Shown piece after piece: positions 1-64,000 of a DNA stretch of 64,000 bases. A program made the translations under genes and the position numbers. The notes beneath the pieces were generated by a model. It saw only the letters and a list, made by a program, of their open reading frames with translations. It ran no database searches and was not told the origin of the DNA. The DNA comes from Herbidospora daliensis (GTDB taxonomy: Bacteria > Actinomycetota > Actinomycetes > Streptosporangiales > Streptosporangiaceae), in contig NZ_BBXF01000006.1 of the NCBI RefSeq assembly GCF_001570585.1, positions 124,001 to 188,000 of the forward strand, given 5' to 3'. Positions within the stretch are counted from its first letter, which is position 1; every line of letters begins with the position of its first letter.

Positions 1-806
1 TGACCGGTGAACCGGGCGGGCCGCTTGTCCCGGAACGCACGGGCCCCCTCCTTGGCGTCCTCGCTGCCGATGACGGGCCAGCCGAGGGCGTCGGAGACCT
101 TGAGTGCCTCCTCCTCCGGCAGCCCGATCGTGTCGCGGTAGGCCCGCAGGATCGCCCGCACCGCGAGCGGCCCGCTGGCGGCCACGGCGTCGGCCAGCTC
201 GCGGGCCTTTTCGAGCGCCTGGCCGTCGGGCACGACCTGGTTGACCAGGCCCATGCGCTGCGCCTCGTGCGCGCCGACCGCGCGGCCGGTGAGCAGCAGG
301 TCCATCGCGAAGGCGTAGGGGATCTGGCGGGCCAGCCTGATCGCGCTGCCGCCCATCGGGAACAGCGCACGCCTGGCCTCGAACAGGCCCAGCGTCGCGC
401 TCTCGGCGACCACCCGCAGGTCGGTGCCGACCAGCAGCTCGGTGCCGCCCGCGACGGCGTAGCCCTCGACGGCGCAGATGATCGGTTTGGTCGGCATGGC
501 CTCGCGGAGCAGGCCGCGCCAGTGGTAGTTGGGGATCTCGGCGGCCCTGGCGCGAACCCGTTCGTCGTCGCTCGGATTCGCCATGGCCTTGAGGTCGGCG
601 CCGGCGCAGAACGTGCCGCCCGCGCCGGTCAGGATGCCGACCCTGACGTCGTCTTGTTCGGATATGTACGTCCAGGCCTCCGCCAGCCCGACGAGCATGT
701 CGGTGGAGAGGGCGTTGCGCGCCTCCTGGCGGTCCATGGTCACGATCACGACGTGGCCGTCGCGGTCGACACGGCAGTGCGGGGTGCTGATCGGCAGGCG
801 TTCCAC
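1..806 (-). CDS. Enoyl-CoA hydratase/isomerase (crotonase family), C-terminus just outside window
   Basis: Hydrates 2-enoyl-CoA thioesters in beta-oxidation; here probably of a sterol side chain, given the neighbours. The minus-strand frame is open to base 1 (about 268 codons, so only the last few residues are missing). Visible crotonase features are the oxyanion-hole stretch CAGADLK about residue 65-70, the EGYAVAGGTEL motif about residue 105-115, and the C-terminal RDKRPARFTG typical of EchA proteins. The GTG at 806 is the first start after an upstream frame with no ATG; 58 bp separate it from the divergent ligase gene. It resembles mycobacterial EchA19, which also lies divergent from a ligase, but I cannot separate EchA paralogues by eye. 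Confidence 0.9.
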   Translation of the reverse strand, partial: MERLPISTPHCRVDRDGHVVIVTMDRQEARNALSTDMLVGLAEAWTYISEQDDVRVGILTGAGGTFCAGADLKAMANPSDDERVRARAAEIPNYHWRGLLREAMPTKPIICAVEGYAVAGGTELLVGTDLRVVAESATLGLFEARRALFPMGGSAIRLARQIPYAFAMDLLLTGRAVGAHEAQRMGLVNQVVPDGQALEKARELADAVAASGPLAVRAILRAYRDTIGLPEEEALKVSDALGWPVIGSEDAKEGARAFRDKRPARFTG

Positions 807-864
807 GTACGTACTGTCCGACGCCGACCCTCGAAGATCAAGCGCTTGGTTGGAAGGAGCGCTC

Positions 865-2397
865 ATGGGCGCACTCGGATTCTGGCGGCTGGCGCAGGCC
901 GATCCCACGTGGATCGCCGCGGTCGACCCCGACGGCACGGAGCACTCGGCCGGTGACCTGCTGGCCCGCGCGAACCGGCTCGTCCACGGGCTGCGCGAGC
1001 TCGGGCTGCGGCCCGGCGACGGCGTCTGCGGGCTGGTGCCCAACGGCGCCGACGGGCTGGTGCTCTACCTCGCGGCGCTGCAGGCCGGGTGGTACTACAC
1101 GCCGGTGAACTGGCACCTGACGGGGCCGGAGATCGCGTACATCGTCGAGGACAGCGAGGCCAAGGCCTTCTTCGTGGACGAGCGCTTCGCCGTCGAAGGG
1201 GCCCGCGGCCGGGCCGGGCTCGGCCCCGAGCGGTGTTTCGCCTTCGGGGAGGTCGAGGGCTTCGCGCCGATCCCGACGGGCTCCGCCGAGATGCCGGCCG
1301 ACCGGACCGCCGGGGCGACGATGCACTACACCTCCGGCACGACCGGCCGTCCGAAGGGGGTCCGGCGCGCGCTGACCGGCCTCGACCCCGACGACATGGC
1401 CGAGCTGATGACCTCGCTGCTGCGGCTGTTCGGCATCACCCCCGGGCAGCCCAACGCCCACCTGGTCACCGCGCCCGCCTACCACACCGCCGTCACCCAG
1501 TTCGGCGGCAGCGCCCTGCACATGGGCCACACGCTCGTGCTGATGGACAAGTGGGAGGCCGAGGAGACGCTGCGCCTGTGCGAGCGCTACCACGTCACCA
1601 ACTCCCACCTGGTGCCGACCCACTTCAAGCGGCTGTTGTCGCTGCCGGAGGAGGTCAAGGGCCGGTACGACCTGTCGTCGCTGCGCTGGATGATCCACGC
1701 CGCCGCGCCCTGCCCGGTGCCGGTCAAGGCGGCGATGCTCGACTGGTGGGGCGACGTCGTCTACGAGTACTACGCCGCCACCGAGGGCGGCGGCACCCTC
1801 GCCACCCCGGAGGACTGGAAGAAGCACCCCGGCACGGTCGGCAAGGCGTGGCCGATCAGCGAACTCCTGATCGTGGACGACGAGATGAACCCCGTCGAGC
1901 AGGGCACCCCCGGGACCATCTACATGAAGATGGGGGCCGCCGCGTTCGAGTACAAGGGCGACCCAGAGAAGACCGCGGCCAACCGGCTGCGCGAGTTCTT
2001 CACCGTCGGCGACATCGGCTACCTCGACGGCGACGGCTTCCTGTTCCTGTGCGACCGCAAGGCCGACCTGATCATCTCGGGCGGGGCGAACATCTACCCC
2101 GCCGAGATCGAGAACGAGCTGCTCGTCCACCCCAAGGTCGCCGACGTCGCGGTGTTCGGCATCCCCGACGACGACTGGGGCGAGCAGATCAAGGCCGTCG
2201 TGGAACCGGCCGAAGGGGTGATCCCCGGCCCCGAGCTGGCCGCCGAGCTGCTCGACTCGCTGCGCGGGCGGTTGTCGACGATGAAGTGGCCCAAGACCAT
2301 CGACTTCATCGCCGAGATGCCCCGCGAACCCAACGGCAAGCTGCTGAAACGCAAACTCCGCGCGCCTTACTGGGAGGGCCGGGCCAGTGCCATCTGA
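865..2397 (+). CDS. Acyl-CoA synthetase (AMP-binding, FadD type)
   Basis: Activates a carboxylic acid to its CoA thioester through an acyl-adenylate; 510 residues, normal family length. The start ATG at 865 follows a GGAAGGAG ribosome site; the open frame upstream of it overlaps the divergent hydratase gene and is not coding. Motifs: YTSGTTGRPKG (P-loop) about residue 153, YYAATEGGG (A5-like) about 305, GDIGYLDGDGF, the DRKADLIISGGANIYP hinge, and PREPNGKLLKRKLR with the catalytic lysine near the C-terminus. It overlaps the next gene by 11 nt, so it leads a translationally coupled operon. Substrate unknown; a sterol side-chain acid is inferred from context. Confidence 0.92.
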   Translation: MGALGFWRLAQADPTWIAAVDPDGTEHSAGDLLARANRLVHGLRELGLRPGDGVCGLVPNGADGLVLYLAALQAGWYYTPVNWHLTGPEIAYIVEDSEAKAFFVDERFAVEGARGRAGLGPERCFAFGEVEGFAPIPTGSAEMPADRTAGATMHYTSGTTGRPKGVRRALTGLDPDDMAELMTSLLRLFGITPGQPNAHLVTAPAYHTAVTQFGGSALHMGHTLVLMDKWEAEETLRLCERYHVTNSHLVPTHFKRLLSLPEEVKGRYDLSSLRWMIHAAAPCPVPVKAAMLDWWGDVVYEYYAATEGGGTLATPEDWKKHPGTVGKAWPISELLIVDDEMNPVEQGTPGTIYMKMGAAAFEYKGDPEKTAANRLREFFTVGDIGYLDGDGFLFLCDRKADLIISGGANIYPAEIENELLVHPKVADVAVFGIPDDDWGEQIKAVVEPAEGVIPGPELAAELLDSLRGRLSTMKWPKTIDFIAEMPREPNGKLLKRKLRAPYWEGRASAI

Positions 2398-3268
2398 ACC
2401 CAACCACGTTCTGGAGTTCCCGGGCGGCTACACCCGCTCGACCGGGCCGGTCATCGGCCGCTTCCTCACCGAACTGCGCGCCGGCCGGATCGTCGGGGTC
2501 CGCACGGCCGCGCGGAAGGTGCTGGTGCCGCCACTGGAGTACGACCCGGCGACCGGCGAACCGACGCTCACGACTCCCGACCAGACGAGCCCGGAACCGT
2601 CCTACGACTTCGTCGAGGTCGGCCCGGCCGGGACCGTCCGCGAGTGGACCTGGGTCGAGGAGCCGCGCAAGAACCACCCGCTCGACCGGCCGTTCGCGTG
2701 GGCGCTGATCCGGCTCGACGGCGCGGACACCTCGCTGGTGCACGCGGTCGACGCTCCGGTGAAGGCGATGCGGACCGGGATGCGGGTCTGGCCGCGCTGG
2801 CGATCCGACCGGGTCGGCTCGATCACCGACCTCGAGTGCTTCGTGCCCGAGGTGAGCACGATCGTGGCGACCGTGCGCACCGAGTACACGGTGACGCCGG
2901 GGGCCGCCCTCGCGCGGTACCTCGACGCGCTGACCAGGGAGGTCTTCCTGGCGGGCCGGTGCCCGACGTGCGAGAGCGTCTACGTGCCCTACCGGCTCTC
3001 GTGCCCGCAGTGCGGGTCGGTCATCGAGGAGGAGCTGGAGGTCGGGCCCGCGGGCACGGTCACCACGTTCGCGATCAACAACCTGCCCGACCCGCGCGCG
3101 CCGCAGGTGCCGTTCGTGTCGGCGTACATCCTGCTCGACGGGGCCGACACCCCGATCATCGCGCTGCTGTCGGAGATCCCGTCCGACCAGGTCACCGAGG
3201 GGATGCGGGTGCGGGCCGTGTTCGAGGGCGGGACCGTCAAGTGGTTCGCGCCGGAACGGGAGGCGTGA
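2387..3268 (+). CDS. Tandem DUF35 OB-fold protein (acyl-CoA-associated, Rv3521-like)
   Basis: DUF35 (rubredoxin-like zinc ribbon plus OB fold) proteins partner with thiolase-fold Ltp enzymes and bind the CoA ester; ChsH2-Ltp2 is the known case. This 293-residue protein starts at a GTG inside the end of the ligase gene. It carries two copies: residues about 20-155 with an RAGRIVGVRTAARKVLVPP-type ribbon that has no cysteines, and residues about 180-290 with an intact ribbon C192-x2-C195/C206-x2-C209, followed by an OB fold. The order DUF35, then Ltp4-like, then Ltp3-like matches Mycobacterium tuberculosis Rv3521-Rv3523. Role inferred: scaffold for one or both aldolases encoded next. Confidence 0.88.
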   Translation: MPSEPNHVLEFPGGYTRSTGPVIGRFLTELRAGRIVGVRTAARKVLVPPLEYDPATGEPTLTTPDQTSPEPSYDFVEVGPAGTVREWTWVEEPRKNHPLDRPFAWALIRLDGADTSLVHAVDAPVKAMRTGMRVWPRWRSDRVGSITDLECFVPEVSTIVATVRTEYTVTPGAALARYLDALTREVFLAGRCPTCESVYVPYRLSCPQCGSVIEEELEVGPAGTVTTFAINNLPDPRAPQVPFVSAYILLDGADTPIIALLSEIPSDQVTEGMRVRAVFEGGTVKWFAPEREA

Positions 3269-4245
3269 TGAGACCGGTCGCCGTCGCGGCGTTCGCGCAG
3301 ACCACGCACACCGATCACGACACCGGGCTGGCGGAGGCGGAGCTGATCCTCCCGGTCATCCGGGCGGTACGCGAACAGTCGGGCCTCACCGAATTCGGCT
3401 TCACCTGCTCGGGCAGCTGCGACTACCTGGCCGGGGCGCCGTTCTCGTTCGTGTCGGCCCTCGACGCGCTCGGCGCGTGGCCGCCGATCCAGGAGAGCCA
3501 CGTCGAGATGGACGCCGCCTTCGCGCTCTACGAGGCGTGGGTGCGATTACAACACGGCGACGTCGACTCGGCCCTGGTCTACGGCTTCGGCAAGTCGTCG
3601 ATGGGCGACCTGCGCGAGATCATGACCCTCCAGCTCGACCCCTATTACCTGGCCCCGCTGGGCCTCGACCAGCTCTCCTACGCGGGCCTCCAGCGCAGCG
3701 CGGTCAAGGGGGACTTCCCGGCCGTCGCCCGGCGCAGCTGGGAGTCCGCTCAGACCAACCCCTACGCGCTCAAGCTTCCCGAACCCGTGGAGACCGCCCC
3801 GATCACGGACGGAGCCGCCGCGATCGTATTGGTGGCGGGCGATCTCCTCCAGGACCGCACGAACCTCGCGTACATCACCGGCATCGCCCATCGCATAGAT
3901 CCGCACTATCCGGGCATGAGGGATCTCACCCGGTCGGCCTCCGCCGCCGCTGCCGCAACGGCGGCGGGGGTCGGCAAGGGCCCTGTCGACGTCGCCGAAC
4001 TGCACGTCCAGTTCGCCCACGAGGAGATCGTCCTCGCCGAGGCGCTCGGCCTGCCCGCCGGCACGGTCGTCAACCCCTCCGGCGGCCCGCTGGCCGCCAA
4101 CCCGGTCATGGCGACCGGGCTCATCCGCATCGGCGAGGCCGCCAGCCGGGTCATGGACGGCACCGCCGCCCGCGCCGTCGCCCACGCCACCAGCGGGCCC
4201 TGCCTCCAGCACAACCTCGTCGCCGTCCTGTCCCGGGAGTCGTGA
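3268..4245 (+). CDS. ltp4: Thiolase-fold lipid-transfer protein / putative aldolase (Ltp4-like)
   Basis: Ltp proteins are thiolase-fold enzymes; Ltp3/Ltp4 of rhodococci act in cleavage of C24-branched sterol side chains. Encodes 325 residues from the ATG in the ATGA overlap with the DUF35 gene. Seen: TCSGSCDYLAG about residue 48-58, YGFGKSSMGD about 109-118, a TDGAAAIVLV segment, and the thiolase C-terminal signature VNPSGGPLAANP followed by SGPCLQHN. It lacks the canonical NxxCASG nucleophile context of true thiolases, which favours aldol-lyase over thiolytic chemistry. The symbol rests on synteny and family resemblance; the exact substrate is inferred. Confidence 0.8.
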   Translation: MRPVAVAAFAQTTHTDHDTGLAEAELILPVIRAVREQSGLTEFGFTCSGSCDYLAGAPFSFVSALDALGAWPPIQESHVEMDAAFALYEAWVRLQHGDVDSALVYGFGKSSMGDLREIMTLQLDPYYLAPLGLDQLSYAGLQRSAVKGDFPAVARRSWESAQTNPYALKLPEPVETAPITDGAAAIVLVAGDLLQDRTNLAYITGIAHRIDPHYPGMRDLTRSASAAAAATAAGVGKGPVDVAELHVQFAHEEIVLAEALGLPAGTVVNPSGGPLAANPVMATGLIRIGEAASRVMDGTAARAVAHATSGPCLQHNLVAVLSRES

Positions 4246-5393
4246 TGGGCAATCGTTGCGCGGTCATCGGGGTCGGCCAGACCCACTACACGACCCGGCG
4301 CCGGGACGTCTCCATGGCCGGGCTGGTCAGGGAGGCGGCGCTGCGCGCCCTGGAGGACGCCGGGCTCACCTTCGCCGACATCGACGCCGTCGTCGTCGGC
4401 AAGGCGCCCGACCTGTTCGAGGGCGTCATGATGCCGGAGGCGTACCTCGCCGACGCGCTCGGCGCGGCCGGCAAGCCCATGATGCGGGTGCACACCGCCG
4501 GGAGCGTCGGCGGCTCCACGGCGCTCGTCGGGGCCTCGCTCATCCAGGGCGGCGTGCACGACCGGGTGCTGGTGGTGGCGTACGAGAAACAGAGCGAGTC
4601 GAACGCCACGTGGGCCCTGACCACCCATCTGCCGTTCACGTCGTCGCTGGTCGTGGGGGCGGGCGGCTACTTCGCCCCGCACATCCGCGAGTACATGCGC
4701 CGGTCGGGCGCGCCCGACCACATCGGCACCCTGGTCGCGGTCAAAGACCGGCTGAACGCGCTGAAGAACCCCTACGCGCACCTGCGCATCCCCGGCATCG
4801 ACCGCGCCATGGTCGAGTCGACGCCCATGTTGTGGGAGCCGATCCGCTACCTGGAGACGTGCCCGTCGTCCGACGGCGCGTGCGCGATCGTGTTGTCGTC
4901 GGAGCACGCGGTGACCGGGACCCCGGCGTGGGTGCACGGCGGCGCGATGCGCTCCGAGCCCATCTTCCGGGCCGGCCGCGACACCGTCAGCCCGCAGGCG
5001 GGCATCGACTGCGCCGCCGACGTCTACCGCCAGGCCGGCGTGACCGACCCGCGCCGCGACCTCGACGTGGCCGAGGTCTACGTGCCGTTCAGCTGGTACG
5101 AGCCCATGTGGCTGGAGAACCTCGGCTTCTGCGGCGTCAACGAGGGCTGGAAGCTCACCGAGGCCGGGGCCACCGCACTCGACGGCGACATCCCGTGGAA
5201 CGCCTCCGGCGGGGTGTTGTCGAGCAACCCGATCGGCGCCTCCGGGCTCATCCGGTTCGCCGAGGCCGCGCTCCAGGTCCGGGGCATGGCGGGCGAGCAC
5301 CAGGTCGAGGGGGCCAGGAAGGCCCTCGGGCACGCGTACGGCGGAGGCGCGCAGTTCTTCGCCATGTGGATCGTCGGAGCGGAGAAGCCATGA
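4245..5393 (+). CDS. ltp3: Thiolase-fold lipid-transfer protein / putative aldolase (Ltp3-like)
   Basis: Second Ltp-family enzyme, 382 residues, start ATG at 4245 overlapping the preceding stop (TGATG). The N-terminus CAVIGVGQTHYTTRR and the ALEDAGLTFADIDAVVVG stretch are classic for SCP-x-like thiolases. Where thiolases carry the nucleophilic Cys this protein reads HTAGSVGGSTAL, so the catalytic Cys is absent (seen). C-terminal ASGGVLSSNPIGASGLIRF and GHAYGGGAQFFAMWIV are the usual thiolase closing motifs. Together with the Ltp4-like and DUF35 proteins it probably forms a retro-aldolase complex acting on a 17- or 22-hydroxy acyl-CoA (inference). Confidence 0.8.
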   Translation: MGNRCAVIGVGQTHYTTRRRDVSMAGLVREAALRALEDAGLTFADIDAVVVGKAPDLFEGVMMPEAYLADALGAAGKPMMRVHTAGSVGGSTALVGASLIQGGVHDRVLVVAYEKQSESNATWALTTHLPFTSSLVVGAGGYFAPHIREYMRRSGAPDHIGTLVAVKDRLNALKNPYAHLRIPGIDRAMVESTPMLWEPIRYLETCPSSDGACAIVLSSEHAVTGTPAWVHGGAMRSEPIFRAGRDTVSPQAGIDCAADVYRQAGVTDPRRDLDVAEVYVPFSWYEPMWLENLGFCGVNEGWKLTEAGATALDGDIPWNASGGVLSSNPIGASGLIRFAEAALQVRGMAGEHQVEGARKALGHAYGGGAQFFAMWIVGAEKP

Positions 5394-6952
5394 GCCCGAT
5401 GCACTTCCACCACGCCGACCTCTTCGAGGGGCTGGCCGACGCCATCGGCGACCGCACGGCCGTGGTCTGCGGCGACGACCGGGCCACCTACGCCGAACTC
5501 GACGCCGCCGCCAACCGGCTGGCCCACCACCTCGCCGGGCACGTCGCCCCCGGTCAGCACGTCGGCGTCCACCTCTACAACGGGCTCGAATACGTGATCG
5601 CGCTGCTGGCGATCCTGAAGATCCGCGCGGTGCCGGTGAACGTCAACTACCGCTACGTCGCGGCCGAACTGAGCTACCTGTACGACGACTCCGACATCGT
5701 CGCCCTGGTCTACTCGGCCGAGTTCGACGACCGGGTCGCCGCCGCCCGCACCGACCGGATGCGCCACCTCATCGCGGTGGGCGACTCGGCCATCGCCGAC
5801 GCGGTGCCGTGGAGCCGCGCGGTCGAGGGCTCCGCCGACCGCGACTTCGGCCCGCGCGACGGCCAGGACGTCTACATCATCTACACCGGCGGGACGACCG
5901 GCCTGCCCAAGGGCGTGTTGTGGACGCACGAGGACCTGTTCATGGCCTTCGGCGGCGGCAACCCCTACGGCGCGCCGCACACCACGCCCGAGGCGGTCGT
6001 CGAGCAGGCCCGCGCCGCCGGGCCGCTCACCATGATGGCCGCGGCCCCGCTGATGCACGGCGCCGCCCAGATGGGCACGTTCATCGCGTTCTGGATGGGC
6101 GCGACGATGGTCTACGTGCCGCGCTTCGAGGCCGACGCGGTGCTGCGCGCGATCGGCCGGGAGAAGGTGGTGTCGATCACCATCACCGGCGACGCCATGG
6201 CGGTTCCGCTGGCCGACGCGTTGGAGACGGGTTCCTACGATCTGTCGTCGTTGTTCGTGCTCAGCTCGACCGGCGCGATCCTGACCGGGGCCGTCCGCGA
6301 CCGCCTGCAGGCGCTGCTCCCGAACGTCATGATCATGGACAGCTTCGGCTCGACCGAGTCGGGCTACACCGCCTCGGCGGTCGCCGGGTCGTCGCCGGAG
6401 TCGGGCCTGAAATACCAGCCCAACCCGAACGCGACGATGGCCGTGCTCGACGGCGCGCTGCGCCCGGTCGCCCCCGGTGAGATGGGCGTGGTGGCCAAGA
6501 CCGGCCGCATCGCCCACGGCTACTACAAGGACCCGGCGAAGACCGAAGAGACCTTCGTGACCGACGCCGACGGCGTGAAGTGGCTGCTCACCGGCGACGT
6601 CGCCCGCGTGGAGGAGGACGGCACCATCCGCGTCTACGGCCGCGGCTCCCAGTGCATCAACACCGGCGGCGAGAAGGTCTTCCCCGAAGAGGTCGAAGCC
6701 GTGCTGAAAGGCCACCCGGGCGTCTTCGACGCGGTCGTCACCGGCCTGCCCGACGACCGCTGGGGCCACCGCGTGGCCGCCGTCGTCGAACCCCGCACCA
6801 AGAACCTCACGGAGTCGGACCTCGACGCCCACTGCCGCGAACGCCTATCGGGCTACAAGGTCCCTCGGCAGTACGCGTTCGTGGGGGAACTGGTGCGCTC
6901 CCCGTCGGGCAAGGCCGACTACAGGTGGGCCCGCGAACAGTTCGACCCGTGA
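5390..6952 (+). CDS. fadD19: Steroid/fatty acyl-CoA ligase, FadD19-like
   Basis: FadD19 ligates CoA to the C24/C26 acid of the sterol side chain and is required for C24-branched sterols in rhodococci. 520 residues; ATG at 5390 overlaps the ltp3 stop (ATGA). The N-terminal part (DLFEGLADAIGDRTAVVCGD, then VPVNVNYRYVAAELSYLYDD) is very close to what I know of mycobacterial FadD19. Motifs: YTGGTTGLPKGVLW about residue 165, DSFGSTESGY about 320, TGDVARVEEDGTI, GRGSQCINTGGEKVFPEEVE, and PSGKADYRWA with the C-terminal catalytic Lys. Last gene of the operon; 27 bp separate it from the convergent reductase. Confidence 0.85.
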   Translation: MSPMHFHHADLFEGLADAIGDRTAVVCGDDRATYAELDAAANRLAHHLAGHVAPGQHVGVHLYNGLEYVIALLAILKIRAVPVNVNYRYVAAELSYLYDDSDIVALVYSAEFDDRVAAARTDRMRHLIAVGDSAIADAVPWSRAVEGSADRDFGPRDGQDVYIIYTGGTTGLPKGVLWTHEDLFMAFGGGNPYGAPHTTPEAVVEQARAAGPLTMMAAAPLMHGAAQMGTFIAFWMGATMVYVPRFEADAVLRAIGREKVVSITITGDAMAVPLADALETGSYDLSSLFVLSSTGAILTGAVRDRLQALLPNVMIMDSFGSTESGYTASAVAGSSPESGLKYQPNPNATMAVLDGALRPVAPGEMGVVAKTGRIAHGYYKDPAKTEETFVTDADGVKWLLTGDVARVEEDGTIRVYGRGSQCINTGGEKVFPEEVEAVLKGHPGVFDAVVTGLPDDRWGHRVAAVVEPRTKNLTESDLDAHCRERLSGYKVPRQYAFVGELVRSPSGKADYRWAREQFDP

Positions 6953-6979
6953 CCGGGGCCGGGGGGTCGCTTGGGTGGG

Positions 6980-7564
6980 TCAGCGTTTGATGTCGTAGGT
7001 CAGGTGGGTGGCCAGGGGGGAGGTGCGGCAGTTCACCAGGTCTAGGTCGGCCTCGAAGGTGCCGTCGAACAACGGTGTGCCGCTGCCCAGGACCACGGGG
7101 GCGATGGTGATCCAGAGCCGGTCGACCACGCCCATCCGGAGATACTGCCGGATGACGTCGGCGCCGCCGCCGATGGCGATCGGGAGGTCGCCTGCCGTCT
7201 CGCGGGCGCGCTTCAGCGCCTCCTCCGCGCCGGTGACGTAGGTGAAGTCGGTCGGCAGGTCGTCGGTGATCCGGTTGGTCAGCACGAAGATCGGGCTGGC
7301 GAACGGGTTCTCGCCGCCCCACGCGCCGGCCGCGTCGAACATGCTCCGGCCGACGATGGTCGCGCCCGCCCCGTTCATCTCGGCGATGACCTCGGCGTCG
7401 ACCGGGTGGAGGTCGCTGCCGGACGACGGGTTCTCGTAGGTCCACGGCCCGCCGAACACCCAGTAGTGGAGGCGTTCGCCGCCGTCGCCGAGACCTCGGC
7501 CGGGGCCCCAGTTCGGACCGGCGACGAAACCGTCGAGGGAGATGGTGATGCCCGCGTGAATCAT
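6980..7564 (-). CDS. RibD C-terminal-domain / dihydrofolate reductase-like protein
   Basis: Single-domain member of the DHFR/RibD-C superfamily, 194 residues, close to the usual 180-200. N-terminal MIHAGITISLDGFVAGP is the standard start of this family, with the Asp of SLDGF conserved. A nucleotide-binding region reads IAIGGGADVIRQYLRMGVVD about residue 130-150, followed by APVVLGSGTPLF. Such proteins are NADPH-binding reductases of unknown substrate; true folate reductase activity is not implied. Start ATG at 7564; 35 bp from the LysE gene upstream on the same strand. Confidence 0.88.
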   Translation of the reverse strand: MIHAGITISLDGFVAGPNWGPGRGLGDGGERLHYWVFGGPWTYENPSSGSDLHPVDAEVIAEMNGAGATIVGRSMFDAAGAWGGENPFASPIFVLTNRITDDLPTDFTYVTGAEEALKRARETAGDLPIAIGGGADVIRQYLRMGVVDRLWITIAPVVLGSGTPLFDGTFEADLDLVNCRTSPLATHLTYDIKR

Positions 7565-7599
7565 GCCGTCATCGTGCCCGAGGGCACCGACAGAATCGG

Positions 7600-8232
7600 C
7601 TACTTCGACGGCTCCCCGGCGAACGCGGCCACCCCGCCGAGCGCGATGTAGACGACGCCGCTGCCGACGTCGAGCCGGCGACGGGCGGCGGCCGAGCGCT
7701 TGAGGCGTCCGGACAACGCGGAGGCGGCCAGGGCGTAGGTGCCGTCGCTGGCCATGCCGAGGACGACCCAGATCATGCCGAGCAGCACGATCTGCGGGGC
7801 CAGCGGGCCCGCGTGCGGGTCGGCGAACTGCGGCAGGAAGGCCAGGAAGAAGATGGCGGTCTTCGGGTTGAGCACGTTCACCACGAAGCCCTCGCCGAAC
7901 AGGCGCGCCTTCGGGGTCGCGACGACCACGGCCTCCTCGGCCGAGCTCCGGTCCATGAGCTTGCGGACGCCCAGGTAGACGAGGTAGGCGGCGCCGGCGT
8001 ACTTGACGATGGTGAACGCCGTCGCCGAGGCGGCCAGGATCGCGCTGATGCCCAGCGCGGCGGCGGCGATGTGGACGAGCGACCCGGCGTGCACGCCGAG
8101 CACCGAGACCATCCCGGCGGCACGCCCCTGGGCGACGCTGCGGGTGACGATGTAGACCACGGCGGGGCCGGGCACGAGCAGCAGAGCCAGGGTGGCGACG
8201 GAAAAGACGGCGAGCGTCGGCAGATCGGGCAT
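7600..8232 (-). CDS. LysE/RhtB-family amino acid exporter
   Basis: Integral membrane efflux protein of 210 residues. It has six hydrophobic segments: about residues 7-29, 40-62, 66-88, 117-135, 150-170 and 185-206. The signature LLVPGPAVVYIVTRSVAQGR follows the first helix and NVLNPKTAIFFLAFLPQF the fourth; both are characteristic of LysE/RhtB transporters (PGP and NPK motifs). Substrate is probably a neutral or basic amino acid, unassigned. It sits 28 bp downstream of the LysR gene on the same strand, so it may be co-transcribed with and controlled by that regulator. Confidence 0.92.
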   Translation of the reverse strand: MPDLPTLAVFSVATLALLLVPGPAVVYIVTRSVAQGRAAGMVSVLGVHAGSLVHIAAAALGISAILAASATAFTIVKYAGAAYLVYLGVRKLMDRSSAEEAVVVATPKARLFGEGFVVNVLNPKTAIFFLAFLPQFADPHAGPLAPQIVLLGMIWVVLGMASDGTYALAASALSGRLKRSAAARRRLDVGSGVVYIALGGVAAFAGEPSK

Positions 8233-8260
8233 GCCGCGAGGATAAGGACGAACGCGCTGA

Positions 8261-9115
8261 TCACGCCAAGGGTTTTGCCAGCGCCTCCAGCAGCGCCTGG
8301 GTGGCCGGGGGATCGGGCGGGGCGCCGTAGGTGGCGGCGTACACGTGCCTGACCGAGCCGGGCAGTTCGACGGTCCGGACCTTCGGGTTGCGGTGGGCCC
8401 GCAGGGCCAGCGACGGCAGCATCGCCACGCCGAGCCCGGCCGCGACCATCGCCTGCACGGCGACGTAGTCGTCGGTGGTGAACGTGATGTTCGGGGTGAA
8501 GCCCTCTTTCGCGCACACGTCGAGCAGGTGGCGGCGGCAACGTTCGCAACCGGCGATCCACTGGCCGTCGCGGTGGTCCTTGAGGGCCGGGCCGTCGAGG
8601 TGGACCAGGTGGCCGGGGTCGTCGAACAGGTGGCGGGTGCGGACGTCGGGGTCCTCGCCCAGTCCGTACCCGAAGACCACCGCGACGTCGGCCTCGCCGG
8701 CCCTGATCATCGCCAGCGCCTCGGGCGGTTCGGCCTCGACGATGTGCAGCTCCACGCCCGGGTAGGACCGCGCGAGCCGGACGCCGGCCTCGGGCACGAA
8801 GGTGCCGAGCGCGGAGGGGAAGGCGGCCAGCCTGACCCGGCCGGCCCTGAGCTGGATGAGCGCCTCGAGTTCGGTGGCGGCGGAGTCGAGCCGGCCGAGG
8901 ATCTCGGCGGCGCGTTCGGCGAGCAGCTGCCCGGCGTCGGTCAGCCGGACCCCTCGGCCCACGCGTTGCAGCAGCTTGGCGCCGGTCTCGGCTTCGAGCC
9001 GGGCCAGGTGGTGGCTGACGGAGGGCTGGGCGTAGTGGAGCTCCTTGGCGGCCGCGGTCAGCGAGCCGGTGCGGGCGACGGCGACGAGTACCCTCAGGCG
9101 GACGGGGTCGAGCAC
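8261..9115 (-). CDS. LysR-type transcriptional regulator
   Basis: 284 residues with an N-terminal winged HTH (about residues 1-60; RTGSLTAAAKELHYAQPSVSHHLARLE is the helix-turn-helix), then a periplasmic-binding-protein-like effector domain beginning about residue 88 (RAGRVRLAAFPSALGTFVP). It is divergent from the PLP dehydratase gene with 113 bp between starts, the usual LysR arrangement in which the regulator controls both its own gene and the facing one. The LysE exporter downstream fits an amino-acid-related effector. Start ATG at 9115 places the HTH at the normal distance from the N-terminus. Confidence 0.92.
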   Translation of the reverse strand: MLDPVRLRVLVAVARTGSLTAAAKELHYAQPSVSHHLARLEAETGAKLLQRVGRGVRLTDAGQLLAERAAEILGRLDSAATELEALIQLRAGRVRLAAFPSALGTFVPEAGVRLARSYPGVELHIVEAEPPEALAMIRAGEADVAVVFGYGLGEDPDVRTRHLFDDPGHLVHLDGPALKDHRDGQWIAGCERCRRHLLDVCAKEGFTPNITFTTDDYVAVQAMVAAGLGVAMLPSLALRAHRNPKVRTVELPGSVRHVYAATYGAPPDPPATQALLEALAKPLA

Positions 9116-9228
9116 CTCATCGATGCTACTCAGGCCGGTATATGGCGGGAATACATCGACACCGTCTATGGATTTCGCGCTATTTCCCTATTGGACCTAT
9201 CGATGGGGGTGGGGTCAGGCTGGTCGGC
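9116..9228. promoter_or_regulatory. LysR / dehydratase divergent promoter region
   Basis: 113 bp between divergent starts, locally much more AT-rich than the flanking genes (for example ATGGATTTCGCGCTATTTCC around 9168-9187). CATCGATG at 9118-9125 on the LysR side and TATCGATGG about 9198-9206 on the dehydratase side are repeated elements that could be LysR contact sites. The assignment is by position and composition, not by a known consensus. Confidence 0.5.
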
Positions 9229-10182
9229 ATGACCGACATGCGTGACATCCTCCAGGCCGCTTCCCTGCTCGCCCGGCACATCCCGCCGACCCCGATGTGG
9301 AGCTACCCCGTCCTGAACGCGGCCGCCGGGGCGGAGCTCTGGGTGAAACACGAGAACACCCAGCCGATCGGGGCCTTCAAGGTGCGCGGCGGCCTGACCC
9401 TGCTCGCGACCATGGTCGACCGCGACCGCGGGGTGGTGGCCTACTCGACGGGGAACCACGCGCAGTCGATCGCCTACGCCGCGCGGCTGTTCGGCACGCC
9501 GTGCGCGATCGTGATGCCGGAGAACCCGAACCCGTCGAAGGTCGCCGCCGTCGAGGCCCTCGGCGCGACGGTCGTCGTCGGCGGGGCGACCATGGTCGAG
9601 GCCGCCGACGTGGCCCGCGAGGAGGCTTCCCGGCTGGGTCGGCGGCTGATCAGCCCGGCGGACGAGCCCGAGATCATCGCCGGGGTGGGCACCCTCTACC
9701 TGGAGATCCTGTCGCAGCGTCCCGACCTCGACGCGATCCTGGTCCCGGTCGGCAGCGGAACCGGCGCGGCGGCCGCCTGCCTGGTGGCGCGGGCGCTGGC
9801 TCCCGGCTGTCAGGTGATCGGCGTCCAGTCGGCCGCCGCCCCTGCGGCGCACGACTCGTGGCGGCTCGGCGAGATGGTGCTGCGCCCGATGAAAACGCGT
9901 GTGGACGGCCTGGCCACCGGCGCGGCCTACGCGCTCCCGCAGCAGGTGATGCGGGAACTGCTCACCGACTTCCTCCTGGTCACCGACGAGGAGATCCGCA
10001 CCGCCCAGCGCCTGCTGCTCACCCACGCCCACACTCTGGCCGAGGGCGCGGGCGCGGCGGCCCTGGCGGGCATGCTCTCCCAGCGCGAACAGTTCGCAGG
10101 GAAGAAGGTCGCGATCGTGGTGTCAGGCGGCAACGCGGGCCCGGCGGAACTGACGGCGCTTTTCGAGCGAGGGTCCGCATGA
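9229..10182 (+). CDS. Threonine/serine dehydratase-like PLP enzyme (fold type II)
   Basis: 317 residues beginning at ATG 9229; the open frame extends 29 codons further upstream, but that part reads through the divergent promoter. The PLP lysine is K51 in PIGAFKVRG; the phosphate cup is seen as VPVGSGTGAAA, and the C-terminal VVSGGNAG is the pyrimidine-ring contact of the family. Single catalytic domain, no ACT regulatory domain, so a catabolic dehydratase (threonine, serine or a 3-hydroxyamino acid) rather than biosynthetic IlvA. Divergent from the LysR gene, which likely controls it. Its 3' end is partially duplicated downstream (see repeat at 10141-10286). Confidence 0.88.
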   Translation: MTDMRDILQAASLLARHIPPTPMWSYPVLNAAAGAELWVKHENTQPIGAFKVRGGLTLLATMVDRDRGVVAYSTGNHAQSIAYAARLFGTPCAIVMPENPNPSKVAAVEALGATVVVGGATMVEAADVAREEASRLGRRLISPADEPEIIAGVGTLYLEILSQRPDLDAILVPVGSGTGAAAACLVARALAPGCQVIGVQSAAAPAAHDSWRLGEMVLRPMKTRVDGLATGAAYALPQQVMRELLTDFLLVTDEEIRTAQRLLLTHAHTLAEGAGAAALAGMLSQREQFAGKKVAIVVSGGNAGPAELTALFERGSA

Positions 10183-10286
10183 GCCGTGCAGTGCGGCAAC
10201 CCGGGGCTGGCGGTACTTGCGGCGCTTCACAAGCCTGGGGCCGCATGAGCCGTGCAGTGCGGGCCCGGCGAAGCTGACGGCGCTCT
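10141..10286 (+). repeat. Imperfect tandem duplication of the dehydratase gene 3' end
   Basis: The last codons and stop region of the dehydratase gene (10141-10196) recur in degenerate form at 10201-10262 and partly again at 10263-10286. The stretch GCATGAGCCGTGCAGTGCGG containing the TGA stop is identical at about 10178-10197 and 10244-10263. GACGGCGCT/TGCGGCGCT blocks recur at a spacing of about 60 bp. It looks like a slipped or unequal duplication of the gene tail followed by drift. Confidence 0.75.
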
Positions 10287-10308
10287 AGGGAATCCCATAA
10301 GCCGAAAT

Positions 10309-10327
10309 ATCCGGCCGGAGGCCGGAT
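10309..10327. terminator. Bidirectional hairpin between convergent genes
   Basis: ATCCGGCC (10309-10316), loop GGA, GGCCGGAT (10320-10327): a perfect 8-bp stem with a 3-nt loop between the dehydratase repeats and the convergent hypothetical gene. No clear T tract, so terminator strength is uncertain. Confidence 0.6.
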
Positions 10328-10938
10328 CAGGGGAGGTCGTCGCGGGTTTCGTCGTCTAGGTCGTGGAGGGCCTGGCGGGTGAGCTCCAGGTCGGCCGTCA
10401 GTTGGTCGAGGGCCAGGGGGGTGGCGGTGCCGCTGGTCGCGTCCAAGGCCGACAGTTCGACCAGCCGGGCCACCAGGCCCTCCAGGACGATCACCGTCGA
10501 CTCCAGCCGGACCAGCAGGCGTTCGCGGGTCTGTGACAACCGCGTGTAGACCCCCTCCTGCGCCGTCAGGGCCGAGATCGCGCGGTCGAGTTCGGCGGCG
10601 ATCTCCGGGCGGGCCGACTCGCGGGAGTGGGTCAGCCGCAGGCGTTCCTGGCGCAGGAAGTCGGGGTCGAAGCGGCCGAGGGCCGCCGTGGTGACCGAGG
10701 TGTGGGCGGCCAGTCGCCGCAGGGTCGCGACCGTGTCGTCTACCTGGGAGCGCATCGACGCCACCGGGCCGACCAGCAGGCGGCCGCGCATCGACTCGCT
10801 CAGTTCGGCGAAGGCCGTCGCCGCGTTCTCCGCGCGGGCCAGGGCGCGGTCCTCCGCGCTGGCCGGGGTCACCGGGGTGATCGACCGGGGTTCGCCGGGT
10901 TCGGGGGAGGCCAGGAAGGCGGCGATCAGCCAGCCCAC
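10327..10938 (-). CDS. Membrane-anchored hypothetical protein with coiled-coil-like body
   Basis: I do not recognise the family. From GTG 10938 it encodes 203 residues: a short hydrophobic start, then a charged, Leu/Arg/Glu-rich helical region (RQERLRLTHSRESARPEI, QTRERLLVRLESTV) that looks like coiled coil, ending DLDDETRDDLP. The same frame continues upstream without a stop to about 11049 and encodes a convincing transmembrane segment (ALRLPIAAAVAVALVGWLI), but it has no ATG, GTG or TTG there. The true start may therefore be a rare codon (ATT at 11043), or there may be a sequence error. The extension overlaps the end of the VWA gene, so the two are likely co-transcribed and translationally coupled. 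Confidence 0.7.
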   Translation of the reverse strand: MGWLIAAFLASPEPGEPRSITPVTPASAEDRALARAENAATAFAELSESMRGRLLVGPVASMRSQVDDTVATLRRLAAHTSVTTAALGRFDPDFLRQERLRLTHSRESARPEIAAELDRAISALTAQEGVYTRLSQTRERLLVRLESTVIVLEGLVARLVELSALDATSGTATPLALDQLTADLELTRQALHDLDDETRDDLP

Positions 10939-11035
10939 CAGGGCGACGGCGACGGCCGCCGCGATCGGCAGGCGCAGAGCCAGGGAGGCGAGGCCCGCGA
11001 CGGCCCCCGGCAGCAGGGCCCACGGGTTGGCGAAC

Positions 11036-12757
11036 CTAGAAATTGGCGATCACCTCCGTGAAGATCCGGTCGATCACGCCGGGGTCGCGGGAGTCGTAGG
11101 AGGCCGCCCGCGTCGTGGCGGAGATGGTCTGCAACGTCTCCAGGTCGGCGTCGGCCCCGTAGGCGATGGTGAAGACCCGCACCGGGTGCCGCCCGCGCAG
11201 GCCGCTCAGGAGCCGGTCGAGGGTGATGGTCTGCTGGACTTCGTTGCGTCCGTCGGTGAGGAGCACCACGGCGTCGATGGTGTCACTTCCGGCCTGCTCC
11301 TGTACGTGCCGGTACGCCGCCAGCGCCGTGTCATGCAGGCTCGTGGCCCCCTGGGGATGCAGCCGGTCGATCGCTTCCCGCAGGTCGTCGCGGGTGCCGG
11401 CGGCGATCGGCACCAGTTCCTTCCGGCCGGTCGAGAACGACCACAACCCGACCCGGTCGCGGGGGCCGAAGTCGCCGACGGCCCGTTCGGCCGCCGACTG
11501 GGCCAGGGCCAGCTTCGACTTCCCCGTACCGGAAGCGGACGCCTCCATCGACCCCGACACGTCCATGACCATCAGCACGTTGGCCGGCTTGCGCAGCTCG
11601 GCCCAGCTCGCCAGCACGGCGTCGAGCACCTTCGGGGCCGGGACCTGGAGGATCTTCACCGGCAGGGGCTCGTCGAGGGCCCGGAAGCCGTGGTCGGTGA
11701 AGCGCTGCTGCTGCGCGGGGGCCCGCAGGTAGGCCAGGAAGTCGGCCGCGACCTTGCGCTTGGCGGGGGTGGCCCACTTCAGCACGGCGTAGGGGTTGTC
11801 GGACAGCAGCGTGCCCTCTTTCGGATGCACGGCCACGAGCGGCACCTCGGGCCGGTCATGCCGCCCGAGCGTCGCCGGGTCGCCCGTCGGGTTGCCCTCG
11901 TTGTAGTCCCACACCGACTTCTCCTCGACGGTGACCGCGGAGATGTAGGACATCGCCGCCCCCGCGTCGTCGGCCCGCTGAAGGTTGGACAGGAACGTGA
12001 GCGTGGTGTCGCCGTAGTGGACGATCGACCGCTCGACCCCCTGGACGAACCGCCGTACCTTCGGCGCGGCGACGTCGCGGGTGGTCAGGTCTCCCGATAC
12101 CCCGGTCGCGGCGACGTACGCCCCGATGGTCGCGTTCAGCCCCGAGGTGGAGAAGCCCGGATGGGTCTTGCCGAGCCGGAACGGCCCCCACTCGGGGTGC
12201 CCGTGCCGCGCCCACCCCTCCTCGGAGGAGGCCAGCTCCAGCACGTCACCCCAGCCGAGCGCCTTCTCGGGCCACCCGAGGGCCGCGGCCATCGGCTCGG
12301 GCATCGCGATGACCAGCGGCGTCTTCACGATCGAGGGGGCCTCGGCCGGGATCGGCGCCGAGCGGGCCCGCTGCCGCAGCAGCGTCAGCCAGCCGGACGC
12401 CGCCGGGCTCCACACGTCGGGCCGCGCCCCGTCGTCACGGGTCCAGCCGTCGGCCAGCGCGTCGAGGGCCGCCCCGGACGCCATCGTCGTCACGACGACC
12501 TCGCCGCAGCCCTTGCGCGAGTAGTCGGCCGCCATCTGCCGTAACAGCTCGGCCTTCTCGCTGGACGCCGCGATCCGCACCCCGGCCGTCGACGGGGTGC
12601 ATTCGGGATCGGCATGGACCGTCCGGACCACCACGACGATCGCGCCCGCCACGATGGCGGCGACCACCAGGGCCGAAGCGAGACGCGGACGGCCGAAGGC
12701 CGGCCGTGGCTCGCGCTGCGAATCTGCCTCAGGTAACCGGCGGGATCGACGGCGCAC
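11036..12757 (-). CDS. Membrane-anchored extracellular solute-binding / von Willebrand factor A fusion
   Basis: 573 residues from GTG 12757, chosen because GGGAGG lies 5 nt upstream; the frame is open 18 codons further. N-terminal TM about residues 26-46 (ASALVVAAIVAGAIVVVV), then a periplasmic-binding type II domain (about 60-365). Next a VWA domain (about 370-560) opens with VLMVMDVSGSMEAS, a complete MIDAS DxSxS, with further MIDAS elements TSLHDT and VVLLTDGRNE. Proteins with this layout are secreted or membrane-anchored surface proteins of unknown function; an adhesion or chaperone-like role is only a guess. The hypothetical gene follows directly. Confidence 0.87.
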   Translation of the reverse strand: MRRRSRRLPEADSQREPRPAFGRPRLASALVVAAIVAGAIVVVVRTVHADPECTPSTAGVRIAASSEKAELLRQMAADYSRKGCGEVVVTTMASGAALDALADGWTRDDGARPDVWSPAASGWLTLLRQRARSAPIPAEAPSIVKTPLVIAMPEPMAAALGWPEKALGWGDVLELASSEEGWARHGHPEWGPFRLGKTHPGFSTSGLNATIGAYVAATGVSGDLTTRDVAAPKVRRFVQGVERSIVHYGDTTLTFLSNLQRADDAGAAMSYISAVTVEEKSVWDYNEGNPTGDPATLGRHDRPEVPLVAVHPKEGTLLSDNPYAVLKWATPAKRKVAADFLAYLRAPAQQQRFTDHGFRALDEPLPVKILQVPAPKVLDAVLASWAELRKPANVLMVMDVSGSMEASASGTGKSKLALAQSAAERAVGDFGPRDRVGLWSFSTGRKELVPIAAGTRDDLREAIDRLHPQGATSLHDTALAAYRHVQEQAGSDTIDAVVLLTDGRNEVQQTITLDRLLSGLRGRHPVRVFTIAYGADADLETLQTISATTRAASYDSRDPGVIDRIFTEVIANF

Positions 12758-12776
12758 AGGGGCCTCCCACAGATGT

Positions 12777-12794
12777 GTCGGTATATATGCCGAC
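12777..12794. promoter_or_regulatory. 18-bp imperfect palindrome upstream of the VWA gene
   Basis: GTCGGTATATATGCCGAC is palindromic except for one base pair and lies in the 60-bp gap between the M20 peptidase end and the VWA gene start, 20 bp upstream of the chosen GTG. The AT core TATATA could serve as a -10 element on the minus strand, with the arms as an operator. No matching known consensus. Confidence 0.45.
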
Positions 12795-12817
12795 GAACGG
12801 GGGCCCGGCAAAGTTCT

Positions 12818-14167
12818 TTACGAGGCTCCGTACTCCAGCAGGAACAGCGCCTCGGTGGTGGCGACGCGGCGGAGCTCGTCGATCACGACCCGCTCGTTGG
12901 GGGCGTGGATGCGGGCGGCCTCGTCTTCAGCGCCGAACAGCAGCAGCTCGGCCTCCGGGAACTGGCGCTGGAGGGTGGCCACCAGCGGGATGCCGCCGCC
13001 CTGGCCGACGTCGCGCGGCTCCCGGCCGAACGCCCTGGTCATCGCCCGGTCGAGGGCGGCGCGGGCGGGCCCGCCCGCCGGGGCCTGGAAGCCCGAGCCG
13101 ACCGACACGTCGGAGAAGGTCACGTGGACGCCCCACGGCGCCTGCGCCTCCAGGAAGGCGGTCACGTCGGACAGGGCCGTCTTCGGGTCGTTGGCGGCCG
13201 GGATGCGAATGGTCACCCGGGCCCGCGCGACCGCCTGGATGGCGTTGACCGCGCCCGAGACCGTCGGCACGTCGAGCCCGGTCACCGTGATCGCGTAGGA
13301 GCCCCAGATGCGGTCGGCGATCGAGCCGGTGCCGACCAGCGAGACCCCGTCGAGCACCCCGGCGCCCGCGCGGAACTCCTCGTCGGTGCCGGCGTCGCCG
13401 TCGAACACGCCCTTCTCCAGGCCCGGGACGCGCAGGTCGCCGTTGTCGTCGTGGAGGGCGACCAGCATCCGCATCAGCGCCGACAGGGCGTCGGGGGCCG
13501 GGCCGCCGAAGGCGCCGCTGTGCAGGGCGTCCTTGAGCGTGCGCACCTCGACCGTGACGGCGGCCATGCCGCGCAGCGAGGTGGTCACGGCCGGGTCGCC
13601 GACGGCGGGGTTGCCGCAGTCGGCCACGATGATCGCGTCGGCGCGGACCAGCTCGGGGTTCTCCTCGACGAACCGCTCCAGGCGCTCGCCGGCGTACTCC
13701 TCCTGGCCCTCGATGATTACCCGGACCCCCACAGGGAAGTCGCCGTCGAAGGCGCGGAGCGCGGTGAGGTGGGTGATGATGCCGGACTTGTCGTCGGCGG
13801 CGCCCCGCCCGTACACGGCACCGTCGATCTCGGTGGGCTCGAAGGCCGGGGTGTCCCACAGGGCGGGGTCGCCGGGGGGCTGGACGTCGTAATGGGCGTA
13901 CAGGAGCACGGTCGGAGCGCCGGGAGGCGCGGGGGCCTCGGCGTAGACGGCGGGGAAGCTGCCCGCGACCGGGATCTGCCGCACGGTCGGCAGACCGGCG
14001 TCGCGCAGCAGCGACTCCACGGCCGCGGCGGCGCGCCGCACCTCCTCCTCCGGATGGCCGGGGAAGGCGACCGACGGGATAGAGACCAGCGCCTTGAGGT
14101 CCTCCACCGCGCGCGGCATGGCGGCGGCGACGGCGTCTTCGATGTCACCAGGAGTCATGCGCCCCAT
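12818..14167 (-). CDS. M20-family metallopeptidase (dipeptidase)
   Basis: 449 residues, the length of CNDP-like dipeptidases. Di-zinc ligands are visible: H92 and D94 in YAHYDVQ, the bridging Asp in GRGAADDKSG (about 125), the catalytic/ligand Glu pair in EGQEE (156-157), an Asp in VADCG, and the C-terminal His in IHAPNE. A dimerisation lid domain (about residues 200-330) begins after LRGMAAVTVEV. It should hydrolyse short peptides in the cytoplasm; no signal peptide. The ATG at 14158 (residue 4) is an alternative start. Cytosolic peptide recycling is the likely role; substrate unknown. Confidence 0.92.
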   Translation of the reverse strand: MGRMTPGDIEDAVAAAMPRAVEDLKALVSIPSVAFPGHPEEEVRRAAAAVESLLRDAGLPTVRQIPVAGSFPAVYAEAPAPPGAPTVLLYAHYDVQPPGDPALWDTPAFEPTEIDGAVYGRGAADDKSGIITHLTALRAFDGDFPVGVRVIIEGQEEYAGERLERFVEENPELVRADAIIVADCGNPAVGDPAVTTSLRGMAAVTVEVRTLKDALHSGAFGGPAPDALSALMRMLVALHDDNGDLRVPGLEKGVFDGDAGTDEEFRAGAGVLDGVSLVGTGSIADRIWGSYAITVTGLDVPTVSGAVNAIQAVARARVTIRIPAANDPKTALSDVTAFLEAQAPWGVHVTFSDVSVGSGFQAPAGGPARAALDRAMTRAFGREPRDVGQGGGIPLVATLQRQFPEAELLLFGAEDEAARIHAPNERVVIDELRRVATTEALFLLEYGAS

Positions 14168-14240
14168 CGAACCACAAACCGGGCACCTGCCCGGAGCGGG
14201 ACGCGTGCCGCGATCATGAATCTGCCCAGATCAAACAGGT

Positions 14241-14255
14241 CGACGAATTTCGTCG
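14241..14255. promoter_or_regulatory. 15-bp perfect palindrome upstream of aminotransferase-ald operon
   Basis: CGACGAATTTCGTCG (arms CGACGAA/TTCGTCG around a central T) lies in the 210-bp gap between the M20 gene and the aminotransferase gene, 122 bp upstream of the latter's ATG. AT-rich centres with short GC arms are typical of Lrp/AsnC sites, and such proteins (AldR in mycobacteria) control ald. Linking this site to such a regulator is inference; no Lrp gene lies in the window. Confidence 0.5.
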
Positions 14256-14377
14256 CTGTTACACGTAGATATCGAGGAATCCGAAGCCGTTTCAATTTGC
14301 AACCACGTTTTCCCTTGGCAGATCTCCGGGACGCCGTGCACACTGACAGCGGAGCTCAGACACCAAGGGAAGTACTG

Positions 14378-15757
14378 ATGACGCACCCCGAAGACCTGCA
14401 GAGAGCGGCTCACGACAACCTCTGGATGCACTTCACCCGCCACGGCGCCTACGAGAACGCCGAGGTGCCCATGATCGTGCGAGGTGAGGGCGCCTACATC
14501 TACGACGTCAACGGAAAGCGCTACCTCGACGGCCTCGCCGGCCTCTTCGTGGTGCAGGCCGGCCACGGCCGCAGCGAGCTCGCCGAGGCGGCCGCCAAGC
14601 AGGCCCAGGAGCTGGCCTTCTTCCCGCTGTGGTCCTATGCCCACCCCAAGGCGGTGGAGCTCGCCGCCCGGCTGGTCGAGCACACCCCCGGCGACCTGAA
14701 CCGTGTGTTCTTCACCACAGGCGGCGGCGAGGCGGTGGAGACCGCCTGGAAGCTCGCCAAGCAGTACTTCAAGCTGACCGGCAAGCCGCTCAAGCACAAG
14801 GTCATCAGCCGCCAGATCGCCTACCACGGCACCCCGCAGGGCGCCCTGTCGATCACCGGCATCCCCTTGTTCAAGCAGATGTTCGAGCCGCTGGTGCCGG
14901 GTTCGGTCCGGGTGCCGAACACCAACCACTACCGCGCCGACGAGATCACCGGCGTCCCCGGCATGACCCCCGAGCAGTACGGCATCTGGGCCGCCGAGCG
15001 GGTCGCCCGCGCGATCGAGATGGAGGGCCCCGACACGGTGGCCGCCGTCTTCGTCGAGCCGGTCCAGAACGCCGGCGGCTGCTTCCCGCCGCCTCCCGGC
15101 TACTTCAAGCGACTGCGCGAGATCTGCGACGAGTACGACGTTCTGCTCGTCTCCGACGAGGTCATCTGCGCCTACGGCCGGCTCGGCACCATGTTCGCCG
15201 GGGAAAAATTTGACTACGTACCGGACATCATCACGTCCGCGAAGGGTCTGACCAGCGGGTATTCTCCACTTGGAGCGATGATCTGCTCCGACCGGCTCTT
15301 CGAGCCGTTCAAGTCGGGGACCGAGATGTTCGCCCACGGCTACACGTTCGGCGGACACCCCGTGTCGGCGGCCGTGGCGCTGGCGAACCTCGATTTGTTC
15401 GAGCGCGAAGACCTGCTGGGTCACGTGACCCGCAACGAGGGCGCGTTCCGCGCCACCCTGGAGAGGCTCTACGACCTGCCCATCGTCGGCGATGTGCGGG
15501 GCAGCGGGTTCTTCTGGGGCGTCGAGCTCGTGAAAGACAAAAACACCAAAGAGACCTTCAGCGCCGACGAGTCGGAGCGCCTGATCAGGGGCTTCCTCTC
15601 CAAGGCGCTGTTCGAGGCAGGACTTTACTGCCGGGCGGACGATCGCGGCGATCCCGTGGTCCAGCTCGCCCCGCCGCTCATCTGCGGCCAGAAGGAGTTC
15701 GACGAAATCGAATCCATCCTTCGCGGAGTCCTCACCGAAGCCTGGGCTCTGCTCTGA
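14378..15757 (+). CDS. Class III aminotransferase (omega-amino acid / beta-alanine-pyruvate type)
   Basis: 459 residues, PLP fold type I. Start ATG 14378 after AAGGGA. Typical landmarks: DVNGKRYLDGLAGLFVV near the N-terminus, FFTTGGGEAVETAWKLAKQY (PLP phosphate contact), VFVEPVQNAGG, LLVSDEVICAYGRLG (Asp contacting the pyridine N), SAKGLTSGYSPLGA with the Schiff-base lysine, and YTFGGHPVSAA. Alanine dehydrogenase follows 16 bp later. The pair suggests pyruvate is the amino acceptor and Ald recycles the alanine formed back to pyruvate plus ammonium. Amino donor (beta-alanine, GABA, polyamine or taurine derivative) is not determined. Confidence 0.92.
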   Translation: MTHPEDLQRAAHDNLWMHFTRHGAYENAEVPMIVRGEGAYIYDVNGKRYLDGLAGLFVVQAGHGRSELAEAAAKQAQELAFFPLWSYAHPKAVELAARLVEHTPGDLNRVFFTTGGGEAVETAWKLAKQYFKLTGKPLKHKVISRQIAYHGTPQGALSITGIPLFKQMFEPLVPGSVRVPNTNHYRADEITGVPGMTPEQYGIWAAERVARAIEMEGPDTVAAVFVEPVQNAGGCFPPPPGYFKRLREICDEYDVLLVSDEVICAYGRLGTMFAGEKFDYVPDIITSAKGLTSGYSPLGAMICSDRLFEPFKSGTEMFAHGYTFGGHPVSAAVALANLDLFEREDLLGHVTRNEGAFRATLERLYDLPIVGDVRGSGFFWGVELVKDKNTKETFSADESERLIRGFLSKALFEAGLYCRADDRGDPVVQLAPPLICGQKEFDEIESILRGVLTEAWALL

Positions 15758-15773
15758 GAAAGGAACCCCGAAG

Positions 15774-16889
15774 ATGAAGATCGGCGTGCCCGCCGAGGTC
15801 AAGAACCACGAATATCGTGTCGCCGCGACCCCCGCGGGCGTCCACGAGCTGGTCGTCCACGGCCACGACGTCCATGTCCAGCGCGGCGCGGGCCTCGGTT
15901 CGCACATCCCCGACGAGGAGTACCTGGCGGCCGGCGCGAAGATCGTCGAATCGGCCGACGAGGTGTGGTCCGAGTCGGAGATGATCCTGAAGGTCAAGGA
16001 GCCGATCGCCGAGGAGTACCACCGGCTCCGCGAGGGTCAGGTGCTCTTCACCTACCTCCACCTGGCCGCCTCCCGGCCGTGCACCGACGCGCTCCTTTCG
16101 AGCCGCACCACGGCCATCGCCTACGAGACGGTCCAGATCGGCGGCGCGCTGCCGCTGCTGGCCCCGATGTCCGAGGTGGCCGGGCGGCTGGCGCCGCAGG
16201 TGGGGGCGTACAACCTGATGCGCTTCAACGGCGGCCGGGGCGTGCTCCCGGGCGGCGTGCCCGGCGTGGCGCCGGCGAAGGTCGTCGTCATCGGCGGCGG
16301 CGTCTCCGGCCTGCACGCCGCGCAGATCGCGGTCGGCATGGGCGCCGAGGTGACCATCCTCGACGTCAACATCGACCGCCTGCGCTTCATCGACGCGATC
16401 TACCAGGGCCGCCTCAAGACCCTGGTGTCCACGTCGTACGCCATCGAGAAGGCCTGCATGGAGGCCGACCTGGTGATCGGCGCCGTGCTGATCCCGGGCG
16501 CCAAGGCCCCCCAGCTGGTCTCGAACGCGCTGGTGGCCCGCATGAAGCCGGGTTCGGTGCTCGTCGACATCGCGATCGACCAGGGCGGCTGCTTCGAGGA
16601 CTCCCGTCCGACCACGCACGCCGAGCCGACCTTCACGGTCCACAACTCGATCTTCTACTGCGTGGCGAACATGCCGGGCTCGGTGGCCAACACCTCCACC
16701 TACGCCCTCACCAACGCCACCCTGCCCTACGCGGTCAAGCTGGCCGACCTGGGCTGGAAGAAGGCGCTGGCGGCCGACCCCGCGCTCGCGCTCGGGCTCA
16801 ACACCCACCAGGGTCTCGTCACCAACGAGCCGGTGGCGGTGGCGCACCAGCTGCCGTTCACCCCGGTCGGCGAGGTCATCGCGGCCTAG
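15774..16889 (+). CDS. ald: Alanine dehydrogenase
   Basis: NAD-dependent interconversion of L-alanine and pyruvate plus ammonia; 371 residues, exactly the family length. Catalytic residues K75 (ILKVKEP) and H96 (TYLHLAA) fall at the canonical numbers. The Rossmann motif VVVIGGGVSGLHAAQIA is about residue 170, and the pyruvate/NAD region MPGSVANTSTYALTNATLPY is about 301-320. Start ATG 15774 follows GAAAGGA. It is coupled to the aminotransferase upstream. Its stop (16887-16889) overlaps the stop of the convergent Sel1 gene. Confidence 0.97.
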   Translation: MKIGVPAEVKNHEYRVAATPAGVHELVVHGHDVHVQRGAGLGSHIPDEEYLAAGAKIVESADEVWSESEMILKVKEPIAEEYHRLREGQVLFTYLHLAASRPCTDALLSSRTTAIAYETVQIGGALPLLAPMSEVAGRLAPQVGAYNLMRFNGGRGVLPGGVPGVAPAKVVVIGGGVSGLHAAQIAVGMGAEVTILDVNIDRLRFIDAIYQGRLKTLVSTSYAIEKACMEADLVIGAVLIPGAKAPQLVSNALVARMKPGSVLVDIAIDQGGCFEDSRPTTHAEPTFTVHNSIFYCVANMPGSVANTSTYALTNATLPYAVKLADLGWKKALAADPALALGLNTHQGLVTNEPVAVAHQLPFTPVGEVIAA

Positions 16890-18286
16890 CTCAGGCCCAA
16901 ACGTTTTCGCAGGTCACGGGCCGTCTCCAGGACCCGCTCCACTTCGGTGGGGGTGGGCCAGGGGGCGGTCCCCGGCCGTAGCAGGGTGGCCCGCACGGCC
17001 GCGAGGTGCTCGACCGCGCCGACGTGCAGGCCGCTCTTCTCGGCCAGCCAGGTGATCGGGTCGATCGGGTCGCGCAGCCGCCGGGTGACCATGTCCCAGG
17101 TGCCCAGGATCTCGCTCAGCTCGGCCACGTCGAGGCTGGTCTCGCCGCGCCGTCCGGCCGCCGCGACGGCCAGTTCGGCCCGCGCGGCCAGTTCGGGCTC
17201 GGCCGGCCGGTCCCAGCCCGGCGTCTTCGGCAGGTTGCTCCACCGCTCGGCCTCCATGGCCCGGTCGGTGGCCGTCAGCAGCGTGGCCAGCTCCAGCGCG
17301 GCCCGGTAGTGGCCCTGCGCCGCCGCCTGCCGCAACCAGTGCTCGCCGCCGCTCATGTCGGCGTGCTCGGCGATCAGCAGCAAACCGAAGTTGTACGCCG
17401 CCTCGGCGTCGCCGCTCGCCGCCGCGCGCCCGAACCAGTGGGAGGCGGCCCGCGCGTCGTCGAGCTCGACGCAGACGAACCCGGCCATGCGCTGGTCGTC
17501 GACCCGCCCCGTGCCGGCGGCCCGCTCGAACCAGGCCCGCGCCGTGCGCAGGTCTCGCCTGGCCAGCGCCAGGTTGCCCAGCTGGGAGGCGGCCCCCGGG
17601 TGGTCGTGCTGGGAAGCCAGCCGGTAGAGCACCTCGGCGCCCTCGGGGTCGCGCAGGGCGTGCAGCAGCAGCCCCAGGTGGTAGGCGGCCTCGGCGTGCC
17701 CGCCCCGGGCCGCGAACTCCCACCAGTGCCGCGCGTCGCCCTCCTCGCCGCCCGAGTAGCCGAGGAAGCCCAGGTCGTGGGCGCTGGTCAGGTCGCCGTC
17801 GAGGGCGGCCCTGCGGTGCCAGTCGCGGGCGCGCGTCAGTTCTCCCGCGTCCTCGCAGAGCAGCGCCAGTCTTCTGGACGCCCGCCGCGACCCGGCGGAG
17901 GCGGCCGTCTCGTACCAGTGGAAGGCGGCGGGGGCGTCGCCCTTCTGCTCCAGCAGCAACGTGGCCAGGTTGGCGGCGGCCTCGGCGTCGCCGGTGCCGG
18001 CGGCCAGTTCGTACCAGCGCAGCGCCTCGTCGAGCGAACCGTGCTTCTCGTGCCACTTGCCGAGGTTGAACGCGCTGTCGACGTTGCCGGCCCCGGCCGC
18101 CCGCTCCCACCAGTGGCGGGCCGCCGAGCGGTCGCCGCGCTGGGCGTAGAGCCGCCCCAGCAGGTGGGCCGCGCGGGCGTCCCCCGCCTGAGCGGCGGCG
18201 TGCAGATCGTCGCCCTCGCCGTCGGCGGCGGGGCGGGGCGGCGGGACCTGTGCGGTCCGGGCCGACACCTCAGGCCACATTGTCAT
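16886..18286 (-). CDS. Sel1/TPR-repeat protein
   Basis: 466 residues from ATG 18286 (the frame is open 11 codons further). Residues about 30-350 are a run of Sel1-like repeats of about 36 residues, each with the pattern A-x2-G-x4-A-x-(Y/F)-x-LG-x-L and ending in W-(Y/F/W)-x-x-A-A. Examples are ARHWWERAAGAGNVDSAFNL, EALRWYELAAGTGDAEAA and RAWFERAAGTGRVDD. Nine or so repeats precede a distinct C-terminal region (about 370-466) with the segment ITWLAEKSGLHVGAVEHLAAVRA. Such proteins are protein-interaction scaffolds; no specific function can be assigned. Confidence 0.85.
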   Translation of the reverse strand: MTMWPEVSARTAQVPPPRPAADGEGDDLHAAAQAGDARAAHLLGRLYAQRGDRSAARHWWERAAGAGNVDSAFNLGKWHEKHGSLDEALRWYELAAGTGDAEAAANLATLLLEQKGDAPAAFHWYETAASAGSRRASRRLALLCEDAGELTRARDWHRRAALDGDLTSAHDLGFLGYSGGEEGDARHWWEFAARGGHAEAAYHLGLLLHALRDPEGAEVLYRLASQHDHPGAASQLGNLALARRDLRTARAWFERAAGTGRVDDQRMAGFVCVELDDARAASHWFGRAAASGDAEAAYNFGLLLIAEHADMSGGEHWLRQAAAQGHYRAALELATLLTATDRAMEAERWSNLPKTPGWDRPAEPELAARAELAVAAAGRRGETSLDVAELSEILGTWDMVTRRLRDPIDPITWLAEKSGLHVGAVEHLAAVRATLLRPGTAPWPTPTEVERVLETARDLRKRLGLS

Positions 18287-18344
18287 GCCCGACAGAGTTG
18301 CATGTAACGGTCTGGTCACGGATGGTGATTGCCAGTTTCTTACC

Positions 18345-19163
18345 TCAGCGGATGCTGATGAATCCCGAGAACATGCCCATGCCGCACGAGTATCGGACCG
18401 TCCCCGGGCCCCGCGCGGGAAGCCGTATCGTGACCTGCCCGGTCTCCGGCAGGGCGACGTCGCGGCCGTCGATCACGACCGTGGTGGTGCAACTGCGGTT
18501 GGCCTCGGTACGGAAGACCACCACGATCTCCCGATGCGCCGCGGCCGAGATGCCCACCGGCCGGAACCCGCCCGGGGTCGCCCAGACCACGTTCCCGGCC
18601 GAGGCGGCGACGGCGGGGCTGTCGGGCAACCAGCCGCCGAGGCGTACCCCGGAGAAGACGGTGAACAGACCGGCGGCGATCACCACCACCCCGGCCCACC
18701 GGGCCAGCCGCTTGAGCACGATGCCGACCAGCGCGAACGCCGGAGAGCTCCCCAGCACGAACCCGCCCATCAGCACCGCCCCGGCCAGCGCCGACCCGCC
18801 GGAGACCGCCACGAGCTCGGTGCTCAGCGTCACCCCGCACGGCACCAGGATCGTCGCCGCCCCGCGCGCGAACGGGCTCCCGGTGAGCGGCCGGCACGCC
18901 ATCGGCCTGCGGAGCAGCGCGACGCCCGCGACCACCACGCCGATCCCGGCGGCGACCAGCACCATCGCCCGCACGGCCGGGGCGATCACCAGCGCCGACC
19001 CGACCAGCCCGAGCAGCGCTCCCAGCACCACGTGGACGAGGGCCCGCCCGGCCAGGAAGGCCCAGATGCGGTCGACCCCCGCGATCAGCCCACCCTGGAC
19101 GGCCGTGCACGACACGGAGCCCGCGAGCAGCCCGGCGCCCACCCCGCCGGCGAACAAGGCCAT
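18345..19163 (-). CDS. UreH/TauE-like membrane protein fused to a copper-type (cupredoxin-like) domain
   Basis: 272 residues. Residues about 1-190 contain six hydrophobic segments (ALFAGGVGAGLLAGSVSC, LVHVVLGALLGLVGSALVI and others), as in the urease accessory UreH / sulfite exporter TauE family. Residues about 195-272 form a beta-rich extracytoplasmic domain ending TVRYSCGMGMFSGFISIR; the preceding SCTTTVVIDG plus C-G-M-G-M resembles copper-binding cupredoxin-like tails. A heavy-metal (copper) handling role is inferred. GTG 19166 is an alternative start. No metal-responsive regulator is adjacent; the gene downstream on the strand is the Sel1 protein 58 bp away. Confidence 0.8.
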   Translation of the reverse strand: MALFAGGVGAGLLAGSVSCTAVQGGLIAGVDRIWAFLAGRALVHVVLGALLGLVGSALVIAPAVRAMVLVAAGIGVVVAGVALLRRPMACRPLTGSPFARGAATILVPCGVTLSTELVAVSGGSALAGAVLMGGFVLGSSPAFALVGIVLKRLARWAGVVVIAAGLFTVFSGVRLGGWLPDSPAVAASAGNVVWATPGGFRPVGISAAAHREIVVVFRTEANRSCTTTVVIDGRDVALPETGQVTIRLPARGPGTVRYSCGMGMFSGFISIR

Positions 19164-19266
19164 CACCAGCGCAACCTAACGTGACCGGCCGGACGCGAGA
19201 AGTGGCCCGGATGCCACTCCCTCCGTACCTGGCCGCAGCACGGAAAGCGCTTACCGGGCTATTCCA

Positions 19267-19914
19267 TCACGTCCACCCCGGCCTGACCAGGCCCGATTCG
19301 TAGGCGATCACCACGAGCTGGGCGCGGTCGCGCGCCCCGAGCTTCATCATCGCCCGGCTGACGTGGGTCTTCGCCGTGGCGGGCGACATGAACAACTTCC
19401 CGGCGATCTCGTCGTTGGTCAGCCCGTTGCCCACCAGGGCGAGCACCTCGCGCTCCCGCTCGGTGAGGGAGCCCAGCTCCTTCGGCACGACTGGCGCCTT
19501 CGCCCGCGAGGCGTATTCGGCGATCAGCCGCCGGGTCACGCCGGGCGACAACAACGCCGCACCGCCCGCCACCACCCTGACCGCCTGGATGAGCTCGGCC
19601 GGCTCGGTGTCCTTGACCAGGAAGCCGCTCGCGCCGCTCCGGAGCGCCTCGAAGACGTACTCGTCGAGCTCGAAGGTGGTCAGCATGACCACCTTCGGCC
19701 CCGGCGGCATCAGCCGGACCGCCGTCAGGCCGTCGGTGCCGGGCATGCGGATGTCCATCAGCACCACGTCGGGGGAGTGCTCCCCGGCCAGCCGCACCGC
19801 CTCGGCCCCGTCGCCGGCCTCGGCGACCACCTCCATGCCCTCCTGCGCGTCGAGCAGCGCCCGGAACCCTGCCCGGACGAGGGCCTGGTCGTCGGCCAGC
19901 AGGATCCTGATCAC
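19267..19914 (-). CDS. NarL/LuxR-family response regulator
   Basis: 215 residues: receiver domain (about 1-120) with acidic pocket ADD (7-9), phospho-acceptor D54 in VVLMDIRMPG, and K at LVKDTEP. The C-terminal LuxR HTH (about 148-210) reads LTEREREVLALVGNGLTNDEIAGKLFMSPATAKTHVSR. Its ATG overlaps the histidine kinase stop (ATGA), so the two are a cognate pair. Output targets are unknown. Confidence 0.96.
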   Translation of the reverse strand: MIRILLADDQALVRAGFRALLDAQEGMEVVAEAGDGAEAVRLAGEHSPDVVLMDIRMPGTDGLTAVRLMPPGPKVVMLTTFELDEYVFEALRSGASGFLVKDTEPAELIQAVRVVAGGAALLSPGVTRRLIAEYASRAKAPVVPKELGSLTEREREVLALVGNGLTNDEIAGKLFMSPATAKTHVSRAMMKLGARDRAQLVVIAYESGLVRPGWT

Positions 19915-21032
19915 GGGCTCTCCTTCACGGGGATCGGGGCGGGGATCGGGAGGGTGGCGGCCACCCGGAAACCGGTGTCATGGGGGCCCGCCGTCAGCGA
20001 GCCGCCCAGGGCCGAGGCGCGTTCGCGCATGCCGGGGATGCCGTTGCCGCCGCCCAGATCGGTGACCGCGTCGCGTTTCCCGGCGCCGTCGTCGGTGACC
20101 GTGACGGCCAGCACGTCGTCGCCGTATTCGAGCGTGACGACCACCGACGAGCCGGGGGCGTGCCGGGTCACGTTGGTGAGGCTCTCCTGGACGATCCGGT
20201 AGGCCGCCCGGTCGGGGCCGTGGGGGATCGGCCTGACCTCGCCGGTCCGCACGAGCTTGACGTCGAGGCAGCTGCGGTCGGCCAGGTCGTCGAGGCGGTC
20301 GAGCCCGGCGGTCGGGGTGCGGGGCGCGCCCTCGCGCAGCACGTCGAGCACGCCACGCATCTCGCTCAGCACGTCCTTGGACGCCGTCTTGATCGTCGAC
20401 AGGGCGCTGCGGGCCTGCTCGGGATGGGTCTCGATCAGGTGCAGCGCGGTCGAGGCCTGCACGTGGATGAGCGAGATGTTGTGCGCCAGCACGTCGTGGA
20501 GCTCCTGGGCCATGGTCAGCCGCTCCTCGCTGGCCTGCCGACGTTCCTCCTCGGCCGCCTTCTGGGCCTTCTCGGCCCGGCGTTCGCGAAAGGCCCGGAT
20601 CCACTCGGCGAAGACCAGCACCAGCAGCAGGCACGCCGCCACGGTGAGGTTGTGGAACCAGCCGGCGTTTCCCTCTGCGAACCAGGTGGTGTAGACGACG
20701 ACGAAGACGAGCGCCGCCAGGCCCCCCGCCCACGCCGGGCGCCGGTGACCGGAGACCAGGGTGTGCACGATCATGATGATCGGCGTCAGGAACACCGGCC
20801 CGTAGGCGAAGCCGCACGCCAGGTAGACCGCGGTCGCCGCGAGGGTGACGGCCATGGCCGCGACGGGCCGCCGCCGCATCCACAGGATCATCGCGGGGCC
20901 GACGAGCAGGAGCAGGTAGCCCCGCCAGTCGAGGGGGGCGCGGGTGGGCTGGCCGTATTGGGCCCCCACGGACGCGGCGGTCTGCACCACCGCCGCGACG
21001 ATGGCGTGCACCACGTCTCTGCGCTCGACCAC
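19911..21032 (-). CDS. NarL-type sensor histidine kinase (HisKA_3)
   Basis: 373 residues from GTG 21032. The N-terminal half (about 7-145) has five or six TM segments with short loops, so it is a membrane-embedded sensor. HisKA_3 dimerisation motif MAQELHDVLAHNISLIHVQ carries phosphorylated H179. The ATPase domain has N-box IVQESLTNVTRHAPG and G-box VTDDGAGKRDAVTDLGGGNGIPGMRERASALGG. Phosphorylates the response regulator encoded directly downstream. A gamma-glutamyltransferase gene is divergent 127 bp away; whether it is a target is unknown. Confidence 0.95.
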   Translation of the reverse strand: MVERRDVVHAIVAAVVQTAASVGAQYGQPTRAPLDWRGYLLLLVGPAMILWMRRRPVAAMAVTLAATAVYLACGFAYGPVFLTPIIMIVHTLVSGHRRPAWAGGLAALVFVVVYTTWFAEGNAGWFHNLTVAACLLLVLVFAEWIRAFRERRAEKAQKAAEEERRQASEERLTMAQELHDVLAHNISLIHVQASTALHLIETHPEQARSALSTIKTASKDVLSEMRGVLDVLREGAPRTPTAGLDRLDDLADRSCLDVKLVRTGEVRPIPHGPDRAAYRIVQESLTNVTRHAPGSSVVVTLEYGDDVLAVTVTDDGAGKRDAVTDLGGGNGIPGMRERASALGGSLTAGPHDTGFRVAATLPIPAPIPVKESP

Positions 21033-21113
21033 GGTGTCACGTTAGGCGACGCCAGTGGGCATGACATCCATCAGCGGGGGCAGCCCGCACTACACCGTCG
21101 GGCGTACCGGGTC

Positions 21114-21141
21114 TTGACATGTCCGGTCATCCTTGGATGAT
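21114..21141 (+). promoter_or_regulatory. Sigma-70-like promoter of gamma-glutamyltransferase gene
   Basis: TTGACA at 21114-21119 and GATGAT at 21136-21141 with 16-bp spacing, about 20 bp upstream of the start codon. The -35 box is a perfect consensus, the -10 weak. GGAGGTG ribosome site at 21150-21156. Confidence 0.5.
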
Positions 21142-21159
21142 CGCAAAGTGGAGGTGACC

Positions 21160-22896
21160 ATGAGACGCGTCACAGGCGCCGCGCTCGGGATCGTCGTACT
21201 GGGGGCGCTCGTCGCCCCGCCCGCCCAGGCCCGGCCGCAGGTGGAGAAGAAACCCGTCGCCGAGGGCTACGACGGGGCCGTGGCCACCGTCGACCTGGAG
21301 GCCAGCAAGGTCGCGCTCGGCGTGCTGAAGAACGGCGGCAACGCCATGGACGCCGCCGTCGCCGGGGCCGCCGCGCTCGGGGTCACCGAGCCCTACTCGG
21401 CCGGGCTGGCCGGCGGCGGCTTCATCGTCTACTACGACTCCCGCTCCCGCCGGGTGGTGACCGTCGACGGCCGCGAGACCGCCCCGGCGGCGATGACGTC
21501 CACGACCTTCGAGGGCATCCCCTTCGACCAGGCCGTCACCAGCGGCCTGTCGGTCGGCGTGCCCGGCTCGGTGGCCCAGTGGGACCTGGCGCTGCGCCGC
21601 TTCGGCACGATCACGCTGAAGAAGGCCCTGAAGCCCGCCGCCGACCTGGCCCGCCGGGGCTTCCCCGTCGACCAGACCTTCTACGACCAGACCGCCGCCA
21701 ACGCGGCCCGCTTCGCCGACTTGACCTCCACGGCGGCCCTCTACCTGCCGGGAGGCGCGCCGCCCCCGGTCGGGTCGACGTTCCGCAACCCCGACCTGGC
21801 CCGCACCTACCAGGAGCTCGGCGACAAGGGCCCCTCCTGGCTCTACGGCGGGAAGCTCGGCCAGGAGATCGTCGCCACCGTCAAGAACCCGCCCGTCACC
21901 CCCGGCTCGGCCCGCAACGTCCGGCCGGGCCTGATGGAGCTGTCCGACCTGCGGGCCTACCGGGCGCTCACCCCCGAGCCGACCAAGGTCCGCTGGCACG
22001 GACTCGACGTCTACGGCATGGCCCCGCCGTCCTCCGGCGGCTCGACCGTCGGCGAGGCGCTCAACATCCTGGAGAACGTCGGCCCGGCCGACCTGGGCGA
22101 CTACCTGAACGCCAGCAGGCTGGCCTTCGCCGACCGCAACGCCTACGTGGGCGACCCGGCGTTCGTCGACGTCCCGCTGCGGCAGCTCCTGTCGGAGGGC
22201 TTCGCCAAGGAGCGGGCCTGCCTGATCGGCGACGCCGCGCTGCCCCACCCGGCGGCTCCCGGCCAGCCCGATGGCGTCTACGGCCCCTGCGCCGCCCCCG
22301 CTCCGGCGCCCGAGAGCAAGGAGCAGCAGCCCGAAGGGCCCGAGACCACCCATTTGGTCGTCTCCGACCGGTGGGGGAACGTGGCGGCGTACAACATCAC
22401 CATCGAGCAGACCGGCGGCGCCGGGATCGTGGTGCCCGGCCGGGGCGTGCTGCTCAACAACGAGCTGACCGACTTCACCTTCGGCCCGGCGCCGGGCGAT
22501 CCCAACCTGCCCGCCCCGGGCAAGCGCCCGCGCTCCTCGATGGCCCCGACGATCGTGTTCAAGGACGGCAGGCCGCTGCTGGCGGTCGGCTCGCCCGGCG
22601 GCGCGACGATCATCACGACCGTGCTGCAGATCCTGCTCAACCGCTTCTCGTTCGGCATGTCGCTGCCCGACGCGGTGGCCGCCCCGCGCGCCTCGCAGCG
22701 CAACATCGCGGCGACCCAGGCCGAGCAGGCGTTCATCGACCGCCACGGCGCCGAGCTGACCGCCAAGGGCCACACGTTCGCGCTCACCCCGGAGATCGGC
22801 GCCGCGACCGCGCTGGAGTTCCTGAAGCACGGCAAGGTCCAGGCCGTCGCCGAACCGACCCGAAGGGGCGGCGGTAGCGCGCTCGTCGTTCGGTAG
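21160..22896 (+). CDS. ggt: Gamma-glutamyltransferase (secreted)
   Basis: Cleaves the gamma-glutamyl bond of glutathione and related compounds, transferring it to water or amino acids. 578 residues from ATG 21160, preceded by GGAGGTG. Signal peptide about 1-25 (AALGIVVLGALVAPPAQARP) predicts export. The proenzyme is expected to self-cleave before T396 in ETTHLVVSD, the N-terminal nucleophile motif. The glycine-rich SAGLAGGGF about residue 85-93 and GGSTVGEALN also fit, and a catalytic GSPGGATI loop follows. Length is normal. It stands alone between its promoter and a strong hairpin. Confidence 0.95.
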   Translation: MRRVTGAALGIVVLGALVAPPAQARPQVEKKPVAEGYDGAVATVDLEASKVALGVLKNGGNAMDAAVAGAAALGVTEPYSAGLAGGGFIVYYDSRSRRVVTVDGRETAPAAMTSTTFEGIPFDQAVTSGLSVGVPGSVAQWDLALRRFGTITLKKALKPAADLARRGFPVDQTFYDQTAANAARFADLTSTAALYLPGGAPPPVGSTFRNPDLARTYQELGDKGPSWLYGGKLGQEIVATVKNPPVTPGSARNVRPGLMELSDLRAYRALTPEPTKVRWHGLDVYGMAPPSSGGSTVGEALNILENVGPADLGDYLNASRLAFADRNAYVGDPAFVDVPLRQLLSEGFAKERACLIGDAALPHPAAPGQPDGVYGPCAAPAPAPESKEQQPEGPETTHLVVSDRWGNVAAYNITIEQTGGAGIVVPGRGVLLNNELTDFTFGPAPGDPNLPAPGKRPRSSMAPTIVFKDGRPLLAVGSPGGATIITTVLQILLNRFSFGMSLPDAVAAPRASQRNIAATQAEQAFIDRHGAELTAKGHTFALTPEIGAATALEFLKHGKVQAVAEPTRRGGGSALVVR

Positions 22897-22905
22897 ACAC
22901 GTCAA

Positions 22906-22935
22906 AACCGCCGGCGGGCGCGGTCGCCGGCGGTT
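22906..22935. terminator. Bidirectional terminator hairpin
   Basis: AACCGCCGGCG (22906-22916), 8-nt loop, CGCCGGCGGTT (22925-22935): perfect 11-bp stem flanked by AAAA on the left and TT on the right, between the convergent ggt and small membrane protein genes. On the minus strand the AAAA gives a short U tract, so it can serve both directions. Confidence 0.85.
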
Positions 22936-22953
22936 CTGCTCGTGGAGGTCTTC

Positions 22954-23139
22954 CTAGGCCAGGAAGGCGAAGTAGCCGACGACCGCCACCACGATCACCA
23001 GGGCGACGCCCAGGGCGATGTAAAGGGGGAGGCGCGACGACTCCTGCTGCTGGGCCTCCTGCGCGGCCTCTTCCTGGTTGCGGGCGAAGGCGCGGAAGGC
23101 CTGCGTGTTCCCGGCCGGGTCAACCTGTGGGTCAGACAT
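22954..23139 (-). CDS. Small single-pass membrane protein
   Basis: 61 residues. The hydrophilic N-terminal half is rich in Gln/Glu/Ala (ARNQEEAAQEAQQQESS), followed by one C-terminal TM helix about residues 39-60 (YIALGVALVIVVAVVGYFAF). No signal peptide, so probably a tail-anchored protein with its N-terminus in the cytoplasm. It is supported by clean codon usage, its isolated position and the terminator at its 3' end. Function unknown. Confidence 0.75.
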   Translation of the reverse strand: MSDPQVDPAGNTQAFRAFARNQEEAAQEAQQQESSRLPLYIALGVALVIVVAVVGYFAFLA

Positions 23140-23256
23140 GTCACGAACTCTAGCGACACACCATGCCCACGAGACACCAATATGTCGTTATTGCTAGTTT
23201 TGAGGAATCCGGCCCCATGGCCGGGACCGGTGTGCAAGGCGGATACCTTGTGAGTC

Positions 23257-24033
23257 ATGCTGCGCACCCTGTTCGCTCCCCGGCTGGTGGGCCTCCACCT
23301 GCTGGTGATCGGGGTTCTGGTGGCCTTCGCCCTGCTCGGCCGCTGGCAGCTCGGCGTCTTCACCGACTCCGGGCAACCCCGGGCCGCCGCCGACCCGGCC
23401 CCCGTCGCGCTGACCGACCTCAGCGTCCCCGGCGAACGCGTGACCGCCGACGAGGTCGGCCGCCGGGTCACCGCCACCGGCACCTATGACGCCGGCGCGC
23501 AGCTGCTGGTCGCCGACCGCGAACCCGACGTCGCCGCCCCCGGCGGCCGGGCCTCGGCCGGCCAGGGATTCTGGCTGCTCACCCCGCTGACCCTCACCGA
23601 CGGCTCGACCATGCCGGTGGTCCGGGGCTGGGTGGCCTCACCCGACGACCCGGCCGCGGCCGTGCCGGCGGGCGAGGTGAGCGTGACCGGCCGCCTGCGG
23701 GCGCCCGACCAGTCCGACGCCGTCCAGCGCGGCGGCACCCTGCCCAGCGGGCAGGTCGCGACGGTCTCGACGGCCGAGCTGATCAACCTGTGGACGGGCG
23801 ACCTGCGCGACGGCTTCGTCGTGGCGACCCAGCAGACGCCCGCCCTGTCGGCCACCCCGGTGGCCGTGCCCGCCCCCACCCAGGGGGCCGCGCTGACCTG
23901 GCGCAACCTGGCCTACGCGGCCCAGTGGTGGATCTTCGCGGCATTCGCCGTCTACATGTGGTTCCACTTCGTCCGCGACGCCGTGCGAAGCAACGTACGA
24001 TCCGAAGACCCCGAACCCGAGCCGGAGACGTGA
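23257..24033 (+). CDS. SURF1-family cytochrome oxidase biogenesis protein
   Basis: 258 residues with the SURF1 topology: TM about 10-30 (LVGLHLLVIGVLVAFALLGRWQLGVF), a large extracytoplasmic loop, and TM about 220-240 (WWIFAAFAVYMWFHF). Family motifs GRWQL after TM1 and VVRGWVASPDD in the loop are present. SURF1 helps insert haem a into the oxidase. The next gene (DUF3817) overlaps by 4 nt (GTGA). ATG 23257 is the first start after the low-GC promoter stretch at 23170-23210. Confidence 0.92.
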   Translation: MLRTLFAPRLVGLHLLVIGVLVAFALLGRWQLGVFTDSGQPRAAADPAPVALTDLSVPGERVTADEVGRRVTATGTYDAGAQLLVADREPDVAAPGGRASAGQGFWLLTPLTLTDGSTMPVVRGWVASPDDPAAAVPAGEVSVTGRLRAPDQSDAVQRGGTLPSGQVATVSTAELINLWTGDLRDGFVVATQQTPALSATPVAVPAPTQGAALTWRNLAYAAQWWIFAAFAVYMWFHFVRDAVRSNVRSEDPEPEPET

Positions 24034-24341
24034 CCGTGGAATCCGCCCTCAAGCCGTTCCGAGTGATGGCCTACATCGTCGGCTGCATGCTGCTCGTGCT
24101 GGTGACCGGAATGGTCCTGCGCTACGGGTTCGACATCCCCGGGCCGTCGCAGATCATCTCGCCGATCCACGGCTTCCTCTACATGGTCTATCTGGTCGCC
24201 ACCATCAACCTGGGCCTCAAGGCCCGCTGGTCGTGGGGCTACATCCTGGGCGTGATGCTGGCCGGCACCGTGCCGTTCCTGTCGTTCTACTTCGAACGGC
24301 GGGTCACCGACCGGGTTCACGCCCAGGTCGCGGCGGCCTAG
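24030..24341 (+). CDS. DUF3817 integral membrane protein
   Basis: 103 residues starting with GTG in the GTGA overlap with SURF1. Three TM segments: about 11-31 (VMAYIVGCMLLVLVTGMVLRY), 45-62 (HGFLYMVYLVATINLGLK) and 68-88 (WGYILGVMLAGTVPFLSFYFERRV). The HGFLYMVYL and GTVPFLSFYFER motifs are those of DUF3817 (YdzA-like). Function unknown; frequently linked to SURF1 in actinobacteria. Its stop is adjacent to the stop of the convergent small gene. Confidence 0.88.
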   Translation: MTVESALKPFRVMAYIVGCMLLVLVTGMVLRYGFDIPGPSQIISPIHGFLYMVYLVATINLGLKARWSWGYILGVMLAGTVPFLSFYFERRVTDRVHAQVAAA

Positions 24342-24533
24342 CTAGCGGCCGATGCCCCGGCGGCGCAGGCGCAGGATCCGCCGCCGCTGCGATTCGTCGA
24401 GCATGAACCAGGCGACGACGGGCGCCCCGAGGAGCCCGACCACCACCAGGAACGAGATGAGTCCGGGCAGCAGCCAGATGGCGAGCAGCGAACCGATGCC
24501 CGCACCGACGTAGTACTTGGCGAGTGGCGACAT
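24342..24533 (-). CDS. Small two-helix membrane protein
   Basis: 63 residues. A hydrophobic stretch about 8-45 (VGAGIGSLLAIWLLPGLISF then VGLLGAPVVAWFM) forms two helices, followed by a very basic tail DESQRRRILRLRRRGIGR that should stay in the cytoplasm. Directly convergent with the DUF3817 gene (stop codons adjacent, no gap). Family not recognised. Confidence 0.7.
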   Translation of the reverse strand: MSPLAKYYVGAGIGSLLAIWLLPGLISFLVVVGLLGAPVVAWFMLDESQRRRILRLRRRGIGR

Positions 24534-24585
24534 TGGGGCCCCTTCGGATCATTCGCGATGCATCTCAATACTGGACGATGGATCC

Positions 24586-25518
24586 TCAACGTGCGTCAAG
24601 AGCCCGCAGTTCCCTGAGCGTGCCGACGCCCCCTGGGTCGCCCTCGGTGCTCACGGGAATCAGGGCCACCTCGTCGACCCCCGCGTCGCGATATTCGGCC
24701 AGCCGCTTCTCCGCCGACCGGCCGAGCAGCCCGACCGATTCGAGCAGTTCGTCGGGGATCTCGGCGAGCAGCTCGCGGGGATGCGGGCGGGTGCGGGCGA
24801 ACCGCACCACGTCGCCGAACCCGGCCTCGGTGAACATCTCGCCGTAGCCGGGGGCGGCCAGGTAGCCGACGACACCCCGCCGGAGCTGGTCCATCGCGGC
24901 GGCGTCCCCGGTCGCCGAGGCGGTCACCCAGGCGGCCACCCGCGTGCCGCCCGCCGCCCGGTAGTCGTCGACCAGCCGGGCGGCCGAGGCCGGGGTGATC
25001 AGGTTGAGCACCATGCGGTCGGCTCTGGCGGCGATCTTCACGGCCTGCGGGCCGAACGCGGCGACGGTGACGGTCGAGCGCGGCGGGTCGAGCCGGAGCC
25101 GGTAGCCCGACGAGCGGGCGTGCGCCGACTTCTCCCCGTCGAGCAGGCCGCGCAGCACCTCGGCGTGCTCGGCCAGCGCCCGCGCCGAACCCGCGTGGGG
25201 GCGGCCGTGCCACTTCTCGACCACGAGCGGGCTGGAAGTGCCGATGGCGACGTTCACCGGCCGCTTCACGAGGTCGGCCACCGAGGCCACCCCCATGGCG
25301 ATCATCATCGGGTCGCGGACCGCGACGGCGAAGGGGCCGAGGGTCAAGCTGATGTTCTCGGTGGCCAGGCCGACGGCGGTGGCGAGGGCGAAGGCGTCGT
25401 AGGTGGCCATCTCGCCGATCCACAGTTCGGGATAGCCGAGGTCGTCGGCCGCCCTGGCGGTGAGCAGGGCGTCGGAGGCCGGCCGGTCCTGCCACAGACC
25501 GAGGGAAACGCTGAGCAT
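24586..25518 (-). CDS. LLM-class F420-dependent oxidoreductase
   Basis: 310 residues with the luciferase-like monooxygenase TIM-barrel pattern. N-terminal SLGLWQDRPASDALLTARAADDLGYPELWIGE is typical, as are the segments ISLTLGPFAVAVRDPMMIAMG (cofactor loop) and VTVAAFGPQAVKIAARADRM. F420 rather than FMN use is inferred from the family's dominance in actinobacteria. It lies 28 bp downstream of the carotenoid oxygenase gene on the same strand, so the two form an operon and it may act on the same or a derived substrate. Confidence 0.88.
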   Translation of the reverse strand: MLSVSLGLWQDRPASDALLTARAADDLGYPELWIGEMATYDAFALATAVGLATENISLTLGPFAVAVRDPMMIAMGVASVADLVKRPVNVAIGTSSPLVVEKWHGRPHAGSARALAEHAEVLRGLLDGEKSAHARSSGYRLRLDPPRSTVTVAAFGPQAVKIAARADRMVLNLITPASAARLVDDYRAAGGTRVAAWVTASATGDAAAMDQLRRGVVGYLAAPGYGEMFTEAGFGDVVRFARTRPHPRELLAEIPDELLESVGLLGRSAEKRLAEYRDAGVDEVALIPVSTEGDPGGVGTLRELRALDAR

Positions 25519-25546
25519 GTGGTGCCGTTCTGTTGTTCGTGGACGA

Positions 25547-26974
25547 TCAGGGGAGCTGGTCGGACCGTACCCAGGTGGCGTGGAAGCCGAGCGGTACCCG
25601 CTGCGGCAGCAGCACCCGGGCCACCGGTCCCTTGGTGAGGTCGGCGGCGTCGAAGACCTGGACCTCCGAGCGCTGGTCGCGTTCGTCGGTGACGAAGGTG
25701 ACCAGGTAGCCGTCGTCCTCGCCGGTCGAGCCGTCGCGGGGGGCGAAGGGGGCCTCGCTGCCGTAGCGGTGCTCGCCGAAGTAGTGGGTCTGCTTCGCGC
25801 CGGTCAGGTTGTCGTACTTGACCAGGCCGTCGAAGAGGTTGGTGGGGGCCTGCTTGACGGAGACGTTGTAGGCGTACCGGGACTTGCGGCCGGTCAGCCG
25901 CAGGTCGATCGAGGGGAACTCGGTGTTGTGGTCGCCGTCGACGTACTCCTCGGAGGTGGCGCCCGTGGTCAGGTCGAAGCGGTAGCGGTACATGCGGGCG
26001 TCGAGCTTGAGGTAGCTGATCATGCGGGCCAGCACGCTGCCGCCGCCGCTGGGGGCCGGGCGGCCGACGCGGCAGACGTCCATGACGATCCGGCCGTCCT
26101 CCTCCCACGCGTTGACCACGTGGTAGATGTAGCAGGGCTTGGCCTCGAACCATCTGATCTGGTCGGCCCGGCCGCGCTTGGGGATCACCCCGAACCGCGA
26201 GGGCAGCGAGCGGTCGAAGGTCAGCTTGTAGCGTCCCTGGCGGGCGGCGTCGAGATCCTGGAACAGCGGCAGGTCCATAAGCACCGCGTGGTTCTCGGTG
26301 ATCGCCATGTCGTGGGGGAGCCGGGCGCCCGGCAGGTCGAGGTCGACCAGGTGCTCGACGGCGCCCTGGGGGCCGACCACCCCGTACCGGAGGAACGGGG
26401 GTCTGGGCCCGTAGTCGAACCAGAACAGCTCGCCGGTGCGTTCGTCGACCTTCGGGTGGGCCATCACGTCGCCGGTCAGCGTGTCGAGGAAGGTCTGCGC
26501 GCCCAGCGTCTCGAGCGACAGCGGGTCCATCGTGTACGGAGACCCGCACAGATACCAGGTGGTGAGCAGCCGCCCCTGGTGGAACACGATGTCGGTGTTG
26601 GCGGAGTCCTTCAGATTGAGCCCGCGCACGTTGCCGAACGGGTTGGCCTTGGGGTTCTCCATGACCCCCGTCCACAACGACCGCCCGGCCGCGCTCTCGG
26701 CCTCGAACGCGCGGGTGCGCACCCACCGGTTGCGGTAGCGGGCGGCGCCGTTCTCGAAGTGCACGGCGTGCACCATGCCGTCGCCGTCGAACCAGTGATA
26801 GCGGCCCCGCATGGGGAACCGCGCGTTGGGGCCGTTGCGCAGGTAGACGCCGTTGAGGTCCTTCGGGATCTCGCCGACGACTTTCAGCTGGTCACTGGTG
26901 AGCTCCTCCTGGACGGGCGCGTACACCCCGAGGAGGTATGGGTTGTCTTCGCCTGATTCGTCCAGAACTTTCAT
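25547..26974 (-). CDS. Carotenoid cleavage oxygenase family protein
   Basis: Non-haem iron dioxygenase of 475 residues (family 450-500) that splits a C=C bond in carotenoids, apocarotenoids or stilbenes. The four Fe(II) histidines are recognisable in MAHPKVDERTGE, PHDMAITENHAV, CYIYHVVNAWEE and the C-terminal LGFHATWV. The YLRNGPNARF motif near the N-terminus is the usual family opening. Start ATG 26974 faces the HxlR regulator across 114 bp. Lignostilbene versus carotenoid substrate cannot be decided from sequence alone. Confidence 0.93.
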   Translation of the reverse strand: MKVLDESGEDNPYLLGVYAPVQEELTSDQLKVVGEIPKDLNGVYLRNGPNARFPMRGRYHWFDGDGMVHAVHFENGAARYRNRWVRTRAFEAESAAGRSLWTGVMENPKANPFGNVRGLNLKDSANTDIVFHQGRLLTTWYLCGSPYTMDPLSLETLGAQTFLDTLTGDVMAHPKVDERTGELFWFDYGPRPPFLRYGVVGPQGAVEHLVDLDLPGARLPHDMAITENHAVLMDLPLFQDLDAARQGRYKLTFDRSLPSRFGVIPKRGRADQIRWFEAKPCYIYHVVNAWEEDGRIVMDVCRVGRPAPSGGGSVLARMISYLKLDARMYRYRFDLTTGATSEEYVDGDHNTEFPSIDLRLTGRKSRYAYNVSVKQAPTNLFDGLVKYDNLTGAKQTHYFGEHRYGSEAPFAPRDGSTGEDDGYLVTFVTDERDQRSEVQVFDAADLTKGPVARVLLPQRVPLGFHATWVRSDQLP

Positions 26975-27088
26975 ACAGTGACGCTACGGATAAAGAAGTC
27001 AGCTCGTCAATGTGCCCTTAGAGTGGGATATTCGGGTTCATCCAGTAAGCGCGGGGAAACATGCACAGCACCACCTGTCAGGAATCTC
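26975..27088. promoter_or_regulatory. Carotenoid oxygenase / HxlR divergent promoter region
   Basis: 114 bp between the divergent starts, clearly AT-richer than its surroundings (GATAAAGAAGTCAGC and GGGATATTCGGG). It must hold both promoters and is the obvious binding place of the double-HxlR protein; I see no strong palindrome. AGGAAT ribosome site at 27080-27085 supports the ATG at 27089. Confidence 0.5.
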
Positions 27089-28015
27089 ATGCCTGAGGCC
27101 ACCCTGACGGTCGCACCACCTTCGGCCCCGGCCGAAGAGCGGCTCACCCCGATCGGGCAGGCACTCACGATCCTCGGCGACCGGTGGGTCCTGATGATCC
27201 TCCAGCGGGCCTTCCTCCTCCACGTCCGCACCTTCGCCGGCTGGCGCGACGAATTGGGCATCAGCGAGTCGGTGCTGGCCTCCCGCCTCAAGGAACTCGT
27301 CGCGTGCGGCATCTTCGAGATGGCCGCCTACCGCAACGGCCGGATGCGCTACGAATACCGCCTCACCCAGCGCGGCCTCGACCTCTGGTCGCTGCTGGTC
27401 GCCGTCTACTCGTGGGAACGCGACTGGACCGACCGCGAACTGCCCCCGCTCATCCACGACGTCTGCGGTCACGAGTCGCGGCCGGTGCTCGGCTGCGGCC
27501 ACTGCCTCAACGTGATGACCGCCCGCGGCACCCACACCGTCCGCGGCCCCAACGCCACCTTCGCCAGCGCGCACGCCCCCCGCCAGCACCGCCGCACCGC
27601 GGGCCCCCGCCCCGACTACCTCGGCTACTGCCCCGACGCCATGGAGATCCTGGGCGACCGCTGGTCGACCCACGTGCTGGCCGCCGCCTTCCTCGGCGTG
27701 AAGCGGTTCGGCGACTTCCAGGCCGAGATGGGCATTGCGCCCTCGGTGCTGACCGACCGGCTGCGCCGCTTCGTCGACCTCGGCGTCTTCCGCTCCTGCG
27801 AGTCGGGCTACCGCCTGACCGAACGCGGCCTGGCCTTCTTCGAGGTCTTCGCCTTCCTCGTCGCCTGGGCCCAGCGGGAGCTCCCGACGCCGCCGGGCTC
27901 CACGCTCGACATCACTCACAAGTCCTGCGGCGCCGGGCTCGCTCCCGTGTTGTTGTGCACCGCCTGCGGCGGCGTGCTCGCCCGCCGCGAGGTGCACTTC
28001 GACATCAGTGCCTGA
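27089..28015 (+). CDS. Double HxlR-domain transcriptional regulator with Cys/His knuckles
   Basis: 308 residues. First HxlR winged helix about residues 20-115 (IGQALTILGDRWVLMILQRA to RLTQRGLDLWSLLVAVYSW), second about 180-265 (PDAMEILGDRWSTHVLAAAF to RLTERGLAFFEVFAFLVAW). Each is followed by a cysteine cluster: C126-GHESRPVLG-C136-GH-C139, and C280 with C290-TA-C293. Most HxlR proteins have one domain and dimerise; this is an internal duplication with putative zinc sites. Divergent from the carotenoid oxygenase operon, which it likely controls. The ATG 27089 start avoids an upstream frame lying in the promoter. Confidence 0.88.
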   Translation: MPEATLTVAPPSAPAEERLTPIGQALTILGDRWVLMILQRAFLLHVRTFAGWRDELGISESVLASRLKELVACGIFEMAAYRNGRMRYEYRLTQRGLDLWSLLVAVYSWERDWTDRELPPLIHDVCGHESRPVLGCGHCLNVMTARGTHTVRGPNATFASAHAPRQHRRTAGPRPDYLGYCPDAMEILGDRWSTHVLAAAFLGVKRFGDFQAEMGIAPSVLTDRLRRFVDLGVFRSCESGYRLTERGLAFFEVFAFLVAWAQRELPTPPGSTLDITHKSCGAGLAPVLLCTACGGVLARREVHFDISA

Positions 28016-28457
28016 AGGTCTCCCTGACGCCTTCGGCCATGACGTGCCGTTCGGCCGCGCTGGTCACCGAGTCCAGTGCGGCGTACTCGTATCTCTCCTC
28101 CGCGGTGACGTGGGCGAACACGGTCGCCCTGAGGATCTCCAGATCGCGCGTGAAATCGGGTGAATCGGGATCGAGGGTCCTGATGAGCTCTCTGACGTAC
28201 CCTGCCTCTTTCTTCCGGCTCGCCACGATCTCCGACCCGCCGTTCAGGCGGGCCAGCGCGACGGGATGCACGACGACCTCCTCGGCCTCCTCGTGTACGG
28301 CCAGCAGCCGCACCAGCCTCCCGAAGGTCTCCCTGCGGTCGGCCGGCTGACTGCGCTCCACTTCATCGAACAGATCCCTGATCAGGGCGTGCTGACGGGT
28401 CAGCACGGTGATCACGTCCAGGTCCTGATCCGGCTCGACGGTGGTGCGGCGGTCCAT
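28005..28457 (-). CDS. Hemerythrin HHE-domain protein
   Basis: 150 residues from ATG 28457, chosen because AAAGGAGG lies 6 nt upstream. Four-helix HHE cation-binding pattern: VLTRQHALIRDLFDEV (first His), VHEEAEEVVVHPVA (HxxxE-type ligands), and FAHVTAEERYEYAAL (HxxxE). These should bind a di-iron centre for O2, NO or redox sensing. Its 3' end overlaps the HxlR gene end by 11 nt on the opposite strand. No partner domain. Confidence 0.9.
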   Translation of the reverse strand: MDRRTTVEPDQDLDVITVLTRQHALIRDLFDEVERSQPADRRETFGRLVRLLAVHEEAEEVVVHPVALARLNGGSEIVASRKKEAGYVRELIRTLDPDSPDFTRDLEILRATVFAHVTAEERYEYAALDSVTSAAERHVMAEGVRETFRH

Positions 28458-28575
28458 CCGTGGCCTCCTTTCTGATCTCCTCCGCCTAACCCACACGAAT
28501 CAGCCGAAACTCGTTGACCCTGGAGACGGGGTTGCCTAATGTTCCGGGCACAATCAAAGAGTCCGGGAGTCCGGT

Positions 28576-30195
28576 ATGAGGCTGCACGCGAAAGATGTCG
28601 TCGAGCGTTACACCTCCGCCGGGTGGTGGACTGACGACACCATTGACGGGATGTTGCGGGCTCGCGTTGCCGAACGGCCCGCCGCCCTCGCGGTGGCCGA
28701 CCCCCCGAACAAGCCCGCCCTCATGGCCGGATCCGAGGTCAAGCGGCTGACCTGGGCCGAACTCGACGCCGAGGTCGACCGGGTGGCCGCCGTCCTTCTT
28801 GACCACGGGGTGTCCGCCTCCGACGTGGTGGCCGTCCAGTTGCCGAACTCGGTCGAACTGGCCGTGACCGTGCTGGCCGTGGTGCGCGTCGGGGCCATCG
28901 TGACCCCGTTCCCGGTGCAGTTCCGGCGCTACGAACTGGCCCAGCTGACCCCTCTTGCGTCCGCCTCCGTGTTCGTGACCTCGGCCGACCGGGCGGAGGT
29001 CGTCCACGAGATCGGGGTGGAGACGGTCCTCGAATGGGGCGGCGGCCTCGACACGGCGACCGGCGACGCCGGGAAGCTCGCCGCCCACCTCGCGGCGCTG
29101 GCCGTCGACCCCAACGACTGCGTGACCATCTGCTGGACGTCCGGCACCGAGGCGACCCCCAAGGGCGTGCCGCGGTGCCACTACGACTGGGGCGCGGTCG
29201 GCTGGACCTGCGCCGACGCGGTCGGCCTCGGACCCTCCGACGTGGTTCTGAACCCCTTCCCCATGGTCAACATGGCGGGCATCGGCGGCGTCTTCATGCC
29301 GTGGTTGCGGACGGGGTTCGCGCTCATCCAGCACCACCCCTTCGACCTGCCGGTCTACCTGACGCAGGTCGCGTCGGAGCGGGTGACGTACACTCTTGCG
29401 CCGCCCGCCCTCTTGACGATGTTGCTGCACAAGCCCGAGGTGCTGGGGCAGTTCGACATCTCGTCCCTCACGCGGATCGGGTCGGGGTCGGCGCCGCTGC
29501 CGCCGCCGATGGTGCGCGGGTGGCAGGAGAAGCACGGGATCGCGATCATCAACTTCTTCGGGTCGAACGAGGGGATCGCCCTTCTCTCCGACCCGGAGAC
29601 GATGCCCGACCCGGACGACCGGGCTCGGTACTTCCCCCGGCCGGACGCTCCCGGGACCTCGTGGCCGGGGACGCTGGGCGGGACCTCGGTGAAGCTGTTC
29701 TCGCATGACGGGACCGAGGTCGTCTCCGAGGGGGTGCCCGGGGAGCTGCGGTTGTCCGGGCCCACCGTGTTCGCCGGGTACCTGGCCGGGACCGCCGAGG
29801 CCGACCCCTTCGACGACGACGGGTACCTCATCACGGGGGACGTGTTCGAGCTGGCCCAGGGGCGGTACCTGCGGTACGTCGACCGGGCCAAGGATCTGAT
29901 CATCCGGGGCGGGATGAACATCGCGCCGGCCGAGGTCGAGGCGCTGCTCGCGGGGCATCCCGCCGTGGCCGAGGTGGCCGTGGTGGGGTATCCGGACGCG
30001 GTGCTGGGCGAGAAGGCGTGCGCGATGGTCGTGGTGAAGCCCGACATGTCGGTGACGCTGGAGTCGCTGGTCGAGTTTCTGCGGGACACGGGGGTGGCTT
30101 CCTACAAGCTGCCGGAGCGGCTTGAGGTGGTCGAGGCGCTGCCGCGGAACTCGCTGGGGAAGATCCTCAAGCGGGAGTTGCGCGAGACCCTTTAG
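28576..30195 (+). CDS. Acyl-CoA synthetase (AMP-binding)
   Basis: 539 residues, ATG 28576 after CCGGGAG. Resembles cyclohexanecarboxylate/2,3-dihydroxybenzoate-AMP ligase-like FadDs. Motifs: ICWTSGTEATPKGVPR about residue 189-204 (P-loop with TSGTE rather than TSGTT), NFFGSNEGIALLS about 330, GYLITGDVFEL, YVDRAKDLIIRGGMNIAPAEVE hinge about 432-453, and PRNSLGKILKREL with the catalytic Lys. It stands alone between a hemerythrin and an XRE-cupin gene, overlapping the latter's 3' end by 4 nt. Substrate unknown. Confidence 0.92.
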   Translation: MRLHAKDVVERYTSAGWWTDDTIDGMLRARVAERPAALAVADPPNKPALMAGSEVKRLTWAELDAEVDRVAAVLLDHGVSASDVVAVQLPNSVELAVTVLAVVRVGAIVTPFPVQFRRYELAQLTPLASASVFVTSADRAEVVHEIGVETVLEWGGGLDTATGDAGKLAAHLAALAVDPNDCVTICWTSGTEATPKGVPRCHYDWGAVGWTCADAVGLGPSDVVLNPFPMVNMAGIGGVFMPWLRTGFALIQHHPFDLPVYLTQVASERVTYTLAPPALLTMLLHKPEVLGQFDISSLTRIGSGSAPLPPPMVRGWQEKHGIAIINFFGSNEGIALLSDPETMPDPDDRARYFPRPDAPGTSWPGTLGGTSVKLFSHDGTEVVSEGVPGELRLSGPTVFAGYLAGTAEADPFDDDGYLITGDVFELAQGRYLRYVDRAKDLIIRGGMNIAPAEVEALLAGHPAVAEVAVVGYPDAVLGEKACAMVVVKPDMSVTLESLVEFLRDTGVASYKLPERLEVVEALPRNSLGKILKRELRETL

Positions 30196-30698
30196 GGATA
30201 GCGGATCAGCAGGCTCGCCTGCACGTCCTCCGGGCCCCTCGCCGCGTAGAGGTGAGGGGTGTCCGACGTCCACACCAGATGGTCGCCCGCTCCGCCCGTC
30301 AGCGGTGACGCCTTCGGACCCACCTCCGCCACGCCGCTGAAGATCGTCAGGTGTTCGGTCACCCCCGGCCCGTGCGCGGGGGAGATCTGCGACGTGCCCG
30401 CCTTGATGACCAGCCGGTAGAGCTCGTACGTCACCGTCGCGTCCGTGAACGACTCCAGCAGTCGCCCCTCGACCGCCACGTCAGGCAACACCGCAGGTGA
30501 CGACAGCAGCGCCGTCAGCGGCACCTCCAGCGCAGCCGTCACCTTCCACAACGTCTCCATGGTCGGGTTCCGGGTCCCCGTCTCCAAGCCCGACATCGTC
30601 GCCTTGCCCACCCCGGCCAGCCGCGACAGACCAGACAGCGACATGCCCTTCGCCTCGCGCAGTTCGCGGAGGCGGCGGCCTATCTCTTGGGCGTCCAC
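30192..30698 (-). CDS. XRE-family regulator with C-terminal cupin
   Basis: 168 residues. N-terminal HTH_3 about residues 7-62 (LRELREAKGMSLSGLSRLAGVGKATMSGLE) and a C-terminal cupin fold about 95-165 (SPAHGPGVTEHLTIFSGVAEVG, then GDHLVWTSDTPHLYAA) that probably binds a small ligand. Divergent from a BenE-family transporter gene, the same arrangement as ydcN-ydcO in enterobacteria, so it is likely the local repressor. The operator candidate is at 30726-30743. Confidence 0.93.
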   Translation of the reverse strand: MDAQEIGRRLRELREAKGMSLSGLSRLAGVGKATMSGLETGTRNPTMETLWKVTAALEVPLTALLSSPAVLPDVAVEGRLLESFTDATVTYELYRLVIKAGTSQISPAHGPGVTEHLTIFSGVAEVGPKASPLTGGAGDHLVWTSDTPHLYAARGPEDVQASLLIRYP

Positions 30699-30725
30699 GT
30701 CGGTTATCCTCCCTCACGCCACAAG

Positions 30726-30743
30726 CGTTCCGTTTATGGAACG
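30726..30743. promoter_or_regulatory. Inverted repeat, probable XRE operator
   Basis: CGTTCC-GTTTAT-GGAACG: perfect 6-bp arms with a 6-bp spacer, 27 bp from the regulator start (30698) and 15 bp from the transporter start (30759). Location and symmetry suit an XRE dimer that controls both genes. Confidence 0.7.
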
Positions 30744-30758
30744 ATCGGAGGAACCCCC

Positions 30759-31895
30759 ATGGTCGTCCAGCCCATCGTCGCGGGTGTCGTCACCGCCGTC
30801 GTCGGGTTCGCGAGTTCGTTCGCGATCCTGCTCGGCGGCTTCCAGGCCGTGGGGGCGAGCCCGGCCCAGGCCGCCTCCGGGCTGCTCGCGGCCTGTCTCG
30901 CCGTGGGGGCCGGTTCCATGTGGCTCTCGTTGCGGTACCGGATGCCGATCGTGATCGCCTGGTCCACCCCGGGAGCGGCGCTGCTCGCGTCGACCGGGGC
31001 CGTCGAGGGCGGGTTCGCCACGGCCGTGGGGGCGTTCCTCGTGTCGGCGGCGCTGATCGTCGTCGCGGGGCTGTTCCGGCCGCTCGGGCGGTGGATCGCC
31101 GCGATTCCGCAGCCCATCGCGGCCGCCATGCTCGCGGGGGTGCTGCTCCAGCTGTGCCTGGCGCCGGTGCAGGCCGTCGTGCAGGTGCCGCGGCTGGCCG
31201 TGCCGGTCGTGCTCGTGTGGCTGGTGCTGATGCGGTTCGCGCGGACGTGGGCGGTGCCCGCGGCGCTGGTGGTCGCGATCGTGCTCATCGCCGCTCCGGT
31301 CGACGCCGGGTGGCCGCAGCTCGCCTTCACCGCGCCGCGGTTCACCGTCCAGGGGGTGGTGTCCATCGCGGTTCCCTTGTTCTTGGTGACCATGGCCTCT
31401 CAGAACGTGCCGGGGATGGCCGTCATGGCGGGGTTCGGGTACCGGGTTCCGCTGGCGAGCGCCCTGCGGGTCACCGGGGTCGCCTCGGCTGCCGCCGCGC
31501 CGTTCGGGGGGCACGCGGTCAACCTCGCCGCCATCTCGGCGGCGTTGTCGGCCGGGCCCGACGCCGAGCCCGATCCGGCGCGGCGATGGATCGCCTCGAC
31601 CACCTCGGGGGTGGCGATGATCTGCCTCGGACTGTCGGCGGCGGTCGCCACCTCGTTCGTGGTGCAGTCGCCGCCGATCCTCATCCAGGGCGTCGCCGGG
31701 TTGGCGCTTCTGGGGGCGCTGACCTCGGCCATCAGGAACATCGAGGGGGAGGCGGCCATCATCACCTTCCTGGTGACCGCCTCAGGGATGAGTTTCCTCG
31801 GGGTGGGGGCGGCGTTCTGGGGGCTGGTCGCGGGCGGGGTCGTTCACGTCTTCTTCAGCGCCTCCAGGACGAAGGAGAAGATCTCCGCCTCGTAG
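30759..31895 (+). CDS. BenE-family benzoate/H+ symporter-like transporter
   Basis: 378 residues, ATG 30759 after CGGAGGAA. About 11-12 hydrophobic segments, starting IVAGVVTAVVGFASSFAILLGGF, with the BenE stretches MPIVIAWSTPGAALL (about residue 66-80), ASQNVPGMAVMAGFGY (about 210) and FGGHAVNLAAISAAL (about 248-262). Import of benzoate or a purine/aromatic acid by proton symport is the family role; the actual substrate is not set. The last 52 bp overlap the 3' end of the convergent oligopeptidase gene. Confidence 0.92.
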   Translation: MVVQPIVAGVVTAVVGFASSFAILLGGFQAVGASPAQAASGLLAACLAVGAGSMWLSLRYRMPIVIAWSTPGAALLASTGAVEGGFATAVGAFLVSAALIVVAGLFRPLGRWIAAIPQPIAAAMLAGVLLQLCLAPVQAVVQVPRLAVPVVLVWLVLMRFARTWAVPAALVVAIVLIAAPVDAGWPQLAFTAPRFTVQGVVSIAVPLFLVTMASQNVPGMAVMAGFGYRVPLASALRVTGVASAAAAPFGGHAVNLAAISAALSAGPDAEPDPARRWIASTTSGVAMICLGLSAAVATSFVVQSPPILIQGVAGLALLGALTSAIRNIEGEAAIITFLVTASGMSFLGVGAAFWGLVAGGVVHVFFSASRTKEKISAS

Positions 31896-33736
31896 TGCAG
31901 GTGGGCGTAGCGGCCGGGCGGGCCCGAATGGCCGCCGTCTTCGACCTCGACCCGGAACAGCGGGTCGGCGCCGTTGGCGCGGAGGGCGGCCACCCACTTG
32001 GCCGGTTCGTGCACCAGCACCCTCGGGTCGTTGACCGCGCCCGTCACCAGCAGCGGGGGCAGGTCGCCGCTCGGGATGTTGTCGTAGGGGGAGTAGGCGA
32101 GCATCCAGGTGAAGTCGTCGAGGCGGCGCGGGTCGCCCCACTCGTCCCACTCGTTCACCGTCAGGGGGATGGTGTCGTCGAGCATCGTCGTGACGACGTC
32201 CACGAACGGCACTTCGGCCACCACGGCCGCCCACAGGTCGGGGCGCATGCCGTAGACGGCGGCCTGGAGGAGGCCGCCGGCCGACAGGCCGCGGGTGGCG
32301 ATGCCCGACACGAGCGGGCGCAGGTGCTCGGCCACCGCGATGTGGTCGGTGAAGGTCGTCGGCTTGCGCGAGAGGCGGCCGGCCTGCCACCAGGCGCGGC
32401 CCATCTCGCCGCCGCCCCTGACGTGGGCGTGCGCGAAGACCGCGCCCTGGTCGAGGAAGGCCGACAGGGCCGCGTCCCAGGTCGGGTCGAAGACGGCCTC
32501 GTAGGCGCCGTAGCCGTAGAGCAGGCACGGCGCGGTTCCGTCGAGCGGCACGTCGGCGCGGCGGACGACGGTGACGGGGATCTCCACGCCGTCGTCGGCG
32601 GGGGCCCAGAGGCGTTCGCTCACGTAGCCGTCGTGGCGGGGGTTCTCCTTCACCAGCTTCCGTACGCCGGACGCGAGCGTCAGCCGCCACCACTGCGTCG
32701 GTTCGCTGTACGACCCCGTCTCGAAGACCACCGAATCGGTCAGGTACTCCGCGTTGTGCACCAGGGCGATGCGCCCGCAGGGCACCGGGGGATGCACCTC
32801 GTAGGACGTCCCGTCGTCGCCGAGCACCCGCAGCAACGGGTCGCCGCCCCGGCGCAGGGTCAGCACCTTGTGGCCGTCGAAGCAGTCGACCGCATGGATG
32901 CGCTCGCCGGGCAGCGGCGGCACGCCGACCACCCGGAACTCCGAATGCCCCTCGTCGGTCCAGGTCACCAGGCCGTCGAGGGTGGCGTCGCAGTGGTATT
33001 CGACGCCCGGACGCCGCCCGCCGACCGACTCGGGCACCCCGTCGTTCACCGACCACACCTCGGTCGTGTCGCGGCTGGCGGCGGTGATGAGCAGGTGGGT
33101 GCCCGACCGGGTGGCCCGCACGGTCAGCTCGAACCGGCGGTCGCCCTCGCGCAGCACGACCTCGTCGGCGCCCGTGGAGAGGTCGTAGCGGCGCACCTCG
33201 CACGGGCGGTACACCTCGTCCACCACCGTGTAGTAGAACCACCCGTCGGCCCAGCCGCCCGTGTAATAGGTGCCGCCGATGCTCACCGGCAGGTCCTCCA
33301 GCGTCTCCAGGTTGCGGAAGCGCAGGTCGTAGACCTCGTCGCCGGTCACGTCGATCGAGTAGGCCAGCCAGCGGCCGTCGGGCGACACCTCGCGCACGCC
33401 CAGTTCGACGTAGTCGCCGAACGCGTCGAGGTCAAGGAGCACCTGGTCGGAAGCATCACGCTTTCGTCTGAATTCGCCGAACTCTCTTCCGGCGTCAATC
33501 CGCGTGTAGTAGACAAAGGCCCCATGACGCCAACTGACTGAAGACTCAGTCTCAGGCGTCCGTCCAGCCATTATGGCTGCGAGATGCTGCCGAAAGGGGG
33601 CGGTGTGGGCGATCCGGGACTCGTAGCGCCGCCGCTCGGAAATGAGCACGTCTCGTACCGCCACGGAGTCTCTCATCCAGGCGTGGTCGTCGATGCGCTC
33701 GATGCCGTGCAGTTTGTGCACTACCGGGTGTGTCAT
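31844..33736 (-). CDS. ptrB: Oligopeptidase B-like prolyl oligopeptidase (S9A)
   Basis: 630 residues. N-terminal beta-propeller (about 50-380) precedes an alpha/beta hydrolase domain. Catalytic triad by motif: S485 in RGLSAGG, D570 in GAVNDPRV, H603 in EDGGHSG. The usual GGSxGG motif of S9A is GLSAGG here. RGGGEMGRAWWQAGR and KPTTFTDHIAVAEHL are well-conserved protease II segments. No signal peptide, so it trims imported peptides in the cytoplasm. It is divergent (47 bp) from a peptide ABC operon, forming a peptide use module. Its 3' end overlaps the BenE gene by 52 bp. Confidence 0.9.
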   Translation of the reverse strand: MTHPVVHKLHGIERIDDHAWMRDSVAVRDVLISERRRYESRIAHTAPFRQHLAAIMAGRTPETESSVSWRHGAFVYYTRIDAGREFGEFRRKRDASDQVLLDLDAFGDYVELGVREVSPDGRWLAYSIDVTGDEVYDLRFRNLETLEDLPVSIGGTYYTGGWADGWFYYTVVDEVYRPCEVRRYDLSTGADEVVLREGDRRFELTVRATRSGTHLLITAASRDTTEVWSVNDGVPESVGGRRPGVEYHCDATLDGLVTWTDEGHSEFRVVGVPPLPGERIHAVDCFDGHKVLTLRRGGDPLLRVLGDDGTSYEVHPPVPCGRIALVHNAEYLTDSVVFETGSYSEPTQWWRLTLASGVRKLVKENPRHDGYVSERLWAPADDGVEIPVTVVRRADVPLDGTAPCLLYGYGAYEAVFDPTWDAALSAFLDQGAVFAHAHVRGGGEMGRAWWQAGRLSRKPTTFTDHIAVAEHLRPLVSGIATRGLSAGGLLQAAVYGMRPDLWAAVVAEVPFVDVVTTMLDDTIPLTVNEWDEWGDPRRLDDFTWMLAYSPYDNIPSGDLPPLLVTGAVNDPRVLVHEPAKWVAALRANGADPLFRVEVEDGGHSGPPGRYAHLHYEAEIFSFVLEALKKT

Positions 33737-33783
33737 GGCAGGACAGTACCGATTTGGAGCGACTCCCGCCCCCGGAGGACGAT

Positions 33784-35589
33784 ATGCACCATTTCGTCAT
33801 CAGAGCACTGACCTTCGCACTCGCCGGAGGGCTCCTGTCCACCCCCCTCAGCCCGACGCCCGCCGCCCCGAAAGTCACCTTCACGATCGGGATCCAGTCG
33901 GACGTCGACTCGACGAACCCCTTCACGGGCATCGTCGTGGAGGCCTACGAGACCTACGCGCTCATGTACGACTACCTCACCACCTCCAGCGCCAAGGACG
34001 TCTCGCCGCAGCCGTCCCTCGCCGAGTCCTACAGCGAGGCGCCGGACAAGAAGTCGTGGACGTACAAGATCAGAGCCGGGGTGACGTGGTCGGACGGGCA
34101 GCCGCTGACGGCGCGCGACGCGGCGTACACCTTCAACCGGATCATCGACGGCGACTTCGAGCAGACCAACTACGGCAACTACGTCGCCAACATCGACAAG
34201 GCCGAGGCGACCGACGACAACACGCTGGTCCTGCACGTCAAGCAGCCGACGCCGATCATGGAACGGCTGGCCGTGCCGATCCTGCCCGAGCACGTCTGGA
34301 AGGACGTCGACGGCAAGGCGGTCAAGTCGTACGAGAACGAACCCCAGAACGGTCAGCCGGTCGTCGGCTCCGGACCCTTCCAGCTGGTCGAGCGGCGCAA
34401 GGGGCAGTACCTCCGGTTCGCCGCGAACAAGAACTACTGGCAGGGCGCGCCGAAGTTCGACGAACTGGTCTTCCGGGTGTTCACCAACGCCGACGCCGAG
34501 GCGCAGGCGCTGATCCGGGGTGAGATCGACTTCGCCTACGACCTGCAGAGCAACGTCTTCAACTCGCTCAAGGACAAGCCCGGGGTGACGACGCGCAGCT
34601 CGGAGTACTCCGGCTTCAACGAGATCGCCTTCAACACCGGCGCGGCCCTGGCCGACGGCACCGCGATCGGCGACGGCCATGAGGCGCTGAAGAACAAGCA
34701 GGTCAGGCTGGCCATCTCGCACGCCATCGACCGCAAGACCCTCGTCGACCGGGTGCTCAACGGGCACGGGTCGCCGGGCGACACCTTCATCCCGCCGGTC
34801 TATCCGCTGCTGCACTACACGCCCACCGCGCCGCAGAACTTCGACCTGGCCAAGGCGAACCAGCTGCTCGACGCGGCCGGATATCCGAAGAAGGCCGACG
34901 GCACCCGCTTCGCGCTGCGGCTGTTCGCCCGGCAGGAGTCGCAGGACTCGCAGAGCACCGCCGAGTTCGTGAAGAGCTGGCTGAAGGAGATCGGCATCGA
35001 CGTCACCGTCAAGGTGATGTCGGAGGACACCCTCACCGAGGTGATCGGCCAGGGCGACTACGACATGTTCGAGTGGGGCTGGGTGGTCGAACCCGACCCC
35101 GACTACCAGATGTCGGTCTTCACCTGCGGCAAGCGCAGCTACAAGGACGGCGACGCGATCTACGCCGACCTGTCGGACTCCTTCTACTGCAACCCCGCCT
35201 ACGACGAGCTCTACGAGCAGCAGGCCGGGGAGACCGACCAGGCCAAGCGGGCCGAACTGGCCAAGCGCATGCAGCAGCTCGTCCACGACGACGCCGCCTA
35301 TGCCATCACCTACTACTACAACGACCTGGTCGCCTACCGGAGCGACCGCTGGACGGGCTTCACCCCCCAGCCCGACCCCCACGGGTCGTTGTTGTTCCAG
35401 TACGGCGTGCACTCCTACCTGACGATGGCGCCCGTCACGGCCACCGGTGCGCCGGCGGCGGCCGAGTCGCCCTCCGGAGGCAGCCTGGGCCTGGTCGTCA
35501 CCGTGGCCGTGGGTGTGCTGATCCTGGGAGGCGCCGGGTTCCTGGCGCTGCGGCGGCGGTCGTCGGCCTCCGCCGACGACCGGGAGTGA
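33784..35589 (+). CDS. Peptide ABC transporter substrate-binding protein with C-terminal membrane anchor
   Basis: SBP family 5 (DppA/OppA-like), 601 residues, ATG 33784 after GGAGGA. N-terminal signal sequence about 1-28 without a lipobox cysteine. SBP_bac_5 body about 30-540 (GIQSDVDSTNPFTG, YEWSDGQPLTARD-like TWSDGQPLTARDAAYTF, VGSGPFQLVE). Unusually it ends with a TM helix about 570-590 (LGLVVTVAVGVLILGGAGFLAL) and RRRSSASADDRE, so it is held by a C-terminal rather than a lipid anchor. First gene of the transporter operon. Confidence 0.92.
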   Translation: MHHFVIRALTFALAGGLLSTPLSPTPAAPKVTFTIGIQSDVDSTNPFTGIVVEAYETYALMYDYLTTSSAKDVSPQPSLAESYSEAPDKKSWTYKIRAGVTWSDGQPLTARDAAYTFNRIIDGDFEQTNYGNYVANIDKAEATDDNTLVLHVKQPTPIMERLAVPILPEHVWKDVDGKAVKSYENEPQNGQPVVGSGPFQLVERRKGQYLRFAANKNYWQGAPKFDELVFRVFTNADAEAQALIRGEIDFAYDLQSNVFNSLKDKPGVTTRSSEYSGFNEIAFNTGAALADGTAIGDGHEALKNKQVRLAISHAIDRKTLVDRVLNGHGSPGDTFIPPVYPLLHYTPTAPQNFDLAKANQLLDAAGYPKKADGTRFALRLFARQESQDSQSTAEFVKSWLKEIGIDVTVKVMSEDTLTEVIGQGDYDMFEWGWVVEPDPDYQMSVFTCGKRSYKDGDAIYADLSDSFYCNPAYDELYEQQAGETDQAKRAELAKRMQQLVHDDAAYAITYYYNDLVAYRSDRWTGFTPQPDPHGSLLFQYGVHSYLTMAPVTATGAPAAAESPSGGSLGLVVTVAVGVLILGGAGFLALRRRSSASADDRE

Positions 35590-35593
35590 ACCG

Positions 35594-36535
35594 GTGCGCG
35601 GCTACGTCCTGAAGAAGGTCGGCTGGTCGATCGGCACCCTGCTGTTCGTCGTGGTCTTCAACTTCTTCCTGTTCCGGCTGCTGCCGGGCGACCCGATCGG
35701 CCTCTACACGCGGGGCCGGAACATGTCGCCCGAGCAGCTGATCCGGCTGCGGCAGCAGCTCAACCGGCCCGTCGGCGAGCAGTTCGTCGAATACCTGGCC
35801 AACCCGTTCGCCTCGGCGATCAACTCGACCCGGTTCAACCGGCCGGTCTGGGAGATCATCGGCGAGCGGGTCTGGCCGACCGTGCTGCTCGTCGGCGCCG
35901 CCGTGCTGGCGGCGGCGCTGGCCGGGGTCTGGCTGGGCATCCGCAGCGGGTGGCGGCGCGGGTCGCGGTTCGACCGGATCACCACCGGGACGACCAACAC
36001 GCTCTACGCGATGCCGGAGTTCTGGGTCGGCATGATGCTGATCATGTGGTTGCCGTTCTTCCCGAGCGGCGGCATCAACTCGGTCGGGGTGTCGGGCTTC
36101 CTCGCCACCGCCGTCGACACGCTCTGGCACATGGTGCTGCCGGTCACCGCGCTCGCCGTCGTCTACCTGGCCGAGTACACCTCGATCATGCGCGCGTCGC
36201 TGGTCGACGAACTGCGGCAGGACTACCTGACGCTGGCCCGCGCCAAGGGCCTGCGCGAAGACCTGGTCAGGCGGCGGCACGCGGTGCCGAACGCGCTGCT
36301 GCCGACCATGACGCTCATCTTCCTCAACCTCGGCTTCGTGATCGGCGGGGCCATCACCGTCGAGTACGTCTTCTCCTGGCCCGGTCTGGGACTGCTCACC
36401 GCCGAGGCGCTGCGCGGGCCCGACATCCCCCTGCTGCAGGCGGTGTTCCTGCTCTTCTCCCTCGGGGTGATCGTGTTCACACTGGTAGCGGACCTGCTGT
36501 ACGCCGTACTGGACCCACGGGTGAGCACGCGGTGA
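35594..36535 (+). CDS. Peptide ABC transporter permease (DppB type)
   Basis: 313 residues from GTG 35594, 4 nt after the SBP stop. Six TM segments, beginning GWSIGTLLFVVVFNFFLFRLLPGDP, the DppB/OppB N-terminal signature with LLPGDP. The EAA loop reads DYLTLARAKGLREDLVRRRHAVPNALLP about residue 210-237, which contacts the ATPases. Overlaps the next permease by GTGA. Confidence 0.95.
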   Translation: MRGYVLKKVGWSIGTLLFVVVFNFFLFRLLPGDPIGLYTRGRNMSPEQLIRLRQQLNRPVGEQFVEYLANPFASAINSTRFNRPVWEIIGERVWPTVLLVGAAVLAAALAGVWLGIRSGWRRGSRFDRITTGTTNTLYAMPEFWVGMMLIMWLPFFPSGGINSVGVSGFLATAVDTLWHMVLPVTALAVVYLAEYTSIMRASLVDELRQDYLTLARAKGLREDLVRRRHAVPNALLPTMTLIFLNLGFVIGGAITVEYVFSWPGLGLLTAEALRGPDIPLLQAVFLLFSLGVIVFTLVADLLYAVLDPRVSTR

Positions 36536-37416
36536 CGGCCATCGCCTGGCAGCGGCGGCGCGCCACCGCGGCCCGGTTCTGGGCCGACTTCCGCTCCCAC
36601 CGGTCGGCGCTGGTCGGCCTGGGCATCCTGCTGTTCTTCGGGCTGGTCGCCGTGTTCGCCTCGGTGCTGGCCGACCCCGCCGGGCTCGACGTCACCAAGG
36701 CGACCGCCCCGGCGCACGCCGCCCCCTCGGCCGGCTACTGGCTCGGCACCGACCAGAACGGCCGGTCGGTGCTCACCCTGCTCATCCACGGCACCCGGGT
36801 GTCGCTGATCGTCGGGCTCGCGGCCACCGCCATCGCCATCGTCATCGGCACCGTCGTCGGCGTCATGGCCGGGTTCTACGGCGGCTGGGCGCGCTCGACG
36901 CTGATGGGGTTCACCGACTGGTTCCTCGTCATCCCGTTCCTGCCGCTGGCCATCGTGATGGCGACCGTGCTGGGGGCCTCGCTGCTCAACATCGTCATCG
37001 TCATCGGGGTGACGTCGTGGCCCGGCACCGCCCGGCTGGTCTGCGCGCAGACGCTGAGCGTGCGGGAGCGGCCCTACCTGGAACGGGCGCGGGCGCTCGG
37101 CGGCGGCGACTGGCACCAGATGACCCGGCACATCCTGCCCAACGTGATGCCGCTCGTGCTGGCCCACGTGGTGCTGACCGTGTCGGTGGCGATCCTGTCG
37201 GAGACGACGCTCTCGTTCCTCGGGCTGGGCGACCCGACGCGGCCGTCGTGGGGGTACATCCTCGACAACGCCTACGGAACCGGGGCGATGTCGAACGGCG
37301 AATGGTGGTTCGTGCTGCCGCCGGGCCTGTGTGTGGTGCTGGTCGTGCTGGCGTTCACGCTGGTCGGGCGGGCGCTGGAGGTCGTGCTGAACCCACGTCT
37401 GCGGGAGGGGCCATGA
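36532..37416 (+). CDS. Peptide ABC transporter permease (DppC type)
   Basis: 294 residues from GTG 36532 in the overlap with the first permease. N-terminal OppC_N region (FWADFRSHRSALVGLGILLFFGLVAVFASVL) precedes TGTDQNGRS-like LGTDQNGRSVLTLLIHGTRVSL, a hallmark of DppC. EAA loop: ERPYLERARALGGGDWHQMTRHILPNVMP about residue 180-208. Forms the translocation pore with the DppB-type subunit. Confidence 0.95.
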   Translation: MTAIAWQRRRATAARFWADFRSHRSALVGLGILLFFGLVAVFASVLADPAGLDVTKATAPAHAAPSAGYWLGTDQNGRSVLTLLIHGTRVSLIVGLAATAIAIVIGTVVGVMAGFYGGWARSTLMGFTDWFLVIPFLPLAIVMATVLGASLLNIVIVIGVTSWPGTARLVCAQTLSVRERPYLERARALGGGDWHQMTRHILPNVMPLVLAHVVLTVSVAILSETTLSFLGLGDPTRPSWGYILDNAYGTGAMSNGEWWFVLPPGLCVVLVVLAFTLVGRALEVVLNPRLREGP

Positions 37417-38372
37417 GCCTGCTGGAGTTGCGGGACCTGTCGGTCACCTACGCCGGAGACGTGCCCGCCGTGCGCGGGGTCTCGCTCGGCGTCGCGCCGG
37501 GCGAGGTGCTCGGCGTCGCGGGCGAGTCGGGCTGCGGCAAGTCGACGATCACCAACGCCGTGCTGCGGCTGCTGCCGAAGTCGGCGCGGGTGGGCGGGTC
37601 GGTGCTGCTCGACGGCGAGGACGTCTACGGCATGTCGTTCGGCCGCCTGCGGGCGGTCAGGTGGGCCACCGCGTCGATCGTGTTCCAGGGGGCGCTGCAC
37701 TCGCTCAACGCGGTGCAGACCATCGGCCGCCAGATCGCCGAGCCGATCCTGCTGCACGAGCCGAAGACCTCGCGCAGGGCCGCCGACCTGCGGGCCGGCG
37801 AACTGCTGGAGCAGGTCGGGCTGCCGGCCCGGCGCGCCCGCGACTACCCCCACCAGCTGTCGGGCGGTCAACGGCAGCGGGTGATGATCGCGCTGGCCCT
37901 GGCCTGCCGGCCCCGGCTCGTCATCGCCGACGAGCCGACCACCGCGCTCGACGTGATGGTCCAGGCGCAGGTGCTGCAACTGCTGTCGGGGCTGGTCAAG
38001 GACCTGGGGCTGGCGCTGGTGCTGATCTCCCACGACCTGTCGGTGCTCGGCACGACCTGCGACCGCGTCGCGGTCATGTACGCCGGGAAGGTCGTCGAGG
38101 AGGGCCCGGCCTCGGTCGTCTTCGACGACTCGCGGCACCCCTACAGCGGCGCCCTCGCCGGGGCCTTCCCCCGCGTCGGCGACCCCCGGTTCCGGTACGC
38201 CCCCGCCGGGCTCGCCGGCGATCCGCCCTATCCGGGCGACCTCCCGCCGGGCTGCCCGTTCCATCCGCGCTGCCCCGTCGCGATCGACCGGTGCTCGTCG
38301 GCCGACGTCGAACTCGTCGAGGTGGCGGCCGGGCGGCGGGCCGCCTGCCTGCTCGCCGGGGAGGCGTCATGA
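37413..38372 (+). CDS. Peptide ABC transporter ATP-binding protein (DppD type)
   Basis: 319 residues, ATG in ATGA overlap. Walker A GESGCGKST about residue 36-44, Q-loop IVFQGALHSLN, signature LSGGQRQRVMIALAL about 149-163, Walker B LVIADEPTTAL. The C-terminal oligo_HPY tail with CPFHPRCPVAIDRC (cysteine cluster) is typical of Dpp/Opp ATPases and can hold an Fe-S cluster in some members. Confidence 0.95.
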   Translation: MSLLELRDLSVTYAGDVPAVRGVSLGVAPGEVLGVAGESGCGKSTITNAVLRLLPKSARVGGSVLLDGEDVYGMSFGRLRAVRWATASIVFQGALHSLNAVQTIGRQIAEPILLHEPKTSRRAADLRAGELLEQVGLPARRARDYPHQLSGGQRQRVMIALALACRPRLVIADEPTTALDVMVQAQVLQLLSGLVKDLGLALVLISHDLSVLGTTCDRVAVMYAGKVVEEGPASVVFDDSRHPYSGALAGAFPRVGDPRFRYAPAGLAGDPPYPGDLPPGCPFHPRCPVAIDRCSSADVELVEVAAGRRAACLLAGEAS

Positions 38373-39301
38373 GCGCACTGGCCGCACGCGACCTCTCGGT
38401 CCGCTTCGGCGCGGCCCGCGCGGTCGACGGGGTCGACCTGGAGATCGGTTCCGGCGAGATCGTCGCGCTGGTCGGGGAGTCCGGCTGCGGCAAGTCGTCG
38501 CTGGCCCGCGCCCTTCTCGGTCTTGTACGCCCTTCTGAAGGCGCCGTCGAACACGCCGGCCGCCCCCTCGACCACCGCCGGCTGAAGGCGTTCCGGCGGC
38601 ACGTGCAGCTCGTCCTTCAGGACCCGAGCGGGTCGCTCAACCCCCGCCACACCGTCTACGAGGCGGTGGCCGAAGGGCTGCGCATCCACAAGGTGCCCGG
38701 CGACGAACGGGAACTCGTCGCCGCCGCGCTGGCCAAGGCCGGGCTGCGCCCGCCGGAGCGCTTCTTCCTGCGCTACCCGCACGAGCTGTCGGGCGGGCAG
38801 CGGCAGCGGGTGGTGATCGCCGGGGCGCTGGTGCTGGAGCCCGACGTGCTGGTCGCCGACGAGCCCGTGTCGTCGCTCGACGCCTCCGTGCGCGGCGAGA
38901 TCCTGGCGCTGCTGCTCCGGCTGCGCGCCGAGCTCGGGTTGTCGCTGCTGGTGGTGACGCACGACCTCGGGCTGGCGTGGAACATCGCCGACCGGGTGGC
39001 GGTCATGTATTTGGGCCGCATCGTCGAGACCGGCGACACGGCCGAGGTGCTGACGGCGCCGCGGCATCCGTACACCAAAGCGCTTCTGTCGGTGGTGCCG
39101 GAGATCGCCCGGCAGGAGCCGATCGTGCTGACCGGCGAGGCCCCCGACCCGTCGCGGATCCCGGGCGGCTGCCGCTTCCGGCCCCGCTGCCCCGCCTACG
39201 CCGCCGGGCTGCCCGCCGGCCTGGCCGACCGTTGCGAGAAGGAGAACCTGCCCGTGCTGCCCGCCGACCTCGGCCACCATGCCGCCTGCGTCCTGCCATG
39301 A
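38369..39301 (+). CDS. Peptide ABC transporter ATP-binding protein (DppF type)
   Basis: 310 residues, ATG in ATGA overlap. Walker A GESGCGKSS about 36-44 (last Thr replaced by Ser), LQDPSGSLNPRHTVYEAV Q-loop region about 85-102, signature LSGGQRQRVVIAGAL, Walker B VLVADEPVSSLD, C-terminal oligo_HPY with GGCRFRPRCPAY. Second ATPase of the heterodimer. The M20 gene overlaps its end by ATGA, tying transport to hydrolysis. Confidence 0.95.
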   Translation: MSALAARDLSVRFGAARAVDGVDLEIGSGEIVALVGESGCGKSSLARALLGLVRPSEGAVEHAGRPLDHRRLKAFRRHVQLVLQDPSGSLNPRHTVYEAVAEGLRIHKVPGDERELVAAALAKAGLRPPERFFLRYPHELSGGQRQRVVIAGALVLEPDVLVADEPVSSLDASVRGEILALLLRLRAELGLSLLVVTHDLGLAWNIADRVAVMYLGRIVETGDTAEVLTAPRHPYTKALLSVVPEIARQEPIVLTGEAPDPSRIPGGCRFRPRCPAYAAGLPAGLADRCEKENLPVLPADLGHHAACVLP

Positions 39302-40578
39302 GCGACGTCGGGACGATCTGCTCCGATCTCATCAGGATCGACACCACCAACGAGGGCGACAACCGGGGCCGAGGTGAACGCGGCGCGGCCGAGTACGTCG
39401 CCACGCTGCTCTCCGACGCCGGAGTCGAGGCGACGATCCTGGAGTCGTCGCGCGGCCGGTCGAACGTGGTAGCCCGGGTGCGCGGCTCCTCCGACGCCGA
39501 CCCGTTCCTCATCCACGGCCACCTCGACGTGGTGCCCGCCGTCGCGGACGACTGGGCGGTCCACCCGTTCTCCGGCGAGATCGTCGACGGGGTCGTGTGG
39601 GGACGCGGCGCGGTCGACATGAAGGGCACCTGCGCGATGACCCTCGCGCTCGTGCGCGACTGGGCCGCGCGCGGGCTGCGGCCCTCGCGCGACGTCGTGC
39701 TCGCCTTCACCGCCGACGAGGAGGCCACCGGCGAGTACGGCTCGTACTACCTGGCGGGCCGGCACGCGGGCCTCTTCGACGGGGTGCGGGAGGCGATCAG
39801 CGAGGACGGCGGCTACTGCGTCGTCCACGAGGGGAAACGCGTCTACCCCGTGGCGGTCGGCGAGCAGGGCATGGCGTGGATGCGGCTGACCGCCGACGGC
39901 GTCGCCCAGCACGGCTCGCTCCGCGCGGTCGACAACCCGGTCGCCGAGATCTGCCACGCGATGTCGCGGCTGGCGGCGTACGAGTGGCCGATCCAGCTCA
40001 CCTCCGGCGTCAGGAGCATGCTCGACGGCATCTCCCGGGCCCTCGACGTCGAACTCGACATGTCGGACCTCGACGGCGAGGCCCGGCGGCTCGGCCAGGT
40101 GGGGGAGCTGTTCGCCCACGTGCTGCGCAACTCCGCGAACGTGACCATGCTGGACGCCGGATACAAGGTCAACGTGATCCCCGGGTCGGCGTCCGCGCAG
40201 GTCGACGGCCGGTTCCTGCCCGGCTCCCGGGAAGAGTTCCTGGCCACCGTCGACTCCCTGCTCGGCCCGAAGGTGCGCCGCGAGTTCGTCTGCTTCGAGG
40301 ACGCCCCGCAGGCCGACCCCGGCGGCCCCACCTTCGACGCGTTGTGCGCCGCGCTGGTCGCCGAGGACCCGGAGGCGCTGCCCATCCCGTACGTGATGAG
40401 CGGCGGCACCGACGCCAAGGCGTTCCACGAACTCGGCGTCGTGACCTACGGCTTCGCGCCGCTGGCGCTGCCCGAGGGGTTCGACTACAACGCGATGTTC
40501 CACGGCATCGATGAACGGGTGCCGGTCAGCGCGCTGGAGTTCGGCGTCCGGGTGCTCGACCGCTTCTTCCGCCCGTGA
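39298..40578 (+). CDS. M20/ArgE-DapE-family amidohydrolase
   Basis: 426 residues. Di-zinc ligands H75 and D77 (IHGHLDVVP), bridging D107 (WGRGAVDMKG), catalytic E141/E142 (FTADEEATG), and a C-terminal His in AMFHGIDERV. Lid domain about 190-320 (ADGVAQHGSLRAVDNP; MLDAGYKVNVIPGSASAQVDGRF). ArgE/DapE relatives remove acyl groups from amino acids or split dipeptides. Located in the peptide transport operon and coupled to it (ATGA), it should act on the imported compound; substrate unknown. Confidence 0.92.
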   Translation: MSDVGTICSDLIRIDTTNEGDNRGRGERGAAEYVATLLSDAGVEATILESSRGRSNVVARVRGSSDADPFLIHGHLDVVPAVADDWAVHPFSGEIVDGVVWGRGAVDMKGTCAMTLALVRDWAARGLRPSRDVVLAFTADEEATGEYGSYYLAGRHAGLFDGVREAISEDGGYCVVHEGKRVYPVAVGEQGMAWMRLTADGVAQHGSLRAVDNPVAEICHAMSRLAAYEWPIQLTSGVRSMLDGISRALDVELDMSDLDGEARRLGQVGELFAHVLRNSANVTMLDAGYKVNVIPGSASAQVDGRFLPGSREEFLATVDSLLGPKVRREFVCFEDAPQADPGGPTFDALCAALVAEDPEALPIPYVMSGGTDAKAFHELGVVTYGFAPLALPEGFDYNAMFHGIDERVPVSALEFGVRVLDRFFRP

Positions 40579-41594
40579 TCGGCGTCTGGTCGCCCTCGAC
40601 CCTGCTGCACGACCCGTCGGCGGAGATCTGGATCGGCCTGCGGACCCCCGGCACCGAGGTGGCCGAACGGGTGCGGCGCATCCGCGCGGCCGTGCCCGCG
40701 ACGTGGGCCGAGGCCGCCGAGGCGCCGTGGGACGTGCTGACCTCGGTGCACTCCGAGGGACTGCTGCGCCATCTGCGGGACGTGTACGCGGAGTGGGTCG
40801 CGGCGGGTTACCCGCAGGACCGGGTGGTGCCCTACGTGTTCCCCACGGCGGCGATGCTCGGCGGCCTGCCCGGCCGGTCGCCCGCGGCGGTGCACGGGCG
40901 GGCGGGGCTGTACGCGTACGACACGATGACCCTGGTCGGGCCCGGGACGTGGGAGGCGGCGCTGACGGCGGCCGGCGCGGCCTGGACCGCCGCCCGCCTG
41001 GTGTCCCGCGACCTGACGTATGCGCTGTGCCGCCCGCCGGGCCACCACGCGACGCGGGACGGCTACGGCGGTTCGTGCTACCTGAACAACGCGGCGGTGG
41101 CCGCCACGACGTTGCGCGCGGAAGGCTACGCGAAGGTCGCCGTCGTCGACGTGGACGCCCACCACGGCAACGGAACGCAAGCCATCTTCTGGGACCGGGA
41201 CGACGTGTTCTACGGCAGCGTGCACGTGGACCCCGGGGCGGGCTGGTTCCCCCACTACGTGGGCTTCGCCGACGAGACCGGCGGCGGAACCACCCTGAAC
41301 GTGCCGATCGCCCCCGAGTCCGGGGACGGGGTGTGGCTTTCCGCGGTGGCGCGGTTGTGCGAGGCGGTGGCGGCCTTCGGCGCCGAGGCGCTGGTGGTGT
41401 CACTCGGCGTGGACGCCGCCGCCGACGACCCGGAGAGCCCGTTGCGGGTCACCCGGGACGGCTACCTCTCGACCGGGCGGCTGCTCGGCGGGCTGGGATT
41501 GCCGACGGTGGCGGTGCAGGAGGGCGGCTACCACCTGGAGACGCTCGGGCCGCTGGTGGCCGCGACGCTGCGGGGGATTCAGCCGCCTTCGTAG
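40575..41594 (+). CDS. Histone deacetylase-family (acetylpolyamine amidohydrolase-like) protein
   Basis: 339 residues from GTG 40575 in the overlap with the M20 gene. Arginase/deacetylase-fold landmarks: charge-relay pair in CRPPGHHATRDGYGGSCYLN, Zn ligands in VVDVDAHHGNGTQAIF, and the later SLGVDAAADDPES and VQEGGYHLETLG motifs. Bacterial members deacetylate acetylpolyamines, acetoin-related or N-acetylated compounds. As last gene of a peptide uptake operon it suggests that the imported substrate carries acetyl-lysine or an acetylated polyamine (inference). Its end overlaps the ATPase remnant by 16 nt. Confidence 0.9.
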   Translation: MIGVWSPSTLLHDPSAEIWIGLRTPGTEVAERVRRIRAAVPATWAEAAEAPWDVLTSVHSEGLLRHLRDVYAEWVAAGYPQDRVVPYVFPTAAMLGGLPGRSPAAVHGRAGLYAYDTMTLVGPGTWEAALTAAGAAWTAARLVSRDLTYALCRPPGHHATRDGYGGSCYLNNAAVAATTLRAEGYAKVAVVDVDAHHGNGTQAIFWDRDDVFYGSVHVDPGAGWFPHYVGFADETGGGTTLNVPIAPESGDGVWLSAVARLCEAVAAFGAEALVVSLGVDAAADDPESPLRVTRDGYLSTGRLLGGLGLPTVAVQEGGYHLETLGPLVAATLRGIQPPS

Positions 41595-42385
41595 AGGCGA
41601 TCGAGGCCGATCAGCTGGACGCGGCCGCCGCTCTCCCGGGCGGCCTCCTCCAGCTGCGGCATGAACCCGGCGCCGCTGAACAGCAGCAACCGCCGGGCCG
41701 GGCGGAGGGCGGCGATCTTCTCCAGGCGGGCCAGATGACCCAGGCCGATCACCTCGCCCCACTTCACCTCGCCCAGCGCGAGGAGCTCGCCGCCGGAGTC
41801 GAAGGCCGCCAGGTCGACCTCGTGGCTCTGGCGGGTCGAGGAGTCGTACACGACACCGGAAAGCACCTTCGACGGCATGCCGCCGACGCTCTCGTCGGCG
41901 GCCATGTCGGCGGTCCACACCCGGCACATGCGCTCGAAGACGGGTCCGGCGACCTGGCTGGGGAAGATGTTCTTCCGCGCGTTCCCCCAGATGGCCTCGG
42001 TGCGGCCCAAGCGCACGGTTTCGAGCGAGGCCCAGTGGGGGCGCATGATCGCGTAGTAGAAGCGGACCAGCGGCTCGGTGATCCGGTAGTAGGAGCGGCC
42101 GGGCCGGAAGGCGTCCTTGTCGGTGACCAGCAGCCCCGCGTCCTCCAGGACGGTGAGCTGGTGGGAGATGTCGGTGGCCTTGCGTTCGAGCCGGCTCGCG
42201 ATCCCGCCCCTCGTGTCGTTGCCCTCGGCGACGGCGGTCAGGACCGCGCTGTAGAGGCCGCTCTCATAGATCGTCGGGTCTTCGGCGAGCAGCATGCGGA
42301 CTTCACGGAAGAGCGGATTCGCCGGGTTGAGCACGTATCTCATCACCCAGCTGTCGAACTCGTCGGCTCTTTCCGGAGTGTCCCG
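41579..42385 (-). pseudogene. 5'-truncated DUF234-type AAA ATPase remnant
   Basis: An ATG at 42346 opens 255 codons, and homology runs further upstream in frame to 42385 (RDTPERADEFDSWV). The text matches the middle and C-terminal half of archaeal-type ATPases with DUF234: FDSWVMRYVLNPANPLFREVRMLLAEDP-like segment, then a winged-helix part (GGIASRLERKATDISHQLTVLEDAGLL), RSYYRITEPLVRFYYAIMRP, and the DUF234 nuclease-like end (HEVDLAAFDSGGELLALGEVKWGE). The whole ATP-binding domain with Walker A and B (about 200 residues) is missing. The homology begins directly after the NAT stop codon, marking a deletion junction. A functional short protein cannot be excluded. Confidence 0.8.
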
Positions 42386-43258
42386 TCAGATGGCTTCTCC
42401 ACCTTCCTCATCGTCCCTGCTGGCAAGCCATGCCTTATGGCTTTCCGACAACTTCGGCCACAGGATCGCGCGTTCCTCGCCCGTCAGGTGAAGGCCGAAG
42501 ACGTCGCTCATCGCCGCGACGTAGTCGCCCTCCCGCTCCAGCGTCGTCGACGTCGGGTCGTCGCCGACCCGCGTCAGCACCAGCCCGCGCAGCGAGTCCA
42601 CCCCCGTCGCGTCGCGCCGCTGGATCGCCAGCACGCGCACGAACCCCGACTCCGGCGACGTCGACAACCGGACGTGCTCCGACTCGAACGCCGTCATCTC
42701 CGTCGGGACCTTGCGGAAGTCCATGCCGACGAAGCTGCCGCGCGGGTCGTGGTCGAGGCGCCAGCCCCCGGGTTCGGCCTCCGAGGGGCGCAGCCGGTAG
42801 GTGAAGGGGCCCTGGTCGTACACGCCCTCGACCAGGGGGAGCGGCTCGTGGATCGCGTCGCCGAGGCCGGCGTCGACCAGCCACTCGCCCGACGGGTTCG
42901 CTTCGGTGGGCAGGCCGGCGACGGTCAGCACCAGGTGGTTGCCCCGGGCGCCGGCCGGGTCGGTCGCCGAGCCCTGCACGCCGCCGAAGTGCCGCGTCAC
43001 CTGATAGCCCAAGGCCGACAGCAGTTCCGAAAGGGCGCCGTTCAGGTGGAAGCAGTAGCCGCCCCGGCCCGCGACGATCCGGGCCGCCGACTCGGCCGGG
43101 TCGACGGTCGTCGGGCGGCCCAGCCAGATCTCCGTCGTCTCGTAGGGGACCCGCTCCACGTGGGCGCGCTGGAGGGCGGCGAGGGCGGTGACGCTCGGGG
43201 GCTCGCGGGTGAGGCCGAGACGGTGGACGTAGGCGTCGACATCGATCACGGCAATCAC
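42386..43258 (-). CDS. Arylamine N-acetyltransferase
   Basis: 290 residues with GTG 43258 as start, which puts the catalytic triad at C69 (RGGYCFHLNG), H108 (RGNHLVL) and D129 (LVDAGLGD), the usual NAT numbering. The open frame extends 11 codons further (ATG 43291), and a GTG at 43249 is another option. Transfers acetyl from acetyl-CoA to arylamines or hydrazines; in mycobacteria nat belongs to sterol metabolism, so a link to the cluster at the left end is possible but not shown. C-terminal stop is followed in frame by the ATPase remnant. Confidence 0.9.
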   Translation of the reverse strand: MIAVIDVDAYVHRLGLTREPPSVTALAALQRAHVERVPYETTEIWLGRPTTVDPAESAARIVAGRGGYCFHLNGALSELLSALGYQVTRHFGGVQGSATDPAGARGNHLVLTVAGLPTEANPSGEWLVDAGLGDAIHEPLPLVEGVYDQGPFTYRLRPSEAEPGGWRLDHDPRGSFVGMDFRKVPTEMTAFESEHVRLSTSPESGFVRVLAIQRRDATGVDSLRGLVLTRVGDDPTSTTLEREGDYVAAMSDVFGLHLTGEERAILWPKLSESHKAWLASRDDEEGGEAI

Positions 43259-43270
43259 GGTAGCCTGCAC

Positions 43271-43299
43271 GAAAGCTCCACAAAAAGCCATGAAAGCTC
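43271..43299. promoter_or_regulatory. Direct repeats upstream of response regulator operon
   Basis: GAAAGCTC at 43271-43278 and again at 43292-43299, start-to-start 21 bp, that is two helical turns. They lie between NAT and the OmpR-type regulator, 28 bp before its ATG. Tandem direct repeats on one DNA face are how OmpR-family proteins bind, so autoregulation is likely. Confidence 0.6.
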
Positions 43300-43326
43300 T
43301 GCACGTCCGGCCTCTACGCTGCCTGC

Positions 43327-44016
43327 ATGGCTTATCCCCAGCAGCGCCGGGTGCTGGTCGTCGAGGACGACGACACCATCGCGAAAGCGGTCGCGACCCG
43401 ATTGACGGCCGAAGGGTTCGATGTCCGGGTCGCCGGTGACGGCGAAGGGGCGCTGGTCGCGTACGCGCGCTTCGAACCCGATCTGGTGGTGCTCGACCGG
43501 CTTCTGCCCGGTTTGGACGGGCTGGAGGTGTGCCGCCGCATCCAGGCCGCCCGGCCGGTGCCCGTGCTCATGCTGACCGCGCTCGGCGAGGAGACCGACG
43601 TGCTGGTCGGGCTCGGCGTGGGGGCCGACGACTACATCACCAAGCCGTTCAGCATGCGCGAACTGGTCGCGCGTATCCACGCCCTGTTGCGGCGGGTCGA
43701 CCGGGCGGTGCAGCTGGCGTCCGAGGAGACGGTGCTGCGGGTCGGCGAGATCGAGATCAACCTCGCCGAGCGGCGGGTGTTCGTGCGCGGGGCCGAGGCC
43801 CAGCTGACCCGGACCGAGTTCGACCTGCTCAGGCGGCTCGCCGAACGTCCCGGACAGGTCTACGAGCGCGAACGGCTGCTCGCCGACATCTGGGGGTTCT
43901 CCGAGGCGGCCGCGACGCGCACCGTGGACAGTCACGTGCGGGCGCTGCGTCGCAAGCTCGGGTCAGAGGTGGTGCGGACCGTCCACGGGGTCGGGTACGC
44001 CCTGGTGCGCCCATGA
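43327..44016 (+). CDS. OmpR-family response regulator
   Basis: 229 residues. Receiver domain about 7-120 with acidic residues E13-D15, phospho-acceptor D57 in LVVLDRLLPG and K in YITKPFSMREL. The C-terminal winged helix about 130-229 ends TVDSHVRALRRKLG...VHGVGYALVRP, the standard OmpR signature. Start ATG 43327. Overlaps the kinase gene by ATGA, so they form a cognate pair. Confidence 0.97.
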   Translation: MAYPQQRRVLVVEDDDTIAKAVATRLTAEGFDVRVAGDGEGALVAYARFEPDLVVLDRLLPGLDGLEVCRRIQAARPVPVLMLTALGEETDVLVGLGVGADDYITKPFSMRELVARIHALLRRVDRAVQLASEETVLRVGEIEINLAERRVFVRGAEAQLTRTEFDLLRRLAERPGQVYERERLLADIWGFSEAAATRTVDSHVRALRRKLGSEVVRTVHGVGYALVRP

Positions 44017-47000
44017 GGCCGCTCGACTTCCTCGGCCGCATGAAGGTCAAACTCGGGATCGTCATGGTCGGGGCCGTGGTGACCGCGTTCGTGGTGAACG
44101 AGGTGGGGATCAACGGGGGCGTTCCCCGCGACCTCCGGATCGCCTTCGCGGTGTTCCTGGCGCTGCTCATGATGCAGGTGCTGGCCCGGGGCATGACCAA
44201 GCCCCTGCGGGAGATGGCCGCCGCCGCGCAGACCATCGCCAAGGGTTCGTACGGCCTCCGCGTCACCGCCACCAGCCGCGACGAGGTCGGCGAGCTGGCC
44301 AGAGCCTTCAACGCGATGGCCGCCGACCTGGCCGAGGTCGACAGACAGCGCCGCGAACTGGTCGCCAACGTCAGCCACGAACTGCGCACCCCGATCACCG
44401 GGGTGCAGGCGGTCCTGGAGAACGTGGTCGACGGCGTCTCCCCACCCGAGCCGGAGATCCTCGGCACGGCTCTGGCGCAGACCCAGCGCCTGGGCCGCCT
44501 GGTCGCCCAGCTCCTCGACCTGTCGAGACTCGACTCGGGGGCCCGCCCGATCGAGGCCGAGGAGTTCGACCTGGCCGACCTCGGCGGACAGGCCGTCCGC
44601 GAGGCGTCACTGCGCCGCGACGACGTGACGGTCGTCGCCCAGATCGAACCCGGCCGCCACCTGACGACCGCCGACCCGTCGCTGCTCGCCCAGGTGCTGG
44701 CCAACCTGCTGGACAACGCCGTCAGGCACAGCCCGCCCGGCGGAACGGTCACCCTGACCTCCCGCGCGTCCACCGACGGAACCCTGGAAATCGAGGTCGC
44801 CGACGAAGGCCCCGGCATCCCGCCCGCCGACCGCCAGCGCGTCTTCGAACGCTTCTCCCGCCTGGACGCCGCCCGCGCCGCCGACGCCGGAGGAGCCGGC
44901 CTCGGTCTGGCCATCGCCAAGGAGATCGCCGAACTCCACGGGGGCACCCTCGCGGTCGCCGACGGGACGGGCTGCCACATGGTCGTCACCCTCCCTAAGG
45001 CGGTCAGGGAACCGGCCCCCGCCGGCCGAACCCTGGCCGCGGGCCGGACCCCCACGGGGGCGGTCCACGCCCGCCTGCCGGCGACCCGCCGCTCACGAAC
45101 CGATACGGAGGCCGGTTCCGTGAAAAATCCCGACTCGCCAGTCGCCGCCCAACCGGCGCGAACGAACGGCTCACTCACCACAGACGTGTCACCTACGGCC
45201 GCACGACCCGCTTTCACCGAGGCGGCTGTCGAGGCGGCGCTCGACCTGTCGTCCGCACCGGCAGGCGAGCAGGCCTCGCCAGAGCGGGGGGGCGTGCCCC
45301 GGCTTGAGTCACCCACGGCTCCGGCCTCTCCCGGGGGACTGTTGTGGAGGGCATCGGCACCCGCACCGAACTCCACGGCAGCGGGGGAATCAGCGCTGGT
45401 GGAAGCACACGCTGGGCCCATGCCGACGTCGTCGGCCAACGGTTCCCAGGCCGCGCCAGAGCAAGCCGAGCCGCAGATCACTCAAGCACCCTCAACGGCA
45501 ACCGATGCGAGCCAAGGCAACCCGTTCGAGCCAGCCACTACGGCCATCACCTCGCACCCCACACCGGCTCAGGCTGACGCCGAGTCGCCTGCTGCACAGC
45601 CAGCGGCATTCCCGGCCGAAGCCGCACTGCCCATCTCACCGACTGCTCCCGCGGACGCGGCGGCTTCGACCGACGCCAGGCCGCTCACCCCCGCCGTCGC
45701 CGCGCATTCTGCGCCTGTCTCAGCTGACCCGAGGTCGCTTCCCGGTTCGACTGCGGATGAAGCGGCTTCAGCTAATTCCGGGTCGCGCTTCGCTCCGGCC
45801 GATCCTGTGCATGCGGCATCGGCTTCGGCTGACTCCGGGTCGCCCACGCATTCCGCGGTAAATTCGGAGGCGCCGGCTGCCCCTGTGCATGCGGCACCGA
45901 TTTCGGCCGACTTCGGGTCGCCCGTCTCGCCGGCCGTTGCCGCACATTCAGCGGCCGTCCCGCCGCCCGTCTCACCAATTGCGCATGCGGTGGCTTCAAC
46001 CGATTCCGGGTCGCCCGTCTCGGCCGACCCGAGGTCGTTCCCCGCCTTGGCTGTCGCCGCGGATGCGGCGGTGCCGTCAGCCGATTCCGGGTCGGCCGTC
46101 ATCCCGGCTGTGCCTGCGCGTGCGACGCCACTCTCGGCCGATTCCGGCTTGCTCGCCGCGTCGGCCGCTCCTGCGCAAGCTGCGGCTTCGGCTGACCCTG
46201 GGGCGCTCGTTTCCCCGGCTGTTCCCGTGGTCTCCTCGGCCACCACCGCGCAGGCCCCATCCGGCGAGCCCGGGTCGTCTTCGGCCGACGGTCGAACCAC
46301 GCCGGCCAGTTCTCTCCGGACCGCCGTCACCGCGCCGCACCCCGTCGTCGTCCCGCCCGACGACCGACCGCCCGCCCCACGCGGCGACACCACCCCAGGC
46401 GGTCCCCCGCCCGGCCAGTCGCGTCAGCGCATGTTCGAGGAGCCGCCCCCCGCCAGGTCCTTCGGCGGTGCCGTCGTCGGCGGGATCATCGGGGCGCTCG
46501 CCGGGTTGCTCGGGGGCACGGTCGCGGCCGTGTTCTTCGGCACCGGGCCGAACACCGAGGTCCAGGCCGCGGGCGCGTTCCTGCTCTTCGTCTGTGTCGG
46601 CATCGCCGCCGGCGCGTCGCTCGGCGGCCGGGTCAGGTCGTCGGAGCAGGCTGGGGGGCAGTTCGACGCGTACACGCCGCCGCCGCTGTTCCCCCGACCC
46701 GCCCTCCCCGACACGCCGAGCTGGGTGCTGCCGGCGGCCATGGGGGTGGGGCTCGTCGCGGCCGTCTGTTTCCCCTACGCGCCGACCGGCATCGGCGTGG
46801 TCCTGACCGCCGTGGCGCTCACGCTGGCGGTGGTCCCCGCGATCCGGCATCGGGTCAACGCCTGGAGCATCGCCTACTCCGTCGCCGCCTACGGGCTCGT
46901 GTCGGTCGCGCTGTTCCGGGACGCCGACTGGCTGGTCGGGCTCTCGCTGCTGGCCGCCTTCGCGGTCGCCTCGCTGGCCGTGTCAGGTGGGCGGGGCTGG

Positions 47001-48116
47001 GCCGGGGTGGTCAGGGGGTTGTTGTCGGTCGGGCTGGCGGTGTTCCCGGTGCCGTGGTTCCTCGGCGGGCCGGTGCGGCGGGTGCTCAAGCGGCGCAGCC
47101 TGCTGCCCGTCCTGGTGTCGCTGGGGGTCACCGCGATCCTGCTGGCGGTCTTCGGGGTGCTGTTCGTCTCGGCCGACGCGGTGTTCTCCTCGTTCGCCCG
47201 GGAACTGTTCTCGGCGCCCGCGTGGGCGGGGTCGCTGCCGGTGCGGATCTTCCTGTTCGTCGTCTTCGGGGTGCTGGCGGCCGCCGCGATCCTGGTCGCG
47301 CTGCGGCCGGTCGTCGAGCCCCGGGTCGACTACGCGCCGCTCAGCCTGGCCCGGACCCTGTGGATCATTCCGCTGGTCGGCGTCAACCTGCTGTTCGCCG
47401 CCTTCGTCGGGGTGCAGATCTCGGTGTTGTTCGGCGGCAGCCGCCGGGTGCTGGAGACCGCCGGGCTGACGTTCGCCGAATACGCCCGGTCGGGCTTCTT
47501 CGAGCTGATCACCGTCAGCGTGTTCGTGCTGTTCATCGTCGCCTTCTGCAGCGTGATGATCAAGGGCGACCGGTGGATCAGGGCGACCCTGCTGGGGCTG
47601 CTCTGCGCGCTGACCCTCGTCATCCTGGCCTCGGCGCTGCACCGGCTCGGGCTCTACACCGCCGCCTACGGCTTCACCCGGTTGCGGGCCTCGGTGGGGG
47701 CGACGATCTGGTGGGTCGCCGCGGTGTTCGTGCTGGTGCTGCTGGGTGGGCTGATCAGGCCGCAGGTCTGGTTGCCGAAGGCGCTGGTGCTGCTCACGGC
47801 CGTGTCGCTGCTGGTCTTCGCGGTCTGGAACCCGGACGCGCAGGTGGCCGAGACCCAGGTGTCGGTACGCGGCGTCGACCGCCTCGACGCCCACTACCTG
47901 GGCCGGTTGAGCGCCGACGCCATCCCGGGGCTCGACCGGCTGCCCGAGCCGATCAGGAGTTGTGTGCTGCGCGACGTGATCGACGTCCAGGACCTGCGGT
48001 TCCCCGACCCCTGGAACGGCTGGAACCTGTCGCGCCGCCAGGCCGCCGAGATCCTCGCGGCGCACCCGGTGGACCCGTCGGTGACGTGCGAGGAGAAGTA
48101 CCGGTCCGCATACTGA
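44013..48116 (+). CDS. Sensor histidine kinase fused through a long repetitive linker to a multi-TM DUF4153/DUF4173-like domain
   Basis: 1367 residues from ATG 44013. Two TM helices about 12-30 and 41-58 with almost no outside loop; HAMP about 59-111; HisKA with H122 in VANVSHELRTP; ATPase with N box LANLLDNAVRHSPPGG (229-244), DEGPGIP and GGAGLGLAIAKEI, ending about 332. Then about 480 residues of Ala/Pro/Ser-rich linker with repeated SADSGS units. From about 815, some 14 TM helices lead to a C-terminal domain (VRGVDRLDAHYLGRLSADAIPGLDRL, WNGWNLSRRQA) typical of DUF4153/DUF4173 proteins. These halves are normally separate genes; here one frame is continuous. The membrane domain may be the sensor. 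Confidence 0.87.
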   Translation: MRPLDFLGRMKVKLGIVMVGAVVTAFVVNEVGINGGVPRDLRIAFAVFLALLMMQVLARGMTKPLREMAAAAQTIAKGSYGLRVTATSRDEVGELARAFNAMAADLAEVDRQRRELVANVSHELRTPITGVQAVLENVVDGVSPPEPEILGTALAQTQRLGRLVAQLLDLSRLDSGARPIEAEEFDLADLGGQAVREASLRRDDVTVVAQIEPGRHLTTADPSLLAQVLANLLDNAVRHSPPGGTVTLTSRASTDGTLEIEVADEGPGIPPADRQRVFERFSRLDAARAADAGGAGLGLAIAKEIAELHGGTLAVADGTGCHMVVTLPKAVREPAPAGRTLAAGRTPTGAVHARLPATRRSRTDTEAGSVKNPDSPVAAQPARTNGSLTTDVSPTAARPAFTEAAVEAALDLSSAPAGEQASPERGGVPRLESPTAPASPGGLLWRASAPAPNSTAAGESALVEAHAGPMPTSSANGSQAAPEQAEPQITQAPSTATDASQGNPFEPATTAITSHPTPAQADAESPAAQPAAFPAEAALPISPTAPADAAASTDARPLTPAVAAHSAPVSADPRSLPGSTADEAASANSGSRFAPADPVHAASASADSGSPTHSAVNSEAPAAPVHAAPISADFGSPVSPAVAAHSAAVPPPVSPIAHAVASTDSGSPVSADPRSFPALAVAADAAVPSADSGSAVIPAVPARATPLSADSGLLAASAAPAQAAASADPGALVSPAVPVVSSATTAQAPSGEPGSSSADGRTTPASSLRTAVTAPHPVVVPPDDRPPAPRGDTTPGGPPPGQSRQRMFEEPPPARSFGGAVVGGIIGALAGLLGGTVAAVFFGTGPNTEVQAAGAFLLFVCVGIAAGASLGGRVRSSEQAGGQFDAYTPPPLFPRPALPDTPSWVLPAAMGVGLVAAVCFPYAPTGIGVVLTAVALTLAVVPAIRHRVNAWSIAYSVAAYGLVSVALFRDADWLVGLSLLAAFAVASLAVSGGRGWAGVVRGLLSVGLAVFPVPWFLGGPVRRVLKRRSLLPVLVSLGVTAILLAVFGVLFVSADAVFSSFARELFSAPAWAGSLPVRIFLFVVFGVLAAAAILVALRPVVEPRVDYAPLSLARTLWIIPLVGVNLLFAAFVGVQISVLFGGSRRVLETAGLTFAEYARSGFFELITVSVFVLFIVAFCSVMIKGDRWIRATLLGLLCALTLVILASALHRLGLYTAAYGFTRLRASVGATIWWVAAVFVLVLLGGLIRPQVWLPKALVLLTAVSLLVFAVWNPDAQVAETQVSVRGVDRLDAHYLGRLSADAIPGLDRLPEPIRSCVLRDVIDVQDLRFPDPWNGWNLSRRQAAEILAAHPVDPSVTCEEKYRSAY
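45650..46210 (+). repeat. Degenerate repeat units inside kinase linker
   Basis: The linker-coding DNA repeats GATTCCGGGTCG or near variants at about 45776, 45832, 45910, 46000, 46080 and 46140, spaced 55-90 bp. Each encodes (A)DSGS followed by a Pro/Ala run and an AxAAxA segment. Third-position GC is visibly lower than in the flanking kinase and membrane regions, suggesting an independently expanded low-complexity segment. Confidence 0.7.
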
Positions 48117-48120
48117 TCAC

Positions 48121-49614
48121 GTGACCTTCGACGTGGTGATCGCGAACGGCCGGGTCGTCGACGGGACCGGCGCCCCGCCGTTCCGCGCCGACGTCGGGAT
48201 CTCCGGCGGGAGGATCACGGCGGTCGGGCGGCTGCCGCACCACGACGCCGTCGACGCCGTCGACGCCACCGGCCGGCTCGTCCTCCCGGGGATGATCGAC
48301 TGTCACTCCCACGGTGACGCGCTGGTCCACGACGCGGGCTTCCAGCTCGCCAACCTGCGCCAGGGCGTCACCACGGTCGTGCTGGGCCAGGACGGGCTCT
48401 CGTTCGCGCCGACCACCACCAGGGCCGCCTTCGACTACGCCACCCGCTACTTCGCCGCCATCAACGGCGACTTCCCGGGCGACGGCCCGCTGTCGGTGGC
48501 GGAGATCAGGGCGAGCCACGACCGGGCCGCGCTGAACAGCGTCTTCCTGCTCCCGCACGGGACGATCCGCTACGACGTGCTCGGGTCCGCTCAGACCACC
48601 GCGTCTCCGGACGAAATCCACCGGATGCGCTCGATTGTGGAGAAGGGGCTCGACGAGGGCGCGGTCGGTCTGTCGACCGGTCTCGAGTACGTGCCCGGCC
48701 GCTACGCCGACGTCGGCGAACTCGCCGCCCTGTGCGCGCCGCTCCAGGGTCTCCCGTACGTCACCCACATGCGCGGCTACGGCCAGTCGGCGCCCGTGGG
48801 GATGAAGGAGGCGCTCGCCGTCACCCGGCGGGCCGGCGCCCCGTTGCACGTCTCCCACTTCCACGGCCCGGCCGACGTGCTGCTGCCGCTGCTCGACGGC
48901 GACACGACCTTCGACACCTACCCCTACCTGCGCGGCAGCACGATCCTGGCGATGATCGTGTTGCCCGCGAACGTGCCGGCGGCCGACCCGGCGGCGGCCC
49001 TGCCGATGATCGAGCGGCTCGACCTCGACTACGCCTGGGAGCGCCTCACCATCGCCCACGCCCCGGGCCTCGAATGGTCCGAAGGGCTCACCATCCCGCG
49101 GGCGGCCGAGCGCCAGGGGGAGAGCCCGGCGCTGTTCGCCCGCCGTCTCCTCGTCGAGACCGGCCTCCAGGCGGGCTGCGTCAGCGCCCGGCCCGACGAG
49201 GGCCCCGAGGGCGAGGAGTCGGTCCGCCGGATCCTGCGCCACCCGGCCCACACCGGCGGCTCCGACGGCCTGCACGTCGGCGGCCACCCGCACCCCCGCG
49301 CCTACGGCGCGTTCGCCCGTTTCCTCGGCCATCACGTGCGGGAGAAGGCCGACCTGAGCTGGTCGGAGGCCGCCTCACACCTCGCGGCCCACCCGGCCCG
49401 CCGGTTCCGGCTGTTCGACCGGGGGCTGGTCCGCCCCGGCCAGGCCGCCGACCTGATCCTCGTCGACCCGGCGACGGTCGCCGACCGGGCCACCTACGCC
49501 CACCCGCGCGAGCTCGCCCAGGGCGTCGACGACGTGTGGATCAACGGGGTACGCGTCCTCGAAGACGGACGAATGACCACAGCCCGCCCCGGCCGGGCCC
49601 TGCGACCGGCGTAG
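48121..49614 (+). CDS. N-acyl-D-amino-acid deacylase (D-aminoacylase)
   Basis: Amidohydrolase of 497 residues (family 480-530), GTG 48121, 4 nt after the kinase gene. N-terminal beta-sandwich plus TIM barrel. Metal motif DCHSHGD about residue 60-66 (HxH), a Cys-type ligand region not clear, then VTHMRGYG about 216-223, HVSHFHGPAD about 244-253 (His ligands), and SDGLHVGGHPHPRAYGAF about 381-398 with the catalytic Asp. Releases D-amino acids from N-acyl forms. Next genes (PLP enzyme, RidA) supply the following steps. Confidence 0.9.
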   Translation: MTFDVVIANGRVVDGTGAPPFRADVGISGGRITAVGRLPHHDAVDAVDATGRLVLPGMIDCHSHGDALVHDAGFQLANLRQGVTTVVLGQDGLSFAPTTTRAAFDYATRYFAAINGDFPGDGPLSVAEIRASHDRAALNSVFLLPHGTIRYDVLGSAQTTASPDEIHRMRSIVEKGLDEGAVGLSTGLEYVPGRYADVGELAALCAPLQGLPYVTHMRGYGQSAPVGMKEALAVTRRAGAPLHVSHFHGPADVLLPLLDGDTTFDTYPYLRGSTILAMIVLPANVPAADPAAALPMIERLDLDYAWERLTIAHAPGLEWSEGLTIPRAAERQGESPALFARRLLVETGLQAGCVSARPDEGPEGEESVRRILRHPAHTGGSDGLHVGGHPHPRAYGAFARFLGHHVREKADLSWSEAASHLAAHPARRFRLFDRGLVRPGQAADLILVDPATVADRATYAHPRELAQGVDDVWINGVRVLEDGRMTTARPGRALRPA

Positions 49615-49648
49615 TCTCCTATACGATCCACGAGTGCTCATTTCCGGC

Positions 49649-50743
49649 ATGACCATCGACTGGCGCACGCGGGGGTTCGTCCAGCCGGAGCCGGTCACGG
49701 CGGAGGAGTTCCTGGCGGCCCGCCACCGGCTGTTCGACGGCCCGTTCACGTGGCCGCTCATGGTCGCCCGTGAGAGCGCCCTCGACCACAACGTGCGGGT
49801 GCTGGCGGACCACGTACAGGAGAACGGTCTTCTGCACGCCCCTCACGGCAAGACGACCATGTCGCCGCAGCTGTTCGCCAAGCAGCTCGCCGCGGGCGCG
49901 TGGGGGCTGACGGCCGCGACCGCGAGCCAGGTCATGGTCTACCGGAACCTCGGGGTCGAGCGGGTGCTGCTGGCCAACGAGATCTACGACGAGCGGGCCG
50001 TCGAGTGGCTGGCCCGCCAGGACCTGGAGCTGCTCGTCTACGCCGACTCGCCGCGCGGCGTCGAGCTGCTGGCCGGGAAGGGCTTCCGGATCCTGGTCGA
50101 ACTGGGGCATCCCGGCGGGCGGACCGGCTGCCGCACCCTCGACGAGGCGAAAGCGCTCAAAGAGCTCATCGACGCCACCGACGGCGTCGAGTTCGCCGGG
50201 GTGTCCGGCTACGAGGGCACCCAGCCCGACCGCGCCGGCGTCACCGCCTACCTGAAGGACCTGCGCCGCCTCGCCGAAGACCTGGCCGCCCCGATCGTCT
50301 CCGCCGGGGGGAGCTCCCACTTCGACCTGGTCACCGAGGAACTGGCCGGTATGGACGCCCAGGTCATCGTGCGCCCCGGCGCCTACATCGGGCACGACGA
50401 GGGCTTCTACGCCCGCATGAGCCCCTTCGCCGACCGGCTGAGACCCGCGCTCGAGGTGTACGCCCAGGTCGTCTCCACCCCCGAACCCGGTCTGGCGATC
50501 GTCGGCCTCGGCAAGCGCGACATCCCCTACGACCTGGATCTCCCGTTCGCCCCCGACGGGCTCACGGTGACGAAGCTGCAAGACCAGCACACCTACCTCA
50601 GCGACCCCGGCGGCCGGGTCAAGCCGGGCGACGTGCTGAGGTTCGGCCTCTCCCACCCCTGCACCGCCTTCGACAAGTGGCGGGTCATCCCCGTCGTCGA
50701 CGACGACCACGTCGTGGTCGACCTGCTCACCACGTACTTCTAG
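49649..50743 (+). CDS. D-threonine aldolase / D-serine dehydratase-like PLP enzyme (fold type III)
   Basis: 364 residues from ATG 49649 (GTG 49634 possible). N-terminal alanine-racemase-like barrel with the PLP lysine in APHGKTTMSPQLF about residue 70-82. C-terminal D-ser-dehydrat domain ends with LRFGLSHPCTAFDKWRVIPVVDD; the H and C of LSHPCTAFD are the metal ligands of D-serine dehydratases and D-threonine aldolases. Cleaves or deaminates a D-hydroxy-amino acid. Coupled location with D-aminoacylase and RidA supports D-amino acid catabolism. Confidence 0.88.
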   Translation: MTIDWRTRGFVQPEPVTAEEFLAARHRLFDGPFTWPLMVARESALDHNVRVLADHVQENGLLHAPHGKTTMSPQLFAKQLAAGAWGLTAATASQVMVYRNLGVERVLLANEIYDERAVEWLARQDLELLVYADSPRGVELLAGKGFRILVELGHPGGRTGCRTLDEAKALKELIDATDGVEFAGVSGYEGTQPDRAGVTAYLKDLRRLAEDLAAPIVSAGGSSHFDLVTEELAGMDAQVIVRPGAYIGHDEGFYARMSPFADRLRPALEVYAQVVSTPEPGLAIVGLGKRDIPYDLDLPFAPDGLTVTKLQDQHTYLSDPGGRVKPGDVLRFGLSHPCTAFDKWRVIPVVDDDHVVVDLLTTYF

Positions 50744-50751
50744 GAGAAAAA

Positions 50752-51132
50752 GTGAAGGAAGAGATCCGCACGACCGACGGAGCCGCCCCGGTCGGCGCCT
50801 ACTCGCAGGGGCTCGTGGTCGGCGACTTCGTCTACACCTCCGGCATGGGGCCGCTCGACCCGGAGACCGGCGAGATCGTCGGCGCCGACGTGGCCGAGCA
50901 GACCCACCGGACCATGAAGAACCTGGGCGCGGTGCTCGCCGTCCACGGCCTGACCTTCGACGACGTGATCAAGTCGACGGTGCACCTGCAGAACCTGAAG
51001 GAGGACTTCGCCGCCTACAACGAGGTGTACAAGTCCTACTTCACGCAGCCCTATCCGGTCAGGACCACCGTAGGATCGCAGCTCATGAACATCCTGGTGG
51101 AAATCGACTTCGTGGCCTACAAGGGGCGTTAG
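50752..51132 (+). CDS. RidA-family enamine/imine deaminase
   Basis: 126 residues, GTG 50752 after AGGAG. Signature GAYSQGLVVGDFVYTSG about residue 14-30, and the substrate-binding Arg in YPVRTTVGSQL about residue 102 are seen; C-terminal EIDFVAYK is typical. RidA hydrolyses reactive 2-aminoacrylate-type enamines made by PLP dehydratases to keto acids and ammonia, so it suits its place right after a PLP dehydratase/aldolase. Stop overlaps the next GTG start. Confidence 0.94.
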   Translation: MKEEIRTTDGAAPVGAYSQGLVVGDFVYTSGMGPLDPETGEIVGADVAEQTHRTMKNLGAVLAVHGLTFDDVIKSTVHLQNLKEDFAAYNEVYKSYFTQPYPVRTTVGSQLMNILVEIDFVAYKGR

Positions 51133-52355
51133 TGGATTCTTCGGTGTACGTCTTCGTCGAGGACCTGCGCGACGAGGGCGTCGACGCGGTGCTCGACCGG
51201 ATCACGGACCTCGGCGTGGCCGGGGTGACCGTGGCCGCCGCCGTCCACCAGATCACGGACGTCACCCCCCACGGCTCCAGCCGGATCACCCTCCGGCACG
51301 ACGGGGTGCACTTCCCGCCGCCGCCCGACCTGTTCGGACGGCTCTCGCCGCCACTCCAGCCCGGCGCCGACGACAAGATCCTCGACGACCTGCGGGCCGC
51401 CTGCCGGGCGCGCGGCCTGTCCTTCCACGGGCAGGCGGTATTCCTGCGCAACGCGACCCTGGGGGCGGCCCACCCCGAGGTGACGGTCCGCAACTGTTTC
51501 GGCGACCGCGCCGCCCCCGCCGACCTGTGCCCGGCCAACCCCGACGTGCGCGCCTACGTGGTGGGCCTGGCCAGGGCGGTGGCCCGCCAGGGCGTCGACC
51601 GGGTCGTGGCCGACGCGCTGCACTTCGCCGCGTTCGAGGCGGGCCGCTCCTACATCCCCCTCGGCCCCATGGACGCCTTCCTCCTGGGCCTGTGCTTCTG
51701 CCACCACTGCCTGCTGAGGGCGACCCAGCTCGGGGTGAACGCCGAGGTGGCCCGCGAGGAGTGCGCCCGGATCGTCGGCGGCGTGCTCGACGGCGACCCG
51801 CCCGCCCAGGGCCAGGTGACCCGGGCGGCGCTGACCGCCTACGCCGGCCCCGAGGTGGTCGCCTACGCACGGGCCCGCTCCGAGACCGTGACCTCGCTGG
51901 TCGCCGAGGTCTCGGCGGCGGTCACCGAGGAGGGCTCCCAGCTCACCTTCACCGACGCCACCGGCGCGCTGAAGGGGGCCGCCGACGGGCTGCCCACGGC
52001 GGGCCTGGCCGCCCACGACGCCTGGCAGATCGGCGTCGACCTGGTGGCGCTCGGCGACCTGGTGCCCTCGTTCGCGGTGCTCGCCTACGCCCGCGACGCG
52101 ACCCGGATCGCCGACGACCTGGCCGCCTACTCGCGCTCGGTCGGCAAGGACCGCGAACTGCGCGCGGTGCTGCGGCCGGGCATGCCCGACATCGAGGGCT
52201 GGGGCGAACGCCGCCGCGACGTCGACTCGACCGAACGCCTGGCCGCCAAGGTCAGGGCCGCCAAGGCGGCCGGGGCGGCCGGCGTCGACTTCTTCGCCTA
52301 CGGCCTGGTCTCACGGAAGGTGCTGAGCCGGATCGACGGAGCCCTCTCAGGCTGA
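51132..52355 (+). CDS. Uncharacterised protein, probable TIM barrel, in D-amino-acid operon
   Basis: 407 residues from the GTG overlapping the RidA stop by one base. I do not recognise a named family. It opens VYVFVEDLRDEGVDAVLDRI and has regularly spaced beta-alpha units (GVAGVTVAAAVHQ; GVDRVVADALHF; GVDLVALGDLVPSFAVLAYA; GAAGVDFFAYGLVS), like glycoside-hydrolase or epimerase barrels. A conserved-looking motif LCFCHHCLLRATQLG (about 195-209) and NCFGDRAAPADLCPANP are Cys/His-rich and may bind metal. Being fourth in the operon suggests a role on the acyl or carbohydrate part of the D-amino compound (for example a muropeptide-like or lactyl conjugate). This is speculation. Confidence 0.75.
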   Translation: MDSSVYVFVEDLRDEGVDAVLDRITDLGVAGVTVAAAVHQITDVTPHGSSRITLRHDGVHFPPPPDLFGRLSPPLQPGADDKILDDLRAACRARGLSFHGQAVFLRNATLGAAHPEVTVRNCFGDRAAPADLCPANPDVRAYVVGLARAVARQGVDRVVADALHFAAFEAGRSYIPLGPMDAFLLGLCFCHHCLLRATQLGVNAEVAREECARIVGGVLDGDPPAQGQVTRAALTAYAGPEVVAYARARSETVTSLVAEVSAAVTEEGSQLTFTDATGALKGAADGLPTAGLAAHDAWQIGVDLVALGDLVPSFAVLAYARDATRIADDLAAYSRSVGKDRELRAVLRPGMPDIEGWGERRRDVDSTERLAAKVRAAKAAGAAGVDFFAYGLVSRKVLSRIDGALSG

Positions 52356-53348
52356 CTCGCGCACGACCAGTTCCGTTTCCAGGATCACCGGGTCGGCGGC
52401 CGTCTCGCCGCGCTCCAGCAGGCTGAGCAGCAGCTTCACCATGGCCGCGGCCTGTTCGATGATCGGGTGGCGGACGGTCGTCAGCGGCGGGTCGGTGTAG
52501 CGGGCCGCCTCGATGTCGTCGAAGCCGACGATCGCGACGTCGCCGGGCACGCTGCGGCCCGCCTGGCGCAGGGCCTGCATCGCGCCGATCGCCATCAGGT
52601 CGTTGGCGATGAAGACGGCGTCGAGCTGAGGGTCGTCTTCGAGGAGCTGGCGCATCGCGATGGCGCCGGACTCGCGGGTGAAGTCGCCGACGGCGACGAT
52701 CGAGCGGCGGTCGCTGTCGCGCAGCGCGTTGCGGTAGCCGGTCAGCCGGTCCTGCCCGCCGATCATGTCCTGCGGGCCGGCGATCGTGGCGATGCGGCGG
52801 CGGCCGCGTTCGAGCAGGTGCTTGACGGCCTTCTCGGCCCCGCCGACGTTGTCGTTGTCGACGTAGGGCAGGGCCACCGGCACGGCCGGGCGGCCGTAGG
52901 AGACCGCCGGCACGCCCATGCGGGTGATCGCGGCGGGCAGCGGGTCGGCGCCGTGCATCGAGATCAGCATGACGCCGTCGACGTGGCCGCTCGCTATGTA
53001 GCGCTCCACACGGGCGTGGGACTGGGCCGAGCCGCTCAGCATCAGCACGACCTGCTTGTCGGCCGCCTCCAGCTCGACGCTGGCCGAGCGGATGACGGTG
53101 GAGAACATGGGGTCGTCGGAGAACACCCGCGTCGTCGGCTCCGACACGACCAGGGCGATCGAGTCGGTGCGCTGGGTGACGAGGCTGCGCGCCGCCGAGT
53201 TGGGCACGTAGCCCAGCTCACGGACGGCGCGCAGCACCACGTCGCGGATTTCGGGACCGACGGTGGACTGGCCGTTGACGACCCTGGAGACGGTCGCCCG
53301 GGAAACCCCGGCACGAGCGGCGACGGCCTCCAAGGTGGGGCGCTTCAT
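52347..53348 (-). CDS. LacI-family regulator (first copy)
   Basis: 333 residues. N-terminal HTH (residues 4-29) TLEAVAARAGVSRATVSRVV, with hinge about 45-60 (VRELGYVPNSAARSL) and a sugar-binding core. Ends TELVVRESA. Very similar over its full length to the LacI protein at 58754-59737, including an identical recognition helix. Last gene of the sugar ABC operon on this strand, 52 bp after the permease, and it converges with the unknown protein (9-nt overlap). Expected to repress the beta-glucan genes. Confidence 0.95.
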   Translation of the reverse strand: MKRPTLEAVAARAGVSRATVSRVVNGQSTVGPEIRDVVLRAVRELGYVPNSAARSLVTQRTDSIALVVSEPTTRVFSDDPMFSTVIRSASVELEAADKQVVLMLSGSAQSHARVERYIASGHVDGVMLISMHGADPLPAAITRMGVPAVSYGRPAVPVALPYVDNDNVGGAEKAVKHLLERGRRRIATIAGPQDMIGGQDRLTGYRNALRDSDRRSIVAVGDFTRESGAIAMRQLLEDDPQLDAVFIANDLMAIGAMQALRQAGRSVPGDVAIVGFDDIEAARYTDPPLTTVRHPIIEQAAAMVKLLLSLLERGETAADPVILETELVVRESA

Positions 53349-53383
53349 CGACGGGTCCCTCCCACGGGGCTCGGGTTGCGGAC

Positions 53384-53395
53384 GATAACGATATC
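53384..53395. promoter_or_regulatory. Separate operator candidate before first LacI gene
   Basis: GATAACGATATC is a near-palindrome with a CG centre (GATAwCGwTATC), 36 bp upstream of the LacI start. It differs from the GAGAGCGCTCTC operators and may be an autoregulatory site. A related CGTTATCG occurs next to the operator at 56925. Confidence 0.4.
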
Positions 53396-53400
53396 GGCCC

Positions 53401-54360
53401 CTAGCCCTTCACACTTCCGGCCAGCAGGCCGCGAACGAAGTAACGCTGCATCGACAGGAACACGATCAACGGGATGATCATGGAGACGAACGCGCCCGAG
53501 GTGAGGCGCTGCCACTCGTTTCCTCTGGTCCCGGCCATCTGCGCCAGCCGTACCGTCATCGGGGCGGTCTCGGCGGTGCCGCCCGAGAAGATCAGCGCGA
53601 CCAGCAGGTCGTTCCACACCCACAGGAACTGGAAGATGCCGAACGCCGCCAGCGCGGGGGCCACCAGCGGCAGCACCACCTTGCGCAGGATCGTGCCGTG
53701 GGTGGCGCCGTCGACGCGGGCCGCCTCCATCAGCTCGCCCGGCAGCTCCGACATGAAGTTGTGGATCAGGAAGACGCCCAGCGGCAGCGCGAAACAGGTG
53801 TGGGCGAACCAGACCTGGATGAACTGCGCCGAGCCTTCGAGGTTCCAGGCCGGCATCAGGGTGATGCCGAAGACCTCCACGCCCTGCGAGAAGAACGACA
53901 GCAGCGGCACCAGGGCCATCTGCAGCGGCACGACCTGGAGGGCGAAGATGCCGATGTAGACCCAGTCGCGGCCGCGGAACCGCGTCCACGACAGCGCGTA
54001 GGCCGCGAAGGTGGCCAGCGCCAGCGGGAACAGCACCGACGGGATCGTGATCACGACCGAGTTGATCAGGAACGACGCCAGCCGGCCCGACGACGACGAG
54101 CTGCCGAACAGCACCTCCCGGTAGTTCTCCAGGGTGAGCTGCGGGTTGGTGAAGAACGTCCACCAGCCGGTCTGCTTGATGTCGTCCTCGGGACGGAACG
54201 ACGACAGGAACAGGCCGAACGTCGGCGTCGTCCAGAGCAGCGCGATGACGACCGCGACGAGGCTCGCGACGCGGCCGGAGAGCCGCTTGCGGACCCGTCC
54301 GGCCGCGGTCTTCGGCTGCGCCGTCTTGGCGATGCTGGGGGCGATGGTGGTCATGCTCAT
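53401..54360 (-). CDS. Sugar ABC transporter permease (MalG type)
   Basis: 319 residues, ATG 54360 overlapping the first permease stop (ATGA). Six TM segments starting ASLVAVVIALLWTTPTFGLFLSSFRP. EAA loop: ELPGELMEAARVDGATHGTILRKVVLPLVAP about residue 205-235 (EAA---G---------I-LP). Final helix then RYFVRGLLAGSVKG, the common MalG-family end. Imports oligosaccharide with the other permease; the ATPase (MsiK type) is not encoded here. Confidence 0.95.
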   Translation of the reverse strand: MSMTTIAPSIAKTAQPKTAAGRVRKRLSGRVASLVAVVIALLWTTPTFGLFLSSFRPEDDIKQTGWWTFFTNPQLTLENYREVLFGSSSSSGRLASFLINSVVITIPSVLFPLALATFAAYALSWTRFRGRDWVYIGIFALQVVPLQMALVPLLSFFSQGVEVFGITLMPAWNLEGSAQFIQVWFAHTCFALPLGVFLIHNFMSELPGELMEAARVDGATHGTILRKVVLPLVAPALAAFGIFQFLWVWNDLLVALIFSGGTAETAPMTVRLAQMAGTRGNEWQRLTSGAFVSMIIPLIVFLSMQRYFVRGLLAGSVKG

Positions 54361-55340
54361 GCCTCCCGGCGCTGCCGCAGCGAGCGGATCTGGTAGACGA
54401 CGATCGGCGTGACGAGCACGAAGAGGAACACGGCCAGCGCCGCGCCCTTGCCCGCCTCGCCGTAGCGGAACGCCTGGTTGTACATCTCGTTGGCGATGAC
54501 GCTGGTGTCGAACTGGCCGCCGGTCATCGTGCGGACGATGTCGAACAGCTTCAGCGTGCCGATCGACTGGGTCACCAGCACCACCACGAGCGCGGGGCGG
54601 ATCGAGGGGAGCGTGACCCGGAAGAACATCTGGAGCGGGGTCGCGCCGTCGAGCCGGGCCGCCTCGACGATCTCGGCCGGGATGCCCTTGATCGCGGCCG
54701 ACAGGACCACCGTGGCGAAGCCGGCCTGGATCCAGACCATGACGACGATCAGGAACAGGGTGTTGGTCGGGGCGCTCTGCAGCCACTGCTGCGGTTCGCC
54801 GCCGAGCCAGACCACGAACTGGTTGAGCAGGCCGATCTGGTCGGCCTCCTCGGGACGGTAGGCGTAGACGAACCGCCAGATGATGCCCGCGCCGACGAAG
54901 GAGATCGCCATCGGCAGGAACACCAGCGACTTGGCGATCGACTCGAAGCGCGACTTGTCCACCACGACGGCGTACACGAGACCGATGGCCGTCACCAGAA
55001 GCGGCACCAGCAGCACCCAGATCAGGGTGTTGCGCAGGACCGTGATCGCTTCGGGCTGGGTGAACATCCAGGCGTAGTTGTCGAACCCGACGAACTGGCT
55101 GCTGTCGCCGCTCATGAACGACAACATGGTGGTCCGGATGCCGGGCACCACCAGGCCGATCGTGAGCAGCACCAGCGCGGGACCGAGCAGCAGGAGCGAG
55201 TGCCCCCACGACCGTTCCTTCATCGGGGCGCGGTCGAGCAGCAGGAGCATGAGGCCGACGAAGGCGAGGAACGCGACCACGCCGATCAGAAGCTGGATGA
55301 GTTTGGGCGCCTCTGCGGCGAAATCGAAGAAGAAGTCCAT
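54357..55340 (-). CDS. Sugar ABC transporter permease (MalF type)
   Basis: 327 residues. Six to seven TM helices with the first at about 14-34 (LIGVVAFLAFVGLMLLLLDRA) and the large extracytoplasmic loop of MalF types. EAA loop: IPAEIVEAARLDGATPLQMFFRVTLPSIRPA about residue 225-255. Located between the SBP gene and the second permease; 74 bp after the SBP stop. Confidence 0.95.
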   Translation of the reverse strand: MDFFFDFAAEAPKLIQLLIGVVAFLAFVGLMLLLLDRAPMKERSWGHSLLLLGPALVLLTIGLVVPGIRTTMLSFMSGDSSQFVGFDNYAWMFTQPEAITVLRNTLIWVLLVPLLVTAIGLVYAVVVDKSRFESIAKSLVFLPMAISFVGAGIIWRFVYAYRPEEADQIGLLNQFVVWLGGEPQQWLQSAPTNTLFLIVVMVWIQAGFATVVLSAAIKGIPAEIVEAARLDGATPLQMFFRVTLPSIRPALVVVLVTQSIGTLKLFDIVRTMTGGQFDTSVIANEMYNQAFRYGEAGKGAALAVFLFVLVTPIVVYQIRSLRQRREA

Positions 55341-55414
55341 GGGGGAGGTCTCCCGGGTGCGGATGTGCCCGGCCCCGGAGCGCGTGGCTCCGGGACCGGG
55401 CAGCGGTCCCTAGA

Positions 55415-56788
55415 TCAGTTCTTCGGCCAGGAGGCCTCGATGAAGTCGAGGGTCGACTTCGTGTCCTTGCCGTTGATCCAGTCGGTCATGCCCTTCCAGA
55501 AGGTGCCCGCGCCCACGGCGGCCGGCATCAGGTCGGAGCCGTCGAAGCGGAAGACCGTGCTCGGGTCCTGCAGCATCTCGATCGAGAGCTTGTCGATCGC
55601 GTTGGCGGCCTTGCTGACGTCGACCTTCTTGTTGGCCGAGACGTAGGTGCCGAGCGCCATGCGGCGGTTCGGGAAGTCGCCGCCGGCGAGGTAGGCCTGC
55701 ACGGCCTGGACCTCGGGACGGTCGGCGAACGCGGCCACGAACTCACCGGCGCCGAGCACCGGCTTGCTGTTGGCGTCGTTGCCCGGCAGGTAGAACGCGA
55801 AGACGTCGCCGTCCTCGGCCACCTTGGTGCCCTCGGGCCAGAAGTTGGCGTAGAAGGACGCCTGGCGGTGCAGGGCGCACTGGCCCTCGGTGATCGGCAC
55901 GCCGCCCTCCTGGAAGGCGGTCGCGGCGATCGACTTCACGGGGCCGTAGCCGCCGTTGACGTACTTCTCGTTCTTCAGGATCGCGCCGACCTTGTCGACG
56001 GCGGTGACCATCTTGGGGTCGTTGAACGGCAGGTCGTGGGCGACCCACTGGTCGTAGCCCTCGGGGCCGAGGTCACGGAGGACGACGTCCTCGATCCAGT
56101 CGGTGGCGGGCCAGCCGGTGGCGTCGCCCGACTCGATGCCGGCGCACCACGGCTTGATGCCGGAGGCCGCGATCGTCTCGGTCAGGGTCATCAGCTCGGC
56201 CCACGTGGTGGGGATCTTCCAGCCCTTTTCGGCGAACATCGAGGGGGAGTACCACACGAACGACTTCACGCTGGCGCCCAGGGGCGCGCCGTAGAAGACG
56301 TTGTCGACCGTGGAGTACTTGATCCAGTCGGGGGACCAGTTCTCGTTGGCGAGGGACTTGACCTTGTCGCTGGCCGGCTTCAGCTTGCCGGCCTTGGCGA
56401 AGCGCTCAAGGAGACCGGGCTGCGGGAAGAACGCGATGTCCGGCGGGTTGCCGGCGTCGGCGCGCACCTGGATCTGCGCCTCGAACTCGCCGGTGCCCTC
56501 ATAGGAGATCTTGATGCCGGTGCACTTGCTGAAGGGACCCCAGGCCTGCTCGAACAGGTCGGCCTCAGCGTCACGGATCGGCGAGTAGATGCTCACCGTC
56601 GTGCCGTCGAACTTGCCGTACTCGGTGAACGGCGCGCAGTCCGCCGACGCCGCGTCGCCGCCGGCGCTGGCGCTGGTCGCCGGGCCGGCGGTGTCGCCGC
56701 CGGAGCTCCCGCAGCCGGTGGCGACGAGTGCCAAGCCCAAACTTGCCGCAATGGCGGACAAACGGGCGGGTCGTGAGAGGAGCGACAT
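55415..56788 (-). CDS. Extracellular sugar-binding lipoprotein (family 1)
   Basis: 457 residues from ATG 56788, chosen because GGAGGAAGGG precedes it; the frame is open 12 codons more. Lipoprotein signal about 1-26 with lipobox LVATGC (Cys 26), then a Ser/Gly linker. SBP_bac_1 body with GEFEAQIQVRADAGNPPDIAFFPQPGLL about residue 100-127 and tryptophan-rich binding motifs (FVWYSPSMFAEKGWKIPTTWAEL; SFYANFWPEG). Aromatic richness fits a beta-gluco-oligosaccharide ligand. First gene of the operon, controlled by the operators at 56925 and 57210. Confidence 0.95.
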   Translation of the reverse strand: MSLLSRPARLSAIAASLGLALVATGCGSSGGDTAGPATSASAGGDAASADCAPFTEYGKFDGTTVSIYSPIRDAEADLFEQAWGPFSKCTGIKISYEGTGEFEAQIQVRADAGNPPDIAFFPQPGLLERFAKAGKLKPASDKVKSLANENWSPDWIKYSTVDNVFYGAPLGASVKSFVWYSPSMFAEKGWKIPTTWAELMTLTETIAASGIKPWCAGIESGDATGWPATDWIEDVVLRDLGPEGYDQWVAHDLPFNDPKMVTAVDKVGAILKNEKYVNGGYGPVKSIAATAFQEGGVPITEGQCALHRQASFYANFWPEGTKVAEDGDVFAFYLPGNDANSKPVLGAGEFVAAFADRPEVQAVQAYLAGGDFPNRRMALGTYVSANKKVDVSKAANAIDKLSIEMLQDPSTVFRFDGSDLMPAAVGAGTFWKGMTDWINGKDTKSTLDFIEASWPKN

Positions 56789-56817
56789 GGACCCTTCCTC
56801 CAAAGTTCTTCCATGAA

Positions 56818-56831
56818 CTCTCATCAGAGAG
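56818..56831. promoter_or_regulatory. Split operator-like inverted repeat near SBP gene start
   Basis: CTCTC-ATCA-GAGAG, 30 bp upstream of the SBP ATG, uses the same half-sites as the operators but turned outward and spaced by 4 bp. May be coincidental or a second repressor contact. Confidence 0.3.
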
Positions 56832-56924
56832 CGGTTCCGGAAGCTTCACCCCGGTTACGACGGCGTGTCAATCCATGTGAGATTACGGTTACCGCATTGT
56901 GAATTGGACAGTTCCGTTATCGTG

Positions 56925-56936
56925 GAGAGCGCTCTC
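56925..56936. promoter_or_regulatory. LacI operator GAGAGCGCTCTC (site 1, ABC operon)
   Basis: Perfect 12-bp palindrome, 137 bp upstream of the SBP start and upstream of the minus-strand TTGACA. It resembles CebR/CelR operators (TGGGAGCGCTCCCA), which respond to cello- or gluco-oligosaccharides. Confidence 0.85.
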
Positions 56937-56991
56937 TGGTGACGTCGCAGCCGGTGGCGGGCCGAGGGTCGACCGTCACATTCCCGGCATT

Positions 56992-56999
56992 GAGCGCTC
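56992..56999. promoter_or_regulatory. Degenerate LacI operator core GAGCGCTC
   Basis: Core of the operator is intact but the flanks are TT on the left and TA on the right rather than GA/TC. 67 bp from site 1, about six helical turns. Confidence 0.5.
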
Positions 57000-57209
57000 T
57001 AAGCACCATCGCAGGACACGTTATGAGGACAGGGGTGGGAGCGCGACCACGGTTGTGTTCCGATTCGGTCACCACCCCCCTGTAAGTGTTTTTCCGCATG
57101 TATCAACAAATAGGCGGCATTACTCCGCGGCGGTCGGTCGCGGCCGCGCGGGCGGCGTTCCGCCGCGGCCCGGCGGGCCCGCCCGGCGGCTCCTCCGGAA
57201 GCCATGATA

Positions 57210-57221
57210 GAGAGCGCTCTC
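57210..57221. promoter_or_regulatory. LacI operator GAGAGCGCTCTC (site 2)
   Basis: Perfect copy (with AGA before it) 285 bp from site 1 and 130 bp from site 3, suitably placed for looping between the divergent promoters. Confidence 0.85.
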
Positions 57222-57232
57222 AGGCGCGGATC

Positions 57233-57260
57233 GTTGACGCAGCGTGAAGCTCGCGTCAAC
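57233..57260. promoter_or_regulatory. Inverted repeat GTTGACGC-N12-GCGTCAAC
   Basis: Perfect 8-bp arms, 12-bp spacer, between operator sites 2 and 3. The arms contain TTGAC. It could be another regulator's site or a short transcript hairpin; no match to a known consensus. Confidence 0.4.
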
Positions 57261-57305
57261 AGAGCCTCATCCGTCACCGGAAAACACTGTGATGAACGCC
57301 CCGCG

Positions 57306-57351
57306 TTGACATCGAGGCCGCCTTGCCGGGATGCTGGCTGAGAGCGCTCTC
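57306..57351 (+). promoter_or_regulatory. GH1 promoter with overlapping LacI operator (site 3)
   Basis: TTGACA at 57306-57311, a -10-like GGATGC(T) at 57329-57335 with about 17-bp spacing, and a perfect GAGAGCGCTCTC at 57340-57351 just where transcription should begin. This is the classic arrangement for repression by steric block. GGGAGG follows at 57355-57360. Confidence 0.7.
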
Positions 57352-57383
57352 ACAGGGAGGGCCGGTTGGGTGGGGGCGGCAGC

Positions 57384-58757
57384 ATGACCGTGTCGGCGGA
57401 TCTGGCCAGGGGGGCGGAGATCCTGGAATTCCCGAAGGGGTTCGTCTGGGGCACGGCGACCGCCGCCTACCAGATCGAGGGGGCCACCCGTGAGGGGGGA
57501 CGCGGCCCCAGCATCTGGGACACCTTCAGCGCCACCCCGGGCAAGGTCTTCCAGGGCCACACCGGCGAGGTCGCGTGCGACCACTACCACCGCCACCGCG
57601 ACGACGTCGCGCTGATGGCCTCGCTCGGCATGTCGGCCTACCGCTTCTCGGTCGCCTGGCCGCGCGTCCAGCCCAGCGGCAGCGGCCCGGCCAACCCGCA
57701 CGGCCTCGACTTCTACGACCGCCTCGTCGACGACCTCCACGCGGCCGGCGTCACCCCGATCGTCACCCTCTACCACTGGGACCTGCCGCAGGCCCTCGAA
57801 GACCGGGGCGGCTGGACCAACCGCGACACCGCCGAGCGGTTCGCCGAGTACTCCGCCGCCGTCCACCGCCGCCTCGGCGACCGCATCGAGACCTGGACGA
57901 CCCTGAACGAGCCGTGGTGCTCGGCCTTCCTCGGCTACGCCGCCGGCATCCACGCCCCCGGCCGCACCGACCCCGCCGCCTCCTTCGAGGCCGCCCACCA
58001 CCTGCTGCTCGGCCACGGGCTCGCCACCCGCGAGCTGCGCGCCCTCGGCGCGAAGCAGATCAGCATCACCCACGCGCTCTCGCCGGTCAGGGGCGCCGAC
58101 CCCGACGCCGTGGCGGTGCCCGACGGCATCATGAACCGGATCTTCCTCGACCCGATCCTGCGCGGCGTCTACCCGGCCGACGTGGTGGCCCGCGCCGCCC
58201 GCTTCACCGACTGGTCGTTCGTCCGCGACGGCGACCTCGAGGTGATCAGCCAGCCGATCGACCTGCTCGGCGTCAACTACTACAACCCGACCTTCACCGA
58301 GCCCCGCCCCGGCGAGCCCGCCAACCCGGTCTTCCCTGGCAGCGAGGGCATCGGCTTCCCCGTGCCCGACGGTCCGAAGACCGCCATGGGCTGGCCCATC
58401 GAGGCCGCGGGCCTCACCGAACTGCTGGTGAACCTGTCCCGCGACTACCCCGGCGTGCCGCTCATGATCACCGAGAACGGCGCCGCCTTCGACGACACGC
58501 TCATCGGGGGCCGTGTCGACGACAGGCGGCGCGTGGAATTCCTCGACGCCCACTTCCGGGCCGCGCACGCCGCCATCGAGGCCGGCGTCGACCTGCGCGG
58601 ATACCTGGTCTGGAGCTTCCTGGACAACTACGAGTGGGCCTTCGGGTACGACAAGCGCTTCGGCCTGGTCTACATCGACTACGCCACCCAGGAGCGGGTC
58701 CCGAAGGACAGCGCCAAGTGGTACGCCGAGGTGATCCGCAGGAACGGCCTGGCGTGA
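57384..58757 (+). CDS. Beta-glucosidase, glycoside hydrolase family 1
   Basis: 457 residues from ATG 57384 (a TTG at 57366 behind GGGAGG is an alternative). Acid/base E176 in TLNEPW and nucleophile E364 in MITENG are both present. N-terminal FPKGFVWGTATAAYQIEGA signature about residue 16-34 and the aglycone-binding LVWSFLDNYEWAFGYDKRFGLVY near the end are classic GH1. No signal peptide, so it cleaves imported beta-gluco-oligosaccharides to glucose inside the cell. Coupled (GTGA) to the second LacI gene and repressed through site 3. Confidence 0.97.
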   Translation: MTVSADLARGAEILEFPKGFVWGTATAAYQIEGATREGGRGPSIWDTFSATPGKVFQGHTGEVACDHYHRHRDDVALMASLGMSAYRFSVAWPRVQPSGSGPANPHGLDFYDRLVDDLHAAGVTPIVTLYHWDLPQALEDRGGWTNRDTAERFAEYSAAVHRRLGDRIETWTTLNEPWCSAFLGYAAGIHAPGRTDPAASFEAAHHLLLGHGLATRELRALGAKQISITHALSPVRGADPDAVAVPDGIMNRIFLDPILRGVYPADVVARAARFTDWSFVRDGDLEVISQPIDLLGVNYYNPTFTEPRPGEPANPVFPGSEGIGFPVPDGPKTAMGWPIEAAGLTELLVNLSRDYPGVPLMITENGAAFDDTLIGGRVDDRRRVEFLDAHFRAAHAAIEAGVDLRGYLVWSFLDNYEWAFGYDKRFGLVYIDYATQERVPKDSAKWYAEVIRRNGLA

Positions 58758-59737
58758 GCCGGCCCACCCTGGAGAAGGTGGCCGCCCGCGCGGGCGTGTC
58801 CCGCGCGACGGTCTCCCGCGTCGTCAACGGCTCGACGACGGTGGCCGAGCACATCCGCGTGGCGGTCCAGCGGGCCGTCGAGGAGCTCGGCTACGTGCCC
58901 AACCAGGCCGCCCGGTCGCTGGTGACCCAGCGGGCCGACTCGATCGCGCTGGTCTTCTCCGAGCCGCCGGTCCGGGTCTTCTCCGACGACCCGACCTTCG
59001 CCGGCATCATCCGCGGGGTCTCGGCCGAGGCCGACGCGGCCGACAAGCAGGTCGTCCTGATGCTCGCCGGATCGTCGCGCGGGCACGAACGGGTCGAGCG
59101 CTACACGACCTCGGGCCACGTCGACGGGGTGATCGTCGCCTCGATGCACGGCGCCGACCCGCTGCCCGCCGCGCTGGCCCGCCGGGGCATCCCGGTGGTG
59201 TGCAGCGGGCGGCCCCTGACGGGGTCCTCTCTCCCGTACGTCGATATCGACAACGTCGGGGGCGCGGAGTCGGCGGTGCGGCGCCTGCTGGAGTCGGGCC
59301 GCCGGCGGATCGCCACCGTCGCCGGGCCGCCCGACATGGTCGCCGGGATCGACCGGCTGACCGGCTACCGGAACGCGCTGCGCGACTCGGGGAGGCGCTC
59401 GATCATCGCGATCGGCGACTTCACCCGCGACAGCGGCTTCGAGGGCATGACCCAGCTGCTCGACGACGACCCGGGCCTCGACGCGGTGTTCGCGGCCTCC
59501 GACATGATGGCGCTGGGCGCGCTGCGGGCGCTGCGGCAGGCGGGCCGCCGGGTGCCCGACGACGTGGCCGTGATCGGCTACGACGACGTCCCGGCCGCGC
59601 CCTACGCCGACCCGCCGCTGACCACGATCCGGCAGCCGACCATGCGCATGGGGCGCGAGCTGGTCAGGCTGCTGCTGAACCCGGGGGAGCCGTCGGTGAT
59701 CCTGCCGACCGAGCTGGTGGTCAGGGAGTCGGCCTAG
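58754..59737 (+). CDS. LacI-family regulator (second copy)
   Basis: 327 residues from GTG 58754 in the overlap with the GH1 gene. HTH TLEKVAARAGVSRATVSRVV; hinge VEELGYVPNQAARSL; ligand core with MHGADPLPAA and DRLTGYRNALRDSGRRS shared with the first copy. The recognition helix VSRATVSRVVNG is identical in both, so both should read the same operator. Probably the local repressor of GH1; effector expected to be a beta-glucoside disaccharide. Ends inside the convergent SRPBCC gene (17-nt overlap). Confidence 0.95.
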   Translation: MSRPTLEKVAARAGVSRATVSRVVNGSTTVAEHIRVAVQRAVEELGYVPNQAARSLVTQRADSIALVFSEPPVRVFSDDPTFAGIIRGVSAEADAADKQVVLMLAGSSRGHERVERYTTSGHVDGVIVASMHGADPLPAALARRGIPVVCSGRPLTGSSLPYVDIDNVGGAESAVRRLLESGRRRIATVAGPPDMVAGIDRLTGYRNALRDSGRRSIIAIGDFTRDSGFEGMTQLLDDDPGLDAVFAASDMMALGALRALRQAGRRVPDDVAVIGYDDVPAAPYADPPLTTIRQPTMRMGRELVRLLLNPGEPSVILPTELVVRESA

Positions 59738-60125
59738 CGTTCTCGATCGCGGTCTTCATCTCGGCGGCGCCGTAGCGCATCCGGATCTCGACGTCGGCGT
59801 AGGCGGAGTCGGGGAGGAAGTCGGCCGTCCAGACGAGCACCCCGTCGGGCCGCACCTCGAACGAGGCGTGGTGGTGGGTGAGCGGCGGCCGGGCGCCCTC
59901 GACGACCGCGTAGGAGAAGCGCCGGGCCGTGTCGTCGAGAGAGACGATCAGCTCGGTGACGACGTTGCCGTCGGGGAAGGTGAGGAGACGCCGGCCGTCT
60001 TCGATCGCCGTGCCGGCGACGCGGCCGGGCAGCAGCCTCTCGTGGACGGCCCCGATGTCGCGGATGACGTCCCACACGTGATCGGGCGGGGCGTCGATCG
60101 GCAGTTCGACTCTGACGGAGGCCAC
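59721..60125 (-). CDS. SRPBCC (START-like) family protein
   Basis: 134 residues. Starts VRVELPIDAPPDHVWDVIRDIGAVHERLLPG, the typical polyketide cyclase/START first strand and helix. The long C-terminal helix region follows (DSAYADVEIRMRYGAAEMKTAIENA), with central FSYAVVEGARPPLTHHHASFEV. Small hydrophobic-ligand-binding fold; ligand unknown. 41 bp upstream lies the MbtH-like gene on the same strand, so the two may share a transcript under the operator at 60359. Confidence 0.87.
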   Translation of the reverse strand: MASVRVELPIDAPPDHVWDVIRDIGAVHERLLPGRVAGTAIEDGRRLLTFPDGNVVTELIVSLDDTARRFSYAVVEGARPPLTHHHASFEVRPDGVLVWTADFLPDSAYADVEIRMRYGAAEMKTAIENARPTP

Positions 60126-60166
60126 GGCGGGACCCTACCGTGTTTCCCGGAGCGGACTCACGGGGC

Positions 60167-60337
60167 TCAGACGATCTTCCCGTCGATGCCCCAGAGCGCG
60201 GCGACGTGGTCGAGGTTCTCCTGGAACACGCCGTCGACGCCGGTCGCCACCCACCCGTCAGGGGGCTCGCGATCGGCGGGGCAGAGGGAGTAGTTCCCCT
60301 CCCCATCCATGATGACCTTGAACGTACGGGGGGCCAT
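60167..60337 (-). CDS. Orphan MbtH-like protein
   Basis: 56 residues, too short for a default ORF cut-off. Reads TFKVIMDGEGNYSLCPADRE, then PPDGWVATGVDGVFQENLDH and VAALWGIDGKIV. This follows the MbtH pattern: N-x-E-G-x-x-S-L-W-P, P-x-GW, and a C-terminal Leu-Asp-x-(I/V) helix ending in W. The first signature Trp is replaced by Cys (SLCP); the other two Trp are kept. MbtH proteins are chaperones of NRPS adenylation domains, yet no NRPS is in the window. Start ATG 60337 after AAAGGGG. The operator at 60359-60370 lies just upstream. Confidence 0.8.
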   Translation of the reverse strand: MAPRTFKVIMDGEGNYSLCPADREPPDGWVATGVDGVFQENLDHVAALWGIDGKIV

Positions 60338-60358
60338 AACTGCCCCTTTCCACCGACT

Positions 60359-60370
60359 GAGAGCGCTCTC
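60359..60370. promoter_or_regulatory. LacI operator GAGAGCGCTCTC (site 4, between MbtH-like and ROK genes)
   Basis: Perfect copy, 22 bp upstream of the MbtH-like ATG on one side and 74 bp upstream of the ROK ATG on the other. It can regulate both divergent genes. Confidence 0.85.
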
Positions 60371-60443
60371 TGTTCAGAGAACACCCGTTCCACTGGAACG
60401 TCAAGAGGTGTACGTTCAATCCCTGAACAAGGGAGATCTTTCG

Positions 60444-61586
60444 ATGGCCAACTCCTTGACGGCTCTGCGGGAGACCAACCGCCGCCTGATCACGGAAACG
60501 GTGCGTAAGTCGGGCGCCCTCACCCAGGCGCAGCTGGCCCGCCAGACGGGCCTGTCCCCGGCCACCGTCTCGACCATCGTCAGGGAACTGCGCGACGCGG
60601 GGCTGGTGGAGATCTCCCAGGCCGGCGGGCGGCGTCACCTCATCTCCCCGGCCCGCGAGACCGGGCTCGTGGTCGGCGTCGACTTCGGGCACTCGCACCT
60701 GCGGGTGGCGCTGGCCGAGCGGTCCCACCGCGTGCTGGCCGAGGAGGCGATGCCGTTCGACGTGGGGGCCCGCGCCCCCGAGGGCCTGGCGGCGGCCGAA
60801 CGCCTGATCGTCGGGCTGCTGGGGCGGGCGGGCGTGAACCGCGCCGAGATCAAGGCCGTGGGGCTCGGGCTGCCCGGCCCGATCGACCCCGAGACGGGGA
60901 TCATGGGGTCGAGCACCATACTGCCGGGCTGGGCCGGCGTCGATCCCGCCGCCGAGCTGGGACGACGTCTCGGCGTGCCGGTCGTGGTCGACAACGACGC
61001 CAACCTCGGTGCGCTGGCCGAGGCCACGTGGGGGGCGGCCAAGGGGTGGCGCGAGGTGGCGTACATGAAGATCGGCACGGGGGTCGGGGCGAGCATCCTG
61101 ATCAACGGGCTGCTCTACCGGGGGGCCACCGGCACGGCCGGGGAGCTCGGCCACATCACCATCGACGAGAACGGCCGGTTGTGCCGGTGCGGCAACCGCG
61201 GCTGCCTGGAGACGCTGGCCGGCGGCCAGCAGCTGATCGACCTGGTCCGGCCGACCCACGGGCAGGTCACGGTGTCGCGGCTGGTCGAGCTGGCGCACGG
61301 CGGCGACATCGGCTGCCGCCGCGTGATCGCCGACGCGGGGCGGCACCTCGGGGTCGCGGTGGCGAGCCTGTGCAACATCCTCAACCCGGGCCTGGTGGTG
61401 ATCGGCGGGGCGCTGGCCGAGGCCGGTCCGCTGCTGATCGAGCCGATCATGACCGTGGTCGGCCGGCTGGCCATCCCGAGCGCGGCCCGCGCGGTCAACG
61501 TGGTGAAGGGTGAACTGGGAGAGCGCGCCGGAGTGCTCGGAGCGCTCGCGCATGTTCAGAGCCCGAACGTGGAGAGCGCTCTCTAA
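60444..61586 (+). CDS. ROK-family transcriptional regulator
   Basis: 380 residues from ATG 60444 after GGGAGA; the open frame upstream crosses the operator and is not coding. N-terminal winged HTH about 10-65 (LTQAQLARQTGLSPATVSTIVREL). ROK sugar-kinase-like domain about 75-380 with VVGVDFGHSHLRVALAE, VVDNDANLGALAE, the Zn cluster GHITIDENGRLCRCGNRGCLETL (Cys 245-254) and IKIGTGVGASI-like MKIGTGVGAS. Both HTH and kinase residues present: it senses glucose or a related sugar. Its last codons (ESAL stop) form an operator for the downstream GH16 gene. Confidence 0.95.
   Translation: MANSLTALRETNRRLITETVRKSGALTQAQLARQTGLSPATVSTIVRELRDAGLVEISQAGGRRHLISPARETGLVVGVDFGHSHLRVALAERSHRVLAEEAMPFDVGARAPEGLAAAERLIVGLLGRAGVNRAEIKAVGLGLPGPIDPETGIMGSSTILPGWAGVDPAAELGRRLGVPVVVDNDANLGALAEATWGAAKGWREVAYMKIGTGVGASILINGLLYRGATGTAGELGHITIDENGRLCRCGNRGCLETLAGGQQLIDLVRPTHGQVTVSRLVELAHGGDIGCRRVIADAGRHLGVAVASLCNILNPGLVVIGGALAEAGPLLIEPIMTVVGRLAIPSAARAVNVVKGELGERAGVLGALAHVQSPNVESAL
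61572..61583. promoter_or_regulatory. LacI operator GAGAGCGCTCTC (site 5) inside the ROK 3' end
   Basis: Encodes the last four residues E-S-A-L of the ROK protein, with the TAA stop directly after (61584-61586). It stands 88 bp upstream of the GH16 ATG. TTGACG at about 61602-61607 is a -35 candidate. So one sequence serves as coding end and control site. Confidence 0.8.
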
Positions 61587-61671
61587 AACCTTCACCTTGG
61601 GCCTTGACGACGTGTGAAGCCGAGCGCACAGTAACGGCAATCTGCGACTTCCCACGTCCCGAAAGGTTCCG

Positions 61672-63030
61672 ATGGCGACCTTACGAGTCGGTAAACGCTC
61701 TCTGATCGGGTGGATCGCCGCACTGATGGTCCCGGTCCTGTGCATCGGCGTCGCCAACGCCGCCGTCCCCTCGACCCCCTCGGGCTGGACCCTCGTCTGG
61801 TCCGACGACTTCAACGGCTCGGCCGGCACGCTGCCCTCGTCCACCAACTGGATCATCGACACCGGCCACGCCTACCCCGGCGGCCCCGCCAACTGGGGCA
61901 CCGGAGAGATCCAGAACTACACGTCCAGCACCAGCAACCTCAGCCTCGACGGCAGCGGCAACCTGCGCATCACCCCGATCGGCAGCGGCCAGAACTGGAC
62001 CTCCGCCCGCATCGAGAGCCGCCGCGCCGACTTCAAGCCCGCCTCCGGCCGCATCCTGCGCATCGAGGGCCGGATCCAGATGCCCAACGTGACCGGCAAC
62101 GCGGCGCTCGGCTACTGGCCCGCCTTCTGGGCCCTCGGCGCGCCCTACCGCGGCAACTACTGGAACTGGCCCGGCATCGGCGAGTTCGACATCATGGAGA
62201 ACGTCAACGGGATCAACCAGGTCTGGGCCGTGCTGCACTGCGGCGTCTCACCCGGCGGCCCGTGCAACGAGACCAACGGCCTGGGGGCCTTCAGAACCTG
62301 CCCCGGTTCGTCCTGCCAGTCGGCGTTCCACACTTACCGGTTCGAATGGGACCGCTCGATCACGCCCAACCAGTTCCGCTGGTACGTGGACGGCGTCAAC
62401 TACCACACCCTGTCGCAGAACCAGTTCGACGCGACGACCTGGAACAACATGACCAGCCACGCGGGCTACTTCCTGCTGCTCAACGTGGCCATGGGCGGCG
62501 GCTTCCCCAACGGCGTCGCCGGGTTCGGCACCCCGACCTCCGCCACCGTCAGCGGCCGCCCGATGGTCGTCGACTACGTCGCCGTCTGGCAGAGCGGCAC
62601 CGGCACGACCCCGCCCCCGTCATCGCCGCCCCCGACCGGCGGCGTGATCCAGGCCGAGTCGTACGCCGCCCAGCAGGGCACCCAGCTGGAGACCACGACC
62701 GACTCGGGCGGCGGCCAGAACGTCGCCTACATCTCCAACGGCGACTGGCTGCGCTACACGGTGAACTTCAGCGGCGAGACCCAGTTCAACGCCCGCGTCG
62801 CCTCCGGCGCGGCCGGCGGGGTCAGCGGGCTCGTGCAGGTCAGGCTCGGCAGCCCCACGGGCACGATCATCGGGCAGATGTCGGTCGGCAACACCGGCGG
62901 CTGGCAGTCGTGGCGGACCGTGCCGGCCAACATCTCGGCGGTCAGCGGCACCCAGACCGTCTACCTCACCTTCAGCAGCGGCCAGCCGGCCGACTTCGTC
63001 AACCTCAACTACTTCAGCTTCTCCCGGTAG
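61672..63030 (+). CDS. Secreted GH16 endo-beta-1,3-glucanase with CBM6
   Basis: 452 residues. Signal peptide about 1-30 (LIGWIAALMVPVLCIGVANA). GH16 domain about 38-307 with the catalytic motif E171-F-D173-I-M-E176 (nucleophile, assistant, acid/base) in GIGEFDIMENVNG and the flanking WPAFWALG motif. Linker GTTPPPSSPPPTGG about 311-324, then a family 6 carbohydrate-binding module about 325-452 (IQAESYAAQQGTQLETT; AYISNGDWLRYTV; NLNYFSFSR). The EFDIME form (EXDXXE) is that of laminarinases. Cleaves beta-1,3-glucan outside the cell, feeding the ABC transporter. Overlaps the DinB gene end by 22 nt. Confidence 0.96.
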   Translation: MATLRVGKRSLIGWIAALMVPVLCIGVANAAVPSTPSGWTLVWSDDFNGSAGTLPSSTNWIIDTGHAYPGGPANWGTGEIQNYTSSTSNLSLDGSGNLRITPIGSGQNWTSARIESRRADFKPASGRILRIEGRIQMPNVTGNAALGYWPAFWALGAPYRGNYWNWPGIGEFDIMENVNGINQVWAVLHCGVSPGGPCNETNGLGAFRTCPGSSCQSAFHTYRFEWDRSITPNQFRWYVDGVNYHTLSQNQFDATTWNNMTSHAGYFLLLNVAMGGGFPNGVAGFGTPTSATVSGRPMVVDYVAVWQSGTGTTPPPSSPPPTGGVIQAESYAAQQGTQLETTTDSGGGQNVAYISNGDWLRYTVNFSGETQFNARVASGAAGGVSGLVQVRLGSPTGTIIGQMSVGNTGGWQSWRTVPANISAVSGTQTVYLTFSSGQPADFVNLNYFSFSR

Positions 63031-63575
63031 AGGTCGCGCAGCAGCGCGACCTCGGCGCAGTGGTGGACGAACTCCCGGTTCAGCCACCAGACGATCGAGA
63101 TGAACGGCACCGTGGGGTCGAGCCCCGCAGGGAACTGGCTGAACCCCACGGTGTCGAGCTGCCCTTCGGTCAGCCCGTCGACGTCCTCCATCCACCGCTC
63201 GACGCTCTCGAACATCCGCTTCTGGGCGTCGTCGGCCGTGTGGGGGATCTCCAGGTCGTCGAAGAGCAGGCGCCGGTTGCCGAACGTCCAGTCCCAGCGC
63301 ATCTCGAAGCAGGCGAGCAGGTGCGTCATCCGCCAGCCGATGCTGGTGACGGGCGGCGGGATGGGCTCGTGGGGGCTGAAGTCGGCGATCCAGTCGCCCT
63401 TGCCGTAGACGTCCACGTCGCCGTCGAGCCGTCTCCTGACCGTCCAGGAGTTGCCCGGGGAGGGTTCCCAGAAGTACTCGTCGTCGGTCAGGCCGGCCAG
63501 CCGGGCCCTGGTGAAGCTGATCGAACTCTCCAGCTGGTCGAGCAGCAGGCCGACCCGATCGGTGCGCAGTTCCAT
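63009..63575 (-). CDS. DinB-like four-helix (DUF664/mycothiol-dependent maleylpyruvate isomerase-like) protein
   Basis: 188 residues from ATG 63575. Opening DRVGLLLDQLESSISFTRARLAGLTDDEYFWEPSPG is the standard start of actinobacterial DinB proteins. Three metal-type histidines of the fold are seen: in TSIGWRMTHLLACFEMR (His after WRMT) and EFVHHCAEVALLRDLY near the C-terminus (HHxxE). Probable Zn-dependent thiol (mycothiol) transferase; substrate unknown. Its 3' end lies inside the GH16 gene end. Confidence 0.87.
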   Translation of the reverse strand: MELRTDRVGLLLDQLESSISFTRARLAGLTDDEYFWEPSPGNSWTVRRRLDGDVDVYGKGDWIADFSPHEPIPPPVTSIGWRMTHLLACFEMRWDWTFGNRRLLFDDLEIPHTADDAQKRMFESVERWMEDVDGLTEGQLDTVGFSQFPAGLDPTVPFISIVWWLNREFVHHCAEVALLRDLYREKLK

Positions 63576-63585
63576 GCCCGGGGCA

Positions 63586-64000
63586 CTACCCCCGGACCGT
63601 CCACTCATGAGCGTCGAGGAACGACCGGTCGCCGACGAGGTAGAGCAGCACCATCCGCCGGACCTGCTCCTTGTCGGTCGTGGACGTCGACCTGATGACG
63701 CCCTCTTCCTTGAAGTCGACCTCGTAGCCGGGGGAGACCTGGATGAAATGGTGCCCGTAGACGACCAGCGCCATGAACGGATTCTCGGCCGACAGGGTCT
63801 CCAGCACGTCGTTGACCAGATTGAGGTCGGGATCGAGGGCGTTGACGCCGTCACCGGTGTGCAACTGGACTTCCCGGTACGCCCCCAGCGGCTCCCGGTT
63901 GTGGATCAGGTGGCGGCGGGCGTCGTAACAGACGAGCCCGTGCTCGCGGGCGAACTCGAAGGCGGCGTTCCCGACCTCGTCGACGGCCTCGTCGGGCCCC
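63586..64000 (-). CDS. Uncharacterised protein, N-terminus outside window
   Basis: 138 codons visible, the frame running open to the window edge, so the real start is further right. Reads NAAFEFAREHGLVCYDARRH about 40 codons in, then a segment ALDPDLNLVNDVLETLSAENPFMALVVYGHHFIQVSPG, and ends FLDAHEWTVRG. The AREHGLVCYD phrase occurs in uncharacterised actinobacterial proteins. I cannot name the family. 10 bp upstream of the DinB gene on the same strand, so likely an operon. Confidence 0.7.
   Translation of the reverse strand, partial: GPDEAVDEVGNAAFEFAREHGLVCYDARRHLIHNREPLGAYREVQLHTGDGVNALDPDLNLVNDVLETLSAENPFMALVVYGHHFIQVSPGYEVDFKEEGVIRSTSTTDKEQVRRMVLLYLVGDRSFLDAHEWTVRG

Follow-up and report, generated by a model that had tools for sequence, protein, structure and literature searches.

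The 64,000-nucleotide stretch of Herbidospora daliensis DNA analysed here (the window) carries one gene that joins a sensor histidine kinase, through a long low-complexity segment, to a large polytopic membrane domain. This organization raises the questions of whether the fusion is genuine, how it relates to loci where the two parts are separate genes, and what the membrane domain does for a kinase that has almost no outer loop. Loci of our samples are designated by L numbers and genomes by G numbers.

Organization of the fused gene and of its neighbours

The features of the locus are the following:

43327..44016, + strand: OmpR-type response regulator, receiver and winged helix (Pfam Response_reg, Trans_reg_C)
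44013..48116, + strand: fused gene kinase-linker-DUF4153, 1367 amino acids (same frame in L001-L005)
44013..44195, + strand: transmembrane helices at residues 10-28 and 43-61, joined by an outer loop of 14 residues, predicted by hydropathy
44178..44330, + strand: HAMP domain (PF00672)
44346..44540, + strand: HisKA with VSHELRTP H-box (PF00512, sequence)
44673..44999, + strand: HATPase_c (PF02518, sequence)
45012..46484, + strand: Pro/Ala/Ser/Thr/Gly-rich linker, residues 334-824, fast-changing and frame-preserving
46485..46625, + strand: Gly-rich helix pair, residues 825-871, inside the linker stretch (hydropathy)
46725..47828, + strand: DUF4153 part, polytopic, with hydrophobic segments between residues 905 and 1272 and the Pfam match at 959-1310
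47829..48113, + strand: C-terminal tail with a cysteine pair, predicted outside the cell (cysteine counts, topology)
48121..49614, + strand: amidohydrolase (PF07969; D-aminoacylase-like by eye)

The fused gene is one open reading frame with zero internal stops, as claimed in an earlier note on this DNA. That note had also described a complete kinase with a near-absent external loop and a DUF4153-like carboxyl-terminal domain, and both descriptions hold. The domains of a HisKA-type sensor histidine kinase are found in order: HAMP (residues 56-106, E 5e-15), HisKA with its H-box (residues 112-176, E 4e-16) and HATPase_c (residues 221-329, E 4e-29), the last with what we take, by eye, to be the N, G1, F and G2 boxes. 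Short-loop (intramembrane-sensing) kinases have two helices, a very short outer loop and no sensor domain. The kinase of the window has this build, with two helices, a 14-residue loop (both by hydropathy) and no Pfam match N-terminal of HAMP; reliance on a membrane accessory protein, another mark of such kinases, would be suggested here by gene order and fusion. With only these two helices and a tiny outer loop, it offers no dedicated domain to an external ligand. The carboxyl-terminal part belongs to DUF4153 (PF13687, residues 959-1310, E 7.6e-76) with a score of 256 bits against a curated cut-off of 27, and is the one DUF4153 match of the source genome.

The stop codon of the upstream regulator gene overlaps the kinase start as ATGA (44013-44016). 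The two proteins fall short of the MtrAB equivalog cut-offs of NCBIfam, the regulator reaching 219 of 300 bits for MtrA and the kinase 175 of 450 bits for MtrB. Downstream, the amidohydrolase gene starts 4 bases past the fused-gene stop (48114-48121), a spacing suggesting that the two may be co-transcribed, and it is also found beside several fused relatives. The segment 48121-52355 further encodes an alanine-racemase-N plus serine-dehydratase protein and a 407-amino acid protein (51132-52355) without a Pfam match. The latter is 94-97% identical among those Herbidospora loci that extend over it; in other relatives the matched part shows 65-76% identity. One or more of these genes recur beside many Streptosporangiaceae fusions, and no match to them was found in the ~8-kb stretches from outside this family. 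Sensing of D-amino acids was considered on the basis of these genes, and no conclusion is drawn from them. A histone-deacetylase-family protein is encoded near the locus (40575-41594).

Distribution and origin of the fusion

The fusion is in frame in all five Herbidospora relatives with a complete locus (L001-L005), with linkers of different lengths, so that the frameshift or assembly error in the linker against which the earlier note had cautioned was not seen. In a sixth Herbidospora (L006) and in Acrocarpospora (L007) the locus is cut by contig ends. Of the 86 gaps counted in five pairs, which share sequences and stem from a single nucleotide alignment, 69 are divisible by three. Synonymous changes exceed non-synonymous ones in the kinase and DUF4153 parts of all four codon-compared pairs; the linker varies freely and stays open. 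An internal start yielding a separate DUF4153 protein was considered for a single codon, the methionine before the Gly-rich pair, and is unlikely from there since this residue is unconserved and missing by eye in L001, L004 and L005.

DUF4153 is present in 41 of 100 genomes sampled from the same GTDB family. The search for the same architecture in other genomes, proposed in the earlier note, found kinase and DUF4153 in one frame in 29 of these 41 genomes, from 21 genus codes. The remaining ones have DUF4153 as a separate downstream gene (four genomes: G037, G050, G090, G091), a full-length DUF4153 in a stretch that gave no kinase match (four: G012, G023, G086, G088), a locus split across contigs (three: G003, G026, G068) or only a C-terminal DUF4153 remnant (G096). 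This remnant (L077, 3590-4240) sits inside its contig and not at a contig end; profile positions 272-399 of DUF4153 are left between the usual neighbours, without regulator or kinase match, and the cause is either a deletion or an assembly gap. The G012 locus (L057), which falls inside the fused clade, gave no match to a regulator or a kinase and keeps linker and DUF4153 (5640-7790) next to the usual downstream gene. From this arrangement it looks like a locus that lost its kinase half.

A profile of the kinase N-terminus gave one match per genome in 41 of the 100 family genomes. Both parts were found in 36 genomes, the kinase only in five, DUF4153 only in five and neither in 54 (Fisher p 2e-16); up to 47 first-look kinase candidates were scored per genome and absences may be misses. 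Among the kinase-only genomes, the kinase frame runs off the contig end in G027 and G071, that of G071 including the DUF4153 start, and G066, G067 and G085 have a kinase without a DUF4153 match. In a sample of 398 Actinomycetota genomes DUF4153 scored over the cut-off in 57, and the kinase N-terminus was found in 32 at E up to 1e-36, a threshold set at a gap in the match list. Here 24 genomes have both parts, eight the kinase only, 33 DUF4153 only and 333 neither (Fisher p 2e-16); up to four DUF4153 and 12 kinase first-look candidates were scored per genome, and again absences may be misses. The two Fisher values overstate the case because species are not independent samples.

Among the 24 phylum-sample genomes that have the two parts, 22 carry them fused or next to each other (exceptions G189 and G354), the fused cases being the window, L094 and L111. 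The DUF4153 loci of 12 of the 57 genomes were left out, none of them among the 32 kinase genomes. A downstream gene was called in six of the eight kinase-only loci and none encodes more than two scored helices. By eye, some of these genes resemble an amidase or a 2-oxoglutarate dehydrogenase, and the L133 and L144 kinases, which lack DUF4153, adjoin an apparent 2-oxoglutarate decarboxylase/dehydrogenase gene. An obligate partnership between kinase and DUF4153 is rejected, since in some genomes each part occurs without a detected copy of the other. Sampling was restricted to Actinomycetota except for a control search, which found DUF4153 in Escherichia coli and Caulobacter too.

In all, 54 distinct loci have both parts, 35 fused and 19 made of separate genes (L060 and L063, which are from the same contigs as L002 and L003, were left out of this count and of the trees), and relatives thus do not always have two genes, an outcome that the earlier note had held open. 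Separate loci have the gene order response regulator, short-loop kinase, DUF4153, and 13 of the 19 show a 4-nt overlap between the kinase stop and the start of DUF4153. The placement of the presumed sensor after the kinase, which had been taken as a reversal of the normal order, is therefore not odd, as it is the gene order of the separate loci. Likewise, what had been proposed as a possible new class of sensor joins two genes that are commonly neighbours, and so is not new as a class throughout. Among 82 classified DUF4153 rows (L007, L061 and L070 left out; L116 counted as unlinked with only 416 bases upstream) 19 are separate genes beside the kinase and 28 are unlinked to it, some of the latter in genomes that have the kinase elsewhere. 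Two helices were scored in 52 of 56 kinase rows, and in these 52 the outer loop has 2-15 residues; two of the 56 rows are repeats. The frame is cut off by a contig end in L006, L007, L061, L070, L074, L120, L123, L125 and L127. L126 has its own stop before the contig end; its kinase carries a tandem SARPQ-type repeat insert that separates the N and G1 boxes of the ATPase domain.

The fused state does not form a single clade. On the 85-row kinase tree it requires three changes, forced by well-supported branches, with the fused kinases in a large Streptosporangiaceae clade, in L041, and in L094 with L111, two long branches whose pairing is unsure. Four changes are counted on the DUF4153 tree. 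A single clade holding together the 35 fused kinases and four with a frame off the contig was rejected (p-AU 2e-6). These are quick trees, and state changes cannot separate gain from loss. About three independent fusions would be the simplest reading of the tree; fewer, older fusions with later splits are possible.

Linker and membrane topology

The linker was earlier described as 480 residues long and repetitive. Its length is close to that (~490 residues; 491 from 334 to 824) and its repetitiveness is only weak in the window. The segment from the kinase end to the DUF4153 start is 63% P/A/S/T/G. Tandem Repeats Finder identified eight short arrays of ~2-3 copies each in 43500-48500, with a best score of 53, and a 19-residue period present in the linker of the close relative L002 is faint here. 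The extra hydrophobic pair inside the linker stretch was scored by hydropathy in many fused relatives, not in all. Across fused proteins the stretch between kinase and DUF4153 varies from 115 to 687 residues. A signal passing through the linker, as earlier suggested, is therefore unlikely: a tether so variable would hardly carry a defined conformational signal, which makes lateral contact within the membrane the likelier route. As for its origin, the linker may have grown out of the N-terminal tail of DUF4153 itself, because low-complexity tails, Pro-rich or acidic, are also seen by eye at the N-terminus of the unfused DUF4153 proteins L044, L045 and L067.

Hydropathy averaged over the alignment predicts 12 hydrophobic segments for the DUF4153 part, which with the Gly-rich pair agree with the 14 helices counted earlier. 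One of the 12 (residues 999-1017) is weak and may not cross the membrane. As it is followed by a strongly positive loop, we infer 11 crossings and a tail outside the cell. Of 85 extracted rows, 73 have two cysteines in their last 75 residues, 11 have none and a single row has one. Since these cysteines come nearly always as two or none, the pair is probably disulfide-bonded. Twelve polar positions are at least 85% conserved in 85 DUF4153 rows (D1055, 1135, 1153, 1154, 1157, R1159, 1207, R1211, 1215, R1225, 1292 and 1295), in an alignment that excludes L006, L060, L063, L074 and L077. In the predicted topology they share one side of the membrane, lying on or near the outer face if segment 999-1017 does not cross; if it does, this conserved face and the tail would be inside. 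A sequence search for a relative of solved structure found none at E up to 10, and an AlphaFold model built from eight alignment rows (mean pLDDT 43.8, pTM 0.23) is too poor to judge lateral contact.

Possible role of DUF4153 and relation to known systems

We give about an even chance to the reading that DUF4153 is a membrane accessory protein joined covalently to the kinase, probably as its signal input, with the linker as a tether. A broader proposal, which we consider slightly less probable, is that DUF4153 constitutes a family, so far unrecognised, of membrane modules that supply the signal input of short-loop kinases in Actinomycetota; regulator, kinase and DUF4153 would form a three-component system, fused more than once with the sensor after the kinase, in which the signal passes through lateral contact between helices instead of along the polypeptide. 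In the first reading, DUF4153 would lie beside the kinase in the membrane, with the conserved polar residues and the probably disulfide-bonded tail facing outward. It would detect an envelope-related condition and alter the kinase via helix-helix contact within the membrane, upon which HAMP would switch HisKA/HATPase and the response regulator encoded directly upstream would become phosphorylated. The linker would provide only nearness and a fixed 1:1 ratio, with no part in transmission. A sensor role for DUF4153 has to be read together with the genomes that have DUF4153 and no detected kinase, and with others that show the reverse.

The persistence of a full-length DUF4153 without a detected kinase in four family genomes, one of them inside the fused clade, implies that it has some function of its own, and the L057 locus makes a role beyond sensing likely in at least some lineages. 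DUF4153 could thus be an enzyme or a transporter acting on the envelope, with a kinase that either follows its activity or simply stays next to it; the two would be coupled functionally, and DUF4153 would not be a dedicated sensor. Its Asp, Arg, Gln and Tyr residues of high conservation, which resemble a binding or active site, would fit this alternative, to which we assign roughly one chance in three. Signalling is favoured, however, by the presence of fused kinases in more than one lineage and by a recurring gene order that includes a sensor-poor kinase; the alternative is also compatible with signal input by DUF4153 and does not exclude it. It is distinctly less probable that the two helices of the kinase are themselves its sensor, DUF4153 being only co-expressed and the fusions arising from incidental loss of the overlapping stop and start. 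The kinases without a detected DUF4153 in eight of the 32 phylum-sample genomes argue for this possibility, as does SCO5282 of Streptomyces coelicolor, whose four-residue outer loop goes with activation by a HAMP change in the available text of PMC6629963. An incidental fusion would nevertheless be expected to break, whereas the frame is preserved across a fast-changing linker, and the fused state extends over many genera of the family and more than one lineage. Finally, the possibility that the fused frame stems from an assembly error or a frameshift, or that the gene is decaying, suggested by the low complexity of the linker and by contigs that end inside it (L120, L125, L127) or just past it (L123), is dismissed as extremely improbable given the five separate in-frame Herbidospora records, the predominance of gaps in multiples of three and the excess of synonymous changes.

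If signal input by DUF4153 is correct, the fused protein is a kinase with a polytopic input domain placed after its ATPase domain. The recurrence of the fusion names DUF4153 as a candidate partner for kinases with unexplained input, makes both the input of these kinases and the function of DUF4153 testable, and suggests that DUF4153 helps the kinase to sense the cell surface. Many genomes of Actinomycetota contain short-loop kinases of this family. That of Streptomyces influences growth form according to the available part of PMC6629963, an activating HAMP mutation dispersing growth; sensing by its own two helices is suggested there in passing. SCO5283/SCO5282 resemble the window locus in that an OmpR-type regulator is followed by a two-helix HAMP kinase with a near-zero outer loop (PMC6629963, same part), but they are unfused and none of seven presumed Streptomyces loci has a DUF4153 match beside the kinase. 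The seven kinases (code f3/g70) fall inside the 85-row kinase tree, from which SCO5282 itself is absent, and each has a regulator upstream. The Streptomyces label is presumed from a 2-oxoglutarate-dehydrogenase-like neighbour in L144 and from the published primer for the SCO5282 cytosolic part, which in degenerate and slightly extended form matches two of the seven (L146, L147). This primer match and the published account of the SCO5282 loop are what tie the seven kinases to SCO5282. DUF4153 is found elsewhere in some of these genomes (G362, G366, G434).

Other short-loop systems include GarR/GarS (PMC11043171, available part). LiaFSR of Bacillus and relatives, as described in the excerpts available, also combines a short-loop kinase with a membrane accessory protein, LiaF, which inhibits LiaRS; LiaF is separate and inhibitory, whereas the system described here has an OmpR-type regulator and a covalent fusion. 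No Pfam match to a LiaF or PspC domain was found in the fused gene at E up to 1, which sets it apart from LiaFSR and from PspC kinases. DUF4153 and DUF4173 were once placed in the Cache clan and then judged unrelated to it, as stated in the accessible text of PMC4822843; beyond the PF13687 match reported here, DUF4153 is elsewhere also a gene of its own, as in the separate and unlinked rows counted above. No description of a kinase-DUF4153 fusion was found in the accessible portions of the literature on DUF4153 and DUF4173, most subscription journals lying outside the search, and the available part of PMC11237479 names neither family. That part does describe the nearest published analogue found, actinobacterial kinases fused to PspC and LiaF-LiaI-TM, in which the accessory domain is proposed as the sensor. 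There, too, a membrane accessory domain is fused to a kinase, but at its N-terminus, in contrast to the polytopic DUF4153 that follows the ATPase domain in the protein of the window.
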